NCBI GenBank assembly: GCA_017437785.1
Contig: JAFRXH010000041.1
Location: 1-64,000 of the forward strand
Direction: 5' to 3'
From: Lachnospiraceae bacterium
Lineage (GTDB): Bacteria > Bacillota > Clostridia > Lachnospirales > Lachnospiraceae
Length of the DNA: 64,000 nt
In this document: piece by piece, positions 1 through 64,000 of the stretch
Position numbering within the stretch: position 1 is the first letter of the stretch
Layout of the letters: each line of letters opens with the position of its first letter
Notes under the pieces: model-generated
Seen by the model: the letters and a program-made list of their open reading frames with translations, nothing else
Databases searched by the model: none
Told to the model about the DNA's origin: nothing
Made by a program: the position numbers and the translations under genes

Positions 1-61
1 ACTGTTAATCAATGTCTGCGATCGGATTATCTCCGGTGCTATCCGGTACCGGAGAACCGTT

Positions 62-135
62 TGCAACTTTCATCAAAATGATGATGCAATTTTCATCAAA
101 AATGTTTTGCAACTTTCGTTAAAAGGGGGTTGCAA
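62..135. repeat. 23-bp tandem repeat, three imperfect copies plus the first 5 bases of a fourth
   Basis: Copies begin at 62, 85, 108 and 131, exactly 23 bp apart. The shared core is TGCAACTTTCATCAAAA with a few changes; the fourth copy shows only TGCAA. The period is not a multiple of three, so copies fall in different frames of the overlapping open frame. This argues that the block is non-coding junction sequence rather than an original part of the surface protein. Confidence 0.6.
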
Positions 136-2998
136 AAAACAATTTTGGAGTAGTGTTTCCAGGGTTAATATGGCAGGTATTTCTACGGAAAAATTGCTTA
201 GCACGGATAGTATGTTTTTCGGGTGTGCTTGGCTAAAAGAGGTTGATATGTCGGGCGTTGATTTAAGCAACGTATCGCATGTTAATGAAATGTTTTGGGA
301 TACTGATATTAATGTTATATATACACCGTTAAACGTTTTGAAAGACATTGATCTGTCTGGAGAATACTTTGATGCTATCACAGGAGAAGATTATAAATCT
401 CTTCCGCAGAAAAAAGATGAAACGATTAAGCTATTGAGAAAAGGTATATATGATAAACCAACTCCTGTCCCTGTTCCGGAAGATGATCTGAAATGGCCTA
501 CACCTAAGAGTGATTGGTATACAGACTATGACTATTTATTAGAAGGCAATAATATATATTTAAACTCTTCAAAAGGAACACTTCCTGAAACTGTTGTTAT
601 TCCAGCTACTGCAGTAATAGATGGAGTGACCTATAATGTTGTTTTGAATTCTACAGACCCTAACTATTCACTTTGGTATCCAGATGTTGAAAATATTAAG
701 AAGATTCGTTTATGCAAAGGCGTAGGTGTTAAGGACGGTAATGCGAAGAATCTGTTTTTTTGCTTGAATAATACAGAAGTTATAGATATATCGGAGTTTG
801 ATACATCAACAATAACAGACATGAGTGGGATGTTTGGTTATTGTATGAAAGTACAAGATCTGGACCTGAGTAAGTTTGATACCTCAAATGTTACAGATAT
901 GAATAGTATGTTTTGCGGATGCCACTGCTTAAGGAGTCTGGACTTAAGTAGTTTTAATACGTCCAGGGTAACAGATATGGGTAATATGTTTACCAGTTGT
1001 GCGACATTAACATCTTTGAATATCAGCAGCTTTGATACTTCTAATGTAACAAGGATGAATGTAATGTTTGGAAGTTGTCAAAAACTGAAAAAAATAGATG
1101 TCAGCAGCTTTGATACTTCTAAGGTAACATGTATGAACTATATGTTCAGTGAATGTGATGAGCTGACAAGTCTGGATTTGCGGAATTTTGATACTACAAA
1201 TGTTACTGGGATGTTGAGCATGTTTTTTAGTGATCAAAAGCTTGTGAATCTTGATATAAGCGGTTTTAATACATCAAATGTGACGGATATGGACAGTATG
1301 TTTGCTTTCTGCAAGGGATTAAGAAATATCGATATAAGTGGATTTGATACATCGAAAGTAACAGTAATGCAAGGGATGTTTAGGGAATGCACGGGTTTAA
1401 CCAAGCTTGATGTGAGTGGGTTTGATACATCTAATGTTACAAACTTAGGATATATGTTCTATGGATGTACCGGACTTAGGAGTATAGATGTAAGCAATTT
1501 TAATACATCAAAAGTAACTTACATGTCATATATGTTTAAGGGGTGTTCTAATCTGGTAAGTCTTGATATAAGAAAATTTATCATAGATGAAAAGTGTAAA
1601 ACGAGCGAAATGCTCTTTAATAGTGGAAGTATAAGAATGCTTCCCGTTGAGTGGATTAAAGGGTACAATCATAAGACTATAGGTGGTAATAAAAACGATA
1701 GTATTTTAAAGAAAATATATTATGCCGGAACCAAGGAACAATGGGAGACACTTGAAAATGTGGTTTCGGATGATGTGGAAATATTATTTGAGCAAACAGG
1801 AGAGATTATTATTCCTGTTGATCCAATCCCAGTTACAGGAATAACGATTGAACAGGGGAAAAACTATAGGTTAGTCATAGGAGAAAAGGTGACGCTGATA
1901 GCATTATATACGCCTGACGATGCAACTCAGTATACTGAAGTTACATGGGAGAGTGATAATGAGAATGTAGCTACGGTGGACCCACAAAGCGGGACGGTGA
2001 CTGCAGTGGCTATAGGAAAAGTTAAGATTACTGCAACGACCGCAAATAACAAAACAGCATCATGTATTATAAAAATATATGATCCTAATGTTGCAGAAGA
2101 GTTGTCTGCAATGAATTCGGCTGTACTTATTGATGAGAATACATCCGAGATACATTTGGTAAAAGGGCAGAAGTTTACTCTACCAGAAACGGGGTGGGAT
2201 TGCAGTGACAAAAAGATTTTAAAGATCAGCAAGAAAGGTGTCCTTACTGCGAAGAAAGATAAGATTACACCTGTTAAGCTAACGAAGGGTGAACAGAGTA
2301 TAGACGTATATGTATCAAAGCCGTCATATTTGTCTAAATCAATAACACTGGATGCTGGGAAGACACAGGATATAGGTTTTTCCTATGATAAAGATAACCT
2401 TCCGGTTGCCTGGTATAGTAATGCTCCGGATGTGGCAACCATATCAGAAAATGGCGAAGTAAAAGCTGTAGCAAAAGGAACAGCAACTATAACTGCATAT
2501 GTTAATGGGGCTGCTTATACATGTAAGGTAAAAGTTAAAGAGCCTGATGCTACATTAGAGAGAACACTTCATCTTGCATTAAAGACTTCAAAAAGCATAA
2601 AGATAAGCGGAGTTAAGAAATTGGTATGGACAGCTGATGATCCGTCCCTTGTTGAGATTAAAGGGAGCAAGATTAAAGGATTGGCAACCGGTGAAACAAT
2701 CCTTCGTGCAAAAAACGGGGATAAAGAATATGTCATCCATCTGTATGTAGAAGATGCCACCATTATAACAGAAGGAATCATAGCATCAGGGAAGAATAAA
2801 TATAGTGTTGTTCTTCAAGCTGGAGAGAATATTCCTATCGGATTCAAATATGTAGATCAGGATGTAGTTTTTAAGAGTAATAATGGAGAGGTAGCGTATT
2901 TTGATGAAGGAGTTATAGTAGCAAATAAGTCCGGGAAAGCAAAACTGAACGCCAAAGTTAATGGAAAATCAGTAGTATTAAGTGTGTTAGTAAAATAA
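107..2998 (+). CDS. BspA-like surface protein with DUF285 repeats and bacterial Ig-like domains, 5' end uncertain
   Basis: Large repeat protein, probably exposed on the cell surface and used in adhesion or host/particle contact (inference from the family). From about residue 230 to 490 there are ten near-identical 26-residue repeats of the type FDTSNVTDMSGMF-x-x-C-x-x-L-x-x-LDLS, the hallmark of DUF285/BspA-like leucine-rich proteins. The C-terminal half holds Ig-like (Big_2) domains, for example residues about 575-660 and 743-810, with motifs such as SGTVTAVAIGKVKIT and ENGEVKAVAKGTATIT. The first in-frame start is a TTG at 107 without a convincing ribosome binding site. No signal peptide follows it, and the frame stays open to the left edge of the window. 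DUF285-like sequence begins only near codon 16-20. The real 5' end is therefore either outside the window or was lost, with a 23-bp tandem repeat sitting at the junction. The gene is visibly more AT-rich than the genes after 10 kb, which fits horizontal transfer. Confidence 0.75.
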   Translation: MQLSLKGGCKKQFWSSVSRVNMAGISTEKLLSTDSMFFGCAWLKEVDMSGVDLSNVSHVNEMFWDTDINVIYTPLNVLKDIDLSGEYFDAITGEDYKSLPQKKDETIKLLRKGIYDKPTPVPVPEDDLKWPTPKSDWYTDYDYLLEGNNIYLNSSKGTLPETVVIPATAVIDGVTYNVVLNSTDPNYSLWYPDVENIKKIRLCKGVGVKDGNAKNLFFCLNNTEVIDISEFDTSTITDMSGMFGYCMKVQDLDLSKFDTSNVTDMNSMFCGCHCLRSLDLSSFNTSRVTDMGNMFTSCATLTSLNISSFDTSNVTRMNVMFGSCQKLKKIDVSSFDTSKVTCMNYMFSECDELTSLDLRNFDTTNVTGMLSMFFSDQKLVNLDISGFNTSNVTDMDSMFAFCKGLRNIDISGFDTSKVTVMQGMFRECTGLTKLDVSGFDTSNVTNLGYMFYGCTGLRSIDVSNFNTSKVTYMSYMFKGCSNLVSLDIRKFIIDEKCKTSEMLFNSGSIRMLPVEWIKGYNHKTIGGNKNDSILKKIYYAGTKEQWETLENVVSDDVEILFEQTGEIIIPVDPIPVTGITIEQGKNYRLVIGEKVTLIALYTPDDATQYTEVTWESDNENVATVDPQSGTVTAVAIGKVKITATTANNKTASCIIKIYDPNVAEELSAMNSAVLIDENTSEIHLVKGQKFTLPETGWDCSDKKILKISKKGVLTAKKDKITPVKLTKGEQSIDVYVSKPSYLSKSITLDAGKTQDIGFSYDKDNLPVAWYSNAPDVATISENGEVKAVAKGTATITAYVNGAAYTCKVKVKEPDATLERTLHLALKTSKSIKISGVKKLVWTADDPSLVEIKGSKIKGLATGETILRAKNGDKEYVIHLYVEDATIITEGIIASGKNKYSVVLQAGENIPIGFKYVDQDVVFKSNNGEVAYFDEGVIVANKSGKAKLNAKVNGKSVVLSVLVK

Positions 2999-3059
2999 TT
3001 ATTTCTATCTGATATACCAGTAAATGATTAAACATAACATTTCAAGGAGGATAATCTAA

Positions 3060-3206
3060 ATGAGAAGAAAATATCAAAGGTTTCTGGCAGGCTATATGAC
3101 GGTAATCCTTACCCTTTCTGCTTATGAGTCAATCACTGTAGGGGCTGGCGGTTCGTTTGTAGGAAGGGGTTATAAGGGGCAATGCTTTTTTAATGCACAG
3201 TATTAA
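3060..3206 (+). pseudogene. 5' remnant of a secreted surface-protein gene (48 codons)
   Basis: A very good ribosome binding site (AAGGAGG at 3044-3050) precedes an ATG at 3060. The reading frame encodes a basic start (MRRKYQRF) and a hydrophobic stretch (LAGYMTVILTLSA) that looks like a signal peptide, then a short Gly-rich tail and a stop after 48 codons. Together with the orphan Ig-like 3' end at 3918-4090 it looks like the two ends of one surface-protein gene whose middle was lost and replaced by the lipoprotein gene at 3249. It could instead be a genuine small secreted peptide, but nothing in the mature part suggests a function. Confidence 0.5.
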
Positions 3207-3218
3207 GTATTACAAAGC

Positions 3219-3254
3219 GGAGATTATATCATGAAAGGAGATTATATCATGAAA
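3219..3254 (+). repeat. 18-bp perfect tandem duplication carrying RBS and start codon
   Basis: The unit GGAGATTATATCATGAAA occurs twice in direct succession (3219-3236 and 3237-3254). Each copy contains GGAG and an ATG, so the downstream lipoprotein has two potential in-frame starts, at 3231 and 3249. The second copy gives the better signal peptide start. Confidence 0.8.
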
Positions 3255-3917
3255 GGAAAAGACATATTCTTCAAGATGTTAATTGTATTCATTATACTAT
3301 CACTTCTTCCTGCGTGCCAAAGAGAAGATACCGTATCAGACACGCAGACTACGGAGTTGCCGGAAGAAAAGTCGACGAAAACTGTTATTTCTGCAGCAGA
3401 AGAGGAGAAGTTGGTTGATGATGACATAGAAGTAGCTAAAGAATCTATACCGACTGAAATACCTAAAAATCCATATTTGATAGATGGAATGCATTTTGAA
3501 TTTTATTTAGATCCTGAATTGCAGGAGAAATATCATAATCCTTTTTGGGAAGAGTTTCGTATGGCAGAATTTGATCATATGAGATGTGTCGTTTTTAAAG
3601 AGTGGAATTCAAAGGATATACCCTGCAGAGTTTTGGATAGTGGAGAGAAGTATACTTTGGAAGAAGATAATTGTGCTTTCGTAATATATATACCAAAACC
3701 CTATATTAAGTGGGACATTAAAGAATCGGAAAAAATAGTTTCGGCATATTTATTTCCTGATAGTTGGGGAAATGAATTTAAAATATGCACGAATTATTTT
3801 AATATTCCACATGATGTTACTGCAAAGGATGAAGAGTTAAGTATAACAGTGCTCTATGAAGATGGCTCACAGGAAACCTTAACCGTTTATTTATCACAAG
3901 ATTTTACTACTGAGTAA
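3249..3917 (+). CDS. Putative lipoprotein of unknown function
   Basis: The start at 3249 gives MKGKDIFFKMLIVFIILSLLPAC, a lipoprotein signal peptide with lipobox LLPAC; the Cys would be lipidated and the protein anchored outside the membrane. The alternative ATG at 3231 adds six residues. The 222-residue product has an acidic, Thr/Glu-rich linker (about residues 25-75) and then a roughly 145-residue globular part with aromatic and acidic residues and no motif I recognise. It lies between the 5' stub (3060) and 3' stub (3918) of a broken surface-protein gene and shares their AT-rich composition, so it probably arrived with or within that locus. The function is unknown. Confidence 0.65.
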   Translation: MKGKDIFFKMLIVFIILSLLPACQREDTVSDTQTTELPEEKSTKTVISAAEEEKLVDDDIEVAKESIPTEIPKNPYLIDGMHFEFYLDPELQEKYHNPFWEEFRMAEFDHMRCVVFKEWNSKDIPCRVLDSGEKYTLEEDNCAFVIYIPKPYIKWDIKESEKIVSAYLFPDSWGNEFKICTNYFNIPHDVTAKDEELSITVLYEDGSQETLTVYLSQDFTTE

Positions 3918-4090
3918 GTAGTACGATTGAGTTTGCATCCATCGACCAGCCGGTAATCTTCAAGAGCAGTAAGGGCGAAACAGCATATGTTGATGTGGAT
4001 GGGACCATACACGCAAACAAGTCCGGAAAAGCGAAGCTTACATGTAAGATAAACGGTAAAACAATAACCATAAATGTAACAGTGCAATAA
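3918..4090 (+). pseudogene. 3' remnant of an Ig-like surface-protein gene
   Basis: From 3920 to the TAA at 4088 one frame reads an Ig-like (Big_2) C-terminal end: DQPVIFKSSKGETAY, then GTIHANKSGKAKLTCKINGK and a short beta strand. It aligns without gaps over most of its length with the last 50 residues of the gene ending at 2998 (DQDVVFKSNNGEVAY, VIVANKSGKAKLNAKVNGK). There is no start codon or ribosome binding site, and an in-frame stop lies just upstream at 3911. It is therefore a degenerate paralogous fragment. Confidence 0.7.
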
Positions 4091-4123
4091 GTGCTATCAG
4101 CGAAAAGAGAAATATACAGGATC

Positions 4124-5275
4124 ATGAAACGTATACTGGAAACGATCACAAATGATAAATATGCAAACCGCATCGGCATAGTGCTTGTCATCATCAGCTT
4201 TATCTTTATGGGAATTACCGCGTACATTATTGCGGCAAAGACAGATATCAACGTTGAGTATAAGGGAGCTAAATGGTATGAGGTTTATGATACTACCCTG
4301 CCGGAATTGCCGAAGATTACCGTACCCGATAATACTCAGCTTCCTCAGGAAGCTGTATCGAAGAAATATGAGTACGGGAATCTCCCGGAGATCAGTGCCA
4401 TGGATATCGCTGTTTGTGCTGATGATAACTGGTATTACCTGGCGGATCCTTCTGACGGATACAGGCTTATCAGGGTAAGAAAGAATTATTTCCCTACAAG
4501 AAGCGTCCTTGCTGATCTGCCGGTGCGGGATATAAATGTAATGAACGACAGAATCAGTTTTACTACTTCGGGAGCATGCAACGGAATGTCGCAGGGGATC
4601 TACAACATAGGCACTGATGGTTCGGATCTCAGATTATTAAGAGCGGGCGATTATCATAAACTTCAGCAAATGAATGACAGGCTATATTATATACGGGGGA
4701 ATGACAGGCATTTATGCCGCCTGGATATTAACGGTAGAAATGAGATTGATATTTCCAATGCGGAATGTGCTCATTTTCTGATAGCGGAAGGTCAGGTGAT
4801 TGCAATCCTATATGACAGCAGTAGTGATAAAACTGTTGTATGCAGCATGGATGCAGACGGTGATGAAAAAAAGAATCTCACGGAGTATGGAGAATATGAT
4901 GCTTTAGGATACGAAAAAGGTAGGCTTTATTATGTCACATATGATCAGGGATACGGTGTGATAGATATTATGGAAGACAGCACGGCTTCGGCCAACAATG
5001 CGGGAAGCAGTTTTATACGATTAAAAGGTATTCATTCTGCTCCGTTTGTATATGAAGGCAGACTCTGGTATATTGACAGGCTTGCAGGGGATATGCTCAC
5101 TGTGTTTGATATGTCGGAAAGTAAACGATACGGCAGCACATATGATGGAGTGAGGGGCTTCTGTATATTGGATGGTATGCTTATTGTTGAGCATGTGGAT
5201 GATAAGGCACAGGCGCTTATAACATCATGTTCTGTTGATACCGGAGAAAGCATTGGCTTATATGGAGATAAATGA
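4124..5275 (+). CDS. Membrane-anchored beta-propeller-like protein (DUF5050-like)
   Basis: The ATG at 4124 (MKRILETITNDKYANR) is preferred to the GTG at 4091, although the ribosome binding site is weak in both cases. One transmembrane helix (IGIVLVIISFIFMGITAYII, residues about 17-37) is followed by an extracytoplasmic region of about 340 residues. This region has recurring blade-like strands such as NWYYLADPSDGYRLIRV, DRLYYIRGNDRHLCRLD and GRLYYVTYDQGYGVID. These resemble DUF5050 / six-bladed propeller proteins of Clostridia. It is followed within 2 bp by the transglutaminase-like gene, so the two are probably co-transcribed. A similar membrane-anchored propeller protein lies at 42232. The ligand or role is unknown. 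Confidence 0.6.
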   Translation: MKRILETITNDKYANRIGIVLVIISFIFMGITAYIIAAKTDINVEYKGAKWYEVYDTTLPELPKITVPDNTQLPQEAVSKKYEYGNLPEISAMDIAVCADDNWYYLADPSDGYRLIRVRKNYFPTRSVLADLPVRDINVMNDRISFTTSGACNGMSQGIYNIGTDGSDLRLLRAGDYHKLQQMNDRLYYIRGNDRHLCRLDINGRNEIDISNAECAHFLIAEGQVIAILYDSSSDKTVVCSMDADGDEKKNLTEYGEYDALGYEKGRLYYVTYDQGYGVIDIMEDSTASANNAGSSFIRLKGIHSAPFVYEGRLWYIDRLAGDMLTVFDMSESKRYGSTYDGVRGFCILDGMLIVEHVDDKAQALITSCSVDTGESIGLYGDK

Positions 5276-5276
5276 G

Positions 5277-7352
5277 ATGAAGCAGCTTAAGGAAAAACCC
5301 ATATTGCTGACCGGACTGATCTCTGTAACTTTGACCGGGATATTGCTGCTTGTGGCTGTACTGATGTACTCTTCACCTCAGGCAGCAGTCAAACGAGAGA
5401 TCAGCCATGTTAATGAATGCCTGAATATGAATGATACGGATGCTGCTTTAAATAGTGTGGATTTTCTTAAGCAGGCAGCTCTGGAAGGGAATACTGAATC
5501 AATTGAAGAACTCATGCAGCTTTCATATCTGAATAAGGATTATGAAGGCCTTAAAAACTATTTCGGGCAATGGACTGAAACGGGAGCTTTTACTTCGGAT
5601 GTTTTTGATATGCAGAGTATTATCAATTATATTGAGCAGAAGGACGATTATAACACGCTTAAAGCAATACTCGGGAAAAACGATCAACAGGCTGCACTGG
5701 ATTATATGGAGAGTATAGCAGATAAATACAGTGATAATGGTCTGGATATACTGCATAAAAATCTCTTTATCGCTAGTGCAGAGAGTATGTTTTCAGAACA
5801 GGATTACGAAGGCTCTATAGCTGTTCTTTGTGAAGCGCTTAAATGCTTTCCTAATGATGAAGAGGTCAAAAATGAACTGCTTAAGGTGACGGAAAATGAG
5901 ATAACAGAATGCATCAAAGGGCAGCGCTACATGGATGCCATAAATGCTGCCGGGATATGTGATAAAGCATTTGGTTATGATGTCCTGAAGGAAAGGAGGG
6001 GCGATATAGCTGAAGCAAAAGCAAATGACTGGGTACTTCAGAATTATATGAGGGATATTTCCGGGCTCCTTGCGGATAATAAATATGATGAATTAGTGGA
6101 AGTCCTGACGAATGTGCGTTTCAGAAGGTATACGCAGAGCATATTGGAGCATGTTTTTGACGACGGTATCATAAGTGATGCAGATGTCTCCGGAACAGGT
6201 ATTGCTTTATATAATGTAGACGGAAGGGCATATATCTATTCCGGTACGATAAAAAATGGTAAAAAAGACGGGGAAGCGCAATGGATATATTATGATGATG
6301 AGAAGGGACTTTCCTGCTATAGCCTGAATTTCGTTGATGATATTCCGCAGGGAGAAGGAACATATACGGGTAAAGATAAGCTGTATGTGATGAATGATAA
6401 AGGAAAAGTTGTTGATAAGCTTGATGTTACGGTCAGCGAAAACTTTATCGTGTCAGGCGGCATCATAGACGGAAAAAGCAGTGTTATTGCGATTGTATCG
6501 GGTAATGATTGCTGCTTTGAGATGGAGCAGACATATAATAACGGGTTTCTGGCGGCTGCAAAAGAAAGTGATTATCCGGAAGGGCTTGATAAATATTTTG
6601 AACATGATATGCCTGTAGCAGGCTGGATAAAAGCTGAGCTGTATGATGATTACTGGAAGGAGAATTATGAAACGACTGTCTGGTATAATTCAACTTCTCA
6701 ACCTGCGGTAATAGATGGTATTCATGCCATTTTGCCTGATGCGAAGGTATCAGATACGGTATTTGAACTGGTATCTGAAAACAGGGCAGAGTGTTACAGC
6801 GATGATATCAGGTTTTATGCTACGGCTGATCCCAAACAAAGACCTGTAGCTGTTGCTGCGGTATCGACTGTAAATACGGTGCCGTCATATATACCGGATG
6901 TATTAAATCCCATAGATAGATCTATATATCCCACTGCGGCAGGAGTTCTTGATTCGGTTGGGTGGGATCTGAAAGCGGCATATTACTGGTCAGTCAATAC
7001 TCTTTCGTATTACGGACACGGTAAGCCGGATATGCCTGAGAACGGATCGCCGGGTACAAGATGGTTTGCAGAGTTCGGATTCAGTAATCATAAGGGAAAC
7101 TGTTTTGTGTTTGCTGCTACTTTTTGTGAGATGGCCAGATTATTGGGGTATCCCTGCAGACAGATGTATGGACAGGTTCCGGCAGCGAGGGGAGGCCTTA
7201 CGCCTCATTCATGGACAGAAGTGGATATAAACGGCGTCACCTATGTATTTGATCCGGAGTTTCATTATGCGACCAAAAAAAATGGATTTATGATCGGGTA
7301 TGGTACTCCCGGTACATGGAGATACACACAGTATTCTCCTATGGCGGATTGA
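5277..7352 (+). CDS. Membrane-anchored transglutaminase-like protein with TPR-like repeats
   Basis: The start at ATG 5277 is chosen because GGAG lies at 5264-5267 and the codon directly follows the upstream stop; an earlier ATG at 5262 is possible. The 691-residue product has an N-terminal transmembrane helix (ILLTGLISVTLTGILLLVAV), a helical region about 40-280 resembling TPR units, and a MORN-like segment (YSGTIKNGKKDGEAQW). The C-terminal transglutaminase core has the expected triad in order: Cys609 in GNCFVF, His644 in HSWTEV and Asp659 in FDPEF. Such domains act outside the membrane as cysteine proteases or amide-bond enzymes. The gene is part of the 4.1-10.8 kb envelope cluster. Confidence 0.75.
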   Translation: MKQLKEKPILLTGLISVTLTGILLLVAVLMYSSPQAAVKREISHVNECLNMNDTDAALNSVDFLKQAALEGNTESIEELMQLSYLNKDYEGLKNYFGQWTETGAFTSDVFDMQSIINYIEQKDDYNTLKAILGKNDQQAALDYMESIADKYSDNGLDILHKNLFIASAESMFSEQDYEGSIAVLCEALKCFPNDEEVKNELLKVTENEITECIKGQRYMDAINAAGICDKAFGYDVLKERRGDIAEAKANDWVLQNYMRDISGLLADNKYDELVEVLTNVRFRRYTQSILEHVFDDGIISDADVSGTGIALYNVDGRAYIYSGTIKNGKKDGEAQWIYYDDEKGLSCYSLNFVDDIPQGEGTYTGKDKLYVMNDKGKVVDKLDVTVSENFIVSGGIIDGKSSVIAIVSGNDCCFEMEQTYNNGFLAAAKESDYPEGLDKYFEHDMPVAGWIKAELYDDYWKENYETTVWYNSTSQPAVIDGIHAILPDAKVSDTVFELVSENRAECYSDDIRFYATADPKQRPVAVAAVSTVNTVPSYIPDVLNPIDRSIYPTAAGVLDSVGWDLKAAYYWSVNTLSYYGHGKPDMPENGSPGTRWFAEFGFSNHKGNCFVFAATFCEMARLLGYPCRQMYGQVPAARGGLTPHSWTEVDINGVTYVFDPEFHYATKKNGFMIGYGTPGTWRYTQYSPMAD

Positions 7353-7368
7353 ATAAAAGGAGGGAGAG

Positions 7369-7641
7369 ATGGGTAAAGGTAATAAAACCGAACTGGCAAC
7401 GTATACTGTTCTGAGCCTGATAGCGGCAAGTATGGTTCTGTGGATATGTCTTGTTGCACCATGGGATACTGTAAAAGCAGCCGATACCGTGCAGATAAAG
7501 GTGGATAGTTCTGTCGTTGAGGCAGAAGAAGCAGAATCCGGTGTAACTATAGAAGCTACGCCAACACCAACGCCTTTTGTGAAGAAAAAAGCAAATGAAG
7601 AGAATCAGGGGTGTATAGGAGATAAGGGACTTGTCTGGTGA
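7369..7641 (+). CDS. Small secreted or membrane protein, unknown function
   Basis: A strong AAGGAGGG precedes the ATG at 7369. The 90-residue product has one hydrophobic segment (TVLSLIAASMVLWICLVAPW), then VKAADTVQ, which could be a signal peptidase site, an acidic stretch, and a Thr-Pro linker (ATPTPTPF) typical of surface proteins. It overlaps the start of the acyltransferase gene by 11 bp, so translational coupling is likely. I recognise no domain. Confidence 0.55.
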   Translation: MGKGNKTELATYTVLSLIAASMVLWICLVAPWDTVKAADTVQIKVDSSVVEAEEAESGVTIEATPTPTPFVKKKANEENQGCIGDKGLVW

Positions 7642-8668
7642 AAATAAGAAACATATAGAAGGAGCAGCGTTACTAAGAGTATTGGGCGGACTTGCGATAG
7701 TTCTGCTGCATACCATGAATATCTCGGAACTCCTATGGCACGATGATCTGACACTGGCACAGGAACGTCTCTCCATGGCGGTAGTATATTCGCTGATGTG
7801 GGCTGTGCCTGTTTTTATTATGGTTTCCGGAGCCCTTCTTCTTGATCCGCTTAGGGAGATGAGTATAAGGAAGATATATGGTAATTATGTATTCAGGGTA
7901 GTTATTGCGCTGGCAGTATTTATTTTCATATTCAGATTGTTTGATATGGTGATGAATAAAGAAAAATTTACTGTTATAATCATTGTGGAATCTATTTATA
8001 AGTTTATTTCCAACAGTAGCTGGTCGCATCTCTGGTATTTGTATATTCTGATAGGACTGTATCTTTTATTACCGGCATACAGGATGATAGCGGCAGCAGC
8101 CGATGAAAAAATGTATGATTATCTATTTGTGACCGGTATGTTTTTTTTATCACTGATACCGGCAATCGAGAGCACAGTTTCAAAGATTGCTTTTGGTATA
8201 CAGATTCCCGCCGTTTATACTCTATACTTTTTTGCGGGATATGGTATAAGCAGCGGCAAATTAAAGATTCCTAAAGAATGGGGAATGCTACTGTTTATAT
8301 TAGGGAACCTGCTTAGTCTTTTTCTTATGATTATGAGCTGGAAGCTTCCAATGAGCGGAATAGAATCGGTACTTTCCAGCTATGCATCACCTGCGGTTGT
8401 TTTAGAGGCTTTAGGTCTTTTCTCCGTGCTATGGGATTGTAAATTATCTGATGGTCTGAGAACGGTTGTGAGTATACAGGATACAGCCGGCTTCGGACTC
8501 TACCTTATTCATATGATACCGTTAAGGCTTATTTTGAAGTATTCCGGATTGAATCCATATGATGTGGGATGGGCAGCTTTTGTATTTATATGGGCCGGAT
8601 GTTATGCGATGGCTATACTTATTACCGCTTTATTAAGACGCATACCGTTTGTCAGGAGAGTGTTATGA
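7631..8668 (+). CDS. Acyltransferase family 3 membrane protein
   Basis: Multi-pass membrane O-acyltransferase of the Acyl_transf_3 (OafA/WecH-like) family, which transfers acyl groups to surface polysaccharides or peptidoglycan. Family signatures are seen: LLRVLGGLAIVLLHT at the start, VPVFIMVSGALLL in the second membrane region and HLWYLYILIGLYLLLP in the middle. At 345 residues it has the usual length. The start is a TTG at 7631, inside the end of the preceding gene; it is needed to keep the complete first membrane helix with its conserved His. The downstream peptidase gene overlaps its stop by 4 bp (ATGA), which suggests one operon. The substrate cannot be told from sequence. Confidence 0.75.
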   Translation: MSGENKKHIEGAALLRVLGGLAIVLLHTMNISELLWHDDLTLAQERLSMAVVYSLMWAVPVFIMVSGALLLDPLREMSIRKIYGNYVFRVVIALAVFIFIFRLFDMVMNKEKFTVIIIVESIYKFISNSSWSHLWYLYILIGLYLLLPAYRMIAAAADEKMYDYLFVTGMFFLSLIPAIESTVSKIAFGIQIPAVYTLYFFAGYGISSGKLKIPKEWGMLLFILGNLLSLFLMIMSWKLPMSGIESVLSSYASPAVVLEALGLFSVLWDCKLSDGLRTVVSIQDTAGFGLYLIHMIPLRLILKYSGLNPYDVGWAAFVFIWAGCYAMAILITALLRRIPFVRRVL

Positions 8669-10839
8669 CTGAAAGAAGAAAGCTTAAGCGATGGCAGAAG
8701 ATAAGGCTGTTAAGGATAGGTATTCTTATAAGCAGTATCCTGATATTTATTATTATCATAATTCTGATCAGGAGTGGTTATGTGTGGCCGGCTGTTCCGT
8801 CGATATCAGACGATCATACCGTGTTTCTGCGTAAATGGGATGATGGCTGGCATCTATCATGGACGGGGGCTGAATCCGCGAATAAATACCTGATAGATAT
8901 TCACAGAGATTCACCGGATGGTCAGGCTGTATTTTCGGCAGTATCCGAAGATGATCAATGTGTGCTGCCCTCCGATCTGCCTGAGAATTCAAATATATGT
9001 CTCAGCATTACCCCCTGTAAAGAATATCGGCTTCTGGGTTTTAAAGGAAATACCGTAAAGGGTTCTGTGCTTGATATAATACTTCATCTGCGAGAGGCAG
9101 ACCGGTATTTTCCGGAATGGCGTGTCGATGCGGAACGAAAAAATATGACAGTCGGTTGTGCAGGCGGCGGAAGTGATATTTATCATCTCTACCGTCAGAT
9201 GGATACCGGAGAGCTTAAGGAAGTTTCTTCTCTGCAGTATACCGCAAATGATAAGAATGGGAGCGGATACGGAGAGATGGTGGTTGGCTTTGGCGAAGAC
9301 AGGGATTTCCCTTTGCCTGAAAATGGTGAAGAAATGAAATTTGTTCTCATGGCCGAGCGTGTAGATGGAAACGTCAGGATATGGGAAGATATGACAGATA
9401 CGATCACTATAGTCAGAAATGATCTGCTTAGCAATGCGCTTACGGCAGAGGCTGTGCCTTTGGGAAACAACAGATACAGGATCAGTTTTACTGAAACTGC
9501 AGGGAAGGGCTACAGAGTGCAAAGGCGGGATGAGGACAGTTTTATCTGGGATACGGTTGCGGAGTACGGAACAGACGATGACCGGATATATGAAACAGAA
9601 AATCTGCCATCAGGGAAGGAAGTACGTTACCGTGTGACTTCCATAAATGAAGGCAATACTCCCTGGTCCAGCGCCGAGGTGATCATTGAAACTTCGTATT
9701 CACCTATATATGCGACGGTCTGGCCGGTAAAGGATCTTCCGCTTTATACAGGTACAGATATGACCATGATAACAGATCATGCTCATGTAGGGGAATCGTA
9801 TTGCGTGACCGGTGAGGAGAAAGGTTTTTTCAGAGTATATACTCCGGAAGGGGATGTATATTTAGACAGTACATATTGCATGATAGATCTTGCCGATTAT
9901 CTGGGTGGGATGTGTACATATGATATTACAAACAGTTATTTTTCTTTGTATATGGCGCATGATCATGAGATATACGGGATCAGCGGAACGGTGATACCGG
10001 GATATGAAAAGGTATTATTGGATGATGGGACGTTTCTGGTGCCGCTTCTGTATCCTGTTGCACAGCGCCTTTCAAGGGCCGCGGAAAAAACGCTCGCGGA
10101 CGGGTACAGGTTAAGGATATATGACAGCTTCAGACCGTATGTGGCTACCAGATTTATTTATGATACTACGGAAACAATGCTGGATACGGAGGCCCCCGCA
10201 GAACTGATGCAGAGGCTGACTCTTCCTGAGTACTTAAGTCTTAACTATGAAGACGATGCTTATATAGGTTATGATGTGCCGCTGCCGGATGAGGATATTC
10301 CGGCAGAAACGGATGTCATGGATGAGGGGGAAACAGGGGAAGAAAATAATGATCCTGAAGGGGAGTCGACCCCCGGGGCAGGCCTGACTTATCGACAGCT
10401 TATGACAAGCGCCGGATACGGGCTTGATTATTTTCTGGCCAGAAGCGGGTCGATGCATAATCTTGGCCTGGCGTTGGATCTGACACTGGAGAGAAGAGAT
10501 AACGCGGAGGAGCTTCCCATGCAGAGTCATATGCACGATCTGAGCTATCATTCTATCCAGTCGTCCAATAACGGAGAGGCCAAGCTGCTTCAAAGCTACA
10601 TGTATGGAGAAGGCTTTGCAGGTATAGCCAGCGAATGGTGGCATTTCCAGGATAATGAGGTGCGATCCAAATACAGCCCTCCGTCGGTTTATAACGGTGT
10701 AAGCCCAGAAGGCTGGAGGATCGACAATAATGGTATAAGATACAGAAAATCCGATGGTTCATATATGAGAGACGCTATTCAAACTATAGGTGGTACGGAA
10801 TACCGCTTTGATGTGGATGGATATGTGGAGCAGGGGTGA
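8665..10839 (+). CDS. VanX/DdpX-type D,D-dipeptidase (M15D-like) with FN3-like and wall-binding regions
   Basis: The ATG at 8665 overlaps the upstream stop. Residues about 19-38 are a transmembrane anchor (IGILISSILIFIIIIILI). Next come two fibronectin-III-like domains (roughly 50-150 and 270-350; the second ends near YRVTSINEGNTPWSSAEV). The peptidase domain (about 450-670) carries the zinc-site and catalytic motifs of M15 peptidases: SMHNLGLALD (His598, Asp605), EWWHF (Glu657, His660), and the upstream Arg region LRIYDSFRPY. The C-terminal about 45 residues (GWRIDNNGIRYRKSDGSY) resemble a choline/cell-wall-binding repeat. It probably cleaves D-Ala-D-Ala type dipeptides or wall peptides outside the cell. 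An acidic insertion (about 545-575) splits the catalytic domain. At 725 residues it is far longer than the roughly 200-residue VanX. Confidence 0.75.
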   Translation: MTERRKLKRWQKIRLLRIGILISSILIFIIIIILIRSGYVWPAVPSISDDHTVFLRKWDDGWHLSWTGAESANKYLIDIHRDSPDGQAVFSAVSEDDQCVLPSDLPENSNICLSITPCKEYRLLGFKGNTVKGSVLDIILHLREADRYFPEWRVDAERKNMTVGCAGGGSDIYHLYRQMDTGELKEVSSLQYTANDKNGSGYGEMVVGFGEDRDFPLPENGEEMKFVLMAERVDGNVRIWEDMTDTITIVRNDLLSNALTAEAVPLGNNRYRISFTETAGKGYRVQRRDEDSFIWDTVAEYGTDDDRIYETENLPSGKEVRYRVTSINEGNTPWSSAEVIIETSYSPIYATVWPVKDLPLYTGTDMTMITDHAHVGESYCVTGEEKGFFRVYTPEGDVYLDSTYCMIDLADYLGGMCTYDITNSYFSLYMAHDHEIYGISGTVIPGYEKVLLDDGTFLVPLLYPVAQRLSRAAEKTLADGYRLRIYDSFRPYVATRFIYDTTETMLDTEAPAELMQRLTLPEYLSLNYEDDAYIGYDVPLPDEDIPAETDVMDEGETGEENNDPEGESTPGAGLTYRQLMTSAGYGLDYFLARSGSMHNLGLALDLTLERRDNAEELPMQSHMHDLSYHSIQSSNNGEAKLLQSYMYGEGFAGIASEWWHFQDNEVRSKYSPPSVYNGVSPEGWRIDNNGIRYRKSDGSYMRDAIQTIGGTEYRFDVDGYVEQG

Positions 10840-10893
10840 ATGTCAGAGATTTCTATTCCGTTGATTCCGCGGGAGAATGACTCCACAGTATCA

Positions 10894-11889
10894 CTACAGT
10901 TTTAAGATAGCATCTGCAATACGTTCGGATCCTCTGCCGTCTACCAGGCTGCGTGCGTTGGCGCTTAAGCGGCTGCGCTTTGCAGTATCGGGCAGGATGG
11001 AGAATAAGCGTGCGGCAAGATTCCTGGCCAGTGCAGTGTCTTTTCTGGCATCGCCCACATAGCATATAGCTTCACGATCGTGAAAACTCTTTGTAAATTC
11101 AACCTGGTTATCAGCCATTGTGAAGGCGATCGTGGGCACGCCTGTAGCACACAGTTCGTAGAGAGTGGTGCCGCCTGCGGTGATAGCTATATCGCAGCTT
11201 CCCATCAGTGCTGCCATATCCGTTACCCCTTCGTTGAGTGCGATACCGGGGTAGCGTCTTGCCAGCAGCTTAAGGGCAGTCTTGTATTTTTCATCATATA
11301 AAGCACCCATCACCACATCGCAGTGAAGTATGGATAAAGCTGTCAGATGTTTATCTGTATAAAATTCCTTTAAGAGTTTTTCTATTATATGATAAGGATC
11401 GGTCCCGCCGGTGGATATGAATATCCTGTTGGCGGAAGGCCTTGTCATAAAGCTGCAGCCTGCAAACTGCTCGCGCAGAGGTGCATACTGTGTACCTAAA
11501 AGCTTTGTGGCTGCATGATGATACAGCCCTGTGGGCGGTGCGGGATCATAGTTTATTATCAGATCCGTATCGGGATCAAACCTGCACAGATCATCGATAT
11601 AAGCGGTTTTTTCGGCGTAGTTCCTGAAGGCAGGAAAGTCTTTTTCTTCGATCGAATACGAGTCCAATAAAAGTAACTCGTATTTATCCGAAGGCGCGTC
11701 CATGATATAGGAGAAGGCGTTTTCGCTGCCTGAAAACTGCTTTAGTATCGCGGGACTTTCCCTGTCGGTGAACCAGAACGATACCACGGCGCCGCGCTTT
11801 TTTAAGGCTTCGGCGATGCTTAAGCATCTGCGTATGTGGCCGCTTGCTATGTCTTTGTTTCCGTCTGCTTTGATCAGGATATTTTTCAT
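10894..11889 (-). CDS. pseG: UDP-2,4-diacetamido-2,4,6-trideoxy-beta-L-altropyranose hydrolase (PseG family)
   Basis: PseG removes UDP from the 2,4-diacetamido sugar, giving the free sugar that the neighbouring synthase condenses with phosphoenolpyruvate. The sequence shows the GT-B type fold: the N-terminal GHIRRCLSIA motif with His18, the residue equivalent to the catalytic His of PseG, DDLCRFDPDTDLIINYD, and the C-terminal nucleotide-binding motif ITAGGTTLYELCATGVPTI. Its 331 residues are slightly above the usual length. It is the last gene of the operon and shares one base with the stop of the synthase gene (TAATG). PseB, PseC and PseH, which make the precursor, are not in the window. Confidence 0.85.
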   Translation of the reverse strand: MKNILIKADGNKDIASGHIRRCLSIAEALKKRGAVVSFWFTDRESPAILKQFSGSENAFSYIMDAPSDKYELLLLDSYSIEEKDFPAFRNYAEKTAYIDDLCRFDPDTDLIINYDPAPPTGLYHHAATKLLGTQYAPLREQFAGCSFMTRPSANRIFISTGGTDPYHIIEKLLKEFYTDKHLTALSILHCDVVMGALYDEKYKTALKLLARRYPGIALNEGVTDMAALMGSCDIAITAGGTTLYELCATGVPTIAFTMADNQVEFTKSFHDREAICYVGDARKDTALARNLAARLFSILPDTAKRSRLSANARSLVDGRGSERIADAILKL

Positions 11890-12956
11890 TATTCAAAATC
11901 TCCTTTTCTTAATGGTTCACCGCGCTCCAGATCCTTAACGGCATGCCTGCCCAGGACGGTTGCTATCTCTGCGGGAGGCAGTCCGTTACCGGGACGGATG
12001 GAGCGTATGTTTTGACTTGTCAGTTCTTCGCCCTTTTTGATATCGGCTACTATAAACAACGATCTGGCACCTTCGCGCTCGGTCTCCTGCACAGGGGTGA
12101 GCGCATACTCGCTGCTGCCCAGTGCTTTTTCCATTATGCGTACATTTCTTACCATCTCGGCGAATTCCGCCGGCTCCATCGAGAATGCTCCGTCAGGACC
12201 GCCATCTGCGCGTGAGAGAGTAAGGTGCTTTTCGATCATGCATGCACCCAGGGCCACGGCGCCTACGGGGACGGTACTTCCCATTGAGTGGTCGGAAAGA
12301 CCGGTAAGGCATTTATAGGTCTCACCCAGTGTGGGTATCATGCGCAGGTTGATATCTTCATAAGGTGTGGGATATGCAGAAACACATTTTAAGAGTATCA
12401 CCTGTTCATTACCTTCCGCGCGGCATGCCGAAAGTGCCGCGTCTATGTCTTCGCTGCGCGCTACGCCGGTTGCTATTATAACCGGTTTCCCGGTTGCGGC
12501 ACACAGGCGTATCAGAGGGATGTCTGTTATCTCGTAAGAAGCTATCTTATACGCCGGCATGTTCATCTCTTCCATAAAGTCTACGGCAGTAGGATCGAAA
12601 GGAGATGAGAAGCAGTCAAGCCCAAGCGCTTTAGCTTCCTCACACAGCTTAGGCTGCCAGTCCCATGGAGTATATGCTTCGCGGTAAAGCTTATGCAGTG
12701 TGGTACCGTCCCATATGGTACCGCCGCTTATCTGAAAGTACGGTTTATCACTCTCAATGGTTATGGTATCTGCAGTATATGTCTGCAGCTTTATCGCATC
12801 GGCACCTGCTTCTTTTGCGGCATGCAGGATACGCACTGCCCTGTCATAATCCTGCAGGTGGTTTGCGCTCATTTCCGCTACTATATATACGGGATGCCCT
12901 TTTCCTATCTGATGGGAACCGATCTGTATCTGTCCCATAAATTTCTCTGTTTCCAT
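11889..12956 (-). CDS. pseI: Pseudaminic acid synthase (PseI, NeuB family)
   Basis: Condenses a 2,4-diacetamido-6-deoxy hexose with phosphoenolpyruvate to a nine-carbon nonulosonic acid in the cytoplasm. The NeuB barrel is seen: PVYIVAEMSANHLQDYDRA, GADAIKLQTYTADTIT, SSPFDPTAVDFMEEM, and LSDHSMGSTVPVGAVALGA. WDGTTLHKLYREAYTPWDW near residue 85 is the form I associate with PseI rather than sialic acid (NeuB) or legionaminic acid (LegI) synthases. A C-terminal SAF domain (about 295-350, ITSQNIRSIRPGNGL-like) completes it. The gene is joined at both ends by TAATG overlaps, so translation is coupled to the upstream fusion gene and to pseG. Confidence 0.87.
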   Translation of the reverse strand: METEKFMGQIQIGSHQIGKGHPVYIVAEMSANHLQDYDRAVRILHAAKEAGADAIKLQTYTADTITIESDKPYFQISGGTIWDGTTLHKLYREAYTPWDWQPKLCEEAKALGLDCFSSPFDPTAVDFMEEMNMPAYKIASYEITDIPLIRLCAATGKPVIIATGVARSEDIDAALSACRAEGNEQVILLKCVSAYPTPYEDINLRMIPTLGETYKCLTGLSDHSMGSTVPVGAVALGACMIEKHLTLSRADGGPDGAFSMEPAEFAEMVRNVRIMEKALGSSEYALTPVQETEREGARSLFIVADIKKGEELTSQNIRSIRPGNGLPPAEIATVLGRHAVKDLERGEPLRKGDFE

Positions 12957-14854
12957 TATTCCACTCCGTAGCCCTGAAGGTAATCTTCATTAGTCCAGGG
13001 CCTTCTGGCAGTAAAGAGACTGCCGTCGTTTTTCTTTATATATACTGCCGGGAAATACCTTATAAACAGCGGTGACAAGCATAAAGTGTAACCGCCTGCA
13101 TTGGTGTATACCACACGGTCTCCCGGTCTTAGTTCTTTTTCGTTTTCTATTGTAAAAAGTCTGTCATATTCCATACAGCTGTGACCGCATATGGTCTGCG
13201 TGTTGATAACGGCACGTCCGTCATCCGAATACTCCAGGCGGTGCGGATACCATCTGCGTGTTATCTGCGGATTAAGATACAGACGGCTGCCGTCGGTGAC
13301 TATGTAGTTATTATCACGTATGGACTTTACATCCAGTACCGAACTTACAAAGTCAAAGGCCGATGATATAAGCGATACTCCGGGCTCGACTATCAGGGCG
13401 GTCTTTGCGGGATCAAAGCCTTTCTTTAATTCCCCGGCGATAGCGGGCATATAATCGGAGTAATCGGGCTTGTCTTTAAGTCCGCCGTAATAACCGCCGC
13501 CCATATCGACATAGCTTAAGTTAAGTTTAAATTCATCTGCTATAAGAACGGCTGTCTTAGCCAGCGCCCTGTATGCATTTACGGAGCGTGACCTGGTTGA
13601 AGAGTGCAGATGAAGCCCTGCGATGTTAACATTTTTAAGATCCTTTAATGCGCTTATCACCCTCTTAAGCTCACCGTTTTCATAGCAGTAACCGAAACGG
13701 CTGCCCTCATCATCCGCAAGCACTTCATCCGGTACCAGACTTGAGAGATCGTAGTTTACCCTTATGCCGATATTGACAGAGGGTAATTTATCGGACAGTT
13801 CTTTAAGCCATTTTTCCTCATCGGATGAATCGATATTTACTATGCCGCCGTCACGGAGTACTTTTTCAAATACATCCCTGTCCTTGATGGGACCGTTATA
13901 TATCACTTTGGCAGCGTCAAAGCCAAGCTTCATGGCAAGCTCATATTCTTCCGCGGAGACCACTTCGGCGTAGAAGCCGTTGTCCCTTAACTTGCATAAC
14001 AGCCAGGGAAGGGCGTTGGTCTTTACTGAATAGGAGCGTATGTTATTGCTCCAGGCCGTATCCAGGGAATCCTTAAGCAGCTTTATATCCTTATCAAGGG
14101 CGCTTTCGTCCACACGGTAATAAGGCGTCTTTAATGCATGATCGTCAAAGATCACGGTATCCTTATTAAGTGATCTGTCGCGCAGGGAAAGATATTTGCG
14201 TTCCGCTATGCGCCAGTCTTCGAAAGTATCGATATCCTGTACTTCATCGTCGTTAAATATGAGAGGTATCATATCGTCGGTGTCCGTGCAGTTTTCACGG
14301 AGAAAAGCGTCCGTTCGGCATGCATAGAACTGCCCTGCGTCATGATACAGCTTCTTAAGATCCTGCGAACGCGTAAAGGCATATTCGGGATGCGCGCGCA
14401 CAAGTACATCGTTTTCGATGATGAAGCCGCGCTGCGGCGGATATGAGAACTGACATACCGGGCAGACGGATTCATGTGCGTTAAGCATATCCATCGCTTC
14501 CTTAAGACGCGCCGGAGTTATAAAAGGCGCGGTGGGGTATATGCAGCAGAAGCGGTCGAATGTGATGTCGCTTTCACGATAGCAGGAGAGGACTTCTGCT
14601 ATAACAGCGTCCGTACCGGCATGGTCGTTAGAAGTATCTTCCGATCTGAAAAAGGGAACGGATGCACCTGCATCTGCAGCGATACGGGCTATCTCCTTAT
14701 CATCGGTCGATACCATTACTTCATCGAAAGCGCCGCTTTTTAAGGCTGCTTCGATCGAGTAGATTATTATCGGTCTGCCGCAGAATTCTTTTATGTTCTT
14801 GCGCGGGATGCGTTTGCTGCCCCCGCGGGCCGTTATTATTGCCAGGCTTTTCAT
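12956..14854 (-). CDS. Fusion: CMP-nonulosonate cytidylyltransferase (PseF/NeuA) + fold-III PLP decarboxylase
   Basis: Residues 1 to about 230 are a complete CMP-sugar synthetase: AIITARGGSKRIPRKNI at the N-terminus, GRPIIIYSIEAAL, IYPTAPFITPARLKEAM, and YHDAGQFYA as in PseF. From about 240 to 632 follows an alanine-racemase-fold PLP enzyme of the diaminopimelate/ornithine decarboxylase type: SYSVKTNA with the PLP lysine at 278, GLHLHSSTRS, the phosphate-binding GGGYYGG, VEPGVSL, and GHSCMEYDRL with Cys560 and Asp564 matching the catalytic Cys and substrate-binding Asp. All key residues are present, so both halves look active. The fused decarboxylase is unexpected in a nonulosonate pathway; its amino-acid substrate is unknown. 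The reading frame runs through without a break and the linker is short. Confidence 0.85.
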   Translation of the reverse strand: MKSLAIITARGGSKRIPRKNIKEFCGRPIIIYSIEAALKSGAFDEVMVSTDDKEIARIAADAGASVPFFRSEDTSNDHAGTDAVIAEVLSCYRESDITFDRFCCIYPTAPFITPARLKEAMDMLNAHESVCPVCQFSYPPQRGFIIENDVLVRAHPEYAFTRSQDLKKLYHDAGQFYACRTDAFLRENCTDTDDMIPLIFNDDEVQDIDTFEDWRIAERKYLSLRDRSLNKDTVIFDDHALKTPYYRVDESALDKDIKLLKDSLDTAWSNNIRSYSVKTNALPWLLCKLRDNGFYAEVVSAEEYELAMKLGFDAAKVIYNGPIKDRDVFEKVLRDGGIVNIDSSDEEKWLKELSDKLPSVNIGIRVNYDLSSLVPDEVLADDEGSRFGYCYENGELKRVISALKDLKNVNIAGLHLHSSTRSRSVNAYRALAKTAVLIADEFKLNLSYVDMGGGYYGGLKDKPDYSDYMPAIAGELKKGFDPAKTALIVEPGVSLISSAFDFVSSVLDVKSIRDNNYIVTDGSRLYLNPQITRRWYPHRLEYSDDGRAVINTQTICGHSCMEYDRLFTIENEKELRPGDRVVYTNAGGYTLCLSPLFIRYFPAVYIKKNDGSLFTARRPWTNEDYLQGYGVE

Positions 14855-16020
14855 CGTGCCACCTCAAATTCGGCCTTTAAAGCCTTAGTGTATCTTACCA
14901 GTTCATCCCTGTCAGGTGCCTTAAGGATGTAATAGCCACGTCCCATCAGTGAATGGCCGTCCGTTACTCCGCAAAGCTCATCGCCGGTTTTGATATTGCA
15001 GCAGTAGCTTAACAGAGGATACTTTGATCTGAGCATTTCTTCGGAAGGAACCGATATGACCTTACCTTCCATGTCAAAGTAGGCTATAGCCATGGGGACC
15101 GTGACCGGTCCGGCAGAGCGGTAGCCGGCGCCCATAGAGTATTTTATAAAGCAGGCCACTTCATCTTCACCGCTTGCCAGGGGAGTAAACAGATTATGCA
15201 GGTTATGTCCCGAAGGCCTTGGAGACAGCTCTATGATGAAAGGCTCATCGCCGGAGGCCCTTATGATATCGGCATGCATCACGCAGTCTTTTAAGCCGAG
15301 GGCTTCACCTGCGGACTGCAGCATCGTAACGGTATGTTCTTTAAAAGCGCCGGCTTCGGGTACCGAATAATAGGCTACGCACTGGCGGTAGGGCGGCGGA
15401 GTGATATCCTTTTTGCGAAGGAGTATCAGACGGAAGCGCCCGTTTAAGAAGATCCCGTCCACACCGTATTCATCGCCGGGGACGCAGCTTTCTATTACAT
15501 AGTCCTCATCGTAAGGGGCGTGTGCCATAAAGCCGTCCTTAAAAGAGGCGGCATCGGAAAATATCTCAACGCCGCGGCTTCCCGAGCCGTAGCGGGGTTT
15601 TGCCACCAGCGGGAAAGCCTTATCTGAGACGTCAAATGAGGTATCTCCGGCCTTGAGCAGGTAAAGGTTTATATTCCTTAAGCCCTTATCTGCCAGTGCC
15701 TTATGAAAGGCATATTTGTCGGTGCACAGATCTGCCGATGTGTAGCTTACGCCTTTAAGTCCGTAGCGGTCGTTCATCGCTCCTGTGGTTATCAGATAGC
15801 GCCCGATAGGGACGGGCAGTATCATATCCGGCTTTATGCGGTCGAGTACGGACGCAACAGCCTCATTATCTCTTATGTCGGTCACATAGGATTCGTCGGC
15901 TGCCTTAAGCCCGGGGGCGTTTTCATTGCCGTCTAAAGCCACCACATAAAGGCCGGCTTCCTGTGCTTTTTTGATCGCGTATATTGATTCGGAGCTGGCT
16001 CCTATAACTGCAGCATTCAT
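14851..16020 (-). CDS. ATP-grasp ligase of the nonulosonate operon
   Basis: First gene of the four-gene operon. It has a Rossmann-like pre-ATP-grasp domain (AAVIGASSESIYAIKKAQEAG at the N-terminus, about 1-110). The ATP-grasp domain follows, with FPLVAKPRYGSGSRGVEIF, EYGVDGIFLNGRF and the metal-binding end MHADIIRASGDEPFIIELSPRPSG. Such enzymes join a carboxylate to an amine or thiol through an acyl phosphate. Size (389 residues) and architecture resemble carbamoyl-phosphate-synthase-like / PylC-type ligases. In this operon I infer ligation of an amino acid or its decarboxylation product to the sugar. The ATG overlaps nothing upstream, lies only 7 nt after a TATAAT and has no ribosome binding site; it overlaps the fusion gene by 4 bp. 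Confidence 0.8.
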   Translation of the reverse strand: MNAAVIGASSESIYAIKKAQEAGLYVVALDGNENAPGLKAADESYVTDIRDNEAVASVLDRIKPDMILPVPIGRYLITTGAMNDRYGLKGVSYTSADLCTDKYAFHKALADKGLRNINLYLLKAGDTSFDVSDKAFPLVAKPRYGSGSRGVEIFSDAASFKDGFMAHAPYDEDYVIESCVPGDEYGVDGIFLNGRFRLILLRKKDITPPPYRQCVAYYSVPEAGAFKEHTVTMLQSAGEALGLKDCVMHADIIRASGDEPFIIELSPRPSGHNLHNLFTPLASGEDEVACFIKYSMGAGYRSAGPVTVPMAIAYFDMEGKVISVPSEEMLRSKYPLLSYCCNIKTGDELCGVTDGHSLMGRGYYILKAPDRDELVRYTKALKAEFEVAR

Positions 16021-16027
16021 AAGCAGG

Positions 16028-16033
16028 ATTATA
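16028..16033 (-). promoter_or_regulatory. -10 element of the nonulosonate operon, leaderless start
   Basis: On the minus strand a perfect TATAAT preceded by TGG (extended -10) ends 7 nt before the ATG at 16020. A weak TAGCGT lies 17 nt upstream as -35. The expected transcription start is at or within a base or two of the start codon, and there is no Shine-Dalgarno. Confidence 0.6.
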
Positions 16034-16074
16034 CCACAGATGGCAAAGATACGCTACATAAAGCAAGTTTCTTC

Positions 16075-16103
16075 TTGTGGGTTGACCATATTTCTGATAT
16101 TAT
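16075..16103 (+). promoter_or_regulatory. Promoter of the DUF4015 gene, near-leaderless
   Basis: TTGTGG (16075-16080), a 17-nt spacer ending in TGA, then TATTAT (16098-16103). The ATG at 16114 is 10 nt after the -10, leaving about 3-5 nt of leader and no ribosome binding site. It lies back to back with the minus-strand -10 at 16028-16033. Confidence 0.45.
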
Positions 16104-16113
16104 GTAAATTGCT

Positions 16114-17502
16114 ATGACTACGAGAAAAGAGTGGCTGCGACAGCAGCGACGCAGAAAATATGGAAAATATAAAGGGCTTTTTATCGCACTTGGCATAATT
16201 GCGGGCCTGGCTGTTTTAGCCGGCCTTGTTTTTGCATTCATTACTTTCGGACTTCCGCTCATCAGGCAGCGCTATACACAGGAGGAGAGCGTCAGCGCCG
16301 ATATGGCAGCCGGGAGTGTATCGGATGATGTGCCCACGCCCATTACCGCAGAGGCTACACCCACGCCTGAGCCGGAACCTGAAGGATTCAGCTTAAAGGC
16401 CTGGAAAGAGGATCATACACCCGTAAAAGGGATATATGTCACGGGACCCGTGGCAGGAAGCGAGCGTATGCCCGGTCTTATCGAACTGCTCGATAAGACA
16501 GAGCTTAATGCCATGGTCATCGATATAAAGAATGACGGCGGCGAGATAACCTTTAAAATGCCTGAGGATGAGCAGCCGGCCGTGATGGGCAATTGCGTGC
16601 GCTACATCAGGGACATCGAAGCACTGATGGCAGAGCTCAAAGAGCATGAGATATATACCATCGCCAGGATAGTATGTTTTAAGGATCCGATGCTGGCAGC
16701 GGCCAGGGATGATCTGGCACTGATCGACACCGACGGTAAGCCCATTACCGATTCCAATAATCTGGCATGGGTCAACCCCTGCAGCGAGGAAGTATGGGAG
16801 TACATCACCGATATAGCGCTCTACTGTGCGGATCTGGGCTTTGACGAGATCCAGTTCGATTATGTGCGCTTCCCTGTGGGCAACGGTACGGAAAAGGCAG
16901 ATTACAAGGTGGAAGTCACCGAAGAAAACAAGCATGATTACATCTGCTCCTTTCTGACTTACGCGGCAGAGCGGCTGCATGAGAAAAATGTCCCGCTCAC
17001 AGCCGACCTTTTCGGAACGGTGATAGGTAATCCCACGGATGTGGGAAAGGTGGGGCAGGATTATGCGGAACTGGCATCTACCGTAGATGCGCTCTGCCCG
17101 ATGATATATCCTTCGCATTACGGTAACGGTGTATTCGGACTGGATGTGCCCGATGCCAAGCCTTACGATACGGTAAAGGCGGCTTTGGGGCTGTCTGCGC
17201 AGGAACTCTCATCCATAGAAGATGATAAACGCGCCGTGGTAAGACCCTGGCTGCAGGACTTTACCGCGACCTGGGTAAAGGGGCATATCTCCTACGGAGC
17301 AGAAGAGGTGCAGAGCCAGATACAGGGCGTATATGACGCAGGCTATGATGAATGGATACTCTGGAATGCAAAGAATAATTACAGCATCGTTCCCGAAGAA
17401 GAGGAGGAGGGACCCGGCACAGATGAAGAGTCTGCCCCGGATGAGCAGACCGCTGAGAATGAAGAGGAAGACGCCGGAAACGGGACAAAAGAGAAGGAGT
17501 GA
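16114..17502 (+). CDS. DUF4015 family putative glycoside hydrolase, membrane-anchored
   Basis: A basic N-terminus (TTRKEWLRQQRRRKYGK) and one transmembrane helix (GLFIALGIIAGLAVLAGLVF, about 22-45) place the rest outside the cell. A Pro/Thr/Glu linker (about 65-95) leads to a TIM-barrel domain with DUF4015 hallmarks: KGIYVTGPVAGSERM, LNAMVIDIKNDGGEITF, FDEIQFDYVRFPVG and LCPMIYPSHYGNGVFG. The acidic residues on the strand ends (DIKNDGG, EIQFDYVRFP) suit a glycosidase mechanism, but I know of no assigned substrate for the family. The tail of about 40 residues is almost all Glu/Asp and probably disordered. The ATG at 16114 has no ribosome binding site. Confidence 0.75.
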   Translation: MTTRKEWLRQQRRRKYGKYKGLFIALGIIAGLAVLAGLVFAFITFGLPLIRQRYTQEESVSADMAAGSVSDDVPTPITAEATPTPEPEPEGFSLKAWKEDHTPVKGIYVTGPVAGSERMPGLIELLDKTELNAMVIDIKNDGGEITFKMPEDEQPAVMGNCVRYIRDIEALMAELKEHEIYTIARIVCFKDPMLAAARDDLALIDTDGKPITDSNNLAWVNPCSEEVWEYITDIALYCADLGFDEIQFDYVRFPVGNGTEKADYKVEVTEENKHDYICSFLTYAAERLHEKNVPLTADLFGTVIGNPTDVGKVGQDYAELASTVDALCPMIYPSHYGNGVFGLDVPDAKPYDTVKAALGLSAQELSSIEDDKRAVVRPWLQDFTATWVKGHISYGAEEVQSQIQGVYDAGYDEWILWNAKNNYSIVPEEEEEGPGTDEESAPDEQTAENEEEDAGNGTKEKE

Positions 17503-17506
17503 ACAA

Positions 17507-17535
17507 TTGATAGCAGGCGGTATCTGTGCTATACT
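17507..17535 (+). promoter_or_regulatory. Sigma-A promoter of hpt
   Basis: TTGATA (17507-17512), 17-nt spacer, TATACT (17530-17535). It starts just after the DUF4015 stop codon and gives a leader of about 33 nt before the ATG at 17576. Confidence 0.65.
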
Positions 17536-17575
17536 TAGATGAATGCAAAAAAAACGGCAGCAGGGGGGTGTTACA

Positions 17576-18094
17576 ATGGATGAGATCAAAGTTCTTATAA
17601 GTGAAGAGGAGCTTGATAAAAGGATAAGAGAGCTGGGGGCACAGATCAGCAAAGATTTTTCCGGTAAGAAGCTGCATCTTATAAGCGTCTTAAAGGGCGG
17701 TGTGTTCTTTACTTGTGAGCTGGCAAAGCGCATAACGGTCCCTGTGACCATTGATTTCATGTCGGTATCCAGTTACGGCAATGCCAAGGATTCCAGCGGT
17801 ATCGTAAAGATAGTAAAGGATCTGGACGAGAGCATAATGGGCAAGAACGTTATGGTCATAGAAGATATCATCGACAGCGGACGTACCCTTTCGTATCTCA
17901 TGGATCTTTTGAAGACGCGCGAGCCCTACAGTCTGACGCTGTGTACGCTGCTGGATAAGCCTTCGCGCAGGACGCATAATGTACATGTTGATTATACCGG
18001 CTTTGAAGTGCCGGACGAGTTCATAGTGGGCTACGGTCTTGATTATGCCCAGAAATACAGGAATCTCCCTTATATAGGAGTGATAGAGAGTTGA
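17576..18094 (+). CDS. hpt: Hypoxanthine (guanine) phosphoribosyltransferase
   Basis: Purine salvage in the cytoplasm: hypoxanthine or guanine plus PRPP gives IMP or GMP. The PRPP-binding motif VMVIEDIIDSGRTL is complete, and LISVLKGGVFFTCELA and the C-terminal VGYGLDYAQKYRNLPYIGV loops are as in bacterial Hpt. At 172 residues it is of normal length when started at the ATG at 17576, behind the G-rich ribosome binding site GGGGGGTG; an upstream in-frame ATG at 17543 lacks one. A good promoter at 17507 serves it, and trmL follows 4 bp after the stop. Confidence 0.92.
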   Translation: MDEIKVLISEEELDKRIRELGAQISKDFSGKKLHLISVLKGGVFFTCELAKRITVPVTIDFMSVSSYGNAKDSSGIVKIVKDLDESIMGKNVMVIEDIIDSGRTLSYLMDLLKTREPYSLTLCTLLDKPSRRTHNVHVDYTGFEVPDEFIVGYGLDYAQKYRNLPYIGVIES

Positions 18095-18098
18095 TAAG

Positions 18099-18596
18099 AT
18101 GGCGCTTAATATAGTATTGCATGAGCCGGAGATACCGGCAAATACGGGAAACATCGGAAGAAGCTGCGTTGCCACGGGGACGCGGCTTCATCTTATTGAG
18201 CCGTTAGGTTTTAAGCTGACGGAATATGCGCTTAAGCGTGCGGGCATGGATTACTGGCCGCAGCTTGATTATACGCGCTATATCAATTATGCGGACTTCC
18301 TTGAGAGGAATCCGGATGCCAGGATATTTATGGCCACGACCAAGGCGCATAAGAATTACTGTGAAGCCGATTACCGCGACGGTGATTATATAATGTTTGG
18401 CAAGGAGAGTGCGGGTATCCCCGAGGAGATACTGGTGGAAAACGAAGAGCGCTGCATCCGTATTCCCATGCTGCCGGCGATACGATCGTTAAACCTTTCA
18501 AATTCGGTAAATATCATTTTGTTCGAAGCGCTAAGGCAGCTGGGCTTTCCGGGACTTGAGGATGAGGGAGAGCTCCATCGCCTGAGCTGGAAATAA
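18099..18596 (+). CDS. trmL: tRNA (cytidine(34)-2'-O)-methyltransferase TrmL
   Basis: SPOUT-fold methyltransferase that 2'-O-methylates the wobble base of tRNA-Leu isoacceptors. Its 165 residues match the short TrmL/CspR type: MALNIVLHEPEIPANTGNIG at the N-terminus (the residue binding RNA and SAM), then LIEPLGFKL, MFGKESAGIPEEIL and IPMLPAIRSLNLSNSVNI forming the trefoil knot. It lies 4 bp after hpt and is probably in the same transcript. The next gene converges from the other strand with only 12 bp between the stops. Confidence 0.9.
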   Translation: MALNIVLHEPEIPANTGNIGRSCVATGTRLHLIEPLGFKLTEYALKRAGMDYWPQLDYTRYINYADFLERNPDARIFMATTKAHKNYCEADYRDGDYIMFGKESAGIPEEILVENEERCIRIPMLPAIRSLNLSNSVNIILFEALRQLGFPGLEDEGELHRLSWK

Positions 18597-18608
18597 GGCA
18601 CAGCCGCA

Positions 18609-19757
18609 TCAGCCTTTTTTTGCCAATGCTTTCACGATCTTTTTCCATACCACATGATAGATAAAGGTGAGCGGTACGGAGCAGGCAAATACCACAGCGA
18701 TATATAACGGGACATTCTTTATATAATGCAGGCTGGGTGCGATCTCCAGGAAATCATATCCGAACATCTCCACGAACATGCCGTGCATAAGATATAATTC
18801 GAGCGTAACGCTGCCAAGAAGAGCCAGCAGCCTGTTTCCAAGGCGTATCTTTAGCGATATGAGAAACCAGCTTAAAGTATAAAAGATACATAAGAGCCAC
18901 TGCACCGCGCAGCATCCCAGACTGTGCGCTACCCTCAGCGGATCGTGGCTGAATTCCCCGTAATATCCCCATACAGCCTGGACAAATTCCGATAAAAAGT
19001 ACAGGGCAAATGTGCCTATGATCGTGGCGGGCAGCAGTACGGGATAAGCCTTCTTAAAGAAAGCTGTTATCTTTTCCTCGTACTTTGCAAATACAAGACC
19101 GAGAGGCAGGAGGATTATACTGTTATACCACCATTCGCCGCGCATCCACCAGCCGTCGGGATGGCCCAGGAAGGCGCCCAGTACGGCGTATGCCACGCAG
19201 GCAAAGAACATCCAGAATATCGCAGTACCTTCTTTTTTGCACAGCTTAAATGCCAGGTAAAAGAAGAAGTAGAAGAATATGATCGCTATCAGATACCAGC
19301 AGTTCATATTGGCCATATGAAGACCGGAAAGATACCAGATCACATCTAATGCAGACATTTTCTCATGCATGATCAGGCGTACTGCCAGATATATGAATTC
19401 CGAAAGATAAAAAGCTATTATGAGCGGGACTATGCGCTTTCCGATAAAGCCTTTAAGATAGTCTTTTTTTGTTTTTAGGCTTTTATAAAGTCCCAGGCCG
19501 CTGCAGAAAAAGAACACGCTGACTAAGAGATGCCCTACGGGGACGAATACGTCGAGACCGTGCACTATATACCTGGGGTCGTGCCAGGGGGCGCAGCTCT
19601 TTTGCGCCATATGATGAAGGGGGATCAGCAAGGCCTGTATCCCCAGCAGTATCCTGGTCTGAGAGTAAGAAGTATAATCCTCATTCCATTGACGCCGTCC
19701 CATGCCCTTCGCACCGAAAAAGATAACAGTTCCAAGCAAAAAATAGAATAGATACAT
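18609..19757 (-). CDS. Acyltransferase family 3 membrane protein
   Basis: Multi-pass membrane protein with about ten hydrophobic helices. It resembles the Acyl_transf_3 / fucose-4-O-acetyltransferase group: TRILLGIQALLIPLHHMA with the conserved His, VSVFFFCSGLGLYKSL and LLGSVTLELYLMHGMF near the end. Such proteins O-acylate exported glycans. The ATG at 19757 is 9 nt after GGAGG (19767-19771); a GTG at 19760 is an alternative. It is a monocistronic gene, divergent from the SPFH gene. It differs clearly from the acyltransferase at 7631, so the two probably act on different acceptors. Confidence 0.7.
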   Translation of the reverse strand: MYLFYFLLGTVIFFGAKGMGRRQWNEDYTSYSQTRILLGIQALLIPLHHMAQKSCAPWHDPRYIVHGLDVFVPVGHLLVSVFFFCSGLGLYKSLKTKKDYLKGFIGKRIVPLIIAFYLSEFIYLAVRLIMHEKMSALDVIWYLSGLHMANMNCWYLIAIIFFYFFFYLAFKLCKKEGTAIFWMFFACVAYAVLGAFLGHPDGWWMRGEWWYNSIILLPLGLVFAKYEEKITAFFKKAYPVLLPATIIGTFALYFLSEFVQAVWGYYGEFSHDPLRVAHSLGCCAVQWLLCIFYTLSWFLISLKIRLGNRLLALLGSVTLELYLMHGMFVEMFGYDFLEIAPSLHYIKNVPLYIAVVFACSVPLTFIYHVVWKKIVKALAKKG

Positions 19758-19843
19758 CACTTAATACCTCCGATAAAAATACCTTATGATTATGCGATAT
19801 ACGGATATATAATTCAACCCGATAAAATGCATGATATGCGGAT

Positions 19844-19872
19844 TTGAAGTTTTGATACTGCTGTGGTAGTAT
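19844..19872 (+). promoter_or_regulatory. Promoter of the SPFH gene
   Basis: TTGAAG (19844-19849), 17-nt spacer ending in TGG, TAGTAT (19867-19872): an extended -10 promoter, about 48 nt ahead of the ribosome binding site AAGGAG. Confidence 0.55.
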
Positions 19873-19926
19873 GCATAATGAAAAAAGGCAGTCTGTATGC
19901 AGTTCAACTCATAAAGGAGAGCGGCC

Positions 19927-20994
19927 ATGGGAATAATAAAAGCAGCGATCAATTCGGCGAGCACAATGGCACAGGACCAGTACAAGGAATACTTTTATTG
20001 TCCGGCGATCCCCGAAGACATAATAATGATGCGGGCCTATAAGCAGACTTCGGAGCGCTCGGATAATCACGGCAGCAACGATATAGTGACGGACGGATCG
20101 ATCATTGCAGTCGCAGACGGTGAGTACGCTGCTGTAGTGAGTAACGGCAGGGTCATTGCGGAGTATAAGGAGTCCGGACCGCATACTTTTGTGAGTGGGG
20201 ATACGGCTTCTGTCTTCAGCGGGGCAAAGCTTTCAAGCTTTGGAAAAGAATTCGGCAGGCGTTTTGCATTCGGCGGTGACACGCCGGGAGTGGTGCACAG
20301 GGTATATTATTTTAATACCAAGGAAATGCCCGGCGAAAACTTCAGCGGAAATGATATACCCTTTAGGATAAAGGATGAAAATACCGGCCTGGATATGGAT
20401 GTAACGATCGCGGTATCCGGGTATTATACATATCGTGTGGCCAATCCCATGGTCATTTATAAGCAGATGATAGGCAATATAGAGGGTGTTTACAGGGCCG
20501 GGTATCTTTTGAAGATAATGAGTGCCGAGGTAAGGGCGACGATACTTTCCGGCTTCGGAGAGATCACGGGAGTGGGGGCAAGGCCTTCGCAGATAGCGGG
20601 GATGCTCCCGGAGATAACAGAGCGGGCAAAGGATATCATAAATAAAAAACTCTACGACTTAAGAGGCGTTGAGCTCGTATCCTTTGGTCTGACATCCTTC
20701 AGGATCACGGGGAAGGACAAAGCCGTGATAAAAGATATCCAGGAGACTGCGGTATACAAAGATCCGGAGATGCTTAAAGCATCGATCGGAAGGGCACAGG
20801 CGCAGGCACTTACCAATGCATCAGCAAACAGTGCGGGAGCCATGGTGGGCGTGGCAGCCGTGAACGCCATGACAGGTTCTATGGGAAATACGCCGGGAAC
20901 GGAAAAAGAAAAGCCGGCCCCTAAATTCTGTACGGAGTGCGGGGCAAAGATAGAAGGCGGGAAGTTCTGCCGTGAATGCGGACACCCGCTGTAG
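19927..20994 (+). CDS. SPFH/band-7 domain protein with C-terminal zinc ribbon
   Basis: Resembles the YdjL/virion-core-like SPFH proteins of Firmicutes. The N-terminal segment IKAAINSASTMAQDQYKEYF is followed by the SPFH domain (about 40-300), which includes DIVTDGSIIAVADGEYAAVV and AYLLKIMSAEVRATILSGFG. Then comes an Ala-rich hinge (about 285-315) and a zinc ribbon with four Cys in two CxxC pairs (FCTECGAKIEGGKFCRECG). Members are membrane-associated scaffolds linked to envelope stress; no transmembrane helix is evident here. The ATG at 19927 has AAGGAG upstream. The beta-helix lipoprotein gene follows after 20 bp. Confidence 0.8.
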   Translation: MGIIKAAINSASTMAQDQYKEYFYCPAIPEDIIMMRAYKQTSERSDNHGSNDIVTDGSIIAVADGEYAAVVSNGRVIAEYKESGPHTFVSGDTASVFSGAKLSSFGKEFGRRFAFGGDTPGVVHRVYYFNTKEMPGENFSGNDIPFRIKDENTGLDMDVTIAVSGYYTYRVANPMVIYKQMIGNIEGVYRAGYLLKIMSAEVRATILSGFGEITGVGARPSQIAGMLPEITERAKDIINKKLYDLRGVELVSFGLTSFRITGKDKAVIKDIQETAVYKDPEMLKASIGRAQAQALTNASANSAGAMVGVAAVNAMTGSMGNTPGTEKEKPAPKFCTECGAKIEGGKFCRECGHPL

Positions 20995-21014
20995 AAAAAG
21001 GAAAGAGGAGAATT

Positions 21015-22304
21015 ATGAAAAAGAAGACACTATCGTTTTTTATTGGAGTATTCCTGTCGGCGGCCCTGTTGGCGGGATGTAACGGAAAGGATACGACGGG
21101 AACTTCCGGACGCGGAACATACGGGGGGACGGTAGATCCGGCGACAGAGCCGGAAAGTACCGGACCGGACACTCCGGGAGGGAATGATCCCGCGCCCACG
21201 CAGGTCGCTAACGACACTGTGTACGTTGACAATGTTGCAGACCTTATCGAAGCGATCAAGCCTGATGCAAAGATCGTTGTTAAACCCGGAGACTATAATA
21301 TAAGTGAGTATATACAGGATGTATGGGATACCGATCCTGCTTTATGGAACAAGCATCACGATCATGCTGAGATCCGTGAGGTATATGACGGTGTGGAACT
21401 GGTGATAAGGGATGTTGAAGGCCTGAGCATCAGGGGTGAGAGTGATAACTGTGCCGATGCTGAACTGGTGGCCGAACCCAGATATGCGGCAGTCATGACC
21501 TTTGATGCCTGTGATAAGCTTTTGCTTTCGGGGCTGACCATGGGGCATACCGACCGCGGTGACTGCTGGGGCAGCGTGATAGAGCTGGTCTCATGTGACG
21601 GTGTTATCCTTGATAACATGGATCTGTATGGCTGCGGCGTTATCGGGATCAATCTTGATCATTGTTCTGATTTCCTCCGCTGCAGTGATGTGACGATACG
21701 CGAATGTTCCCAGGGCCCTTTGGGCTGTACCAACAGCAGGGGAGAGTGGAAATTCTATAACTGCAAACTCATCGATTCGCTGAGCGGAGGTTTCTTCTCG
21801 GAAACGCCCGGGCTCAGCCTGTATTTTGAGGACTGTACCTTCGGTGACAGGGAGACTGAGAATTTCATGTTCCGCGATGATACTACGGTAAAGAACTGTA
21901 CCTGGGGTGATCCGTACAGCTATCCGGATTATGGGAACAGTGACCCGGTAGAGTATCACAGGAATGATCTGAGCATGACCACATTTGATGAAAATCTTCT
22001 GACATACTCCGGCTGGCATGGATTTGAAGTGCTCAATGATGTAACGGGCGAGACCGGGGATAACGGAAAGTGGATAAATTTCTATCTGGATGGCAGCGGA
22101 TCGTTGCATGATGCCGGAGTGGAGAGTACTTTTACCTGGAAGATGGACGGTGATCAGAGCGCTGTGATCACTATGGATCAGGGGTCGGAGCAGTATAGCG
22201 TGACTTTATATGTTGATCAGACAGAACAGACTGCGCCGCTGTTTATTGAATTGTCCGATGGCAGCAATAACGGCAATGAAATGCTTTTCTACCAGGATAT
22301 GTAA
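21015..22304 (+). CDS. Right-handed beta-helix lipoprotein
   Basis: The ATG at 21015 (MKKKTLSFFIGVFLSAALLAGC) has GAGGAG upstream and yields a lipoprotein signal with lipobox LLAGC. After a Gly/Thr-rich spacer, residues about 70-310 look like a parallel beta-helix of the NosD/pectate-lyase type: LIEAIKPDAKIVVKPGDYNI, GLSIRGES, LLLSGLTMGHTDRG, GVILDNMDLYGCGVIGINL, GEWKFYNCKLIDSLSGG and LYFEDCTFGD give successive coils. The last 100 residues form a separate beta-rich domain. It probably binds or processes polysaccharides at the cell surface; no catalytic site can be pointed to. A strong terminator follows the stop. Confidence 0.7.
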   Translation: MKKKTLSFFIGVFLSAALLAGCNGKDTTGTSGRGTYGGTVDPATEPESTGPDTPGGNDPAPTQVANDTVYVDNVADLIEAIKPDAKIVVKPGDYNISEYIQDVWDTDPALWNKHHDHAEIREVYDGVELVIRDVEGLSIRGESDNCADAELVAEPRYAAVMTFDACDKLLLSGLTMGHTDRGDCWGSVIELVSCDGVILDNMDLYGCGVIGINLDHCSDFLRCSDVTIRECSQGPLGCTNSRGEWKFYNCKLIDSLSGGFFSETPGLSLYFEDCTFGDRETENFMFRDDTTVKNCTWGDPYSYPDYGNSDPVEYHRNDLSMTTFDENLLTYSGWHGFEVLNDVTGETGDNGKWINFYLDGSGSLHDAGVESTFTWKMDGDQSAVITMDQGSEQYSVTLYVDQTEQTAPLFIELSDGSNNGNEMLFYQDM

Positions 22305-22312
22305 ATAAAGAT

Positions 22313-22344
22313 GCAGGAGGGGCAGATCCCCCTCTTGCTTTTTT
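22313..22344 (+). terminator. Rho-independent terminator after the beta-helix lipoprotein
   Basis: A 10-bp stem (22313-22322 with 22329-22338, one G-T pair), a 6-nt loop and six T residues (22339-22344). Confidence 0.9.
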
Positions 22345-22363
22345 ATAAGGTTTCATTTATAAT
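22335..22363 (+). promoter_or_regulatory. tRNA promoter overlapping the upstream terminator
   Basis: TTGCTT (22335-22340), 17-nt spacer, perfect TATAAT (22358-22363). The -35 lies in the descending arm and T-run of the preceding terminator. Transcription would start about 10 nt before the tRNA-Ser gene. Confidence 0.6.
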
Positions 22364-22379
22364 AACGCGTGGCTTATTT

Positions 22380-22469
22380 GGAGACGTATCGAAGTGGTCA
22401 TAACGAGGCGCACTCGAAATGCGTTTGTCGGTTTACCCCGGCACAAGGGTTCGAATCCCTTCGTCTCCG
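22380..22469 (+). tRNA. tRNA-Ser (anticodon CGA)
   Basis: A 90-nt class II tRNA with acceptor GGAGACG pairing CGTCTCC, anticodon loop CTCGAAA between GCGCA and TGCGT (anticodon CGA, reading UCG), a long variable arm, T loop GGTTCGAATCC and discriminator G. The CCA end is not encoded. Confidence 0.93.
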
Positions 22470-22502
22470 CTTAAGCGGCAGGTGTTTTCGCCTGCCGTGT
22501 AA

Positions 22503-22576
22503 GGGATCTTAGCACAGCTGGGATGTGCGTCCGCTTCACGTGCGGAAGGTCACAGGTTCGAGCCCTGTAGGTCCCA
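22503..22576 (+). tRNA. tRNA-Val (anticodon CAC)
   Basis: A 74-nt tRNA with acceptor GGGATCT/AGGTCCC, D stem GCAC/GTGC, anticodon stem TCCGC/GCGGA with loop TTCACGT (anticodon CAC, reading GUG), T arm ACAGG/CCTGT with TTCGAGC loop and discriminator A. CCA is not encoded. It is 33 nt after tRNA-Ser and probably on the same transcript. Confidence 0.93.
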
Positions 22577-22577
22577 T

Positions 22578-22606
22578 AAAAACCGTCGGCTTTCGGCGGT
22601 TTTTTC
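22578..22606 (+). terminator. Rho-independent terminator of the tRNA pair
   Basis: Inverted repeat AAAACCGTCG / CGGCGGTTTT with a 5-nt loop, followed by a run of T. Confidence 0.88.
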
Positions 22607-22635
22607 TTTACTTATCCCAAATGCTGTGATAAAAT
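22607..22635 (+). promoter_or_regulatory. Promoter of the TPR/pseudo-AAA gene
   Basis: TTTACT (22607-22612), 17-nt spacer ending in TGA, TAAAAT (22630-22635): an extended -10 promoter directly after the tRNA terminator. Confidence 0.5.
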
Positions 22636-22716
22636 CTACAAGATGTAGTGGTTTACATAAAGAGTTACGCATAAAAATGTGACCATTAAGGTTTTTTTGT
22701 ATGTTTGGAGGGAGAA

Positions 22717-25700
22717 GTGAATAAACAGGAATACAAGTTGCTTTCGGAAGAGATAATGACCCTTACGGCCAATTCGCAGTTTAAGGATGCGGCGGATATT
22801 GCGGACCGTATCGACTGGCGCAAGGTCAGAAGCTTCAGCATGCTTATGAAGATAAGCGAGCTCTACCAGCTCAACAGGCGTTATGAGGATGCACTTGAGC
22901 TGATGCTTTTAGCCTATGATCACAATCCGAAGAACAGGGACATAGTCTACAATCTGTGTGAGCTGTATATCATCCTCGGAAACCACGTCAAGGCTATGGA
23001 ATTCCTTGCCCTGTATAAGAGGATGGCACCCAACGATCCCGGGAAATATATATTGCAGTACAAGTTCCAGGAGCTTACAGGAGCATCCATAGAGGACCAG
23101 ATCCAGCTGCTGGAGGAATTCACCAGGAAGGACTACAGGGAAGAGTGGGTCTATCAGCTGGCATATCTCTACCACAGGATGGGGCTGGGAGCAAAATGTG
23201 TCGAGACCTGCGATGAGCTGCTTAACTGGTTTAAGGAAGGCCCCTTTGTCATCAAGACCCTGGAGCTTAAGATGCTTCATGCAAAGCTTAAGCCCGAGCA
23301 GCAGGAGATATACAACCACAGGGATGATATAGCCGATGAGATAGAGGCGGTAGAGAGTGACGAGTATACGGCAGAGAAGGCCGATCCCGAGCTTAATCCC
23401 GATATGAGCGACGTGGACTTCCACGTAAAGACCATAGACATGGGCAAGTTCAATACCATGAACCTGCAGAAAGCCCTGGCAGAGAGCATGAGGGAGCTGA
23501 TGGGTGTGGAAGCCCCGCAGGATAAGCTAAAGGGCAGCACCGGCAGGATGAAGCCGATGATGGAAGAAGATTATATGTCCACCGGTGAGATGGAAAGACA
23601 GATGGCAGCAGGCGTGAGCAGTGCGGAGCCCGTTCAGACCCGGGGTGAGGACGGATATCCCGAAGAGGACTATGAAGGCGGGTATCCCGAAGGCGAGTAC
23701 CCCGAGGGAGAATACGAAGGAGAATATCCCGAGGGAGAATACCCGGAAGGCGAATACGAAGGAGAGTATCCCGAGGGCGAATACCCCGAAGGCGAATACG
23801 AAGGAGAGTACCCCGAGGGCGAATACCCTGAAGGTGAATATGAAGGCGAATATCCCGAAGGAGAATACGAAGGAGAGTATCCCGAGGGAGAATACCCCGA
23901 AGGTGGATACGAAGGAGAGTATCCCGAAACAGGATATAACGAAGGCGGATATCCCGAAGCGGGGGACGTAGATCCCATCGAATCCGTACCGGGAGAACTG
24001 GCATCCGAGCCCGAAGGCGTTGAAGACCAGACCATGTATTTTAATGCTGTGGATATGTCGGCCTTAAGGGCATCCAAGCCCCAGAATGACGATGAAGTGT
24101 TCTTTGAAGACCGTACCGATGATATCGTTATAGACAGCCTGCCTTCCAATACCAATCCGGAATACGAGAGTGTCTTAAGCAAGGCGCGCGCCGTACAGCT
24201 GGAAGAGGAACAGGAGCGTATGGAACGTGTCCGCAATATTCCCGGCGAGGTTGAAAGACGCACGGTACATGTGGACAGACCCCGTATGGATAACATGTTC
24301 TATCTGGGCGACGACGGACAGCTGGGACTGGCGGTACCGGCCAGCAATCCCGTTGAAAAGCAGATCACCGGACAGATACACATAAACGATTATCTCACCG
24401 AGTGGGAAAAGACAAAGAGGCGCCAGCGCGCTAAGCAGGATGAGGAGCTTCACCGCAATCTCTTAGAGCGTACCGGCCCCATATTCCGGGATTATGATGA
24501 GCAGAACAGAAACGGCCTGATAGAGGAGCTTGAGCGTGAGCAGAAGATATTCGAAGACAAGTACCAGGCTGACGATATCGAGCTGCGCAGCATAGAAGAG
24601 ATAGGCGAGGAGGAAGCGGCAGCAGTAACGGAAGCTGCAGCTGAAGAAGGAACTGCTTTAGAGGAAGGCGAAAAAGCCGCAGTTGATATAATGGGGACTC
24701 CCGTCAGCGGGCGTTCCATCTGGGACGAAGTGGAAGAAGCCATGGAGGCGGATAAAAAGAGCGCCGCTGTGGGACTGGTGGATGCTGCAGTGGCCGGCAG
24801 TGCCGAGCTGTTAAAGACCAGGGACTTCGGCAATATCCAGGAGATCACTTCGGATGCTGCAGATGAAGGGGCTTCCGATACGGCAGATACGCAGGAAGGC
24901 ACAGGTTATCAGGCAGAACAGACGCAGAGCCCTGAAGCAGAGAACGCAGGCGATGAGAGCACTGCGTCCGAAAGCCCTGCAGAAACACATGATACGCCGG
25001 AAGAGGCAGCCACACCCGTACAGGATGCAGGCAATACGCCGGAAGAGGCAGCTGCGCAGGATGGAGATGAAGGTGACGCAGCAGAGTATGCGGATGAAGC
25101 CGGATACGCCGAAGACGGAGAGTATTACGAAGAGGGCGAATATGCCGGAGACGGTGAATACTACGAGGACGGCGAATACTACGAAGACGGAGAGTATTAC
25201 GAAGAAGGTGAATACTACGAAGACGGAGAGTATTACGAAGAAGGTGAATACTACGAAGACGGAGAGTATTACGAAGAAGGCGAATACGCCGAAGACGGCG
25301 AATATTACGAAGATGGTGAATACGCCGGAGAAGGAGAATATTCAGAAGACGGCGAATACGCTCCGGAGGATACAGACGAATACGACGAAGACGAGAAGCC
25401 CGCAAATGATACGGACGATCTGAGCGCTATAGTGGAGCAGCTTAAGGATACCTCCGAAGACGGTAACTGGGGCAATGCGATGAACACCGAGCAGATAGCG
25501 GAGATATCGGGAGCCCTTGAAGCGGATGCCGACCGTGTGGGACACGAGACTGTTGATGAGATGAACGACGAGTTCGCTCCCGAGCAGGAAAACCGCTTAA
25601 GCAGCGACGAGCAGAAGCTCTTTGCCGATTTCCTCTATTCAAAGAAGATGCGCACACAGCTTCTGGATGTTATAGAGAAACTGAGCCTGGCTTCGTATGT

Positions 25701-26346
25701 GGGCAATGCCATCATAACCGGTGAGAATGAAGAGAACATGTTAAAGCTGGGAAAGAATCTTATCAAAGAGATACAGATGATAGATGCAAACTTCGTATCC
25801 TCGCGTATAGCCAAGATAAGCGGACACAAGATGAACCGCAGGGATATCCCTCTTATGCTCAACCAGCTGGCTAACGGTGCATTGATGATCGACCACGCAT
25901 CCGAGATGAAGAGGGAAACCCTTGAAACCATGGCCAAGACCCTTGAGACCATGACCGACGGGCTCTTTGTGATCATGATAGACAAGCGCAAGGAAATGGA
26001 TAAGATGCTTGAGGAGTACGGCATGATAACCGGGTATTTCAATGCCCGTATCGATATCGCGCCGATGAACAATAATGCGCTGGTAGAGTACGCAAAAAAA
26101 TACGCCTACTCACTTGAGTACAAGATAGATGAGGAAAGAGGCGTTCTGGCACTGCATCAGCGTATCAGTGAACTGCAGATAGGCGAGCATAACGTTACCA
26201 CCAAAGAGGTGGAGGATATAGTAGACGATGCCATCGAGCATTCAAAGAGAAAGAAGCTGGCTGCATATTTCCAGATCTTAAGCGGCAAGCGTTATGATTA
26301 CGAGGATATGATAATACTCAGGGAAAAGGGTTTCCTGGGCAAGTAA
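22717..26346 (+). CDS. Giant TPR / acidic tandem-repeat / degenerate AAA+ protein
   Basis: The GTG at 22717 is favoured because GGAGGGAG lies at 22707-22714; a TTG at 22705 is in frame but inside the ribosome binding site. The 1209 residues fall into three parts. Residues 1 to about 220 are TPR-like helices (YEDALELMLLAYDHNPKNRD, AMEFLALYKRMAPNDPGKY). Two acidic Tyr/Gly/Glu repeat tracts follow, at about 320-415 (GEYPEGEYEGEYPE units) and about 795-885 (GEYYEDGEYYEE units), separated by Glu/Ala-rich helices. The C-terminal about 250 residues resemble an AAA+ module of the SpoVK/CbbX kind: ITGENEENMLKLGKNL where Walker A belongs, ALMIDHASEM as Walker B, FVIMIDKRKEMDKML as a sensor strand, and a C-terminal helical lid. 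The GKT/S of Walker A is absent, so ATP hydrolysis is doubtful. I infer a scaffold role. Confidence 0.7.
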   Translation: MNKQEYKLLSEEIMTLTANSQFKDAADIADRIDWRKVRSFSMLMKISELYQLNRRYEDALELMLLAYDHNPKNRDIVYNLCELYIILGNHVKAMEFLALYKRMAPNDPGKYILQYKFQELTGASIEDQIQLLEEFTRKDYREEWVYQLAYLYHRMGLGAKCVETCDELLNWFKEGPFVIKTLELKMLHAKLKPEQQEIYNHRDDIADEIEAVESDEYTAEKADPELNPDMSDVDFHVKTIDMGKFNTMNLQKALAESMRELMGVEAPQDKLKGSTGRMKPMMEEDYMSTGEMERQMAAGVSSAEPVQTRGEDGYPEEDYEGGYPEGEYPEGEYEGEYPEGEYPEGEYEGEYPEGEYPEGEYEGEYPEGEYPEGEYEGEYPEGEYEGEYPEGEYPEGGYEGEYPETGYNEGGYPEAGDVDPIESVPGELASEPEGVEDQTMYFNAVDMSALRASKPQNDDEVFFEDRTDDIVIDSLPSNTNPEYESVLSKARAVQLEEEQERMERVRNIPGEVERRTVHVDRPRMDNMFYLGDDGQLGLAVPASNPVEKQITGQIHINDYLTEWEKTKRRQRAKQDEELHRNLLERTGPIFRDYDEQNRNGLIEELEREQKIFEDKYQADDIELRSIEEIGEEEAAAVTEAAAEEGTALEEGEKAAVDIMGTPVSGRSIWDEVEEAMEADKKSAAVGLVDAAVAGSAELLKTRDFGNIQEITSDAADEGASDTADTQEGTGYQAEQTQSPEAENAGDESTASESPAETHDTPEEAATPVQDAGNTPEEAAAQDGDEGDAAEYADEAGYAEDGEYYEEGEYAGDGEYYEDGEYYEDGEYYEEGEYYEDGEYYEEGEYYEDGEYYEEGEYAEDGEYYEDGEYAGEGEYSEDGEYAPEDTDEYDEDEKPANDTDDLSAIVEQLKDTSEDGNWGNAMNTEQIAEISGALEADADRVGHETVDEMNDEFAPEQENRLSSDEQKLFADFLYSKKMRTQLLDVIEKLSLASYVGNAIITGENEENMLKLGKNLIKEIQMIDANFVSSRIAKISGHKMNRRDIPLMLNQLANGALMIDHASEMKRETLETMAKTLETMTDGLFVIMIDKRKEMDKMLEEYGMITGYFNARIDIAPMNNNALVEYAKKYAYSLEYKIDEERGVLALHQRISELQIGEHNVTTKEVEDIVDDAIEHSKRKKLAAYFQILSGKRYDYEDMIILREKGFLGK
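23682..23960 (+). repeat. Tandem repeat tract, 42-bp higher-order unit (EYEGEYPEGEYPEG)
   Basis: In-frame repeats of about 14 codons encode Glu-Tyr-Pro-Glu-Gly units, ending in degenerate copies (PETGYNEGGYPEAG). Synonymous differences between copies (GAA/GAG, GGC/GGA) show that they are not a very recent expansion, but copy number is likely to vary between strains. Confidence 0.85.
25100..25375 (+). repeat. Tandem repeat tract, 18/36-bp unit (GEYYED/GEYYEE)
   Basis: Alternating six-codon units GEYYED and GEYYEE, occasionally GEYAGD or GEYAED, run for about 90 codons. At DNA level, long stretches of the 36-bp double unit are nearly identical, more so than in the first tract of the same gene. 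Confidence 0.85.
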
Positions 26347-26381
26347 GACTTTCCTTTTAATGGCAGATGTGGTAAAATAAG

Positions 26382-26407
26382 ACCCTGGGGTGGATCCCCG
26401 GGGTTTT
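26382..26407 (+). terminator. Hairpin between the giant protein gene and glgB
   Basis: A 9-bp stem ACCCTGGGG / CCCCGGGGT with a 5-nt loop, followed by TTTATA. An extended -10-like TGGTAAAAT (26370-26378) lies just upstream, so the hairpin may instead sit at the 5' end of a glgB transcript. Confidence 0.6.
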
Positions 26408-26433
26408 ATACTATGACTATGGAGGGTTACGAT

Positions 26434-28377
26434 ATGGCATCAAAGAAGCAGGATAAGGCAGTGCATGCCCTGCAGGAGGAGACCGTCTTCATATCGGAGG
26501 CGGATCAGTATGTTTTCGGACAGGGCACACATTATGATATTTATAAGAAGCTGGGCGCTCATCCGTGTACCAAGAACGGAAAGAAGGGCGTCTTTTTTGC
26601 TGTCTGGGCTCCGCATGCCGTGGCGGTACATGTTGTGGGCACCTTTAACAACTGGGATGTGAACGCCCACGAGATGACGCGTATAGGTGAGGGCGGTATA
26701 TATACCTGCTTCATCGCCGATGTGGGAGAAGGAGAGCTGTATAAGTATTTTATCACCACCCGGAGCGGTGAGGGGATCTACAAGGCTGATCCTTATGCTA
26801 ATTATGCGGAGTTAAGACCGGGTACGGCGTCGGTCATCTATGATATCAGAAAGCTCAGATGGTCAGATGACAAATGGCTTGCCGACAGGGCGCAGAGCAA
26901 TCATTTCCAGGAGCCAATAGCCATTTACGAATGCCATATAGGTTCGTGGATGAAGCATCCGGACGGAACAAAGGACGGTTTTTATAATTACCGTGAATTC
27001 GCCGACCGCATCGTGGATTATCTTAAAGAAGTTAAATTCACACATGTTGAGCTTATGGGCATAGCAGAGCATCCCTTCGACGGTTCCTGGGGCTATCAGG
27101 TGACCGGCTATTACGCACCCACGTCGCGCTACGGCACCCCGGAGGATTTTGCCTACCTTGTCGATAAGCTTCACAATGCGGGAATAGGCGTCATACTTGA
27201 CTGGGTACCCGCACACTTTCCCAGAGATGCCTTTGGCCTGGCGGATTTTGACGGCGAGCCTCTCTACGAGCATCCCGATACACGTCTGGGAGAGCATCCC
27301 GACTGGGGCACCAAGATATTCAATTATGCAAAGAACGAGATAAGGAACTTCCTTATAGCCAATGCCCTGTACTGGATCAGGGAATTCCATATCGACGGCC
27401 TGCGTGTCGACGCCGTGGCGTCCATGCTGTATCTGGATTACGGCAAGCGCGACGGGCAGTGGGTAGCCAATAAATACGGCGGTAATGAAAACCTGGATGC
27501 CATCGAATTCTTTAAGCACCTTAATTCCATTATCCGCGGCTTAAACAACGGCGTGATGACTATCGCCGAAGAGTCCACGGCATGGCCTAAGGTTACGGCG
27601 CGTCCCGAGGACGACGGCCTGGGCTTCACCTTTAAGTGGAACATGGGCTGGATGCACGACTTCTGCGATTACATGAAACTGGATCCTTATTTCCGCAAGG
27701 ATAACCATAACAAGATGACCTTCGCCATGAGCTATAACTGCGCGGAGAAATATATCATGCCTCTTTCCCATGATGAGGTGGTACACCTTAAGTGCTCGAT
27801 GGTAAATAAGATGCCCGGCTATAAGGTGGATAAATATGCCAATCTGCGTGTGGGCTATGCATTCATGTTCGGACATGCCGGAAAGAAGCTGCTCTTTATG
27901 GGACAGGAATTTGCGCAGGAGCGTGAGTGGAGTGAAGAGCGTGAGCTTGACTGGTTCCTTCTTGGAGAGGAGCTTAACAAGGGTATGCTGGAATATATGA
28001 AGGAACTGCTCAAGGTATACCGTGATAACCGCTGCCTCTACGAGCTGGATGATTCCTGGGACGGTTTTGAGTGGATCAACGCAAATGATTCCTACCGCAG
28101 TACTTACAGCTTTATCCGCAAGAGCAGGGACGGAAAGAACAATATGGTATTCGTTCTGAACATGACCCCTATCGCCCTTGACGATTATTATGTGGGTGTT
28201 CCAAAGAAGGGCAAGTACAAGCTGGTGCTCAACTCCGATGAGAAGCGTTTTGCCGGAGGCGGAGCGGAACTCCCTGTAGAGATCAAGGCGCAGGAATTTG
28301 AATGCGACGGCAGACAGTATGCGATCAAGTTCAACCTCCCGCCCTACGGCGCTGCAGTCTATTCATTCTCATATTAA
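26434..28377 (+). CDS. glgB: 1,4-alpha-glucan branching enzyme GlgB
   Basis: Makes alpha-1,6 branches in glycogen by cutting and transferring alpha-1,4 chains. The ATG at 26434 lies 8 nt after GGAGGG. The 647 residues contain the N-terminal CBM48 domain (FFAVWAPHAVAVHVVGTFNN) and the GH13 barrel: VELMGIAEHPFDGSWGYQVT, DGLRVDAVASMLYLDYG with the nucleophile Asp, MTIAEESTAWPKVT with the acid/base Glu, and PLSHDEVVH with the transition-state Asp, followed by the C-terminal beta domain. No other glycogen genes lie nearby. A strong terminator follows. Confidence 0.94.
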   Translation: MASKKQDKAVHALQEETVFISEADQYVFGQGTHYDIYKKLGAHPCTKNGKKGVFFAVWAPHAVAVHVVGTFNNWDVNAHEMTRIGEGGIYTCFIADVGEGELYKYFITTRSGEGIYKADPYANYAELRPGTASVIYDIRKLRWSDDKWLADRAQSNHFQEPIAIYECHIGSWMKHPDGTKDGFYNYREFADRIVDYLKEVKFTHVELMGIAEHPFDGSWGYQVTGYYAPTSRYGTPEDFAYLVDKLHNAGIGVILDWVPAHFPRDAFGLADFDGEPLYEHPDTRLGEHPDWGTKIFNYAKNEIRNFLIANALYWIREFHIDGLRVDAVASMLYLDYGKRDGQWVANKYGGNENLDAIEFFKHLNSIIRGLNNGVMTIAEESTAWPKVTARPEDDGLGFTFKWNMGWMHDFCDYMKLDPYFRKDNHNKMTFAMSYNCAEKYIMPLSHDEVVHLKCSMVNKMPGYKVDKYANLRVGYAFMFGHAGKKLLFMGQEFAQEREWSEERELDWFLLGEELNKGMLEYMKELLKVYRDNRCLYELDDSWDGFEWINANDSYRSTYSFIRKSRDGKNNMVFVLNMTPIALDDYYVGVPKKGKYKLVLNSDEKRFAGGGAELPVEIKAQEFECDGRQYAIKFNLPPYGAAVYSFSY

Positions 28378-28402
28378 AGACTTGGATGATTTATGCCGAA
28401 AT

Positions 28403-28436
28403 AAAAGTCAGATGTGTTTTGCATCTGACTTTTTGC
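28403..28436 (+). terminator. Rho-independent terminator of glgB
   Basis: A perfect 12-bp stem AAAAGTCAGATG / CATCTGACTTTT with a 7-nt loop and a T-run. Confidence 0.9.
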
Positions 28437-28446
28437 TTTAAAGTGA

Positions 28447-28500
28447 CGCTGTCATCCTGAGCGAAGCCGAACTTTCCTACTTGGGGATCTTGATAGAAGG
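28447..28500. repeat. Possible intergenic repeat beginning TGTCATCCTGAGCGAAG
   Basis: The stretch between the glgB terminator and the next ribosome binding site begins with CTGTCATCCTGAGCGAAGCC and contains GGGGATCTTGATAGAAGG. From memory it resembles a short motif (GTCATCCTGAGCG...GGATCT) that recurs in many bacterial intergenic regions. Only one copy is in this window, so repetition in this genome is not shown. Confidence 0.4.
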
Positions 28501-28511
28501 AGATTATTTCT

Positions 28512-31478
28512 ATGAACATCAGTTTAGCCAATATCACCGACGAATCCATAAAAACAGCTCCCGCGCAGCCGCGCGAGCTGAGCGATACAAAAAAGGCGGA
28601 AGCGGCAAAGAACATGCCCGGCTACAGCCTTGATATAGGCAACAGCACTTCCGGTATCTTAAGTGATAAGAAAAAGGGTGTGGAAGAGCTGATAGAGGCG
28701 GGAAGCCCCGCCGATGCAAAGAATAACCGCGATATGATGATACTCATGTCCAATACCTTAAGCCCTGAAGCATACAAAGAGATGCAGAAAGAGGGCTTTG
28801 ATCCCGGAAAGTTAGATCCCGAAGATACCGTAAATATCGTTGATGAGATAAAGGCTACCATGGCTAAGAGCGGAGTGATGATAGCCGGATATAACGATGA
28901 TCTGAGCGCTGAGCAGCTCACTGCCATAACCGGCAGCGCAGCCTATGCGCAGGAGATAGCGCGCGCATTTGAAAGCTATGGCGTGAACCTTAACGAAGGC
29001 AACGTAAAGGAGGCGGCTAAGACCATAGAGCAGCTCACATCCATCGAAGGCTTGGATGCGGGAGCTAAGGCCTATATGGTGGAAAATGACCTTAGGCCCA
29101 CTGCGGATGCTCTTTATAAGGCAGCCCACAGCGGTTCTGCCGCGCGGGGCGGTGCGCAGGGGTATGTGAATACCGGCGGATATGTGGGAAAGACGGCGGC
29201 GGCTGATACGGCGGGACTAAAGCAGCTTGAGGGGCAGATGCAGAAGCTGATAGAGCGTGCCGGCGAAGAGGCAAATGAAGAAAACACCGCCATCGCCGGA
29301 GAGATGGTAAAGGAAGGCCTGCCGCTTACCGAAGAAAGCTTTCTTTTGATGAAGAAGCTTGACAGCCTTAAGCTGCCTATGAGCGTTAAGGATGCAGCCG
29401 ATAAAGCTGCCATGGCATTAGCCGATGGCATGCATCCGGCGGATTACGATATAAGCAGGGATAAGACCCTGTTAAAGGAAGCGGCAGAGCTTAGCGAAGC
29501 AGTGGAGAAGATGCCTGCACAGGCCGTAGACAGGGCAGTGGAAAAAGACCTGCCGCTTAATCTTAAGAATCTTTCGCGCTGCAGCGTATCGTCTGCGAGC
29601 ATAAGCATATCGATAAGCATGGAAGCCAGGAGTGTAACGGCCAGAAGGCAGCTCGAAGAGGTGCGCCTGTCCATGACGGTGCAGGTTAGCTATCATATGT
29701 TAAAGGCCGGCGTGAACGTTGATACGCTGGAACTCTCAGATCTGGTGGAGCAGCTTAAGAGTGCGGAGCAGGATATGCTCTGCAGCCGATACAACACAGC
29801 CGATCCCAAGCAGGCGCTGGAAAGAGCGGATATCTTTACGCAGGCGATGGACAGCTTCCGTCAGATCCCCGGCATGCCGGTATCGCTTCTGGGCGATATC
29901 TTAAACAGTGCCTCGGATACTTTTACGTCGCTTGAGAACTTTACGGCAGCGGGCAGTGCCCTTAAGCTTAAATACGAAGCAGCGTCTGTACGCTACGAGA
30001 CCATGCAGACGCAGGTGCGCTCCGACCTTGGCGATAATATCAAAAAAGCCTTTGTGCATTCGGAGAGCCTGCTGGCAGAGCTCGATATCGAGAGCACCGA
30101 GGAAAACCTGCGTGCCACACGCATACTGGGATATAACAGTATGGAGATAAGCATGACTAACATAGAGCGGGTAAAGGATGCCTGCGATATGGTGGACGGC
30201 ATAATGGAGCGCATGAGTCCCGAAAATACACTTCAGATGATACGTGACGGCCGCAACCCTCTTAAGATGAGCATGGAGGAGCTGGATAACTATCTTACCG
30301 GCACTGCAGGGAGCGGTGAGAGCTACAGCGAATTCCTGGTAAGGATGGAGCAGAAGAACCGCATAACCGCGGATGAGCGCGAAAGCTATATAGGCATATA
30401 CCGCATGTTAAATCAGGTAAAGAGCAGGGACGGAGCTGCCATCGGAAGCCTGCTTGAGCAGGACCGTGAGATAAGTTTCGAAAATCTCTTAAGCGCCGTG
30501 CGAAGCAGGAAGAGTGCCGGAATGGATGTGAGCGTGGACGACAGCCTTCAGGGCGTGGAAGGCAGTATGGGACGTGATATCGCATCGCAGATCGAGACCG
30601 CAATGTATAAGGCGACTAAGAATGATATGAGCGAAGCGGCATCAGTACCGCTCGAATTATACGGTGAGCTTCTGCAGAGCGGCCTGGCAACGGATGCGGA
30701 CGCACTGCTGGGAATAAAGGGCCTGCGTGAAAAACGCGGAGAGCTTTTTGATATAAGCAAAAGCGCGGCAGGAATGGCCCGCGGACGGCAGCATACCCTG
30801 CCCGACGGCCGCGTGGTGAGTGAGGATGCATCATCCGGCAGCAGCTCTGCCCTGGATCTGACAGAAGATATAGTAGAGGCATCGCTTGAGGATGCCTGCG
30901 ATGCGATACTTGATAAGTTCGATTCAAAGGATGATGCGCAGCAGGCATATTCGCACATGGCCGATGTGGCGCAGGATGCGCTGATAAGAGCAGCAACGGA
31001 TCCCGAGGGCACGATCGACCTTAAGGCGATAAGCAGTGCCATGAGGCAGCTGGGGACCGCCAGGGCACTCTCTGACGAAGAGAGTTACGAAGTGCCCATG
31101 AGCCTGCACGGAGAGCAGACGGCGGTGAGCGTAAGGATACGCCATGAAGAGGGCGTGAGGGGCCGCGTGGAGATCACCATGGAGAGCACTTTCTTCGGAA
31201 ATGTCCACGCGCTGTTTTCGCAGATGGAGCAGGGGCTTGATATATATGCGAACAGCGACAGTGCGCAGGGGCGCGATGCCATGGCAGGACTGGAGGATAC
31301 GCTGCGGGCGCGCTATGAGGAGGCCGGTATATCCGTATATGCCGTTAATTTTGCATATTCTTCACACTTTACCCTTAATAATCGCAGCCAAAAGGCCGAT
31401 GATAATATTGACGGTTTTGATACAGCCACTCTCTACCGCAGCGCAAAGATCTTTCTTAAGACACTGGGAGAGGCGTAA
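28512..31478 (+). CDS. DUF6240-like protein, candidate FliK-like flagellar protein
   Basis: A 988-residue soluble, helix-rich protein without signal peptide or membrane segment; AAGGAG precedes the ATG at 28512. Its composition (Ala, Glu, Met and Ser-rich, long amphipathic helices, no Trp that I could see) and its N-terminus (MNISLANITDES) recall DUF6240 proteins of Lachnospiraceae. The last about 150 residues include VPMSLHGEQTAVSVRIRHEE and GRVEITMESTFFGNVHALFS, which look like the C-terminal domain of flagellar hook-length proteins (FliK: L..L.PE.LG.VEV). The gene ends 66 bp before flagellin. I infer an export-substrate or hook-length role; the family as I know it is uncharacterised. Confidence 0.6.
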   Translation: MNISLANITDESIKTAPAQPRELSDTKKAEAAKNMPGYSLDIGNSTSGILSDKKKGVEELIEAGSPADAKNNRDMMILMSNTLSPEAYKEMQKEGFDPGKLDPEDTVNIVDEIKATMAKSGVMIAGYNDDLSAEQLTAITGSAAYAQEIARAFESYGVNLNEGNVKEAAKTIEQLTSIEGLDAGAKAYMVENDLRPTADALYKAAHSGSAARGGAQGYVNTGGYVGKTAAADTAGLKQLEGQMQKLIERAGEEANEENTAIAGEMVKEGLPLTEESFLLMKKLDSLKLPMSVKDAADKAAMALADGMHPADYDISRDKTLLKEAAELSEAVEKMPAQAVDRAVEKDLPLNLKNLSRCSVSSASISISISMEARSVTARRQLEEVRLSMTVQVSYHMLKAGVNVDTLELSDLVEQLKSAEQDMLCSRYNTADPKQALERADIFTQAMDSFRQIPGMPVSLLGDILNSASDTFTSLENFTAAGSALKLKYEAASVRYETMQTQVRSDLGDNIKKAFVHSESLLAELDIESTEENLRATRILGYNSMEISMTNIERVKDACDMVDGIMERMSPENTLQMIRDGRNPLKMSMEELDNYLTGTAGSGESYSEFLVRMEQKNRITADERESYIGIYRMLNQVKSRDGAAIGSLLEQDREISFENLLSAVRSRKSAGMDVSVDDSLQGVEGSMGRDIASQIETAMYKATKNDMSEAASVPLELYGELLQSGLATDADALLGIKGLREKRGELFDISKSAAGMARGRQHTLPDGRVVSEDASSGSSSALDLTEDIVEASLEDACDAILDKFDSKDDAQQAYSHMADVAQDALIRAATDPEGTIDLKAISSAMRQLGTARALSDEESYEVPMSLHGEQTAVSVRIRHEEGVRGRVEITMESTFFGNVHALFSQMEQGLDIYANSDSAQGRDAMAGLEDTLRARYEEAGISVYAVNFAYSSHFTLNNRSQKADDNIDGFDTATLYRSAKIFLKTLGEA

Positions 31479-31479
31479 A

Positions 31480-31507
31480 TAAATAAAAAGCCACGGACGG
31501 CGGATAG
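31480..31507 (+). promoter_or_regulatory. Possible sigma-28 promoter of flagellin
   Basis: TAAA (31480-31483), 16 nt, then GCGGATAG (31500-31507). This matches the sigma-D/sigma-28 -10 (GCCGATAA) at 6 of 8 positions with a spacer one base longer than usual. It is a weak call. Confidence 0.3.
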
Positions 31508-31544
31508 ATACGGGGATAAGGAGATTCCCGGGAATGGAGATCAT

Positions 31545-32753
31545 ATGAGAATAAATTATAACGCATCCGCCGTTATCACAAATAAGTCGCTCAATGCGAA
31601 CGACAGTCTGTTAAGCCAGTCACTTCAGCGCTTATCCTCAGGCCTTAAGGTAAACAGGGCCCAGGATAACCCGGCGGGCCTGGCTATCGCTCATCGTATG
31701 GATTCCCAGATCAAGGGTCTTGATATAGCCAAGAGAAATTCAAATGACGGTATCTCCGTTATATCCACTGCAGAGGGCGCACTCTCCGAGATGTCCTCCA
31801 TACTGCAGCGTATGAACCAGCTGGCTGTACAGTCCGCTACCGGCACATATACGGATGAGGACCGTGAACTGATCAACCAGGAGGCACAGCAGCTTAAGAG
31901 CGAGCTTACGCGTATCGCTAAGGATACCGAGTTCAACGGCATGCCTCTTCTGGACGGCAGCTTTGATATGAAGGCCTATACCAGCAAGCCCGAGCAGGCA
32001 AAGGTGGATTTCTATTCGCAGGATGTGCCTGCCGGCAAGGATTACAAGGTTGATTTTTCGAAACTTTTTGCAAAGGATCCCGCAGATGCGGATGCCTTTA
32101 CCATTCCTTCCGTGGAAGCACCTAAGAAGCCTTCGGAGAGCGGCTACAAGGCTGATATCAACGAAAAGGGAGATAAGGTGACGCTCACCGGCCCCGGCGA
32201 TTTCAAGCTGGTCATCGGAATAGACGAAGATGTGATAAAGAACGCAAAGACACTTGCGGATAAGAAAACGGCTATCGCCGGCATAGGCACCATGGATATG
32301 GACATCACCGGTATAGGTGCGATGAAGATACAGGTGGGCGCCAACGAGGGGCAGGAGCTGGCAGTACAGATCCCCACCATTTCCCTTTACCGTATGGGGA
32401 TCGATGATCTGGATCTCTCCACCGTGGACGGCAAGCACTCCGATCCTGCGGATGAGAACAGCCCGCTGGTGGGCGGTGCCACCGCAGGCATAGATGCCAT
32501 CAAGGGCGCATTGGATTACATCAATGATGCACGCTCAAGACTTGGAGCTTACGAAAACAGACTGGAACACAATGTTACCAGCGTTGATATATCTTTCGAG
32601 AACATGACATCTTCTTACTCTCGCATCATGGACGTGGATATGGCAGAAGAGATGACACAGTACACCACCCAGCAGGTGCTGGTACAGGCCGGAACATCGA
32701 TGCTCTCACAGGCTAACGAGCGGCCGCAGACAGTACTGCAGCTATTGCAGTAA
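31545..32753 (+). CDS. Flagellin
   Basis: Subunit of the flagellar filament, exported by the flagellar type III system. The D0/D1 N-terminus MRINYNASAVITNKSLNAN, the segment LQRLSSGLKVNRAQDNPAGL and the C-terminus YTTQQVLVQAGTSMLSQANE are unmistakable. The 402 residues have a short variable middle (about 150-300), rich in Asp, Lys and Pro, that includes possible O-glycosylation Ser/Thr. The leader has a 12-bp palindrome ATTCCCGGGAAT (31524-31535) between two candidate ribosome binding sites (AAGGAG, TGGAG). A long RNA hairpin starts 2 nt after the stop. The sequence ends ...TVLQLLQ, close to the usual flagellin end. Confidence 0.93.
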   Translation: MRINYNASAVITNKSLNANDSLLSQSLQRLSSGLKVNRAQDNPAGLAIAHRMDSQIKGLDIAKRNSNDGISVISTAEGALSEMSSILQRMNQLAVQSATGTYTDEDRELINQEAQQLKSELTRIAKDTEFNGMPLLDGSFDMKAYTSKPEQAKVDFYSQDVPAGKDYKVDFSKLFAKDPADADAFTIPSVEAPKKPSESGYKADINEKGDKVTLTGPGDFKLVIGIDEDVIKNAKTLADKKTAIAGIGTMDMDITGIGAMKIQVGANEGQELAVQIPTISLYRMGIDDLDLSTVDGKHSDPADENSPLVGGATAGIDAIKGALDYINDARSRLGAYENRLEHNVTSVDISFENMTSSYSRIMDVDMAEEMTQYTTQQVLVQAGTSMLSQANERPQTVLQLLQ

Positions 32754-32754
32754 A

Positions 32755-32868
32755 GTCACAAGAAGGGGCCCGCCTTTTGGCATCAGGAGGGACCCGCATC
32801 GCGGGAGGTACCTGATGCCGCTTAAAAGGTGGGAAGATCGTCTTGTGACAAGGCACAAGAAGGGGAGG
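32755..32868 (+). promoter_or_regulatory. Long hairpin with competing alternative stem ahead of fliS
   Basis: Starting 2 nt after the flagellin stop, 32755-32849 folds into one long arm: GTCACAAGA with TCTTGTGAC (9 bp), CCCGCCTTTT with AAAAGGTGGG (10 bp, one G-T), GGCATCAGG with CCTGATGCC (9 bp), and a terminal CCCGC-ATC-GCGGG. The 3' strand of the first stem can instead pair with a second copy, CACAAGA (32854-32860), through 7 bp and a 6-nt loop. This copy abuts the fliS ribosome binding site AGGGGAGG (32861-32868). There is no T-run, so it is not an ordinary terminator. It may stabilise flagellin mRNA and switch fliS translation. Confidence 0.75.
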
Positions 32869-32877
32869 AAAAAGATC

Positions 32878-33348
32878 ATGACGGATGATATCAGACAGGA
32901 CTACATCTTAAGGATCAGCCAGGCTAATCCTTCGGCAATGGTAGTGATAGTGTATGATATATTTGGACAGTACAGTAAGGAGCTGCTGCAGGCGGATCCG
33001 CTCAGCGACGATTTTAAGGATCTGATCTGGAACTGCCGCTGCTGCATACGTGAGCTGATCGAGAGCCTTGATATGAAATACGAGTTGGCCCATAACCTCT
33101 ACGATATCTACAGATTCGTGGACAGGCAGCTGATAATGGCCGGCGTGAGACGCGAGACCGTAGGGCTCGACAGATGTTTTAAGATGATAGATTCTTTAAG
33201 GGACGCATACGCGGAGGTGGCAAAGAGTGATACTTCGGCACCTGTGATGAAGAATACCGATGTGGTCTATGCAGGCATGACCTACGGCAGGAACGATATC
33301 AACACAGACAGCGTAGCGGCGGGATCGAACCGCGGTTTCCTGGCATGA
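32878..33348 (+). CDS. fliS: FliS-like flagellar secretion chaperone
   Basis: FliS binds the flagellin C-terminus in the cytoplasm and prevents premature polymerisation. The 156-residue product is all-helical with the FliS layout: MVVIVYDIFGQYSKELLQA, CIRELIESLDMKYELAHNLYD, and YRFVDRQLIMAGVRRE. The C-terminal 40 residues are an unusual Ser/Asn/Thr-rich extension. The ATG at 32878 has a perfect AGGGGAGG 9 nt upstream; an ATG at 32815 falls inside the RNA hairpin and is not a credible start. Its position after flagellin supports the call. The start of mnmA overlaps its stop. Confidence 0.75.
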   Translation: MTDDIRQDYILRISQANPSAMVVIVYDIFGQYSKELLQADPLSDDFKDLIWNCRCCIRELIESLDMKYELAHNLYDIYRFVDRQLIMAGVRRETVGLDRCFKMIDSLRDAYAEVAKSDTSAPVMKNTDVVYAGMTYGRNDINTDSVAAGSNRGFLA

Positions 33349-34409
33349 AGGCATTGATAGCGATGAGCGGCGGCGTGGATTCTTCCGTAGCCGCTGCTCT
33401 TATGAAGGAAAAAGGATATGAGTGCATGGGAGTGACCATGAGGCTATTCCACAGCGAGCAGCAGAGGCTGGACCCCAAGAGCTGCTGCAGCGTAAGGGAT
33501 GTGGATGATGCCGCAAGGGTTGCTCTTTCTCTTTCCATACCTTATGAGACAAAAAATTATTCTCTTGACTTCTCGGAGAAGGTGATAAACAAGTTCATAC
33601 GCACCTATCAGTGCGGAGGCACTCCCAATCCCTGCATAGACTGTAACAGATACCTTAAGTTCGAAAAGCTTCTGGAATACGGTTTGAGCCGCGGCTGCGA
33701 TGTGATAGTGACCGGCCACTACGCAAGGGTAGGGAAGGATGAAACGAGCGGCCGCTACATACTGAAAAAAGCCCTTGATCCGGCAAAGGACCAGAGCTAT
33801 GTGCTGTTTAATCTGACGCAGGAGCAGCTTAAATACTGCCGCTTCCCCCTGGGAGAGCTTAACAAGGCGCAGGCCAGGCAGATAGCTACGCAGTACGGTT
33901 TTGTAAATGCCAATAAGGCGGAATCCCAGGATATCTGCTTTGTGCCGGACGGGGATTATGCGTCCTTTATCGAGGAGCAGACTAAGACTAAATATCCCGA
34001 AGGTGATTTTGTCGATACGGAAGGAAACGTGCTGGGGAGACATAAGGGCATCATCCATTATACGATAGGCCAGCGCAAGGGCCTGGGGCTGGCTGCGGAA
34101 TCGCCCTGGTACGTGACGCGGATAGATGTGGCAGATAACCGCGTGGTATTAAGCCACGGCGAGGGCCTCTTTACCGACAGCCTTACGGCGCACGATATCA
34201 ATCTTATCTCTGTAGACCATATTGAAGGGCAGATGCGCGTAAAGGCAAAGGTGCGATACCGCCAGGTAGAGACTCCGGCTATCGTGACACAGCCTGATGA
34301 GGATACCCTTAAGCTGGTATTTGACGAGCCGCAGAGAGCCGTGACAAAGGGCCAGGCCGTGGTGATCTACGACGGCGATACGGTGGTAGGAGGCGGGACC
34401 ATCGCCTGA
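33345..34409 (+). CDS. mnmA: tRNA-specific 2-thiouridylase MnmA
   Basis: Adds sulfur to U34 of Lys, Glu and Gln tRNAs using ATP and sulfur relayed from a cysteine desulfurase. The PP-loop AMSGGVDSSVAAALM is at the N-terminus; the two catalytic cysteines lie in GGTPNPCIDCNRYLKF and ESQDICFVPDGDY; IGQRKGLGL marks the central domain and a C-terminal barrel follows. Length 354 is normal. The ATG overlaps the fliS stop (ATGA), so a housekeeping gene is translationally coupled to a flagellar one. The SUF desulfurase that could feed it is 14 kb downstream. Confidence 0.94.
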   Translation: MKALIAMSGGVDSSVAAALMKEKGYECMGVTMRLFHSEQQRLDPKSCCSVRDVDDAARVALSLSIPYETKNYSLDFSEKVINKFIRTYQCGGTPNPCIDCNRYLKFEKLLEYGLSRGCDVIVTGHYARVGKDETSGRYILKKALDPAKDQSYVLFNLTQEQLKYCRFPLGELNKAQARQIATQYGFVNANKAESQDICFVPDGDYASFIEEQTKTKYPEGDFVDTEGNVLGRHKGIIHYTIGQRKGLGLAAESPWYVTRIDVADNRVVLSHGEGLFTDSLTAHDINLISVDHIEGQMRVKAKVRYRQVETPAIVTQPDEDTLKLVFDEPQRAVTKGQAVVIYDGDTVVGGGTIA

Positions 34410-34412
34410 AAG

Positions 34413-34441
34413 TTGAAAGATAATGTGGATTTTGTTATAAT
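34413..34441 (+). promoter_or_regulatory. Sigma-A promoter of the GT26 gene, leaderless
   Basis: TTGAAA (34413-34418), exactly 17 nt, perfect TATAAT (34436-34441). The ATG of the next gene begins 8 nt after the -10 (34450), so the transcript should start at or next to the start codon. No ribosome binding site fits between. Confidence 0.75.
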
Positions 34442-34449
34442 AAGCTGTT

Positions 34450-35970
34450 ATGAAAGAGCGTAAAGATCCACATGAGATATCAATGTTAATCTTCAGCCTG
34501 CTGGGAGAAACGGCAGCCTATGTTGCCGCACTCCTTTTCAGGTATGTGATACTGGAACCGATGTATCCGAATAAGACGAGGGAGCATGCATTCTACCGCA
34601 TGTTCTACGTCTTTTTGATACTCGCTTATTCTTTTGTTTTCTTCATAAGGCGCGGCAAGGTCAGGCACGCCTGGGAGATGGATTTCTGGGAGAAGACCGC
34701 GGAGGTCATCAAATCCCAGACCCTCTTACTCTTTATCGAGCTTTTCTTTATCTTTTTCATAGGCTGGGGGAAAAGGATATCCAGGACTGTGGTGGCTATA
34801 CTCTTCGGGCTGGGGATACTTTTTGATATCTTTATGCGCCGTCAGTATTCAAAGGGATATCTTAAGAAATACGGCAGCAGCATAAAACACAGGAATATCT
34901 GCCTGATATCGGAGGCCGCCGAGGCAGACAGGCTTAAGTACTGCATAGAGCGTTACGGCTATCGGAATGACAGGAAAGATATCTGGATCATACATGAGGT
35001 TAAAAAGTCTGCCGTACCCGCGGATGTCATAAAGGCTAATATTGTGCTGCCCGAGGAATGCGACATGATATACGTATCCGCAAAAGCGGCCTATACACTG
35101 GGAAGTGCCGGGATGGAGCGTCTCAGTGCGCTTAAGGTGCCGGTATGTGTCGCTCTTGAAGCCGGAGGCCGTTCGCTGCCCGCACACTGTATAGTTGATG
35201 AGGGTGGAGCGGCAGCGTTATGCAGCAGCTATATGAACCGGAAATTTCCGGTCCTGGGCGTGGAGTACACCACGGCGGGACGCACCGAGGCTGCGGCCTA
35301 TGTGCTGGATCATGTTAAGGAGCTGGGCGGTAAGTATATCTGCTTTTCGAATGTACATACCACGGTTATGGCCAGTGATGATAAGGAATACAGGGATATA
35401 CTTAACGGCAGCGCCTACACTTTCCCCGACGGCAATCCCATAGCAAATAAGATTGCGATGGGCGGATATCCGGAGGCAGAGCGTGTGGCAGGACCCGACT
35501 TTATGGAAGAGGTATTCCGCCTGAGCATGGAGAGCGGTGAGAAGCATTTCTTTTACGGCTCTTCGGAAAAGACCATCGAGGCGTTAAAGACAAAGCTTAA
35601 GGAGCGTTTCCCGTATATGAACATCGTGGGGATGTATTCCCCGCCCTTCAGGGAGCTGACAGAGGAAGAAGATGCAGCGGCTGTTAAGATGATCAATGAC
35701 AGCGGCGCCGATCTGGTATGGATAGGACTGGGCGCTCCCAAGCAGGAAAAATGGATGGCCGCACATAAGGATAAGATAAACGGCGTGATGCTGGGAGTGG
35801 GCGCGGGCTTTGATTTCCATGCCGGCACCGTGGACCGCGCGCCGAAGCTGATACAGGGCATAGGTCTTGAGTGGCTCTACAGACTCTTCCAGAATCCCAG
35901 ACGTCTCTTTAAGAGATATCTGGTGACCAACACAAAGTTCATACTCTATTCAAGGTTTAAACGCAAATGA
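34450..35970 (+). CDS. Chimeric WecG/TagA/CpsF (GT26) glycosyltransferase with polyprenyl-transferase-like N-terminus
   Basis: Residues 1-130 contain about four transmembrane helices and 140-255 a Rossmann-like soluble domain. This is the layout of the N-terminal half of WbaP/WcaJ-type polyprenyl glycosylphosphotransferases, but their catalytic half is missing. Instead, residues about 265-506 form a complete GT26 domain: FSNVHTTVMASDDKEYRD, YTFPDGNPIA with the catalytic-type Asp327, HFFYGSSEKTIEALK, and DLVWIGLGAPKQEKWMA. GT26 enzymes add the second sugar to undecaprenyl-PP-linked GlcNAc for teichoic acid or exopolysaccharide. The gene is leaderless and overlaps the next gene by 4 bp. Confidence 0.8.
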   Translation: MKERKDPHEISMLIFSLLGETAAYVAALLFRYVILEPMYPNKTREHAFYRMFYVFLILAYSFVFFIRRGKVRHAWEMDFWEKTAEVIKSQTLLLFIELFFIFFIGWGKRISRTVVAILFGLGILFDIFMRRQYSKGYLKKYGSSIKHRNICLISEAAEADRLKYCIERYGYRNDRKDIWIIHEVKKSAVPADVIKANIVLPEECDMIYVSAKAAYTLGSAGMERLSALKVPVCVALEAGGRSLPAHCIVDEGGAAALCSSYMNRKFPVLGVEYTTAGRTEAAAYVLDHVKELGGKYICFSNVHTTVMASDDKEYRDILNGSAYTFPDGNPIANKIAMGGYPEAERVAGPDFMEEVFRLSMESGEKHFFYGSSEKTIEALKTKLKERFPYMNIVGMYSPPFRELTEEEDAAAVKMINDSGADLVWIGLGAPKQEKWMAAHKDKINGVMLGVGAGFDFHAGTVDRAPKLIQGIGLEWLYRLFQNPRRLFKRYLVTNTKFILYSRFKRK

Positions 35971-37262
35971 ACATTGAGCCTATAGCACATATCCGTACCG
36001 ATTTCCCGGAAAAGTTCGGCATACCCAGACAGAGCGGCCTGGTCAGGGGGGCAGCGGGGCGTATCGTATTTGAACAGGAATACCGTCATCCCGATGCGCT
36101 GAGGGGGCTTAGCGAATACAGCCATCTGTGGATCATATGGGATTTCTCACAAAACCATCGTCAGGGCTTTAATGCCACTGTGGCACCGCCGCGCCTGGGC
36201 GGTAAGGAGCGCGTGGGCGTATTTGCCAGCAGATCGCCGTTCAGGCCCAATCCGCTGGGCTTATCCTGCGTTAAGTTAGAAGGCGTGGATGAGGACGGGA
36301 GCATACTGGTAAGCGGCGTGGATATGATGGACGGCACGCCGGTATATGATATCAAGCCCTATCTGCCCTATGCGGATTCACATCCCGAAGCAAAGGGCGG
36401 CTTTACCGACAGGGTAGGCTTTAACGAGCTTACAGTGAACATACCGGATTGTATCAGCCGAAGTCTTGACGGGAGGGATCTGGAAAACATAAGGGATATA
36501 CTTAAGCAGGATCCCCGCACCAGGCACATTCATGACGATGAGCGTATATGGGGGATAAGCTACAGCAGGTACAATATCAGATTTAAGATAGCAGGTGAGA
36601 GATTGGACGTGATACAGATACAGGGAATTGAAAAGATAAAGGCCGATGCGGTGTTTCTGGATGTTGACGGAACTTTATGGGACTCCACTCCTTTGGTGGC
36701 CGGAGCCTGGAGCAGGGCTTTAAAGGAAACGGGGATCGAGCGGCAGGTAATGCCGGAAGAATTAAAGAAGCTCTTCGGAAAGCCCATGGATGTGATAGCA
36801 GCAGAGCTTCTGCCGGATATCGGGCAGGATGTGCGCGACGCCGTGATGGAAAAGTGCATAGTCTATGAGCAGCAGATACTTGAAGAGAACGAAAAAGATA
36901 TAAGCTACCCCGGGGTTAAGGAGACCATAAGGAAACTGGCCGGAAAGATCCCGGTGTGCATAGTCAGCAACTGCCAGTCGGGTTATATAGAACTGGTAAT
37001 GAGAAAGCTGGGTATCGAAGAGTATATCAGCGATAAGGAATGCTACGGTGATACGCTTATGTATAAGGCGGATAATATCAGGCTGGTGGCGGAGCGCAAC
37101 GGATACAAGGCGCCCGTGTATGTGGGCGACATACAGGGAGACCAGGATGCATCGCACGAAGCAGGTGCGGCATTTATCCATGCTGCATACGGATTTGGAA
37201 GTGCGGATGCACCGGAAGCGGTGATAGGGAAGTTTTCGCAGCTTACGGATATCCTGCTGTGA
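35967..37262 (+). CDS. Fusion: TrmO-type tRNA methyltransferase + HAD phosphatase
   Basis: Residues 1 to about 220 are a TsaA/TrmO domain (N6-methylation of t6A37 in tRNA): EPIAHIRTDFPEKFGIPRQS, YSHLWIIWDF, RLGGKERVGVFASRSPFRPN, GLSCVKLEGVDEDG and DIKPYLPYADSHPEA. Residues about 226-431 are a HAD hydrolase of the phosphoglycolate phosphatase type: VFLDVDGTLWDSTPLV with the nucleophile Asp, VCIVSNCQSGYIEL, and VYVGDIQGDQDASHEAG. All four HAD motifs are present. The link between the two activities is unclear; the HAD part may recycle a by-product or act separately. The ATG overlaps the GT26 stop. Confidence 0.82.
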   Translation: MNIEPIAHIRTDFPEKFGIPRQSGLVRGAAGRIVFEQEYRHPDALRGLSEYSHLWIIWDFSQNHRQGFNATVAPPRLGGKERVGVFASRSPFRPNPLGLSCVKLEGVDEDGSILVSGVDMMDGTPVYDIKPYLPYADSHPEAKGGFTDRVGFNELTVNIPDCISRSLDGRDLENIRDILKQDPRTRHIHDDERIWGISYSRYNIRFKIAGERLDVIQIQGIEKIKADAVFLDVDGTLWDSTPLVAGAWSRALKETGIERQVMPEELKKLFGKPMDVIAAELLPDIGQDVRDAVMEKCIVYEQQILEENEKDISYPGVKETIRKLAGKIPVCIVSNCQSGYIELVMRKLGIEEYISDKECYGDTLMYKADNIRLVAERNGYKAPVYVGDIQGDQDASHEAGAAFIHAAYGFGSADAPEAVIGKFSQLTDILL

Positions 37263-37274
37263 TATAGAGGTATT

Positions 37275-38684
37275 ATGAAAAGATCTTTATTTGTTTTGAT
37301 ATTTTTATTTATCCTGATGATGCCGATCAGGGCAGCTGCGGAGGATGGGGATGCACAGAGGCTTGATGTTTCACTGGTAAGACAGGGCGGAGGTTCTGCA
37401 GCGGAGCTTTGCGACGACAGTTACAACAGCAGTGTGGAATTTAATGCAAACGACAGCTTGAGCATCAAGGCGCCGGAAGGGCAGAGCATAGGCGCGATAT
37501 ACATCAAATGGTATAAAGTACCGGGGCTGTGGAAACTAACCCTGAGCGACGGCACGGAGCTTGAATGCGGCAGGAATGATTTCCTGCACGAATATGTATC
37601 CATCGAAAACGGCGGCATTAGTGAGTGTGTGATGAATTTCACCTCAGCCTGCGCGATCTGCGAGGTATATGCGTATTCGGAGGGAAACGTGCCCAAAGAT
37701 GTCCAGAACTGGAAGACGCCCTGCGATAAAGCCGATCTGCTCGCGTTTTCGACACATGCGGATGATGAGTGCCTGTTTCTGGGCGGCATGCTGGCGACCT
37801 ATGCGGCAGGCAGGAACCTGCAGTGCCAGGTGGTATACATGACCAATTACTGGGATGCGCTGATCATAAGGGAGCATGAGAAGCTGGACGGGCTATGGGC
37901 GATGGGCGTTAAGAACTATCCAATAGTCGCCTCTTTTGCGGATGAGTATGCCATGAGCCTTGAAGAGGCGGAGCGTGTGTATGACAGGAATGCGTGGACG
38001 GACTTCATCACCGCCCAGATACGCCGCTTTAAGCCGCAGATAGTCGTCTGCCAGGATTTTAACGGTGAATACGGTCACGGAGCCCATATGCTGGAAGCTG
38101 CGTGCGTAAAGGATGCAGTGGAGTCGTCGATGTTAAATGAATACTATCCGGCGTCCGCATCGCAGTACGGGACCTGGGATGTGCCCAAAACGTATTTCCA
38201 TCTGTATGAGCAGAACAGGATAAGCCTGGATCTGAGACAGCCCATAAGCGCGCTGGGCGGGATCACGGCGGTGGATGCGGCAGCAGCTGCGTATCTGCGC
38301 CATGTAAGCCAGCAGTGGTGCTGGTTCTATGTATCGGATGATCCCAACGACCCCAAGGCCGATAAGATAAACTGCGCGGAGTTCGGGCTTTACCGCACCA
38401 CGGTGGGTGTGGATACCGGCAACGATATGATGGAAAACATCGTGCCATATGCCGAAAAGGACAGGCTGGAAGAAGAGGCACGTATCGAAGAGGAAAAACG
38501 CCTGGCAGAGGAAGAGAAGGCTGCCAAAAGGGAAAGGAAGCGCCGCGAAAAGGAACTGGCAAGGGAAGAGGCGCTTAAGAAAAAGCCGGACCCCATAAGT
38601 GCCGGCGGTGTGGCTGCACTGGTGATAATGACGCTTATGCTCGCAGCGGGCGTGGTTGTATATAATAAAGGACGTACGAAATGA
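37275..38684 (+). CDS. Secreted, membrane-anchored PIG-L family deacetylase
   Basis: Zinc-dependent deacetylase of the LmbE/PIG-L family acting outside the cell: signal peptide MKRSLFVLIFLFILMMPIRA, a discoidin-like beta domain (about 40-140), then the catalytic domain with FSTHADDECLFLGG (the HxDDE zinc motif) and YGHGAHMLEA (second His pair). The C-terminus has a charged Lys/Glu/Arg helix (about 395-440) and a transmembrane helix (GGVAALVIMTLMLAAGVVVY). Family members remove N-acetyl groups from GlcNAc-containing molecules. Next to a GT26 transferase it may deacetylate an exported glycan (inference). It overlaps mfd by 4 bp. Confidence 0.8.
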   Translation: MKRSLFVLIFLFILMMPIRAAAEDGDAQRLDVSLVRQGGGSAAELCDDSYNSSVEFNANDSLSIKAPEGQSIGAIYIKWYKVPGLWKLTLSDGTELECGRNDFLHEYVSIENGGISECVMNFTSACAICEVYAYSEGNVPKDVQNWKTPCDKADLLAFSTHADDECLFLGGMLATYAAGRNLQCQVVYMTNYWDALIIREHEKLDGLWAMGVKNYPIVASFADEYAMSLEEAERVYDRNAWTDFITAQIRRFKPQIVVCQDFNGEYGHGAHMLEAACVKDAVESSMLNEYYPASASQYGTWDVPKTYFHLYEQNRISLDLRQPISALGGITAVDAAAAAYLRHVSQQWCWFYVSDDPNDPKADKINCAEFGLYRTTVGVDTGNDMMENIVPYAEKDRLEEEARIEEEKRLAEEEKAAKRERKRREKELAREEALKKKPDPISAGGVAALVIMTLMLAAGVVVYNKGRTK

Positions 38685-41600
38685 GACTGTTAAACGAACC
38701 GTTAAAGGAGCTGCCTTTTTTTAGCCGGCTCAAAAATAATCTTGGTGATCATAAACACAGCCTCTTGTGCGGTTGTGCCGATCCGGCAAAGCTGCACATC
38801 ATCAGTGCGCTCAGCGAGGGGGTGGGAAATCCCCTTATCTTAACGTATTCGGAGCGCCGCGCGCGTGAGATAGCGGAGGAATACCGCTTCTACGATAAGC
38901 AGACACTGGTGTATCCGGCAAAGGATCTGATATTCTACCAGGCCGATATCAACGGCAGGGAAACAGCCACGGAACGTATCAGGGTTTTAAAACGCATCAC
39001 CTCGGGTGAGAAGGGAGCGGTGGTCACCACCATAGACGCGCTCTTTTCCGACTGTCTGCCCGCAGATGTATACAGGGATTGTGTCATCACCCTTTCCAAG
39101 GGCAGCCTTATGAGCGTGGAGGCTGTGTCAAAGAAGCTCGTGGAGATGGGCTATGAAAAGAACCATCAGGCAGAGGTGCCGGGACAGTTTTCCGTAAGAG
39201 GCGGCATATTCGACGTATTCGACCTTTGCGCGGATAACCCCTACAGGATCGAGCTGTGGGGCGATGAGGTCGATTCCATAAGGAGCTTTGATGCGCAGAG
39301 CCAGCGTTCCATAGAGGAACTTAAAGAGATAAATATCTATCCCGCAAACGAGATGATCTTAAGCGAGACGCGCCGGGCCGAAGGTTACCGTAAGATAAAG
39401 CTCGAATCGCAGAAGCAGATAGATGTGATGCGCAGTGCCGGCAAAGGCGAGGGCGCGCAGCGCCTGTCACTTCAGCTCGAGGAGATAGAGAGATTCCTTT
39501 TATACAACAGCGGCAGTGTGAACCTTGAAAGCTATCTGCGATACTTCTACGACAGGGAAGAGACCGGAAGCTTCTTAAAGCTGTATACGCAGGCGCCGCT
39601 GATATTTTTGGACGAGCCGCTTAGGCTGGGCGAGCACGGCAGGGCCGTGATGAAGGAATTTAACGAGAGTATGTCCAACCGTCTGGAGCGCGGCTATGTG
39701 CTGCCAGGACAGGCCGATATCCTGCGGAGTTTTGAAGAGACCGTAGCGGAGCTTAAGAGAAACGGAAGTACCGCTCTGTGCGCGCTGGATACCGAGGCGG
39801 GGCTCATAGGTGAAGAGCAGGTATACAAACTCAATTCACGTACCCTGGCATCCTACAACGGAAGCTTCTCGACACTTACGGAGAACCTTAAGGACCTGAA
39901 GAAGACGGGCAGCCGTATCGTGATAGTATCGGCTTCCAGATCGAGGGCGGAGCGCCTGGCACAGGACCTTCGTGAAGAGGGCGTGGAATCCGGCTTTACC
40001 GAGGATGAGAATAAGCTGATGCTGCCCGGCGAGGTGGTCACCATCTACGGGCGTATCCACAAGGGCTTTACCTATCCGGATATCAAACTAACGGTGATAG
40101 CGGAGACGGATATATTTGGCGCCGAGCACAAAAACAGGCGCAAACGCCCCAAATACAGCGGCGGTAAGAAGATAAGCTCCTACGGCGAGCTGCATGTGGG
40201 CGATTACGTGATCCATGAGGATCACGGCGTGGGCATATACCGCGGCATCGAAAAGATAGAAGTAGAGCATGTCCTTAAGGATTACATGAAGATAGAGTAC
40301 CGCGATGCGGGCAGCCTTTACGTGCTGGCCTCATCACTTGACCGTGTACAGCTGTATGCGGATAAGGATGCGGCTAAAAAGCCCAGGCTCAACAAACTGG
40401 GCGGCAGCGAATGGACCAAGACCAAGGAGAAGGTGCGTGCATCGGTAAGCGGCGTGGCGAAGGAGCTGGTAAGCCTTTATGCACAGCGCAGCCTGCGCCA
40501 CGGATACGTGTTCAATCCAGATACGCCCTGGCAGCGGGAGTTTGAAGAGCTCTTCCCCTATGAGGAGACCTACGACCAGATGCAGGCTATCATAGCCACC
40601 AAGGAGGATATGGAGAGCACGAAGATCATGGACCGCCTGGTATGCGGTGACGTGGGCTTCGGCAAGACCGAGGTGGCCATAAGGGCGGCCTTTAAAGCGG
40701 TGCAGGACGGAAAGCAGGTGGCATATCTGGTGCCCACCACCATACTGGCGGAGCAGCATTTTACCACTTTTGTGGAGCGTATGGCAGCATACCCCGTAAG
40801 GATAGCTATGCTGTCGCGTTTCAGGACGCCCTCGCAGATAAAGTCCACACTGGCTGATCTGAAAGAAGGCCGGGTGGATATAGTGATAGGAACACACCGC
40901 CTCTTATCAAAGGATGTGGTGTATAAGGATCTGGGCCTTTTGGTGATAGATGAGGAGCAGCGCTTCGGCGTGGCACATAAGGAAAAGATAAAGCAGATAA
41001 GGGAGAACGTGGATGTGCTGACACTTACCGCGACCCCCATCCCGCGTACCCTGCATATGAGCCTGGTGGGCATAAGGGACATGAGCCTTCTGGAAGAAGC
41101 GCCAAGGGACCGTCTGCCCATACAGACCTTTGTGTGCGAGTATGATGAGGAGATGGTGAGAGAGGCCATCAACAGGGAATTAAGCCGCGGAGGCCAGGTA
41201 TATTACGTTTACAACCGCGTGGACACCATACAGGAGATGACTGCCCGGGTGGCGGCGCTGGTGCCGGAAGCAAGGGTTTCCTTTGCGCACGGGCAGATGA
41301 ATGAAAGACAGCTTGAGGATATCATGATGGCTTTCATACATAAGGAGATTGACGTGCTGGTAGCCACCACGATAATCGAGACCGGGCTGGACATACCCAA
41401 TGTAAATACCATGATAATCCACGATTCGGACAGGATGGGACTGGCACAGCTTTATCAGCTCAGAGGCCGCGTGGGTCGTTCGGACCGCAGCAGCTACGCC
41501 TTCCTTATGTACCGCAGGGACAAGGTGCTCAAGGAGCTGGCGGAGAAGCGCTTAACGGCTATACGTGAATTTACCGAGCTGGGCAGCGGCTTTAAGATAG

Positions 41601-42235
41601 CGATGAGGGACCTGGAGATAAGAGGCGCGGGTACATTGCTGGGCCGGCAGCAGCACGGGCATATCGAGAGTGTGGGATATGACCTTTACTGCAAGATGCT
41701 GGAAGAAGCCGTAAGGGAGGAAAAGGGCGAGAAGCAGACTAAGGAAGACGTGGGCTGCACCGTCGATCTGGATGTGGATGCATATCTGCCGCCGGAATAT
41801 GTCGTAAACGAGATGCAGAAGCTGGATCTGTACAAGCGTATCGCGCAGATAGCCGATGAGGCTGACGCCGATGCGATGCGCGATGAGCTTAAAGACCGCT
41901 TTGGTGCGCTTCCCAAGCAGGTTGAGAATCTGCTGCGCATAGCGCTGGCCAAGAGTTATGCATCATCCATGTTCATTACCGAGATACGCGGCCGGGTGGG
42001 ACGCATACGCGCCAAGATGGACAGGAACGCACCCGTTGAAACGGCTGCGATACCTTTACTGATCAATGAATACAGGGGAGAGATGAAACTGGTGAGGGGA
42101 CCCCAGCCGGAGTTCATCTACACTTATGATATCATAGGCGTGGCAGCACCGGATGAGGCGCTGCTTCTGGAAAATACCGTAAAGATGATAGAGAGCTTTA
42201 AGCAGCTTTATCCGGACAGATTCGGGGGATCATGA
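38681..42235 (+). CDS. mfd: Transcription-repair coupling factor Mfd
   Basis: DNA translocase that removes stalled RNA polymerase and recruits UvrA to damage on the transcribed strand. At 1184 residues it is full length. The UvrB-like N-terminus (VYPAKDLIFYQADINGRE) and the RNA-polymerase-interacting CarD-like domain (LHVGDYVIHEDHGVGIYRG) come first. The helicase core has Walker A CGDVGFGKTEVAIRA, DEEQRFGV and LTATPIPRTLHMSLVGIRD; the TRG motif region QLRGRVGRS and the C-terminal D7 domain follow. It overlaps its neighbours by ATGA at both ends. Confidence 0.95.
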   Translation: MRLLNEPLKELPFFSRLKNNLGDHKHSLLCGCADPAKLHIISALSEGVGNPLILTYSERRAREIAEEYRFYDKQTLVYPAKDLIFYQADINGRETATERIRVLKRITSGEKGAVVTTIDALFSDCLPADVYRDCVITLSKGSLMSVEAVSKKLVEMGYEKNHQAEVPGQFSVRGGIFDVFDLCADNPYRIELWGDEVDSIRSFDAQSQRSIEELKEINIYPANEMILSETRRAEGYRKIKLESQKQIDVMRSAGKGEGAQRLSLQLEEIERFLLYNSGSVNLESYLRYFYDREETGSFLKLYTQAPLIFLDEPLRLGEHGRAVMKEFNESMSNRLERGYVLPGQADILRSFEETVAELKRNGSTALCALDTEAGLIGEEQVYKLNSRTLASYNGSFSTLTENLKDLKKTGSRIVIVSASRSRAERLAQDLREEGVESGFTEDENKLMLPGEVVTIYGRIHKGFTYPDIKLTVIAETDIFGAEHKNRRKRPKYSGGKKISSYGELHVGDYVIHEDHGVGIYRGIEKIEVEHVLKDYMKIEYRDAGSLYVLASSLDRVQLYADKDAAKKPRLNKLGGSEWTKTKEKVRASVSGVAKELVSLYAQRSLRHGYVFNPDTPWQREFEELFPYEETYDQMQAIIATKEDMESTKIMDRLVCGDVGFGKTEVAIRAAFKAVQDGKQVAYLVPTTILAEQHFTTFVERMAAYPVRIAMLSRFRTPSQIKSTLADLKEGRVDIVIGTHRLLSKDVVYKDLGLLVIDEEQRFGVAHKEKIKQIRENVDVLTLTATPIPRTLHMSLVGIRDMSLLEEAPRDRLPIQTFVCEYDEEMVREAINRELSRGGQVYYVYNRVDTIQEMTARVAALVPEARVSFAHGQMNERQLEDIMMAFIHKEIDVLVATTIIETGLDIPNVNTMIIHDSDRMGLAQLYQLRGRVGRSDRSSYAFLMYRRDKVLKELAEKRLTAIREFTELGSGFKIAMRDLEIRGAGTLLGRQQHGHIESVGYDLYCKMLEEAVREEKGEKQTKEDVGCTVDLDVDAYLPPEYVVNEMQKLDLYKRIAQIADEADADAMRDELKDRFGALPKQVENLLRIALAKSYASSMFITEIRGRVGRIRAKMDRNAPVETAAIPLLINEYRGEMKLVRGPQPEFIYTYDIIGVAAPDEALLLENTVKMIESFKQLYPDRFGGS

Positions 42236-43833
42236 AAAAGAGATTTCTTAATGACAAGGGCGGGGCAGAGTTTTCGCTGATAGCTGCCATAGTGCTGACG
42301 GGGGCGGCGGATCTTCTGCTGCTTTCGGCTATCTGTGCCGGATATTTTGACAGCGGTGAAACGGGAAAGCGCGGGTGCTACGATGAGGTCATGGAAGCCA
42401 TCCGCCTGGAGCAGGAAGAGGAAGCGCTAAATGTTACCGCGGATCCCACGCTTGCGGGAACAGGCTGGACATCGCCTGACGGTGAATACTTCTTTGCGCC
42501 CGAAGACAACGGCTATTACTACATGAACGGCAAGACGGAGAATTATATAAGAGGCTCCGCGAGCGTTAAGTACATAAAGAAGGAAGAACTCTACGGTACC
42601 GAGGGCGAAGTGGTACTTATGGATACGCCGGGGGCACAGTACTTCAGGATAGACGTGCTGGTATCGGAGGAACTGTATTTCGGCAGCATGCGCAGCAACT
42701 ACAGCTACGTGCTGTATTTAAGCCGGGACGGTGATGAAGCATATATCTACGATTCGGGCTGGGGAGAGAGCACCTCGGCAAAGATCGTGGATTATCCCCT
42801 TCAGGCGTTACTGGATGATCATTTCGACAGGGAGGCGGAAGAATACGAGAATTCCCTCTGGGTCAACGGTGATCCGTCGATATTCGCAAAGGAAGATGTG
42901 GACTTTAATATGGTCGAGAATACAAAGGAAGTATGGAATGCCGTAGAGATAGGCGGCAGCGTGATCTATAAGAAGGAAGATGCGGGCGTGACCTCGCTTT
43001 ATATAAGCGATAACGGCTTGAGCGGCAGCTCAAGACTGTTATATGCACCTGTTGACGGATCGGATGTGACGGTATTCGGAACGGACGGAAAGGATCTGTA
43101 CATAGGCGTGGGCAGCGTATATGACGGCGGCTACGAAACGGCGGAGCTTCTGCGCATGGATATGGCCGACGGCAGCTTAAGCAGCCTTGTGAAGGATAAG
43201 GTGCAGGATTTCTGCATAGCAGACGGCGATATCTATTATACGGATTATGAGAGCCTGACGCGTCTTGATAAAGACGGCAGGAGCACCGTGCTGTGGGATT
43301 ATACGGTATACAGCTACGAGGTGGCAGGCGGCATGCTCTTTATCTTTGACGGCGATGCCTGGGAGATACTGGACGCCGAAACCGGTGAAGATTTCGGCTA
43401 TATAACAAGCGGCAATAATTATACTTACGAATGTGATATCTGCAAACATACGGAAGATTATCTGTATTTTGTGGCATATGATTACAACCGTGAGAGCATC
43501 GCGCTTCATGCGTTAAACATCTGGACGGGTGATGAGCGTATCGTGGGCGACGAATATGCGGGAAAGATGAGCGACACCTACAACGTGCTGTTTAAGGACA
43601 GCTTCTGTTATTTCACGGCAGATAACGGAGAGACTCTGGTGTGCGTGGACGTGAGTACCGGAGAAGTAAGTGAGGCGCCTTTAGCCGGCGCGGGACTGTG
43701 GTATGCGACCGAGATGATGCAGCTCTGCGGCAGATGCGTGATGTACGCCTGCGATAACGAAGGCGTATTCTCGTATGTAAGCTTTGATGAAAAGCTTGAT
43801 ATGAAAGAGATCACAGGCCTTAAACAGCGCTGA
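42232..43833 (+). CDS. Membrane-anchored beta-propeller-like protein (DUF5050-like)
   Basis: 533 residues: a basic N-terminus, one transmembrane helix (FSLIAAIVLTGAADLLLLSAI, about 14-36) and an extracytoplasmic region. The first 200 residues of this region are a separate beta-rich domain (GWTSPDGEYFFAPEDNGYYY). The rest is built of repeated strands such as GGSVIYKKEDAGVTSLYI, KDLYIGVGSVYDGGYETAEL, DGDIYYTDYESLTRLDK and DYLYFVAYDYNRESIAL, consistent with a DUF5050-type propeller. It overlaps mfd by 4 bp, yet nothing suggests a role in repair. It is related in design to the protein at 4124. Confidence 0.6.
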   Translation: MKKRFLNDKGGAEFSLIAAIVLTGAADLLLLSAICAGYFDSGETGKRGCYDEVMEAIRLEQEEEALNVTADPTLAGTGWTSPDGEYFFAPEDNGYYYMNGKTENYIRGSASVKYIKKEELYGTEGEVVLMDTPGAQYFRIDVLVSEELYFGSMRSNYSYVLYLSRDGDEAYIYDSGWGESTSAKIVDYPLQALLDDHFDREAEEYENSLWVNGDPSIFAKEDVDFNMVENTKEVWNAVEIGGSVIYKKEDAGVTSLYISDNGLSGSSRLLYAPVDGSDVTVFGTDGKDLYIGVGSVYDGGYETAELLRMDMADGSLSSLVKDKVQDFCIADGDIYYTDYESLTRLDKDGRSTVLWDYTVYSYEVAGGMLFIFDGDAWEILDAETGEDFGYITSGNNYTYECDICKHTEDYLYFVAYDYNRESIALHALNIWTGDERIVGDEYAGKMSDTYNVLFKDSFCYFTADNGETLVCVDVSTGEVSEAPLAGAGLWYATEMMQLCGRCVMYACDNEGVFSYVSFDEKLDMKEITGLKQR

Positions 43834-43851
43834 AGGGCGGGGAAAGGCCAC

Positions 43852-43880
43852 TTGACACGTAACAAATGTTACGTTATAAT
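43852..43880 (+). promoter_or_regulatory. suf operon promoter with palindromic operator in the spacer
   Basis: Consensus TTGACA (43852-43857), 17-nt spacer, consensus TATAAT (43875-43880). The inverted repeat ACGTAACAAATGTTACGT (7-bp arms, 4-nt centre) spans 43857-43874, overlapping the last base of the -35 and filling the whole spacer. A bound dimeric repressor would block RNA polymerase. No regulator gene lies next to it. Confidence 0.85.
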
Positions 43881-43903
43881 GACGTGTTCGGAGGTTTTGA
43901 GTT

Positions 43904-44647
43904 ATGGCAGATAATATACTGAAAATAGAAGGCCTGCATGCAGGAATAGAAGGCGAGGAGATATTACACGGCCTTGACCTAACTATCGCAGCAGGCGAGA
44001 CACATGTACTGATGGGACCCAACGGTGCGGGTAAATCAACGCTTGGCAATGTTATAATGGGCAGCCCCGTTTATCAGGTGAGCGCCGGCAGCGTACTGTT
44101 TGACGGTGAAGACATCACACATGACGGCGTGGATGTACGTGCCAAGAAAGGCCTGTTCCTTTCTTTCCAGAATCCCCTTGAGGTGCCGGGGCTTTCGATG
44201 GAGGCGTTCCTTCGCAATGCGATAAGAGAGCGTACGGGCAAGCCCGTAAAGGTATTCGCCTTTAAGAAAAAGATAGAGGAGACCTGTAAGCTCCTCGATA
44301 TGGATCCGTCCTATGTGGACAGGGATCTGAACGTTGGTTTTTCCGGCGGTGAGAAAAAGAAGGCGGAGATATTCCAGCTGCTCATACTCGAGCCCAAGCT
44401 GGCTATATTAGACGAGACCGATTCGGGTCTGGATGTTGACGCCGTACGTACCGTATCAAAGGGCGTGGATATCTTTAAACAGCGCGGAGGCAGTCTTCTG
44501 ATAATCACGCATTCCACGCGTATACTGGATGCGCTCAAGGTGGATAAGACACATGTACTGGTAAACGGACGCATAGTAAAGAACGGAGATGCAAGCCTGG
44601 TTGATGAGATCAATACCGGCGGCTTTGCTAAATATACAGAGGAATAA
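43904..44647 (+). CDS. sufC: Fe-S cluster assembly ATPase SufC
   Basis: ABC-type ATPase of the SufBCD scaffold complex, which builds Fe-S clusters in the cytoplasm. Walker A MGPNGAGKSTLGNVIMGSP, Q-loop LFLSFQNPLEVPG, signature GFSGGEKKKAEIFQLL, Walker B LAILDETDSGLDVDA and the His switch LIITHSTRIL are all intact. Length 247 is normal. GGAGG precedes the ATG at 43904. It is the first gene behind a strong, apparently regulated promoter. Confidence 0.96.
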   Translation: MADNILKIEGLHAGIEGEEILHGLDLTIAAGETHVLMGPNGAGKSTLGNVIMGSPVYQVSAGSVLFDGEDITHDGVDVRAKKGLFLSFQNPLEVPGLSMEAFLRNAIRERTGKPVKVFAFKKKIEETCKLLDMDPSYVDRDLNVGFSGGEKKKAEIFQLLILEPKLAILDETDSGLDVDAVRTVSKGVDIFKQRGGSLLIITHSTRILDALKVDKTHVLVNGRIVKNGDASLVDEINTGGFAKYTEE

Positions 44648-44649
44648 AC

Positions 44650-46098
44650 ATGGCAGAGGCAAGAAAAGACAGCCCCATAGATATAGCAGAGGACAGAAAG
44701 GGAGAACTCTTAGCCGACGTGGAGCGGGGGCTTTACGACTTCAGGGAAGAGGAGAACGATGAGGATTTCTACAAGGTAGACGAGGGCCTTACCGAGGATA
44801 TAGTACGCCGTATCTCCGAAGAAAAGCATGATCCGGATTGGATGCTCGACTTCCGTCTTAAGTCGCTTAAGATCTATAACGAACTGAAAGTACCCGACTG
44901 GGGTCCGCCCATAGACGGGCTGGATATGCAGCATATCGTAACGTATGTAAAGCCTAAGACCGGCATGAAAGGAAGCTGGGATGAGGTGCCCGAGGATATC
45001 AAGAATGCTTTCGAGAAACTGGGCATACCTCAGGCAGAGCGCGAAGCCTTAGCCGGCGTAGGCGCACAGTACGATTCGGAGCTGGTATATCATAACGTGC
45101 GCAAGGACGTTGAAGCCCAGGGCGTGGTATATACCGATATGGAGAGTGCCCTTACGGGTGAATATGAGGAGATGGTACGCAGCCACTTTATGAAGCTGGT
45201 ACCTCCCACGGATCATAAATTCGCAGCCCTTCACGGGGCTGTATGGAGCGGCGGCTCTTTCGTATACGCGCCTCCGGGTGCAAAGGTGGAGATACCGCTG
45301 CAGTCTTATTTCAGACTCAACGCTCCCGGAGCCGGACAGTTTGAGCATACGCTGATCATAATCGATGAAGGAGCGGACGTGCATTTTATCGAAGGCTGTT
45401 CCGCGCCCAAATATAACGTGGCAAATCTGCATGCGGGCTGTGTGGAACTCTTTGTGGGAAAGAACGCGCATCTGCGTTATTCCACCATAGAGAACTGGTC
45501 AAAGAACATGTACAACTTAAATACCAAACGCGCCATCTGCGAAGAGGGCGGGACCATAGAGTGGATATCCGGATCGTTCGGATCACACGTATCCTATCTG
45601 TATCCCACATCGGTATTAAAGGGCGATCATTCGCATGCGGAGTTTACCGGCGTTACCTTTGCCGGCAAGGGCCAGAACCTGGATACCGGGGCTAAGATGA
45701 TACACCTTGGGAAGAACACTTCTTCCTTTATCGATACCAAGTCCATCTGCAAGAGCGGGGGCATAAGCACCTACCGCAGCAGTGTGGAGATACGTAAACA
45801 GGCCGAGGGCTCAAAGGCCTCCATCAACTGCGGATCACTTATGCTGGATTCCATATCGCGTTCGGATACGGTGCCTGCTATGGATATACGCACGGACAAG
45901 GCGGATGTAGGGCATGAGGCAAAGATAGGCAGGATAAGCGATGAGGCGGTATTTTATATGATGAGCCGCGGCGTGAGCGAGGCGGAAGCCAGAGCGATGA
46001 TAGTAAGCGGATTTGCAAATCCCGTAAGCAAGGAACTGCCTTTGGAGTATGCTGCGGAGATGAATAATCTGATAAAGCTTGAGATGGAGATGGGCTGA
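44650..46098 (+). CDS. sufB: Fe-S cluster assembly protein SufB
   Basis: Scaffold subunit of SufBCD that accepts sulfur from SufS/SufU and holds the nascent cluster. The 482 residues show the conserved SufB course: PDWMLDFRLKSLKIYNEL, AALHGAVWSGGSFVYAPPGA, YNVANLHAGCVELFVG, IEWISGSFGSHVSYLYP and the C-terminal SISRSDTVPAMDIRTDKADV with GHEAKIGRIS. It starts 2 nt after sufC and overlaps the first base of sufD. Confidence 0.95.
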   Translation: MAEARKDSPIDIAEDRKGELLADVERGLYDFREEENDEDFYKVDEGLTEDIVRRISEEKHDPDWMLDFRLKSLKIYNELKVPDWGPPIDGLDMQHIVTYVKPKTGMKGSWDEVPEDIKNAFEKLGIPQAEREALAGVGAQYDSELVYHNVRKDVEAQGVVYTDMESALTGEYEEMVRSHFMKLVPPTDHKFAALHGAVWSGGSFVYAPPGAKVEIPLQSYFRLNAPGAGQFEHTLIIIDEGADVHFIEGCSAPKYNVANLHAGCVELFVGKNAHLRYSTIENWSKNMYNLNTKRAICEEGGTIEWISGSFGSHVSYLYPTSVLKGDHSHAEFTGVTFAGKGQNLDTGAKMIHLGKNTSSFIDTKSICKSGGISTYRSSVEIRKQAEGSKASINCGSLMLDSISRSDTVPAMDIRTDKADVGHEAKIGRISDEAVFYMMSRGVSEAEARAMIVSGFANPVSKELPLEYAAEMNNLIKLEMEMG

Positions 46099-47264
46099 TG
46101 AGTGAGATTAGAGTAAACCCGCTTTCGGTGCTCACATGGAATCAACTGGATCTTAATCATGCAAAGATGGATGTGAGCGACGGCCTTAAGGCAGAGAGCG
46201 GTGTGAGGGATAATAACCTTCCCGATGGCGTGGCCTTTAAGGGCATGCTGGATCCTGCGGGATATGAAGAGTGGCTTAAAGCCAATAACATAGAGTATGT
46301 AAAGGAAGCCGTGGTGGCCGGGAAATATCCCATGCCAACAGAGCAGGCTTTCCCTACGGGTATGGGCGCGGAGACGGATAAGCTCTTTAGGGATAAGAAC
46401 GTTCCTGCCGTACTTTACGAAGTGAGTAAGAGCATCGAACGTCCCCTGCGCTTTGATTATTTCTACAGTGACGGGGATGCCATACTTGAGAATATGATAG
46501 TCCATGTCAGAAGGGGCTGCGAGTTCACGCTGATACTTAATATCTGCGGTGAAAACGGCATCGGCAGCGTGGGACATTCACTTAAACTGCTGCTTGAAGA
46601 AGATGCGAAGTGCACGCTGATAAGGCTTCAGATGCTGCCTGCGGGTTTTACGTATTTTGAGGATGCGGGAGCAAGGCTTAAGGACCGCGCGGAGCTTAAA
46701 TATATAAGCCTTCAGCTGGGAAGCTTAAAGACCTATCTGGGCGCATGCTTCGACCAGTGGGGCTATGAGTCAAAGCTCTGGGCGGGCCTTGGATACATAG
46801 GCATTAAGGACAGCTTCCTGGACTATAATTACGTTGATACTTTCAGAGGTAAAAAATCCGTGGGCGTCATGCGCTTTAACGGAGTGCTGATGGATAACGC
46901 AACAAAGGTATCCAGGGAGACGCTGGATTTCAGACAGTACTGCACCGGCGCCGACGGCGATGAAGAGGAAGATCTGCTGGTACTGGGAGAAGATGCGGTA
47001 AACAAAGCCAATCCCATGATACTGGGCGAGGAAGAGGATGTGAGCGGCCGTCATGCCGTATCGGTCGGCAGGCTGTCACAGGATATGCTCTTCTATATGC
47101 AGAGCAGAGGCATAGATGAGATAAAGGCCCAGGAGCTTATGGTGCGCTCGCGCATCATGCATCTGGCTTCGCAGATCCCCGACGATGAGCTTAAAAAGGC
47201 TGTAGAGCGTTACCTTGACCGCCTTTACTGCGACAGGGAAAACTGCGCCGCACCCTGCTGCTAA
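46098..47264 (+). CDS. sufD: Fe-S cluster assembly protein SufD
   Basis: Partner of SufB in the SufBC2D complex. The 388 residues have the SufB/D beta-helix core and C-terminal module: FYSDGDAILENMIVHVRRGC, MRFNGVLMDNATKVSRETLD, GRHAVSVGRLSQDMLFYMQSRGI and an end RENCAAPCC. The N-terminus is short compared with Gram-negative SufD. The ATG shares a base with the sufB stop. The gene order C-B-D-S-U differs from the C-D-S-U-B order of Bacillus. Confidence 0.9.
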   Translation: MSEIRVNPLSVLTWNQLDLNHAKMDVSDGLKAESGVRDNNLPDGVAFKGMLDPAGYEEWLKANNIEYVKEAVVAGKYPMPTEQAFPTGMGAETDKLFRDKNVPAVLYEVSKSIERPLRFDYFYSDGDAILENMIVHVRRGCEFTLILNICGENGIGSVGHSLKLLLEEDAKCTLIRLQMLPAGFTYFEDAGARLKDRAELKYISLQLGSLKTYLGACFDQWGYESKLWAGLGYIGIKDSFLDYNYVDTFRGKKSVGVMRFNGVLMDNATKVSRETLDFRQYCTGADGDEEEDLLVLGEDAVNKANPMILGEEEDVSGRHAVSVGRLSQDMLFYMQSRGIDEIKAQELMVRSRIMHLASQIPDDELKKAVERYLDRLYCDRENCAAPCC

Positions 47265-47302
47265 GGCAGCACGGCAAAATTATATCCAACGAGGATCAAC
47301 CC

Positions 47303-48538
47303 ATGAACCTTTCAGCTATCCGGGATGACTTCCCGATATTAAAAAACAATAACGTAGTCTACTTCGACAACGCTGCCACCGCGCAGCGTCCCGTGCAGGT
47401 GCTTAAGGCGATCGGGGATTTCTACACCACCACCAACGCCAATCCCTTAAGGGGGCTTTACGCATGGAGTGTGGGGGCCACAGACGCCTACGAAAATGCC
47501 AGGAGCCGCGTCGCACGCTTTATAAATGCAGCTGATGATGCGGAGATCATCTTTGTGCGTAATACCACCGAGGCCATTAACCTTGCAGCCTACAGTTACG
47601 GTATGGAAAAGGTAAACGCCGGTGATGAGATAGTGATAAGCGTTATGGAGCATCACTCAAATATACTGCCCTGGCAGATGGTGGCACGTGCAAAGAAAGC
47701 GGTGCTTAAGTATATAGAGCCGGAAACGGACGGTACGATCACTGTAGATATGATCAAGGAAGCGGTCACCGATAAGTGCGCGATACTGGCTCTTGGCCAG
47801 GTATCAAATGTGCTGGGCGTGGCCAATCCCGTTAAGGAAGCCGCACGCATAGCACATGAGCACGGCGGTGTGATACTCGTTGACGGAGCACAGGGACTTC
47901 CGCATTTAAAGACAGATGTGCAGGATATGGACTGCGATTTCTATGCTTTCTCCGGACACAAGCTTCCGGGACCGATGGGTATAGGAGCTCTGTACGGAAA
48001 ACGAGCGCTGCTGGAGGCAATGCAGCCTTTTATGCGCGGCGGCGAGATGATCGAGTACGTTAAAAGGGACAGTGCCACTTACGCGGAGCTTCCGCACAAA
48101 TTTGAGGCAGGCACGGTCAACGCTGCGGACGCTGTGGGACTGGCTGCCGCTATCGATTATATAGATGCGATAGGCTACGAAGCCATGGAAGCACAGGAGA
48201 ATGCCGTAACGGCGCTGATACTCGACGGCATGAGAAAACTCCCCCATGTGCATGTATACGGACCAAAAGATCCGCTGCTTCATCATGGCATAGTGACCTT
48301 TAATATCGACGGCTGTCACCCGCATGATATAGCATCCGTACTGGATGAGGAGAATATCGCCATAAGGGCCGGACATCACTGTGCGCAGCCGCTAATGGAA
48401 TACATGCAGGAAAAATGCGCCATGGAGTTTAGGGCTACCGCAAGGGCCAGCGTGGCGTTCTATAACACGGAAGAAGAGGCAGAACGTTTTGTGGCTGCCG
48501 TATCAAAAGTAAGGAAGTGGCTCGGTTTTGGAGATTAA
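47303..48538 (+). CDS. sufS: Cysteine desulfurase SufS
   Basis: PLP enzyme that takes sulfur from cysteine and passes it to SufU. Fold-I features are seen: VYFDNAATAQRPVQVLKAI, FVRNTTEAINLAAYSYG, ISVMEHHSNILPWQM, ILVDGAQGLPHLKTDVQDMD and FSGHKLPGPMGIGALYG with the PLP lysine. AIRAGHHCAQPLM and ARASVAFYNTEEEAE follow near the end. Length 411 is normal for group II desulfurases. There are 38 bp between sufD and its ATG, with GAGG upstream; its last 11 bp overlap sufU. Confidence 0.95.
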   Translation: MNLSAIRDDFPILKNNNVVYFDNAATAQRPVQVLKAIGDFYTTTNANPLRGLYAWSVGATDAYENARSRVARFINAADDAEIIFVRNTTEAINLAAYSYGMEKVNAGDEIVISVMEHHSNILPWQMVARAKKAVLKYIEPETDGTITVDMIKEAVTDKCAILALGQVSNVLGVANPVKEAARIAHEHGGVILVDGAQGLPHLKTDVQDMDCDFYAFSGHKLPGPMGIGALYGKRALLEAMQPFMRGGEMIEYVKRDSATYAELPHKFEAGTVNAADAVGLAAAIDYIDAIGYEAMEAQENAVTALILDGMRKLPHVHVYGPKDPLLHHGIVTFNIDGCHPHDIASVLDEENIAIRAGHHCAQPLMEYMQEKCAMEFRATARASVAFYNTEEEAERFVAAVSKVRKWLGFGD

Positions 48539-48983
48539 GGATTTATACAGAGAGATAGTAAATGAGCATAATCTGTATCCCGTCCACAAAGGCGAGATGG
48601 AAGCGCCGGATCTGATCCTTGAAGGGGTCAATCCAAGCTGCGGTGACGACATATATCTGCAGCTTAAGCTGGATGAGAACGGTGTGGTAACGGAAGGGCT
48701 GTTCAACGGTTCCGGCTGCGCCATATCGCAGGCTTCCACAGATATGATGCTGGATCTGATAATAGGCAGGAAAAAGGATGAGGCGTTAAAGCTTGCAGAG
48801 GGCTTTATGTCCATGGTCCGCAGCACCGCCACCCCGGAGCAGATAGAGGAGCTTGACGAAGCCGCAGCGCTCGAGAGCATAGCTCACATGCCCGCCAGGG
48901 TCAAGTGCGCTACCCTTGGCTGGAAGACCATGCAGAAAATGCTCTCCGGCGAAGCCACCCCCGCCACCACCGAAAATGAATAA
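48528..48983 (+). CDS. sufU: Zinc-dependent sulfurtransferase SufU
   Basis: Receives persulfide sulfur from SufS through zinc-ligand exchange and hands it to SufB. The ligands are visible: NPSCGDDIYLQLKLD (Cys and Asp), NGSGCAISQASTDM (Cys) and PARVKCATLGWKTMQ (Cys). 151 residues, the Firmicutes type with the inserted segment absent from IscU. The start is TTG at 48528, inside the end of sufS; no ATG in frame keeps the conserved LYREIVNEHN segment. Confidence 0.93.
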   Translation: MEIKDLYREIVNEHNLYPVHKGEMEAPDLILEGVNPSCGDDIYLQLKLDENGVVTEGLFNGSGCAISQASTDMMLDLIIGRKKDEALKLAEGFMSMVRSTATPEQIEELDEAAALESIAHMPARVKCATLGWKTMQKMLSGEATPATTENE

Positions 48984-48992
48984 AAACTAAAC

Positions 48993-49077
48993 CCATCACC
49001 TGCCTTCCCCTTGAGGGCGCGCATTTGCCTTCCCCTTGAGGGGAAGGTGTCAGCCGAAGGCTGACGGATGAGGTGTT
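48993..49077. repeat. Palindromic intergenic repeat (REP/MITE-like)
   Basis: Contains two direct copies of TGCCTTCCCCTTGAGGG (49001 and 49026), a perfect hairpin CCTTCCCC/GGGGAAGG (49028-49047) and another GTCAGCC-GAA-GGCTGAC (49049-49065), ending in GGATGAGGTG. Read on the minus strand (CACCTCATCCGTCAGCC...), it matches from memory a repeat seen in intergenic regions of many gut Firmicutes. It may also serve as the terminator of the suf operon. Confidence 0.65.
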
Positions 49078-49107
49078 ATATCGAAATAACCAACAGGAGA
49101 ATGCGTC

Positions 49108-49755
49108 ATGGAATACAGACCGTCACCGGATGCGGAAGAAGTAGACCGCTGGAAAGAAGTAACATTAGTATACAATTCCGCGCTTAAAGAGATAGGGACC
49201 AAGCTGGAGATACTCAACGATGAGTTCCAGCACGTACACAAATACAATCCCATCGAGCATATAAAACTAAGATTAAAGAGCTCGGAGAGCATAGTCAAGA
49301 AGCTTAAGAACCGCGGGCTGGAATCCACTATCGAGAACATGGTCGAATATGTTAACGATATCGCCGGCGTGCGCGTTATCTGTTCCTTCACCTCCGATAT
49401 CTACCGTATCGCCGAGATGATAGCGGAGCAGGATGATCTTACGGTCCTGGCCGTTAAGGATTATTTCAAGACACCCAAGCCCAGCGGATATAAATCATAT
49501 CATATGCTGGTGCAGGTACCCGTATTCCTTTCAAACCGCGTTGTGGATGTAAAGGTAGAGATACAGATACGTACCGTAGCCATGGATTTCTGGGCAAGCT
49601 TGGAGCACAAGATCTACTACAAGTACGAGGGCGATGCTCCCGAACATATACAGAAGGCGCTCATACAGTGTGCTGCCATGGTATCGGATCTTGACCAGGA
49701 GATGCTGGCGCTTAACGAAGAGATACAGAAGCTGCTGGATTCGGAAGAATCGTAG
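49108..49755 (+). CDS. Small alarmone synthetase (RelQ/YjbM-like GTP pyrophosphokinase)
   Basis: Synthesises (p)ppGpp from ATP and GDP/GTP. The 215 residues consist only of the synthetase domain: LRLKSSESIVKKL, DIAGVRVICSFTSDIYRI, VKDYFKTPKPSGYKSYHMLV and EIQIRTVAMDFWASLEHK. There is no HD hydrolase or TGS domain, so it is a stand-alone synthetase that forms a tetramer in known relatives. The ATG at 49108 follows AGGAGAATGCGTC. A repeat element precedes it and a terminator follows. Confidence 0.9.
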   Translation: MEYRPSPDAEEVDRWKEVTLVYNSALKEIGTKLEILNDEFQHVHKYNPIEHIKLRLKSSESIVKKLKNRGLESTIENMVEYVNDIAGVRVICSFTSDIYRIAEMIAEQDDLTVLAVKDYFKTPKPSGYKSYHMLVQVPVFLSNRVVDVKVEIQIRTVAMDFWASLEHKIYYKYEGDAPEHIQKALIQCAAMVSDLDQEMLALNEEIQKLLDSEES

Positions 49756-49776
49756 ATCGGGGAGATATATACGGGA

Positions 49777-49806
49777 AGCCCGGGGCGTAAGCTGCCGGGC
49801 TATTTT
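49777..49806 (+). terminator. Rho-independent terminator of the alarmone synthetase gene
   Basis: A 7-bp stem AGCCCGG / CCGGGCT with an inner GC pair region (GC-GTAA-GC), followed by ATTTTT. Confidence 0.85.
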
Positions 49807-49837
49807 TGGCTAAAAAACTACAATAATAGAAGACCAT

Positions 49838-49890
49838 ACGAAAAAGCCCCTTGGCGCATTGAGGAGGTTGCGCGACCGGGGCTTTTTCGT
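49838..49890. other. Long inverted repeat, possible bidirectional terminator or structured RNA
   Basis: A perfect 13-bp inverted repeat, ACGAAAAAGCCCC (49838-49850) and GGGGCTTTTTCGT (49878-49890), with an inner GCGCA/TGCGC stem. Each strand ends in a T-run, so it could terminate in both directions. On the plus strand it is immediately followed by AAAGGAGG (49905-49912). Confidence 0.65.
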
Positions 49891-49904
49891 GTATTGCAAA
49901 ACTA

Positions 49905-50020
49905 GAAAGGAGGTGTGCCCGGTTTGCCCGGACACGAACTATGAAAAAAACAAAACAAGCAAAACTTACAAACAAACAATCAAACAATCAAACCAAACAA
50001 ACAAATCATACAAACAACTT
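49905..50020 (+). other. Orphan ribosome binding site, hairpin and G-free A/C-rich tract
   Basis: AAAGGAGG (49905-49912) is followed by a hairpin GTGCCCGG/CCGGACAC and an ATG at 49941 that opens a 40-codon frame (MKKTKQAKLTNKQ...) made almost only of Lys, Asn, Gln and Thr. A 9-codon frame beginning GTG (GTG CCC GGT TTG) ends on the TGA overlapping that ATG. For about 70 nt from 49957 the plus strand has no G and is mostly A and C (AAACAAAC-type). No credible protein results in any frame; an unstructured leader or small RNA is more likely. Confidence 0.4.
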
Positions 50021-50090
50021 TATTTCCTCGCCTTACAAGTCAGATATTACAGTGGAAATATGAATAAAATATGAATAAGGAGTAAATATC

Positions 50091-50174
50091 ATGTTAATTC
50101 GTGCAGAAAATTTATTTGTTTATGTCATTGATGAGCGTGTTTTTATGCTCCGATCCTTCAAGTTTTTGTTGTAA
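50091..50174 (+). CDS. Possible 27-residue small protein
   Basis: The ATG at 50091 has a good AAGGAG 8 nt upstream. The 27-residue frame (MLIRAENLFVYVIDERVFML and seven more) is moderately hydrophobic, and its stop overlaps the -35 of the next promoter. It could be a real microprotein or a leader peptide; no homology can be claimed. Confidence 0.3.
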   Translation: MLIRAENLFVYVIDERVFMLRSFKFLL

Positions 50175-50197
50175 AATACGGACTGTTTTGATAAAAT
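50169..50197 (+). promoter_or_regulatory. Promoter of the coiled-coil membrane protein gene
   Basis: TTGTAA (50169-50174), 17-nt spacer ending in TGA, TAAAAT (50192-50197): an extended -10 promoter of the same form as at 22607. The leader of about 50 nt contains GGGC...GCCC and then GGAGG. Confidence 0.5.
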
Positions 50198-50256
50198 AAT
50201 TCAGATACTATAAGCATAGTGGGGGCGGGTGGTCCTGCCCGGGTTGGAGGATAAAA

Positions 50257-52146
50257 ATGGATAATTTTATGGACAAGCTTGCGGAAAAGTATAATGCACA
50301 GGATATGATCCGCGCTAATTCTCAGGCAGAGAGCGCGCAGATGCAGAATCTGCAGGAGCAGGTGGAGGCTTACGAAGCAGTCCTCCAGGAAATGCGTAAG
50401 CTGAATTATAAGAATACCGAACTTACCCAGAAGATGTATGCTCTTGTTGACGAGAGCATAGAGAAAGTAAGGACGCTTCAGATAGAAGCGGAAGGCGGGG
50501 CCAATACGGAGCTGGTATCAAAGGAGATGACCGATGCGGTGAACCGCGCCATGAGCGAGGCTGTCAGCAATCTTGACGAGACCATGGTACGCTCCCTTAC
50601 CCAGACCCTTGAGAGTGCCATACAGCAGCCTGCAGAGACACTGCGTCAGTCTACTGAGGATGTTAAGAATTCCGTTGTGGCTGTACAGAGTTCGGCAGAT
50701 GATATGCGCAGCGGTATCGACAGCGTAAAGGGCAGCGTCGATCAGCTGGGAACAGGGCTTGACAGTATAAAGAACAGCGTTGATGACGTTACCGCCGGCA
50801 TGGAACTGGTAACCTCCGGCATGGAGAACGTAAAGAGCAGCGTCGATGGTCTGAACGAAAATATCGGCGGCATAAAGAGCAGCGTTGACGGCTTAAATGA
50901 CGGCATCGTAAGCGTTAAGGATGAGATAGGCAGTGTAAAGGATGATATCAGCGGACTGCAGGATAAACTGTTTGCGATCCAGCAGAGTGGCAGTAATACC
51001 GAGGATATGATCAGTTCCGTAGCCATCGCCGTAAAGGAGATGGGCGATAAGGACAGCTCCGCAGTACTTTCACAGGAGATGATGGATGAGCTGCAGCGTA
51101 TAAGCGACCAGTTAAAAGAGATGCAGAACAGCACCTTATCGGGCATAAGCGAGCAGCTCGGAAAGATGCAGAAAGAGACTATGGACGGCATCTCCGGTCA
51201 GATGGAAGTTATGCGCAGCATGCCTACCGAAGAGGAAAAGCCCGATGATGAGGCATTAAACAGGATAAGCGAATCGATCGAAGAGCTTAAAAAGCAGGCC
51301 GGTATCGTAGCCGCTCTGCAGGAAATGCTCACAAAGCTCAGTGCGGATAATGCCGGCACGAAGGAGCTGTTAAACGAAGTTAAGAATAACACCGAAGACG
51401 GCCATGCAACACTTGATAAATTAAAGACCGCTGTAGGTGAGAATTGCATAGCACTTGATGAGATAAAGACTACCGCTACCGAGAACCGCGGTATCTTAGA
51501 TGAACTTAAGACCGCTACCGGTGAGAACCGCAGTGCGCTGGAAGATATCTTTACCGTGCTGCAGGCTACCAAGTCGGAAGTGACCGACATTAAAGCCGAG
51601 AATGCTTCAAAGCCCCACACCAGTGAGGAAGATCTGGTCAAGGCGCTCAACGACCTGCTTTCAAACCATGCGGAAGTAAGCACGAATATCAGAAACTTAA
51701 AGGCTGCAACGGACGAGAACAAGAACACGATCAAGTCCGCGCTCGACAGCAGCATATACGGCCTTAAGCAGGACAACAAGGAGATAGTCGAGTTCCTGCA
51801 GCGCATGAACACGAACATCCTTAAGAAGGGTGAGGATGACGAGAAGGCAGCGCAGAAGGAAGAAGAAGCTGCAGCAAAGGCAGAGGAAGAGCGCAGACAG
51901 CTGGAAGAGCGCTTCAAGGCGGCAGAGGACTTCATGCACAAAGAGAGCGTTAAGGTATACCGCAACGTTCAGGCCGTGATCAACGAAAAGAATGACAAGC
52001 AGAAGGAAAGCGTTGAGAGCGCTAATCTTTCCGTGGAAAAGAGAGTGGGCAAGGTAAAGGCTTTAGTAGTGATCGACATGGTATTCACTCTTATCACCCT
52101 TGCTACGATGATACTCTATATCTTTGGTTTCCTGGGAGCTCACTGA
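50257..52146 (+). CDS. Long coiled-coil protein with C-terminal membrane anchor
   Basis: A 629-residue protein with no signal peptide: almost continuous heptad-like helix from about 10 to 590, then one transmembrane helix (ALVVIDMVFTLITLATMILY) and a four-residue tail. It would be tail-anchored with the coiled coil in the cytoplasm. The segment about 130-240 has 7/11-residue repeats (VKGSVDQLGTGLDSIKNSVD) and about 385-430 has 14-15-residue repeats (LDELKTATGENRSALEDI). A Lys/Glu/Ala stretch (about 525-565) follows. It resembles chemoreceptor signalling helices in feel, but no receptor hairpin tip motif is present. The M23 peptidase gene follows after 6 bp, so a role in the envelope or cell cycle is possible. 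Confidence 0.65.
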   Translation: MDNFMDKLAEKYNAQDMIRANSQAESAQMQNLQEQVEAYEAVLQEMRKLNYKNTELTQKMYALVDESIEKVRTLQIEAEGGANTELVSKEMTDAVNRAMSEAVSNLDETMVRSLTQTLESAIQQPAETLRQSTEDVKNSVVAVQSSADDMRSGIDSVKGSVDQLGTGLDSIKNSVDDVTAGMELVTSGMENVKSSVDGLNENIGGIKSSVDGLNDGIVSVKDEIGSVKDDISGLQDKLFAIQQSGSNTEDMISSVAIAVKEMGDKDSSAVLSQEMMDELQRISDQLKEMQNSTLSGISEQLGKMQKETMDGISGQMEVMRSMPTEEEKPDDEALNRISESIEELKKQAGIVAALQEMLTKLSADNAGTKELLNEVKNNTEDGHATLDKLKTAVGENCIALDEIKTTATENRGILDELKTATGENRSALEDIFTVLQATKSEVTDIKAENASKPHTSEEDLVKALNDLLSNHAEVSTNIRNLKAATDENKNTIKSALDSSIYGLKQDNKEIVEFLQRMNTNILKKGEDDEKAAQKEEEAAAKAEEERRQLEERFKAAEDFMHKESVKVYRNVQAVINEKNDKQKESVESANLSVEKRVGKVKALVVIDMVFTLITLATMILYIFGFLGAH

Positions 52147-52152
52147 TAGTTT

Positions 52153-53742
52153 ATGCGCTCTAAAGGAACTACTACAAGACTTCATAAGATACGCAGTGTT
52201 ACGCGTTTGAGGACGGCCATATTCATATGTGGCCTCTTCCTTTTGTTTATGCCGGATGTGCACTGGTGGGCGCCGGAAGGGGATAACCGTTTTACGGTAT
52301 TTTTAGACGGTGTGGCCATGGGCACCGTGGACGATCCGGCCAAGGCGGAGATGATCTACCGCGATGCGCGCCGTGAGCTGGAGGCTTCCAGAGAAGGCAT
52401 GGGATTTATGCAACTGCCGGAGCTGACCACTACGGGTGAAGAGCTGATCCGCGGTGAGATAGACAGGGAGGAAGATGTAAGACAGGCTGTCAAGGCGGCT
52501 ATTTCTTCCGAGCTGACAACGGGCTATTCCAAGGCCTATTCCATCAAGGTGGGAGAGACCATGGTAAACGTAGCCGGTGCGGACGAAGCTACCAAGCTGC
52601 TGCAGGAGACCATATCCGAATACGATCCTTCGGGAGAGTTTAAGGTGGATCTGGTGGCGGATCATTCCCGTGAGCTCAACGTACTGATACCAAGGGTTGG
52701 GCGCGCTGAGCAGGAAGAGGAAGAAAAGCCCGTGCTGGAGCTGGGCGGCGGCGCGGCTGTTACGGATGATGAGCAGAACTGGGATCTTGAAGAAGAAGAT
52801 ATAGGCTTCGATTCGTTTGACTACGGTATCGAGGAAATGGGCTTTTCCGAAAGCGTGGAGGTAGTAGAGGCGTACCTCCCCAGTGACGCGATAGAGGACT
52901 ACGAAGAAGCCAGAGGCCGGCTGACCGATCTGCAGGAGCTTAAGCAGGTATATAAAGTCAAATCGGGTGATACACTTTCAAAGATAGCCCTTGAAGTGGG
53001 GCTACCCCTTGATGAGATAATAGCCTTAAACGAGACTTTAGAGAACGAGAATTCCATAATCAACGTGGATCAGGAACTGCTGATAACGGTCCCGGAGCCG
53101 GAACTTTCGGTAGTGTGGACCGAGACCACCAGGGATGATGAGGTGTTCGACCTTCCGGTGGAGTATATCTACAACGACGAATGGTTTACCAATAAGTCGG
53201 TTACATTGCAGCAGCCTTCGGCCGGTTATCACGAGACGGTTTCGCTGATAACCAGGAAGAACGATGAGGAGATGGAACGCGAGGTTCTTTACGAGGAAGT
53301 GGGCGTAGAGGCAGTGGCCAAGGTGGTCGAGGTAGGAACGATGATACCGCCCACTTATATCAAGCCGCTTTCCGGCGGACGTATCTCTTCGGGCTTCGGC
53401 GGAAGAAGGTCGCCCTTTACCGGCGCAGCAAGCTCACATGCGGGTGTCGATATAGCAACGCCCACAGGTACTCCTATCTGGGCGTCCTCCGGCGGTACCG
53501 TGGTATGGGCAGGCTGGAACGGCGGTTACGGAAACCTGGTATCCATAAATCATCCCGACGGGCGTCAGACCAGATACGCCCATCTGAGTAAGGTATATGT
53601 TAGCGTAGGCCAGTATGTAAGCCAGGGGCAGGTGATCGCAGCCAGCGGTTCCACCGGCCAGAGTACGGGACCGCACCTGCATTTTGAGATGCGTATAGGC
53701 GGCGTGGCTTACAATCCTATGGATTACGTGAATCTATATTGA
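52153..53742 (+). CDS. M23 family endopeptidase with LysM and G5-like domains
   Basis: Extracytoplasmic zinc peptidase that cuts peptidoglycan cross-bridges. A basic N-terminus and one transmembrane or signal segment (TAIFICGLFLLFMPDVHWW) come first. Residues about 50-250 are a helical/acidic domain and about 275-320 a LysM (YKVKSGDTLSKIALEVGLPL). A G5-like domain lies at about 330-400, and the M23 (lysostaphin-like) domain at about 410-529 has ASSHAGVDIATPTGTPIWAS and GPHLHFEMRIGG, holding the zinc His/Asp and catalytic His residues. All catalytic motifs are intact. The HD-GYP gene starts just after its stop. Confidence 0.85.
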   Translation: MRSKGTTTRLHKIRSVTRLRTAIFICGLFLLFMPDVHWWAPEGDNRFTVFLDGVAMGTVDDPAKAEMIYRDARRELEASREGMGFMQLPELTTTGEELIRGEIDREEDVRQAVKAAISSELTTGYSKAYSIKVGETMVNVAGADEATKLLQETISEYDPSGEFKVDLVADHSRELNVLIPRVGRAEQEEEEKPVLELGGGAAVTDDEQNWDLEEEDIGFDSFDYGIEEMGFSESVEVVEAYLPSDAIEDYEEARGRLTDLQELKQVYKVKSGDTLSKIALEVGLPLDEIIALNETLENENSIINVDQELLITVPEPELSVVWTETTRDDEVFDLPVEYIYNDEWFTNKSVTLQQPSAGYHETVSLITRKNDEEMEREVLYEEVGVEAVAKVVEVGTMIPPTYIKPLSGGRISSGFGGRRSPFTGAASSHAGVDIATPTGTPIWASSGGTVVWAGWNGGYGNLVSINHPDGRQTRYAHLSKVYVSVGQYVSQGQVIAASGSTGQSTGPHLHFEMRIGGVAYNPMDYVNLY

Positions 53743-53753
53743 CAGAGGTGCTT

Positions 53754-54956
53754 ATGAAACACGTACGTACGGAAGTACTGCAGCCCGGCTTTGTCGTAGC
53801 CGGAGACATCATATCAAAGAATAAGCAGCTTATCTTTCCCAAAGGTTATGTGCTGACAGAAAAGGCGATAAGCAGGCTGATCAATGATTTTGGGATACGC
53901 GATATACGTATAGAGGATCCCGAAGGCATAGAGGTCGAGGAGATTAACGAGGAAGAATTCGACGCCGAAAATATGCCTGAGATAGATGCTTCCGTGATGG
54001 CCTTTGCCACAGATTCGCTGATGGAAACATTAACGAAACTGGATAAGGAGAATATAAGAGTAAATGCTCAGGAAGAGCCTTCACATTTTGAGAAGTTAAA
54101 GGCTTCGCAGGAGTTCCAGGCATTTAAGCAGTCCTTTGCAAAGAACGTTGAAGGCCTGCGCACCAATCTTAACGATATAGTCGAAAAGAACACCCCCATC
54201 AATGTCGATAATATGATAGGGGATACCATGCGCATCATAAGCGAGCAGGGCAATACCTTCGGCGTTTTTGATATGCTGCATAACATGCGTGACTTTGACG
54301 ACCTGACCTATGCGCACAGCATGAACGTGGCCATGATCTGCAACGTCTTTGCCAGATGGCTGGGCTTTGACGAGGAAAATGTCAAGATGGCTACCGCCTG
54401 CGGCATGATGCATGATATAGGCAAGTTAAAGATCCCCGACAGTATAATCAAAAAGCCCGGCAAGCTCACGGATGAGGAGTTTGCGCTGATCAAATCCCAT
54501 CCTATCGCCGGCTACAATATCTTAAAGAACCAGAACATCAGCGATCATATCAAGCTGTCGGCACTCGAGCATCATGAGAAGTGCGACGGCAGCGGCTATC
54601 CGATGAACCTTACCAGGGATAAGATAGACGGTTTTGCAAAGATAGTGGCCATAGCCGATGTCTACGATGCCATGACGGCAAACCGCGTTTACCGCGAAGG
54701 CTTATGCCCCTTCAAGGTAATAGAGATATTTGAGGAAGAGGGCCTGCAGAAATACGAGATAGCCTACATCATGAAATTCCTGGAAAACGTGGTAAATACC
54801 TATATCGATAACAGGGTCATGTTAAGTGACGGACGCATCGGAACGGTGCGCTGGATAAATAAACAACGCCTGTCAAAACCCATGCTGGAGATGACAGACG
54901 CTACATTCCTTGAGCTGGCCAAAGAGCCCGGACTCAGTATAGTAAAGATCCTTTAA
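53754..54956 (+). CDS. HD-GYP domain phosphodiesterase (c-di-GMP)
   Basis: Hydrolyses the second messenger c-di-GMP, which usually controls the switch between motility and attachment. The N-terminal DUF3391-like region (VLQPGFVVAGDIISKNKQLI, about 1-120) has no membrane segment. The HD-GYP domain (about 170-340) has AHSMNVAMICNVFARWLG, MHDIGKLKIPDSIIKKPG (HDxGK), LIKSHPIAGYNIL, HHEKCDGSGYP and IVAIADVYDAMT, all metal ligands being present. The ATG at 53754 is preferred to a TTG at 53739 because of AGAGGTG. It converges on murA, with 3 bp between stops. Confidence 0.87.
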   Translation: MKHVRTEVLQPGFVVAGDIISKNKQLIFPKGYVLTEKAISRLINDFGIRDIRIEDPEGIEVEEINEEEFDAENMPEIDASVMAFATDSLMETLTKLDKENIRVNAQEEPSHFEKLKASQEFQAFKQSFAKNVEGLRTNLNDIVEKNTPINVDNMIGDTMRIISEQGNTFGVFDMLHNMRDFDDLTYAHSMNVAMICNVFARWLGFDEENVKMATACGMMHDIGKLKIPDSIIKKPGKLTDEEFALIKSHPIAGYNILKNQNISDHIKLSALEHHEKCDGSGYPMNLTRDKIDGFAKIVAIADVYDAMTANRVYREGLCPFKVIEIFEEEGLQKYEIAYIMKFLENVVNTYIDNRVMLSDGRIGTVRWINKQRLSKPMLEMTDATFLELAKEPGLSIVKIL

Positions 54957-54959
54957 GTA

Positions 54960-56252
54960 TCAGGCCAGCTTCAGTCTGGCCTTTTGAAGTTCACGGTCGG
55001 TGCTGACTTTTTCGATCCTTGCACCCAGCCCTTTAAGCTTTAATTCGAAATCTTCATAACCGCGCTCTACAAAGCGTGTATCCTCGACTATGGTCTCGCC
55101 TTCGGCAGCAAGCGCTGCGATGACAAGGGCCGCACCTGCGCGCAGGTCGGGAGCGGTGATGCTGGCACCGTAATAGCGGTTGACGCCGGTGATGACAGCC
55201 ATATTGCCTTCTACCTTGATAGAGGCGCCCATGCGGATGAGCTCATCCACATATTTAAAACGGTTTTCGAATATACCCTCGGTAACTATGCTGGTGCCCT
55301 GTGCCAGACCCAGAGCCACGGTGATCTGCGGCTGCATATCGGTAGGGAAACCGGGGTAGGGCAGTGTCTTTACCTGGGTGGAAGTAAGCGGCTCCGGAGC
55401 GGAAACCCTTACTGCATCATCGTATTCGGTGATATGACATCCGATCTCGCAGAGCTTTGCGGTGATGCATTCCAGATGCCTGGGGATAACACCGCGTACC
55501 AGCACGTCGCCATGGCAGGCGGCGGAAGCCAGCATATAGGTTCCTGCTTCTATCTGATCGGGGATTATGGCGTAATCGGTGCCGTGGAGGCGCTCAACGC
55601 CTTTGATACGTATAACATCGGTCCCGGCACCCTTGATATTGGCACCGCAGCTGTTTAAGAAGTTTGCAAGGTCTACCACGTGGGGTTCCTTGGCAGCGTT
55701 CTCGATGATGGTCTTGCCTGCGGCCAGGGTGGAAGCCATCATGATATTGATGGTGGCACCTACCGAAACCTTATCCAGAAAGATATGATTACCGCGCAGC
55801 TCCTTAGCCTCGGCGCTGATGCAGCCGTGGATGATACGTACCTTCGCACCCAGCGCGGAAAATCCCTTGATATGCTGGTCGATAGCGCGCACGCCTATAT
55901 TGCAGCCACCGGGAAGCGGTACCTGCGCCTGTCTGTTCTTTCCCAGGAGTGCGCCCACAAGATAATAAGAAGCCCTTATGCGCTTTAAATATTCGTCGTT
56001 TATTATGTTGCTTTCTATTTTGGAACCGTCGATGATGACCGTATGTCTGTCGGGGCGCTCTATCTTAACGCCTATCTGCTCCATAGCGGTGAGCAGTACG
56101 TTCACATCGGTCACGGCGGGTACATTTTCAATGCGTACGGGGTCATTCGTCATTACTGCGGCTGCCAGTATAGCCAGAGCGGCATTCTTTGCTCCGCCGA
56201 TCTGTACCTCGCCCTGCAGATGAGGACCTCCCCAAATTGCATACCTGTCCAT
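54960..56252 (-). CDS. murA: UDP-N-acetylglucosamine 1-carboxyvinyltransferase MurA
   Basis: First committed step of peptidoglycan synthesis: enolpyruvyl transfer from PEP to UDP-GlcNAc. The 430 residues contain GGAKNAALAILAAAVMTNDP, PLPGGCNIGVRAIDQH with the catalytic, fosfomycin-reactive Cys, ATLAAGKTIIENAAKEPHVVD, YPGFPTDMQPQITVAL and PDLRAGAALVIAALAAEGET. Having Cys rather than Asp predicts fosfomycin sensitivity of the enzyme. A perfect promoter drives it, divergent from metK; GAGG precedes the ATG. Confidence 0.95.
   Translation of the reverse strand: MDRYAIWGGPHLQGEVQIGGAKNAALAILAAAVMTNDPVRIENVPAVTDVNVLLTAMEQIGVKIERPDRHTVIIDGSKIESNIINDEYLKRIRASYYLVGALLGKNRQAQVPLPGGCNIGVRAIDQHIKGFSALGAKVRIIHGCISAEAKELRGNHIFLDKVSVGATINIMMASTLAAGKTIIENAAKEPHVVDLANFLNSCGANIKGAGTDVIRIKGVERLHGTDYAIIPDQIEAGTYMLASAACHGDVLVRGVIPRHLECITAKLCEIGCHITEYDDAVRVSAPEPLTSTQVKTLPYPGFPTDMQPQITVALGLAQGTSIVTEGIFENRFKYVDELIRMGASIKVEGNMAVITGVNRYYGASITAPDLRAGAALVIAALAAEGETIVEDTRFVERGYEDFELKLKGLGARIEKVSTDRELQKARLKLA
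54962..54985 (+). terminator. Terminator of the HD-GYP gene inside the end of murA
   Basis: AGGCCAG (54962-54968) pairs with CTGGCCT (54976-54982), followed by TTT. The stem lies within the last ten codons of the convergent murA gene. Confidence 0.6.
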
Positions 56253-56282
56253 AACTAACCTCAGTTCGATTTAATCTCAGTA

Positions 56283-56311
56283 ATTATAATGCACTTGCCC
56301 CCAATTGTCAA
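56283..56311 (-). promoter_or_regulatory. Consensus sigma-A promoter of murA
   Basis: On the minus strand, TTGACA (56311-56306), 17 nt, TATAAT (56288-56283): all twelve consensus bases are matched. The -35 is 19 bp from the divergent metK -35. Confidence 0.88.
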
Positions 56312-56330
56312 AATTTTTTTTCGATATCTA

Positions 56331-56359
56331 TTGACAGTAACCTATATATAGAGTATTCT
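56331..56359 (+). promoter_or_regulatory. Sigma-A promoter of metK
   Basis: TTGACA (56331-56336), 17 nt, TATTCT (56354-56359). The predicted start, about 56366, lies about 20 nt before the riboswitch. Confidence 0.75.
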
Positions 56360-56387
56360 GTCACTGCAAACACAATATTGAGAAGTT

Positions 56388-56546
56388 CTCTTATTCAGAG
56401 TGGTGGAGGTACATAGGACCTGTGAAGCCACGGCAACCCCTTGGACACAAGGAAGGTGCCAACCTGAGCGATAAGGCAGCGATGTCTTCGAACAATAAGA
56501 GGATCAGTTAGGTATGATCCGCTTATGTTTAAATAGGCGGTTTTTT
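56388..56546 (+). promoter_or_regulatory. SAM-I (S-box) riboswitch with terminator
   Basis: The S-box core is clear: P1 strand CTCTTATT (56388), GGTGGAGG, GTGAAGCCACGGCAACC, AAGGTGCCAACCTGAGCGA and the closing AATAAGAG (56494-56501). The expression platform has mutually exclusive stems. The antiterminator pairs ATAAG-A-GGATC (56495-56505) with GATCC-G-CTTAT (56516-56526). The terminator pairs CCGCTTAT (56519-56526) with ATAGGCGG (56533-56540), followed by six T. SAM binding holds P1, frees the terminator and stops metK transcription. Confidence 0.95.
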
Positions 56547-56604
56547 ATTACTATATTTGATCCCTTACATGGGGAACTTCACCAGCCTTTTACAGGAGGA
56601 AGTA

Positions 56605-57792
56605 ATGGAAAAAATCTTATTCACATCCGAGTCGGTGACGGAAGGACATCCCGACAAGATCTGCGACAACATCTCCGATGCCGTGCTTGACGCGCTGATG
56701 GAGCAGGATCCCATGAGCCGTGTAGCCTGCGAGACAGCCATCACTACCGGTCTGGTACTGGTAATGGGCGAGATCACCACCAAGGCTAACGTGGATATCC
56801 AGAAGATCGTGCGCGAGACCATCAGGGAGATCGGCTACGACGATTCGTCCAAAGGCTTTGACTGCGATACCTGCGGCGTGATCGTTGCACTGGACAAGCA
56901 GAGCGCCGATATCGCCATGGGCGTTGACAAGGCTCTGGAAGCCAAGGAAAACAAGATGAGCGACGAGCAGATCGAAGCTATAGGCGCCGGCGACCAGGGT
57001 ATGATGTTCGGCTTTGCCACCAACGAGACAAAGGAGTTCATGCCTTATCCCATCTCCCTGGCCCACAAGCTCACCAGACAGCTTACAAAGGTACGTAAGG
57101 ACGGCACGCTTTCCTATCTGCGTCCCGACGGCAAGAGCCAGGTATCCGTTGAGTATGATGAGAACGGCAAGGCAAAGAGACTTGAGGCAGTGGTTATCTC
57201 CACACAGCACGCTGCCGATGTTACCCAGGAACAGATCCACGAAGACATTAAGAAGTATGTGCTCGATCCCGTGCTGCCCGCAGACATGGTAGATGCAGAC
57301 ACCAAGATATTCATCAACCCCACGGGACGTTTCGTTATAGGCGGCCCCAACGGCGATTCCGGTCTTACCGGCCGTAAGATCATAGTAGACACCTACGGCG
57401 GATATGCACGTCACGGCGGCGGCGCATTCTCCGGCAAGGACTGCACCAAGGTCGACAGGAGCGCTGCATACGCTGCACGCTACGTAGCAAAGAACATCGT
57501 GGCAGCAGGCCTGGCAGATAAGTGTGAGATACAGCTTTCCTATGCTATAGGCGTGGCACAGCCCACTTCCGTACGCGTGGATACCTTCGGCACCGGCAAG
57601 CTGCCCGAGACAAAGATCCTGGAGATCATCCGCGAGAACTTCGACCTGCGTCCCGCAGGCATCATCAAGATGCTCGACCTGCGCAGGCCCATCTACAAGC
57701 CTACTGCAGCATACGGCCACTTCGGCCGCGACGACGTAAGCCTCCCCTGGGAAGCTACCGATAAGGCAGAGATGCTGAAGAAATATCTGTAA
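56605..57792 (+). CDS. metK: S-adenosylmethionine synthetase MetK
   Basis: Makes SAM from methionine and ATP. The 395 residues carry the SAM synthetase signatures: [17 protein letters not shown] at the N-terminus, [12 protein letters not shown], the P-loop-like [19 protein letters not shown], and [13 protein letters not shown] near the end. The ATG at 56605 follows AGGAGG; upstream in-frame ATGs (56557, 56569) lie between the riboswitch terminator and the ribosome binding site. Controlled by the SAM-I riboswitch just upstream, giving feedback by its product. Confidence 0.97.
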
Positions 57793-57822
57793 ATTGTTCC
57801 AAAAAACTACATAATTTATCTT

Positions 57823-57862
57823 AAAAGGGAAGGCCCGTCACTTGCACGCGCCCTCCCTTTTT
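57823..57862 (+). terminator. Rho-independent terminator of metK
   Basis: AAAAGGGAAGGC pairs with GCCCTCCCTTTT (one mismatch), followed by T. Its right arm and T-run form the spacer of the dnaE promoter. Confidence 0.8.
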
Positions 57863-57870
57863 GGTATAAT
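57842..57870 (+). promoter_or_regulatory. Promoter of dnaE embedded in the metK terminator
   Basis: TTGCAC (57842-57847), 17 nt ending in TGG, TATAAT (57865-57870). The -35 is in the terminator loop and the spacer is its descending arm. Confidence 0.75.
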
Positions 57871-57908
57871 ACAGAAAGTATGTTCGATACCCATGGAGGG
57901 CCGCATTT

Positions 57909-60900
57909 ATGTCATTCGTTCACCTGCATACACATACGGAATACAGCCTTTTGGACGGTTCCAATAAGATAAAGGAATATGTAAAGCGCGTTAAGGCGCT
58001 GGGGATGGAGGCTGCGGCCATTACCGACCATGGCGTGATGTACGGTGTGGTGGATTTCTATGAAGCGGCCAAGGCGGAAGGGATCAAGCCCATCCTGGGC
58101 TGTGAGGTATATGTGGCACCGGGCTCGCGCTTTGACAAGGAGTTAAGCGGCGGTGAGGAGCGCTATAACCATCTGATCCTTCTGGCAGAGAACCAAAAAG
58201 GTTATCACAACCTTATGAAGATAGTCTCCATTGGCTTTACCGAGGGCTTTTATTACAAGCCGCGTGTGGATAAGGAAGTGCTATCGCGCTACCACGAAGG
58301 GCTTATCTGTCTGTCGGCGTGCCTGGCAGGATCGCTGCCCAGGATGATACAGCGGGGGCAGCTCGCGGATGCCAGGGCGGAGGCGCAGTGGTTTAAGGAT
58401 ACCTTCGGCGCGGGCAATTATTTCCTGGAGCTTCAGGATCACGGGATACCGGCACAGCGCCTGGTAAACATGGAACTGATGACCATCAGCAGGGAGCTGG
58501 ACATACCGCTGGTGGCAACCAACGACTGCCACTATACCTATGCGGAGGATGCGCAGTCGCATGATGTGCTGCTCTGTATCCAGACCCAGGCAAAGGTCAG
58601 CGACGAGAACCGCATGCGCTATGAGGGCGGGCAGTTCTATGTAAAGAGCGAGGAAGAGATGCGCGCTCTTTTCCCTTATGCCCCCGATGCACTGGAAAAC
58701 ACTGCAGAGATAGCAAAGCGCTGCAACGTGGATATAATATTCGGCGAGAGCAAGCTCCCGCATTTTGAGGTGCCTGAAGGTTACGATCCCTGGAGCTATT
58801 TAAACTTCCTGTGTGATAAGGGCTTAAAGGAACGTTATCATATAGGTGAGGATGCCTATGATCTGCCTGAGCAGATTAAAGATATCACTGTAGTGGAGAA
58901 GGCACCGGGCTACTCGGAAGAGGAGCTCAGGGCCCGTCTTGATTACGAGCTTTCGGTCATAAAGGAAATGGGCTTTGTGGACTATTTCCTTATCGTGTGG
59001 GACTTCATCAATTATGCTAAGCAGCACGGTATACCCGTGGGACCCGGCCGTGGCAGCGCAGCCGGCAGCATAGTATCTTATTGTCTTAAGATAACTGATA
59101 TAGACCCTATCCGTTACTCCCTGCTCTTTGAGCGTTTCCTTAATCCGGAGCGTGTATCCATGCCCGATATAGACGTGGACTTCGGGCCGGAACGCCGTCA
59201 GGAAGTCATCGATTACGTAAGTGACAAATACGGCCGTGAGAAGGTGGTGCAGATAGTGACCTTCGGTACCCTTCAGGCAAGGGGCGTCATCAGGGACGTC
59301 GGCAGGGCCATGGATATCTCTTATGCCCGCTGCGACATGCTGGCAAAGATGGTCCCCGCAGAGCTGGGCATGACGCTTAAAAAAGCACTGGAGATGAATC
59401 CCGACTTAAAGGGCCAGTACGATAATGATGAAGAGGTAAAGAGCCTTATCGATACCTGCATGAAGCTGGAGGGCCTGCCCAGGCATACCTCCATGCATGC
59501 GGCGGGAGTGGTCATCTGCCCCGATGCGGCGGATGAATTCGTGCCCTTAAGCCGCAGCGGTGCGGACGGCCCCGTCACCACGCAGTTTACGATGACCACA
59601 CTTGAGAGGCTGGGCCTTCTTAAGATGGACTTTCTGGGGCTGCGCAACCTCGAAGTGATACAGAATGCCGTAGAGAACATAAAGAAGAGTACGGGCAGGG
59701 ATATTGACGTATCCGCTCTTGATTATAACGATCCCAAGGTATTTTCCTACATCAGCACCGGAAAGTGCGAGGGCATATTCCAGCTGGAGAGCAGCGGCAT
59801 GAAAAACTTCATGAAGGAGCTTAAGCCCGGCAGTCTTGAGGATATCATAGCCGGTATCTCGCTCTACCGCCCGGGCCCTATGGAAATGATCCCCCAGTAT
59901 ATAAGGAATAAGGAGGATCCGGATGCCGTATCTTACGCCTGCAAAGAGCTGGAGAGCATCTTATCGCCCACCTACGGCTGCATAGTATATCAGGAGCAGG
60001 TAATGCAGATAGTGCGTGAGCTGGCGGGTTATACCCTGGGCCGTTCCGATAACGTGCGCCGCGCGATGAGCAAGAAAAAGCAGTCCGTCATGGAATACGA
60101 GCGCGAGATCTTCGTTGACGGAAACGCAAAAGAAGTGGAGGCGGCAAAGGCGGAGGGCAAGCCGAAGGAGCAGTGGCCCCGCGAGGTGCCGGGCTGTGTA
60201 AAGAAGGGTATCGACAGGAATGTGGCCGAAGGCGTCTATGATATGATGATAGACTTTGCAAAGTACGGCTTCAACAAATCCCATGCAGCCTGCTATGCGG
60301 TCGTGGCTTATCAGACGGCGTGGCTCAAGGTCTATTATCCTAAGGAATACATGGCAGCCCTTATGACCTCCGTGATACAGTTTTCCGGAAAAGTGGCGGC
60401 CTATAACCAGATCGCCAGGCAGATGGGGCTCAAACTGATGCCGCCCGATATCAATAGAGGAGACGTGGGATTTTCCGTATCGGAAGACGGCATACTCTAT
60501 GCCCTTACGGCTATAAAAGGCGTAGGGCACAACGTTATACAGCAGATAGTGGATGAAAGGGAAAAACACGGCCTCTACAGCGACTTAAACGATTTTGTTG
60601 AGCGTGTGGCCGGGCTTGATATAAATAAGCGCGCGGTGGAGAATATGATACAGGCCGGAGCTTTTGACTGCTTCGGGCACAGCCGCAAGGCGCTGATGGG
60701 CGTGTACCAGCAGATGATGGAACAGGCGGCAAAGAAGATCAAGCAGTCCATGAGCGGGCAGATGAGCCTCTTTGATATCGCCTCCGACGAGGATAAGGAG
60801 AGCTTCCGCGTAAAGATACCCGTAAACATGGGCGAGTATCCGCGTGATATGCTGCTGGCGTTCGAAAAGGAGATGCTGGGTATTTACGTAAGCGGGCATC

Positions 60901-61523
60901 CGCTGGAGGAATACAGCGGGCTGTGGGATAAGGTTATCAGCAATAACACGGCGGATCTGATGCTCAATATTTCGGAAGACGGTCAGGCCGTAGACGAGAT
61001 GAACGTGACCGACGGGGAGAAGATCACCTTAGGCGGCATGGTCGAGAACGTGAACGTCAAGTATACGAAGAAGGGCGATGCCATGGCCTTTGTGACCCTT
61101 GAGGACATGGTGGGACAGGCAGAGGTGATAGTATTTCCCAAGATCTATAAGCAGTTCTCGCGGGTGCTGGGTGAGGGCAGCAGGATAATGGTCAGCGGGC
61201 GCGTAAGCCTTGAGGAGGATAAGGACGGCAAGCTGATATCCGACGCCATATATCCGTTCGAAGATATCCCCGCAACCCTGTGGCTGCAGTTTAAGGACGA
61301 GGCGGCAAAGAATGAGCTGTGGGAAAAGATCGACGAAGCATTCAGGCAAAACGACGGAACGGACGGCGTTAAGCTGTATTATACCGATACTAAGAAGGTA
61401 GAGGAACTGCCGCATAATATTTCGGTACATGCGGGGCTTGAGCTGAGGGAGGCACTTGAGGCGCTGATAGGCAGCGATAATGTGCGGGTGACCTACAGGA
61501 TGCCCTCAGTTAAAAGATATTGA
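57909..61523 (+). CDS. dnaE: DNA polymerase III alpha subunit DnaE
   Basis: Replicative polymerase of the DnaE class. The 1204 residues show the PHP domain (VHLHTHTEYSLLDGSNK), GPGRGSAAGSIVSYCLKITD, the catalytic Asp pair in SMPDIDVDFGPERR, IYQEQVMQIVRELAGYTLG, the HhH region and the C-terminal OB fold (VTLEDMVGQAEVIVFPKIY). GGAGGG precedes the ATG at 57909. In Clostridia DnaE works together with PolC, which is not in this window. Confidence 0.96.
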   Translation: MSFVHLHTHTEYSLLDGSNKIKEYVKRVKALGMEAAAITDHGVMYGVVDFYEAAKAEGIKPILGCEVYVAPGSRFDKELSGGEERYNHLILLAENQKGYHNLMKIVSIGFTEGFYYKPRVDKEVLSRYHEGLICLSACLAGSLPRMIQRGQLADARAEAQWFKDTFGAGNYFLELQDHGIPAQRLVNMELMTISRELDIPLVATNDCHYTYAEDAQSHDVLLCIQTQAKVSDENRMRYEGGQFYVKSEEEMRALFPYAPDALENTAEIAKRCNVDIIFGESKLPHFEVPEGYDPWSYLNFLCDKGLKERYHIGEDAYDLPEQIKDITVVEKAPGYSEEELRARLDYELSVIKEMGFVDYFLIVWDFINYAKQHGIPVGPGRGSAAGSIVSYCLKITDIDPIRYSLLFERFLNPERVSMPDIDVDFGPERRQEVIDYVSDKYGREKVVQIVTFGTLQARGVIRDVGRAMDISYARCDMLAKMVPAELGMTLKKALEMNPDLKGQYDNDEEVKSLIDTCMKLEGLPRHTSMHAAGVVICPDAADEFVPLSRSGADGPVTTQFTMTTLERLGLLKMDFLGLRNLEVIQNAVENIKKSTGRDIDVSALDYNDPKVFSYISTGKCEGIFQLESSGMKNFMKELKPGSLEDIIAGISLYRPGPMEMIPQYIRNKEDPDAVSYACKELESILSPTYGCIVYQEQVMQIVRELAGYTLGRSDNVRRAMSKKKQSVMEYEREIFVDGNAKEVEAAKAEGKPKEQWPREVPGCVKKGIDRNVAEGVYDMMIDFAKYGFNKSHAACYAVVAYQTAWLKVYYPKEYMAALMTSVIQFSGKVAAYNQIARQMGLKLMPPDINRGDVGFSVSEDGILYALTAIKGVGHNVIQQIVDEREKHGLYSDLNDFVERVAGLDINKRAVENMIQAGAFDCFGHSRKALMGVYQQMMEQAAKKIKQSMSGQMSLFDIASDEDKESFRVKIPVNMGEYPRDMLLAFEKEMLGIYVSGHPLEEYSGLWDKVISNNTADLMLNISEDGQAVDEMNVTDGEKITLGGMVENVNVKYTKKGDAMAFVTLEDMVGQAEVIVFPKIYKQFSRVLGEGSRIMVSGRVSLEEDKDGKLISDAIYPFEDIPATLWLQFKDEAAKNELWEKIDEAFRQNDGTDGVKLYYTDTKKVEELPHNISVHAGLELREALEALIGSDNVRVTYRMPSVKRY

Positions 61524-61583
61524 AAAACTGCATAAAAAAGAATAAAATATGCGGAGATATATTTATGTTCGGGAGGCAGGAAC

Positions 61584-62558
61584 ATGGCAAAGAAAAAGGA
61601 AGTGCAGACCATAGGTGTGCTTACCAGCGGCGGTGATTCGCCGGGAATGAATGCGGCGATAAGAGCCGTAGTGCGTAAAGCCATAGCCAACGGCTTGACC
61701 GTTAAGGGTATAAAGAAGGGCTATCAGGGTCTTTTAAATGAAGAGATTATCGATATGGACAGAAGATCCGTATCTGAGATAATAGGCCTGGGCGGTACCA
61801 TTTTAGGTACAGCGCGCTGCCTTGAATTCAAGACGGATGAAGGCGTTAAAAAAGGCGCCGAGATCTGCCGCAAGCACGGGATAGACGGCATAGTGGTCAT
61901 AGGCGGCGACGGTTCTTACCGCGGTGCCCAGAAGCTTTCACATGAAGGCATCAATACCGTGGGGCTGCCCGGTACCATCGATCTGGACATAGCATGTACG
62001 GATTACACTATCGGCTTTGATACTGCAATAAATACCGCTATGGAAGCCATTGATAAGGTAAGGGATACTTCTTCCTCACACGAGCGCTGCTCCATCATAG
62101 AGGTTATGGGACGCGGCGCCGGATACATAGCACTCTGGTGCGGCGTGGCCAACGGTGCGGAAGATATACTGCTGCCGGAGAAGTACGATTATAACGAGCA
62201 GAACATCATCAATCATATAATCGAGAACCGCAAGCAGGGCAAGAAACATCATATCATCATCAATGCAGAGGGCATAGGACATTCCACCTCCATGGCAAGG
62301 CGTATCGAGGCGGCTACGGGAATGGAGACCAGGGCTACGATCCTGGGCTACATGCAGCGCGGCGGTTCGCCCAGCTGTAAGGACCGTTATTATGCATCCA
62401 TAATGGGAGCTATGGCAGCAGACCTTTTAAAGGAAGGTAAAAGCAACCGTGTGGTGGCACAGAAAAACGGAAAGTTCGTGGACTTTGATATAGATGAGGC
62501 TCTGGCTATGGAAAAGAGCATCAATGAATATGAGTACGAGGTGAGCAAGATACTGTGA
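61584..62558 (+). CDS. pfkA: ATP-dependent 6-phosphofructokinase PfkA
   Basis: Phosphorylates fructose 6-phosphate in glycolysis. The 324 residues show the ATP site GVLTSGGDSPGMNAAIRAV and GGDGSYRGAQ (Gly after GGD as in ATP-dependent forms), the substrate region RCSIIEVMGRGAGYIAL and GYMQRGGSPSCKDR. The catalytic loop reads GTIDLDIACTDYTIGFD, with Leu where TIDND is usual; both catalytic Asp are kept. I believe this variant occurs in other Clostridia. GGGAGG precedes the ATG. The next gene overlaps its stop. Confidence 0.94.
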   Translation: MAKKKEVQTIGVLTSGGDSPGMNAAIRAVVRKAIANGLTVKGIKKGYQGLLNEEIIDMDRRSVSEIIGLGGTILGTARCLEFKTDEGVKKGAEICRKHGIDGIVVIGGDGSYRGAQKLSHEGINTVGLPGTIDLDIACTDYTIGFDTAINTAMEAIDKVRDTSSSHERCSIIEVMGRGAGYIALWCGVANGAEDILLPEKYDYNEQNIINHIIENRKQGKKHHIIINAEGIGHSTSMARRIEAATGMETRATILGYMQRGGSPSCKDRYYASIMGAMAADLLKEGKSNRVVAQKNGKFVDFDIDEALAMEKSINEYEYEVSKIL

Positions 62559-63358
62559 TAAGTTCACCTGCCAACGAAAAGGTAAAGCATGTAGCGGCCT
62601 TAAATAAAAAAGCTGCGCTGCGCGAGGATGAAGGAGTCTTCGTGGCAGAAGGCATAAGGCTTTTTGAAGAGATAGCTTTATCCGATATAAAGGAAGCTTA
62701 CTTTACGGAGGAAGGGCTTGCGGCTCTTAAGCAGCGCGGGCATTCCGATCCGGATATACTGCTTAATGACGGCAGGGCAGATATGGTAAATCAGGCTGTC
62801 ATGGAGAAGATGTCGGATGTGGTAACGCCTCAGGGCGTGCTGGCTGTGGTAAAGAGGCGCAGGCACGAGTGGGAAGAGCTGCTGCCGGCGGACAGAGCGC
62901 CGCTCTTGATACTGCTGGAAGATATACAGGATCCGGGCAATCTGGGAACGGTACTGCGTACCGCAGAAGCCGCGGGTGCCAGCGGAGTGATACTGGGAGG
63001 ATGCACTGCGGATATCTATAATCCCAAGGTGGTGCGTTCCACAATGGGAGCGATATTCCGCCTGCCTTTTATGCGGCTTAGCGATCTGGGCATCTGCTTT
63101 CCGGTGCTCAGGCAGCATGGCGTCAAGATCCACGCGGCGGCCATGGAAGGTGCAGAGGTGTTCAGCAGCCGGGATTATACCGGCGGTACAGCCTTTATAA
63201 TAGGCAATGAAGGTAAAGGATTAAAAGAAGAAACCATAAAGGGCGCTGATGAGTGCGTCTTCATTCCCATGGCGGGAAAGACCGAATCGCTTAATGCTTC
63301 GGTAAGCGCAGCGCTGCTTATGTACGAGGCTGCCCGCCAGAGGGGATATGGGATTTGA
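62555..63358 (+). CDS. SpoU/TrmH-family RNA 2'-O-methyltransferase
   Basis: The N-terminal substrate-binding domain (ISSPANEKVKHVAALNKKA) and the SPOUT domain are both present: LILLEDIQDPGNLGTVLRTAEA, NPKVVRSTMGAIFRLPF, FIIGNEGKGLKEET and the knot end IPMAGKTESLNASVSAALLMYE. It probably methylates 23S rRNA (RlmB/TsnR-like), but the target base cannot be told. The start is GTG at 62555, overlapping the pfkA stop by 4 bp. 267 residues. Confidence 0.88.
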   Translation: MISSPANEKVKHVAALNKKAALREDEGVFVAEGIRLFEEIALSDIKEAYFTEEGLAALKQRGHSDPDILLNDGRADMVNQAVMEKMSDVVTPQGVLAVVKRRRHEWEELLPADRAPLLILLEDIQDPGNLGTVLRTAEAAGASGVILGGCTADIYNPKVVRSTMGAIFRLPFMRLSDLGICFPVLRQHGVKIHAAAMEGAEVFSSRDYTGGTAFIIGNEGKGLKEETIKGADECVFIPMAGKTESLNASVSAALLMYEAARQRGYGI

Positions 63359-63406
63359 GGCTTTTTAATTGAAGGAAAGAGCCGGCTAAAGGGAGGATAA
63401 AGAAAG

Positions 63407-64000
63407 ATGAAGATAGGTTTTATAGGACTTGGAAATATGGCAGGAGCCATGATAGGCGGACTGTTAAAGAAAGGCATAGTGGCGCCCGCAGATATCTATG
63501 GTGCGGATGTGAATGCCGATATGGCAAAGAAGCGTGCCGGTGAATTTAAGATAAATGCCGGAACGGATAATGCAGAGGTGGTAAAGAATGCGGATTATCT
63601 GGTGCTGGCTGTAAAGCCTCAGTATGCTGCAGCTGCGATAGAGGGATTTAAGGATGCGCTTCGTAAGGACCAGGTGGTGATATCCATCATGGCAGGTAAG
63701 ACCCTTGCGTGGCTTTCGGAGCATCTAGGCGGAGATATCAAGTGTGTACGCTGCATGCCCAATACCGCGGCGCTGGTTGGAGAGGCTATCACCGCAGCTA
63801 CTCCCAACGCTCTGGTGAGTGATGAGGAGAAGGAAACGGCGCTTTCGATCTTAAGGGCGTTCGGACGTGCATCCGTGGTATCCGAGAATCTTATGGATGC
63901 GGTTGTGGGTGTGAGCGGTTCGGCACCCGCTTATGTATTTATGTTTATCGAAGCAATGGCCGATGCGGCTGTTGAAGAAGGCATGCCCCGCGCCCAGGCC
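63407..64000 (+). CDS. proC: Pyrroline-5-carboxylate reductase ProC (3' end beyond window)
   Basis: Last step of proline synthesis, NAD(P)H-dependent. The ATG at 63407 has GGGAGG 10 nt upstream and starts MKIGFIGLGNMAGAMIGGLL, the Rossmann NAD(P) motif. YLVLAVKPQYAAAAI, RCMPNTAALVGEAITAA and VGVSGSAPAYVFMFIEAMAD are family signatures. 198 codons are seen before the window ends, about three quarters of the usual 265-270. Confidence 0.95.
   Translation, partial: MKIGFIGLGNMAGAMIGGLLKKGIVAPADIYGADVNADMAKKRAGEFKINAGTDNAEVVKNADYLVLAVKPQYAAAAIEGFKDALRKDQVVISIMAGKTLAWLSEHLGGDIKCVRCMPNTAALVGEAITAATPNALVSDEEKETALSILRAFGRASVVSENLMDAVVGVSGSAPAYVFMFIEAMADAAVEEGMPRAQA

Follow-up and report, generated by a model that had tools for sequence, protein, structure and literature searches.

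The operon described here has its nearest counterpart in the canonical PseB-PseC-PseH-PseG-PseI-PseF pathway of pseudaminic acid (Pse) synthesis. It codes for orthologues of PseF, PseI and PseG that score above curated cut-offs, and PseB is found elsewhere in the genome, but the operon is without PseH and has instead an ATP-grasp protein and a decarboxylase (DEC) fused to PseF. A ligase and an alanine-racemase-fold decarboxylase acting on a bound amino acid also occur together in the butirosin side-chain pathway, where BtrJ is reportedly the ATP-grasp ligase that loads glutamate. BtrK turns glutamate bound to the carrier BtrI into GABA, as described in the available part of PMC7857480, and so sets a precedent for the decarboxylation of amino acids in attached form; BtrK works on a carrier protein, however, and with overlaps of 1–4 bp the operon has no space for a gene encoding one. 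FigC/FslC and their kin (SbnH, AcsE and MccE) are similar in that FigC is the top solved match of DEC and shares Cys-Met in the catalytic loop, and differ in their helix residues and in lacking the sugar-gene context. In the UDP-bacillosamine pathway (PglF-PglE-PglD-PglC), the parallel is that relatives of DEC adjoin PglC-like genes, in several cases alongside DegT and PglF-like ones, but DEC and a second ATP-grasp lie beside PglC where the acetyltransferase PglD would be expected.

Nonulosonic acids carrying an amino acid, as the proposed product would, include Leg5GluNMe7Ac of C. botulinum (PMC13317340) and Leg5Ac7AcAla of Vibrio vulnificus (PMC7371886); these are legionaminic rather than pseudaminic acids with no decarboxylated amino acid, and the available portions of the two papers name no ATP-grasp/decarboxylase pair. 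Searches of the available portions of PMC13317340, PMC3765264, PMC6388019, PMC6120980, PMC7371886, PMC8503589, PMC11405602 and PMC7857480 found no description of such a pair for nonulosonates.

Organization of the operon

The window, a 64,000-nucleotide stretch of a Lachnospiraceae genome (contig JAFRXH010000041.1), contains four real, overlapping open reading frames on the − strand: a predicted ATP-grasp carboxylate-amine ligase (14851..16020; 389 aa), a PseF-decarboxylase fusion (12956..14854; 632 aa; Pfam and NCBIfam profile matches), the pseudaminate synthase PseI (11889..12956; 355 aa) and the UDP-sugar hydrolase PseG (10894..11889; 331 aa). In this order the genes overlap by 4, 1 and 1 bp, as the initial annotation had described. 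The ATP-grasp protein matches Pfam ATP-grasp_4 with 47.1 bits (cut-off 27). PseF, PseI and PseG each exceed the curated NCBIfam cut-offs for pseudaminic acid biosynthesis: the PseF (CMP-pseudaminate synthetase) domain of the fusion (residues 4–221; 14192..14845, − strand) has 270.8 bits to TIGR03584 (cut-off 205.7), PseI has 473.7 to TIGR03586 (cut-off 340.25), and PseG has 167.9 to TIGR03590 (cut-off 153.55). The DEC domain (approximately residues 240–627; 12974..14137, − strand) matches Pfam Orn_Arg_deC_N and Orn_DAP_Arg_deC, and a Pfam scan of the operon's PseG revealed no fused acetyltransferase domain. The four-gene set is not chance, judging by its recurrence in many relatives.

A single promoter for the operon, also proposed initially, is plausible. 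A weak candidate extended −10 box, TGG-TATAAT (hexamer at 16028..16033, − strand), was spotted by eye 7 bases upstream of the ATP-grasp ATG, but it is absent from the list of a consensus promoter scan, which gave no promoter excess (7 found against 8.8 expected).

Conservation in related genomes

Among the best 80 of 297 DEC relatives, whose neighbourhoods were surveyed, 77 loci carry PseF, PseI or PseG. A close ATP-grasp lies within the fetched stretch in 62 of these 77, and elsewhere in the genome for all 15 others; no PseH-like protein above 50 bits is present in the 80 loci. Two loci (L059 and L068) have PseB, PseC, PseF, PseG, PseI, ATP-grasp and DEC together, with no PseH, and a 7.7 kb contig of genome G137 (L057) has PseB, PseC, PseI, a cut PseF, ATP-grasp and DEC. 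One DEC locus, L067, also contains an EctB-like diaminobutyrate transaminase. Among named strains, the operon is present in Butyrivibrio hungatei DSM 14810 (L143) and Eisenbergiella tayi DSM 26961 (L155). The ATP-grasp and decarboxylase genes thus keep company with the Pse pathway in 77 of the 80 best loci, rather than never co-occurring with pse genes, which strengthens the early suggestion of an amino-acid-modified Pse.

That suggestion placed PseB, PseC and PseH elsewhere in the genome, and this holds in part. PseB is on another contig (C34:19981-20967; 524.4 bits, cut-off 407.75). No PseC above the cut-off is present in the 107 contigs of the operon's own assembly (best 280.8 bits against 423.5), and all eight of the other DEC genomes searched have one. 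PseH appears to have been replaced: neither the operon nor the rest of the assembly has a match over the cut-off (best 69.7 bits against 93.1).

The acetyltransferase step

Sixty pse loci among the matches listed comprise 22 with ATP-grasp, 14 with strong PseH (a score above 90 bits to a home-made model, itself built from five of these 14), none with both and 24 with neither (Fisher p 0.0009). For the 54 loci chosen by PseF only, again among the matches listed, the corresponding numbers are 16, 14, 0 and 24 (p 0.005). The home-made model was used because the TIGR model gives a low score, 50.7 bits, to a GNAT that lies within a locus (L076). The count derives from 79 loci, 19 of which were excluded for having fewer than two of PseF, PseI and PseG (5 PseF-chosen and 14 DEC-chosen, including L057 and L058, with ATP-grasp and no PseH); the set omits PseF matches below about 49% and seven listed DEC-type matches (G331:C217 at 54%, G391:C1 at 38% and five at 32–34%).

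The 24 loci with neither enzyme include two with a formyltransferase and four clusters with an FkbH protein, among the matches listed. Some contain weaker GNATs of 31–44 bits, in places beside FkbH, and divergent acetyltransferases missed by the PseH limit may be present in this group. Lowering the limit to 25 bits adds a GNAT in one locus, L108 (46 bits), of the 22 with ATP-grasp among the matches listed; a GNAT of 23 bits lies near DEC locus L194, and in Aureibacter an annotated acyltransferase is two genes away from the pse ATP-grasp. PseH hidden as a PseG fusion, as in Parabacteroides, was discounted, as none of 72 PseG frames in loci L134–L212 matches the home-made model. Comparison of the loci supports the gene assignments, their co-conservation and the lack of strong PseH where ATP-grasp occurs, and PseH seems to be replaced by ATP-grasp, not relocated.

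The PseI tree has two clades (support 100/98), a split that would follow if PseI receives different sugars in the two groups. One clade has 12 of the 13 PseH rows, and the other has all 24 DEC rows placed in the tree, which took in 17 of the 80 best DEC-survey loci; the operon's PseI falls in a subclade of DEC/ATP-grasp loci. Four ATP-grasp rows sit in the PseH clade, and L100, L103, L113 and L127 are labelled 'none' although they have the second type of ATP-grasp. We note that the clades also track shared ancestry.

The ATP-grasp and decarboxylase proteins

The ATP-grasp domain places the first protein of the operon in the carboxylate-amine ligase family, with predicted ligase activity. All 32 of its aligned relatives match ATP-grasp_4 (E 0.001), and its nearest solved chains are 4dim and L-amino acid ligases.

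DEC has the Pfam domains, Schiff-base Lys and catalytic Cys of an alanine-racemase-fold PLP decarboxylase, and its Lys, HxH, GGG and Cys-Met are conserved. Its highest-scoring solved chain is the N-citrylornithine decarboxylase 7kh2, followed by DAP decarboxylases and BtrK (82 bits). Apart from PseF, the best NCBIfam match of the fusion is NF041039 (N-citrylornithine decarboxylase FslC/FigC), although the 137.1 bits fall well below the cut-off of 500. In ODC, ADC and DAPDC the side-chain amine is bound by an Asp, at the place where DEC has Cys-Met; FigC, whose substrate is citryl-ornithine, likewise has Met (PMC7857480, available part). The Cys-Met likeness to FigC and the ranking of scores suggest a resemblance to the conjugate-acting decarboxylases FigC, SbnH, AcsE, MccE and BtrK. 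An identity as LysA or a free-polyamine enzyme was rejected on scores below cut-offs (124.4 bits to TIGR01048, LysA, against 297.9), the Cys-Met motif and the conserved sugar context.

In the specificity helix, N298 and R303 (domain numbering) are present in 88 of 88 NulO-type DECs, and D and K occupy these positions in 10 of 10 others, 'PglC' rows that include three loci (L062, L063 and L065) with DEC and ATP-grasp but no adjoining PglC. A basic residue here would suit free Asp or Glu equally well. In six stretches that lack pse genes, DEC relatives adjoin PglC together with the second ATP-grasp. Action on a nonulosonate carboxylate is therefore not required of DEC, and the C1 carboxylate of the nonulosonate was set aside as its substrate on the same grounds.

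Proposed pathway and alternatives

On balance we favor a reading in which the product of the operon is a CMP-activated pseudaminic acid with an amino-acid-derived acyl group, not acetyl, on N7. UDP-4-amino-4,6-dideoxy-L-AltNAc would be supplied by PseB and PseC from genes elsewhere. The ATP-grasp protein, standing in for PseH, is proposed to activate an amino acid at a carboxylate, in the simplest case that of the Asp or Glu side chain, and to couple it to the 4-amino group of this UDP-sugar (N7 of Pse). PseG would then take off UDP, PseI would add pyruvate and PseF would add CMP, and the PseF-fused DEC would strip the free alpha-carboxylate to leave a positively charged omega-amino acyl tail, presumably beta-alanyl or 4-aminobutanoyl. 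Transfer of the sugar to a surface glycan would probably fall to a GT52-type transferase. We infer the acceptor amine, the amino acid, the order of ligation before decarboxylation and the final acceptor from these comparisons. The Asp or Glu assignment leaves the EctB-like transaminase of L067 unexplained.

The order of the two added steps could be reversed: DEC would first convert Asp or Glu to free beta-alanine or GABA, which the ATP-grasp protein would then ligate to the 4-amino group, giving the same product. We regard this as unlikely. The ATP-grasps of L080 and L114, 43–44% identical to that of the operon, adjoin an acetylornithine/GABA-transaminase-like protein (below cut-offs) and have no DEC, as if the transaminase-like protein and DEC both supply an omega-amino acid; Asp or Glu could also be held through its side-chain carboxylate by the basic helix residue of DEC. 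DEC is, however, fused to enzymes that handle the finished sugar, PseF in 21 of the best 80 of 297 loci and PglC in L071, and its nearest relative of solved structure works on a conjugate (PMC7857480, available part), both of which argue for ligation first.

Ordinary Pse5Ac7Ac could instead be made with PseH acting in trans, the ATP-grasp protein and DEC adding a group elsewhere (e.g. at N5 after deacetylation) or on a different sugar; we consider this quite improbable. The own genome's best match to the PseH model is a GNAT at C34:11876-12346, which could act in this way, as could similar GNATs in seven of the eight other DEC genomes, and C. botulinum carries an amino acid on N5, to judge from the name Leg5GluNMe7Ac (PMC13317340, available part). 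The C34 GNAT is, however, 1.8 kb from a WecE-type DegT gene (641.9 bits against its own cut-off of 434.85). All nine DEC genomes give some PseH-model match (68.9–94.8 bits in eight, above the cut-off in one, G264), and in seven of the nine it lies 1.8–4.2 kb from a non-PseC DegT gene, so these GNATs look like partners of that gene, and the C34 GNAT was judged to be such a partner rather than PseH. Further, G137 has ATP-grasp and DEC with no such GNAT (best 21.9 bits in a genome 81% complete), and strong PseH is excluded from ATP-grasp loci.

Least probable is that the ATP-grasp protein activates a sugar carboxylate (that of a uronic acid, or nonulosonate C1) and joins it to a diamino acid through the amine of the latter's side chain, with DEC then removing the alpha-carboxylate to give a diamine sugar amide (compare FigA/FigC with citrate and ornithine), a scheme that fits FigC as the closest solved relative of DEC, the EctB-like diaminobutyrate transaminase of L067 and a nucleotide-sugar-dehydrogenase-like gene seen by eye downstream in several PglC-type loci, but that leaves the exclusion between ATP-grasp and strong PseH and the PseI split unexplained and conflicts with the C1 carboxylate normally required for CMP transfer.

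The acceptor

Flagellin had been suggested as the acceptor. The flagellin gene is real (31545-32753, with Flagellin_N and Flagellin_C) and lies ~15.5 kb from the operon, but an acceptor role found no support: PF01973 (Maf-type) has no match in the operon's own genome, though a transferase of another type could still act on flagellin. In 14 control genomes PF01973 matches occur in archaea only; within this family it does match in L084, L103 and L114, and in L084 and L114 the match is beside flagellin and pse genes. A Glyco_transf_52-like transferase is co-conserved in 67 of the best 80 of 297 DEC loci, and the own genome has one, on contig C61.

Implications

The preferred reading of an N7 amino-acid-derived acyl group may be extended, tentatively, to a portable module in which an ATP-grasp and a conjugate decarboxylase add beta-alanyl or GABA to 4-amino sugars. 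The pair would have served first beside PglC in UDP-4-amino-sugar pathways, been recruited once into Lachnospiraceae Pse synthesis, and been fused in each pathway to the enzyme of the finished sugar (PglC or PseF), yielding cationic, zwitterionic sialic-acid mimics; the available portions of the literature searched hold no description of mimics of this kind.

It is often not known which genes give nonulosonic acids their unusual N-acyl groups; in Tannerella forsythia, the candidate gene for the glyceroyl group on Pse 'remains elusive' (PMC6120980, available part). The N-acyl group could perhaps be read from one slot, with a GNAT indicating acetyl, a formyltransferase formyl, FkbH presumably glyceroyl, ATP-grasp alone an amino acid and ATP-grasp with DEC a decarboxylated amino acid. 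Such a code would predict which surface sugars are made by Butyrivibrio and Eisenbergiella, common bacteria of the gut and rumen, and the proteins described here could serve as enzymes for producing new sialic-acid mimics. Within one family, some bacteria from gut and rumen thus appear to produce a surface sugar resembling sialic acid with an amino-acid piece where acetyl would normally be, possibly adding positive charge to a molecule that may be recognised by host lectins and phages.

Operon organization and conservation

The four genes are on the minus strand, overlap successively by 4, 1 and 1 bp, and code for an ATP-grasp protein (14851-16020), a 632-aa fusion of PseF to a PLP decarboxylase domain of the alanine-racemase fold (DEC; 12956-14854), PseI (11889-12956) and PseG (10894-11889). 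PseF, PseI and PseG score above curated cut-offs and DEC is assigned by Pfam; the operon is correct as described in the initial annotation. DEC has both Pfam domains of ornithine/DAP/arginine decarboxylases, and among solved structures N-citrylornithine decarboxylase is its best relative, ahead of DAP decarboxylases and BtrK. In profile comparisons the ATP-grasp comes nearest to 4dim, a deposition named phosphoribosylglycinamide synthetase, and next to an L-amino acid ligase.

Matches listed in a family scan of 397 genomes with the fusion protein as query include fusions, PseF and DEC as unfused neighbouring genes, and free-standing DEC genes; 20 stretches around DEC matches and 59 around PseF matches were fetched and annotated. 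For a context count, the best 80 of 297 loci from a DEC alignment search, in named genomes, were used. At least one of PseF, PseI and PseG is present at 77 of these 80; the other three carry PseC and an ATP-grasp (L165, L168) or a PglC-like gene (L213; PglC and PglF are labels given from reading the sequences, not from models). An ATP-grasp lies within the stretch at 62 of the 77, and all 15 remaining genomes encode one elsewhere, 44-50% identical to that of the window, a few being partial or in two pieces. Co-occurrence of ATP-grasp and decarboxylase with pse genes therefore holds across genomes. PseF is fused to DEC in 21 of the best 80 loci, mostly in Butyrivibrio.

In a phylum-wide scan of 398 genomes, six carry a DEC match with E no higher than 1e-60: the own genome, G207, and four outside the family. 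Within the 3-4 kb viewed around each of these four (L223-L226), no gene of the PseF, PseI or PseG kind is seen, and a PglC-like gene is near three (L223, L224, L225); the nonulosonic acid (NulO) form of the module therefore looks like a mainly Lachnospiraceae trait, within the genomes sampled.

Apparent replacement of PseH

The ATP-grasp/DEC pair appears to replace PseH, the acetyltransferase (GNAT) acting on the 4-amino group. Among 60 pse loci, counting PseH as strong above 90 bits and ATP-grasps when near PseF or PseI, 22 have an ATP-grasp, 14 a strong PseH and none has both, while 24 lack the two (two-sided Fisher test, p 0.0009). The loci chosen by PseF, 54 in number, give 16, 14, 0 and 24 on their own (p 0.005), and as the loci are interrelated both p values are generous. 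Lowering the limit to 25 bits brings a GNAT (46 bits) into a single ATP-grasp locus, L108. Loci L059 and L068 are complete for PseB, PseC (above cut-off), PseF, PseG and PseI and carry ATP-grasp and DEC, with no PseH in either. None of the best 80 of 297 DEC loci has a match above 50 bits to a home-made PseH model, built from five of the 14 PseH loci.

A tree of 71 PseI sequences has two clades (support 100/98). Twelve of the 13 PseH rows are in the first (24 rows), together with eight that have none of these genes and four with ATP-grasp. The second (47 rows) comprises every one of the 24 DEC rows included, eight with ATP-grasp, a single PseH row and 14 with none (four of these with a second ATP-grasp type). 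The DEC rows sit in one set of 28 (100/99) alongside four 'none' rows, one of which (L075) is from a genome, G037, with DEC and ATP-grasp on another contig (L058). The split fits a different sugar reaching PseI; it could also stem from shared ancestry.

PseB, PseC and PseH had been expected elsewhere in the genome. PseB is encoded on contig C34, in a surface-glycan locus (L011/L012; 8858-22137) with a WecE-type transaminase (641.9 bits; cut-off 434.85), a weakly PseH-like GNAT (70.1 bits; cut-off 93.1), and a 634-aa acyltransferase and GtrA domain protein. No PseC is above cut-off in the own assembly, and one is in all eight other DEC genomes searched; an assembly gap is a likely reason, since the assembly comprises 107 contigs and a 5-kb contig (C61) carries, besides one frame that looks unrelated, this genome's copies of two glycosyltransferases usually accompanying the cluster. 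The expectation stands for PseB and, in relatives, for PseC, and seems to fall for PseH.

Proposed chemistry

The amino-acid chemistry proposed initially is supported in outline by the sequence comparisons, and is sharpened by the apparent replacement of PseH. The ATP-grasp is predicted to acylate the 4-amino group of the sugar with an amino acid, from which DEC would strip the alpha-carboxylate. PLP alpha-decarboxylases require free alpha-amino and alpha-carboxyl groups, so attachment would be by a side-chain carboxylate (Asp, Glu), or decarboxylation would come beforehand. At L080 and L114, ATP-grasps 43-44% identical to that of the window adjoin, where DEC would be, an acetylornithine/GABA-transaminase-like protein (L080:4356-5576, L114:7689-8933) below the cut-offs shown; because this kind of transaminase handles omega-amines, it hints at an omega-amino acyl product. 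In L080, moreover, a single 589-aa protein frame (7915-9684) matches both PseF and PseI.

Aligned DECs conserve the catalytic Lys, HxH, GGG and Cys. The Cys is followed by Met in 17 of 17 aligned DECs and throughout 88 NulO-type rows; one of ten other DECs (L213) has Ile there. One report describes at this position an Asp that binds the side-chain amine in ODC, ADC and DAPDC, and Met in FigC, whose substrate is citryl-ornithine. It places FigC alongside SbnH, AcsE, MccE and BtrK, which take attached amino acids as substrates, as well as DAPDC and D-ODC; BtrK converts carrier-bound glutamate to GABA, and in FigC and SbnH a specificity helix contacts the far end of the substrate (PMC7857480). 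Five alignment columns separate the 88 NulO-type from the ten other DECs, one resting on a single row; two of the other four, N298/D and R303/K (NulO-type/other), are in this helix. These differences fit a substrate whose far end, the sugar, is not the same in the two pathways; the two groups are, however, separate lineages as well: NulO-type DECs form one set of 30 rows (100/99) nested among the others.

The module in a second sugar pathway

In six stretches (L061, L064, L066, L067, L069, L071) a PglC-like gene adjoins DEC, followed by the second ATP-grasp type. Directly before this set are PglF-like and DegT genes (L064, L066), DegT (L061, L067) or a PglF-like gene (L069); no PglD-like gene was noticed by eye in the six. 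At these loci too, the sugar is expected to bear a 4-amino group but to lack a nonulosonate carboxylate. In L071 the PglC-like sugar-phosphate transferase and DEC are one 694-aa protein (7941-10025, minus strand) adjoining the ATP-grasp, the counterpart in another sugar pathway of the PseF-DEC fusion; the two fusion partners, PseF and PglC, suggest that DEC acts on the finished sugar or near it. PglC is absent from three further stretches that pair DEC with the second ATP-grasp (L062, L063, L065), and the module is thus not tied to one setting. The L062 pair (8001-10196) is isolated, its neighbours read as housekeeping or transport genes, with no sugar genes seen.

A less probable alternative to acylation of the 4-amino group is that the ATP-grasp couples a carboxylate of the sugar to the side-chain amine of a diamino acid, on which DEC would then act. 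It is sustained by a diaminobutyrate transaminase, EctB (569.9 bits; cut-off 552.2), inside the DegT-PglC-DEC-ATP-grasp locus of L067 (6086-7354), a misfit with the Asp/Glu model.

Acceptor

Flagellin, encoded 15.5 kb from the operon, had been suggested as acceptor, and this is not borne out: PF01973 finds no match in this genome, and a surface glycan is likelier, because a Glyco_transf_52-like transferase accompanies DEC in 67 of the best 80 of 297 loci and the own genome has one (58% identical). Related flagellar loci with ATP-grasp, PseI, PseF, PseB, a PF01973 (Maf-type) protein and flagellin are present in L114 (5322-13720) and L084 (6624-16724), with no DEC seen in either stretch. Immediately upstream of the flagellin gene in the window is a gene for a 988-aa DUF6240 protein (28512-31478, plus strand).

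The acylation slot

Among the 24 pse loci without ATP-grasp or strong PseH, two have a formyltransferase-domain protein (PF00551) in the cluster (L094:10699-11334, L118:8112-8699), candidates for N-formyl Pse. FkbH proteins, which form glyceryl groups in other pathways, are above cut-off (TIGR01686) at four others (L085:9702-11366, L097:9722-11353, L104:14238-15872, L131:9690-11330), and are candidates for the glyceroyl step of Pse. Weak GNAT matches (31-39 bits) are also near these genes, so FkbH may not be the sole acylating enzyme there. Pse bearing a glyceroyl group is described for Tannerella (PMC6120980). From the distribution of ATP-grasp, PseH, formyltransferase and FkbH over the 60 loci, the PseH slot seems to take interchangeable acylating enzymes, a pattern suggesting that N-acyl groups could be read from the genes like a code.
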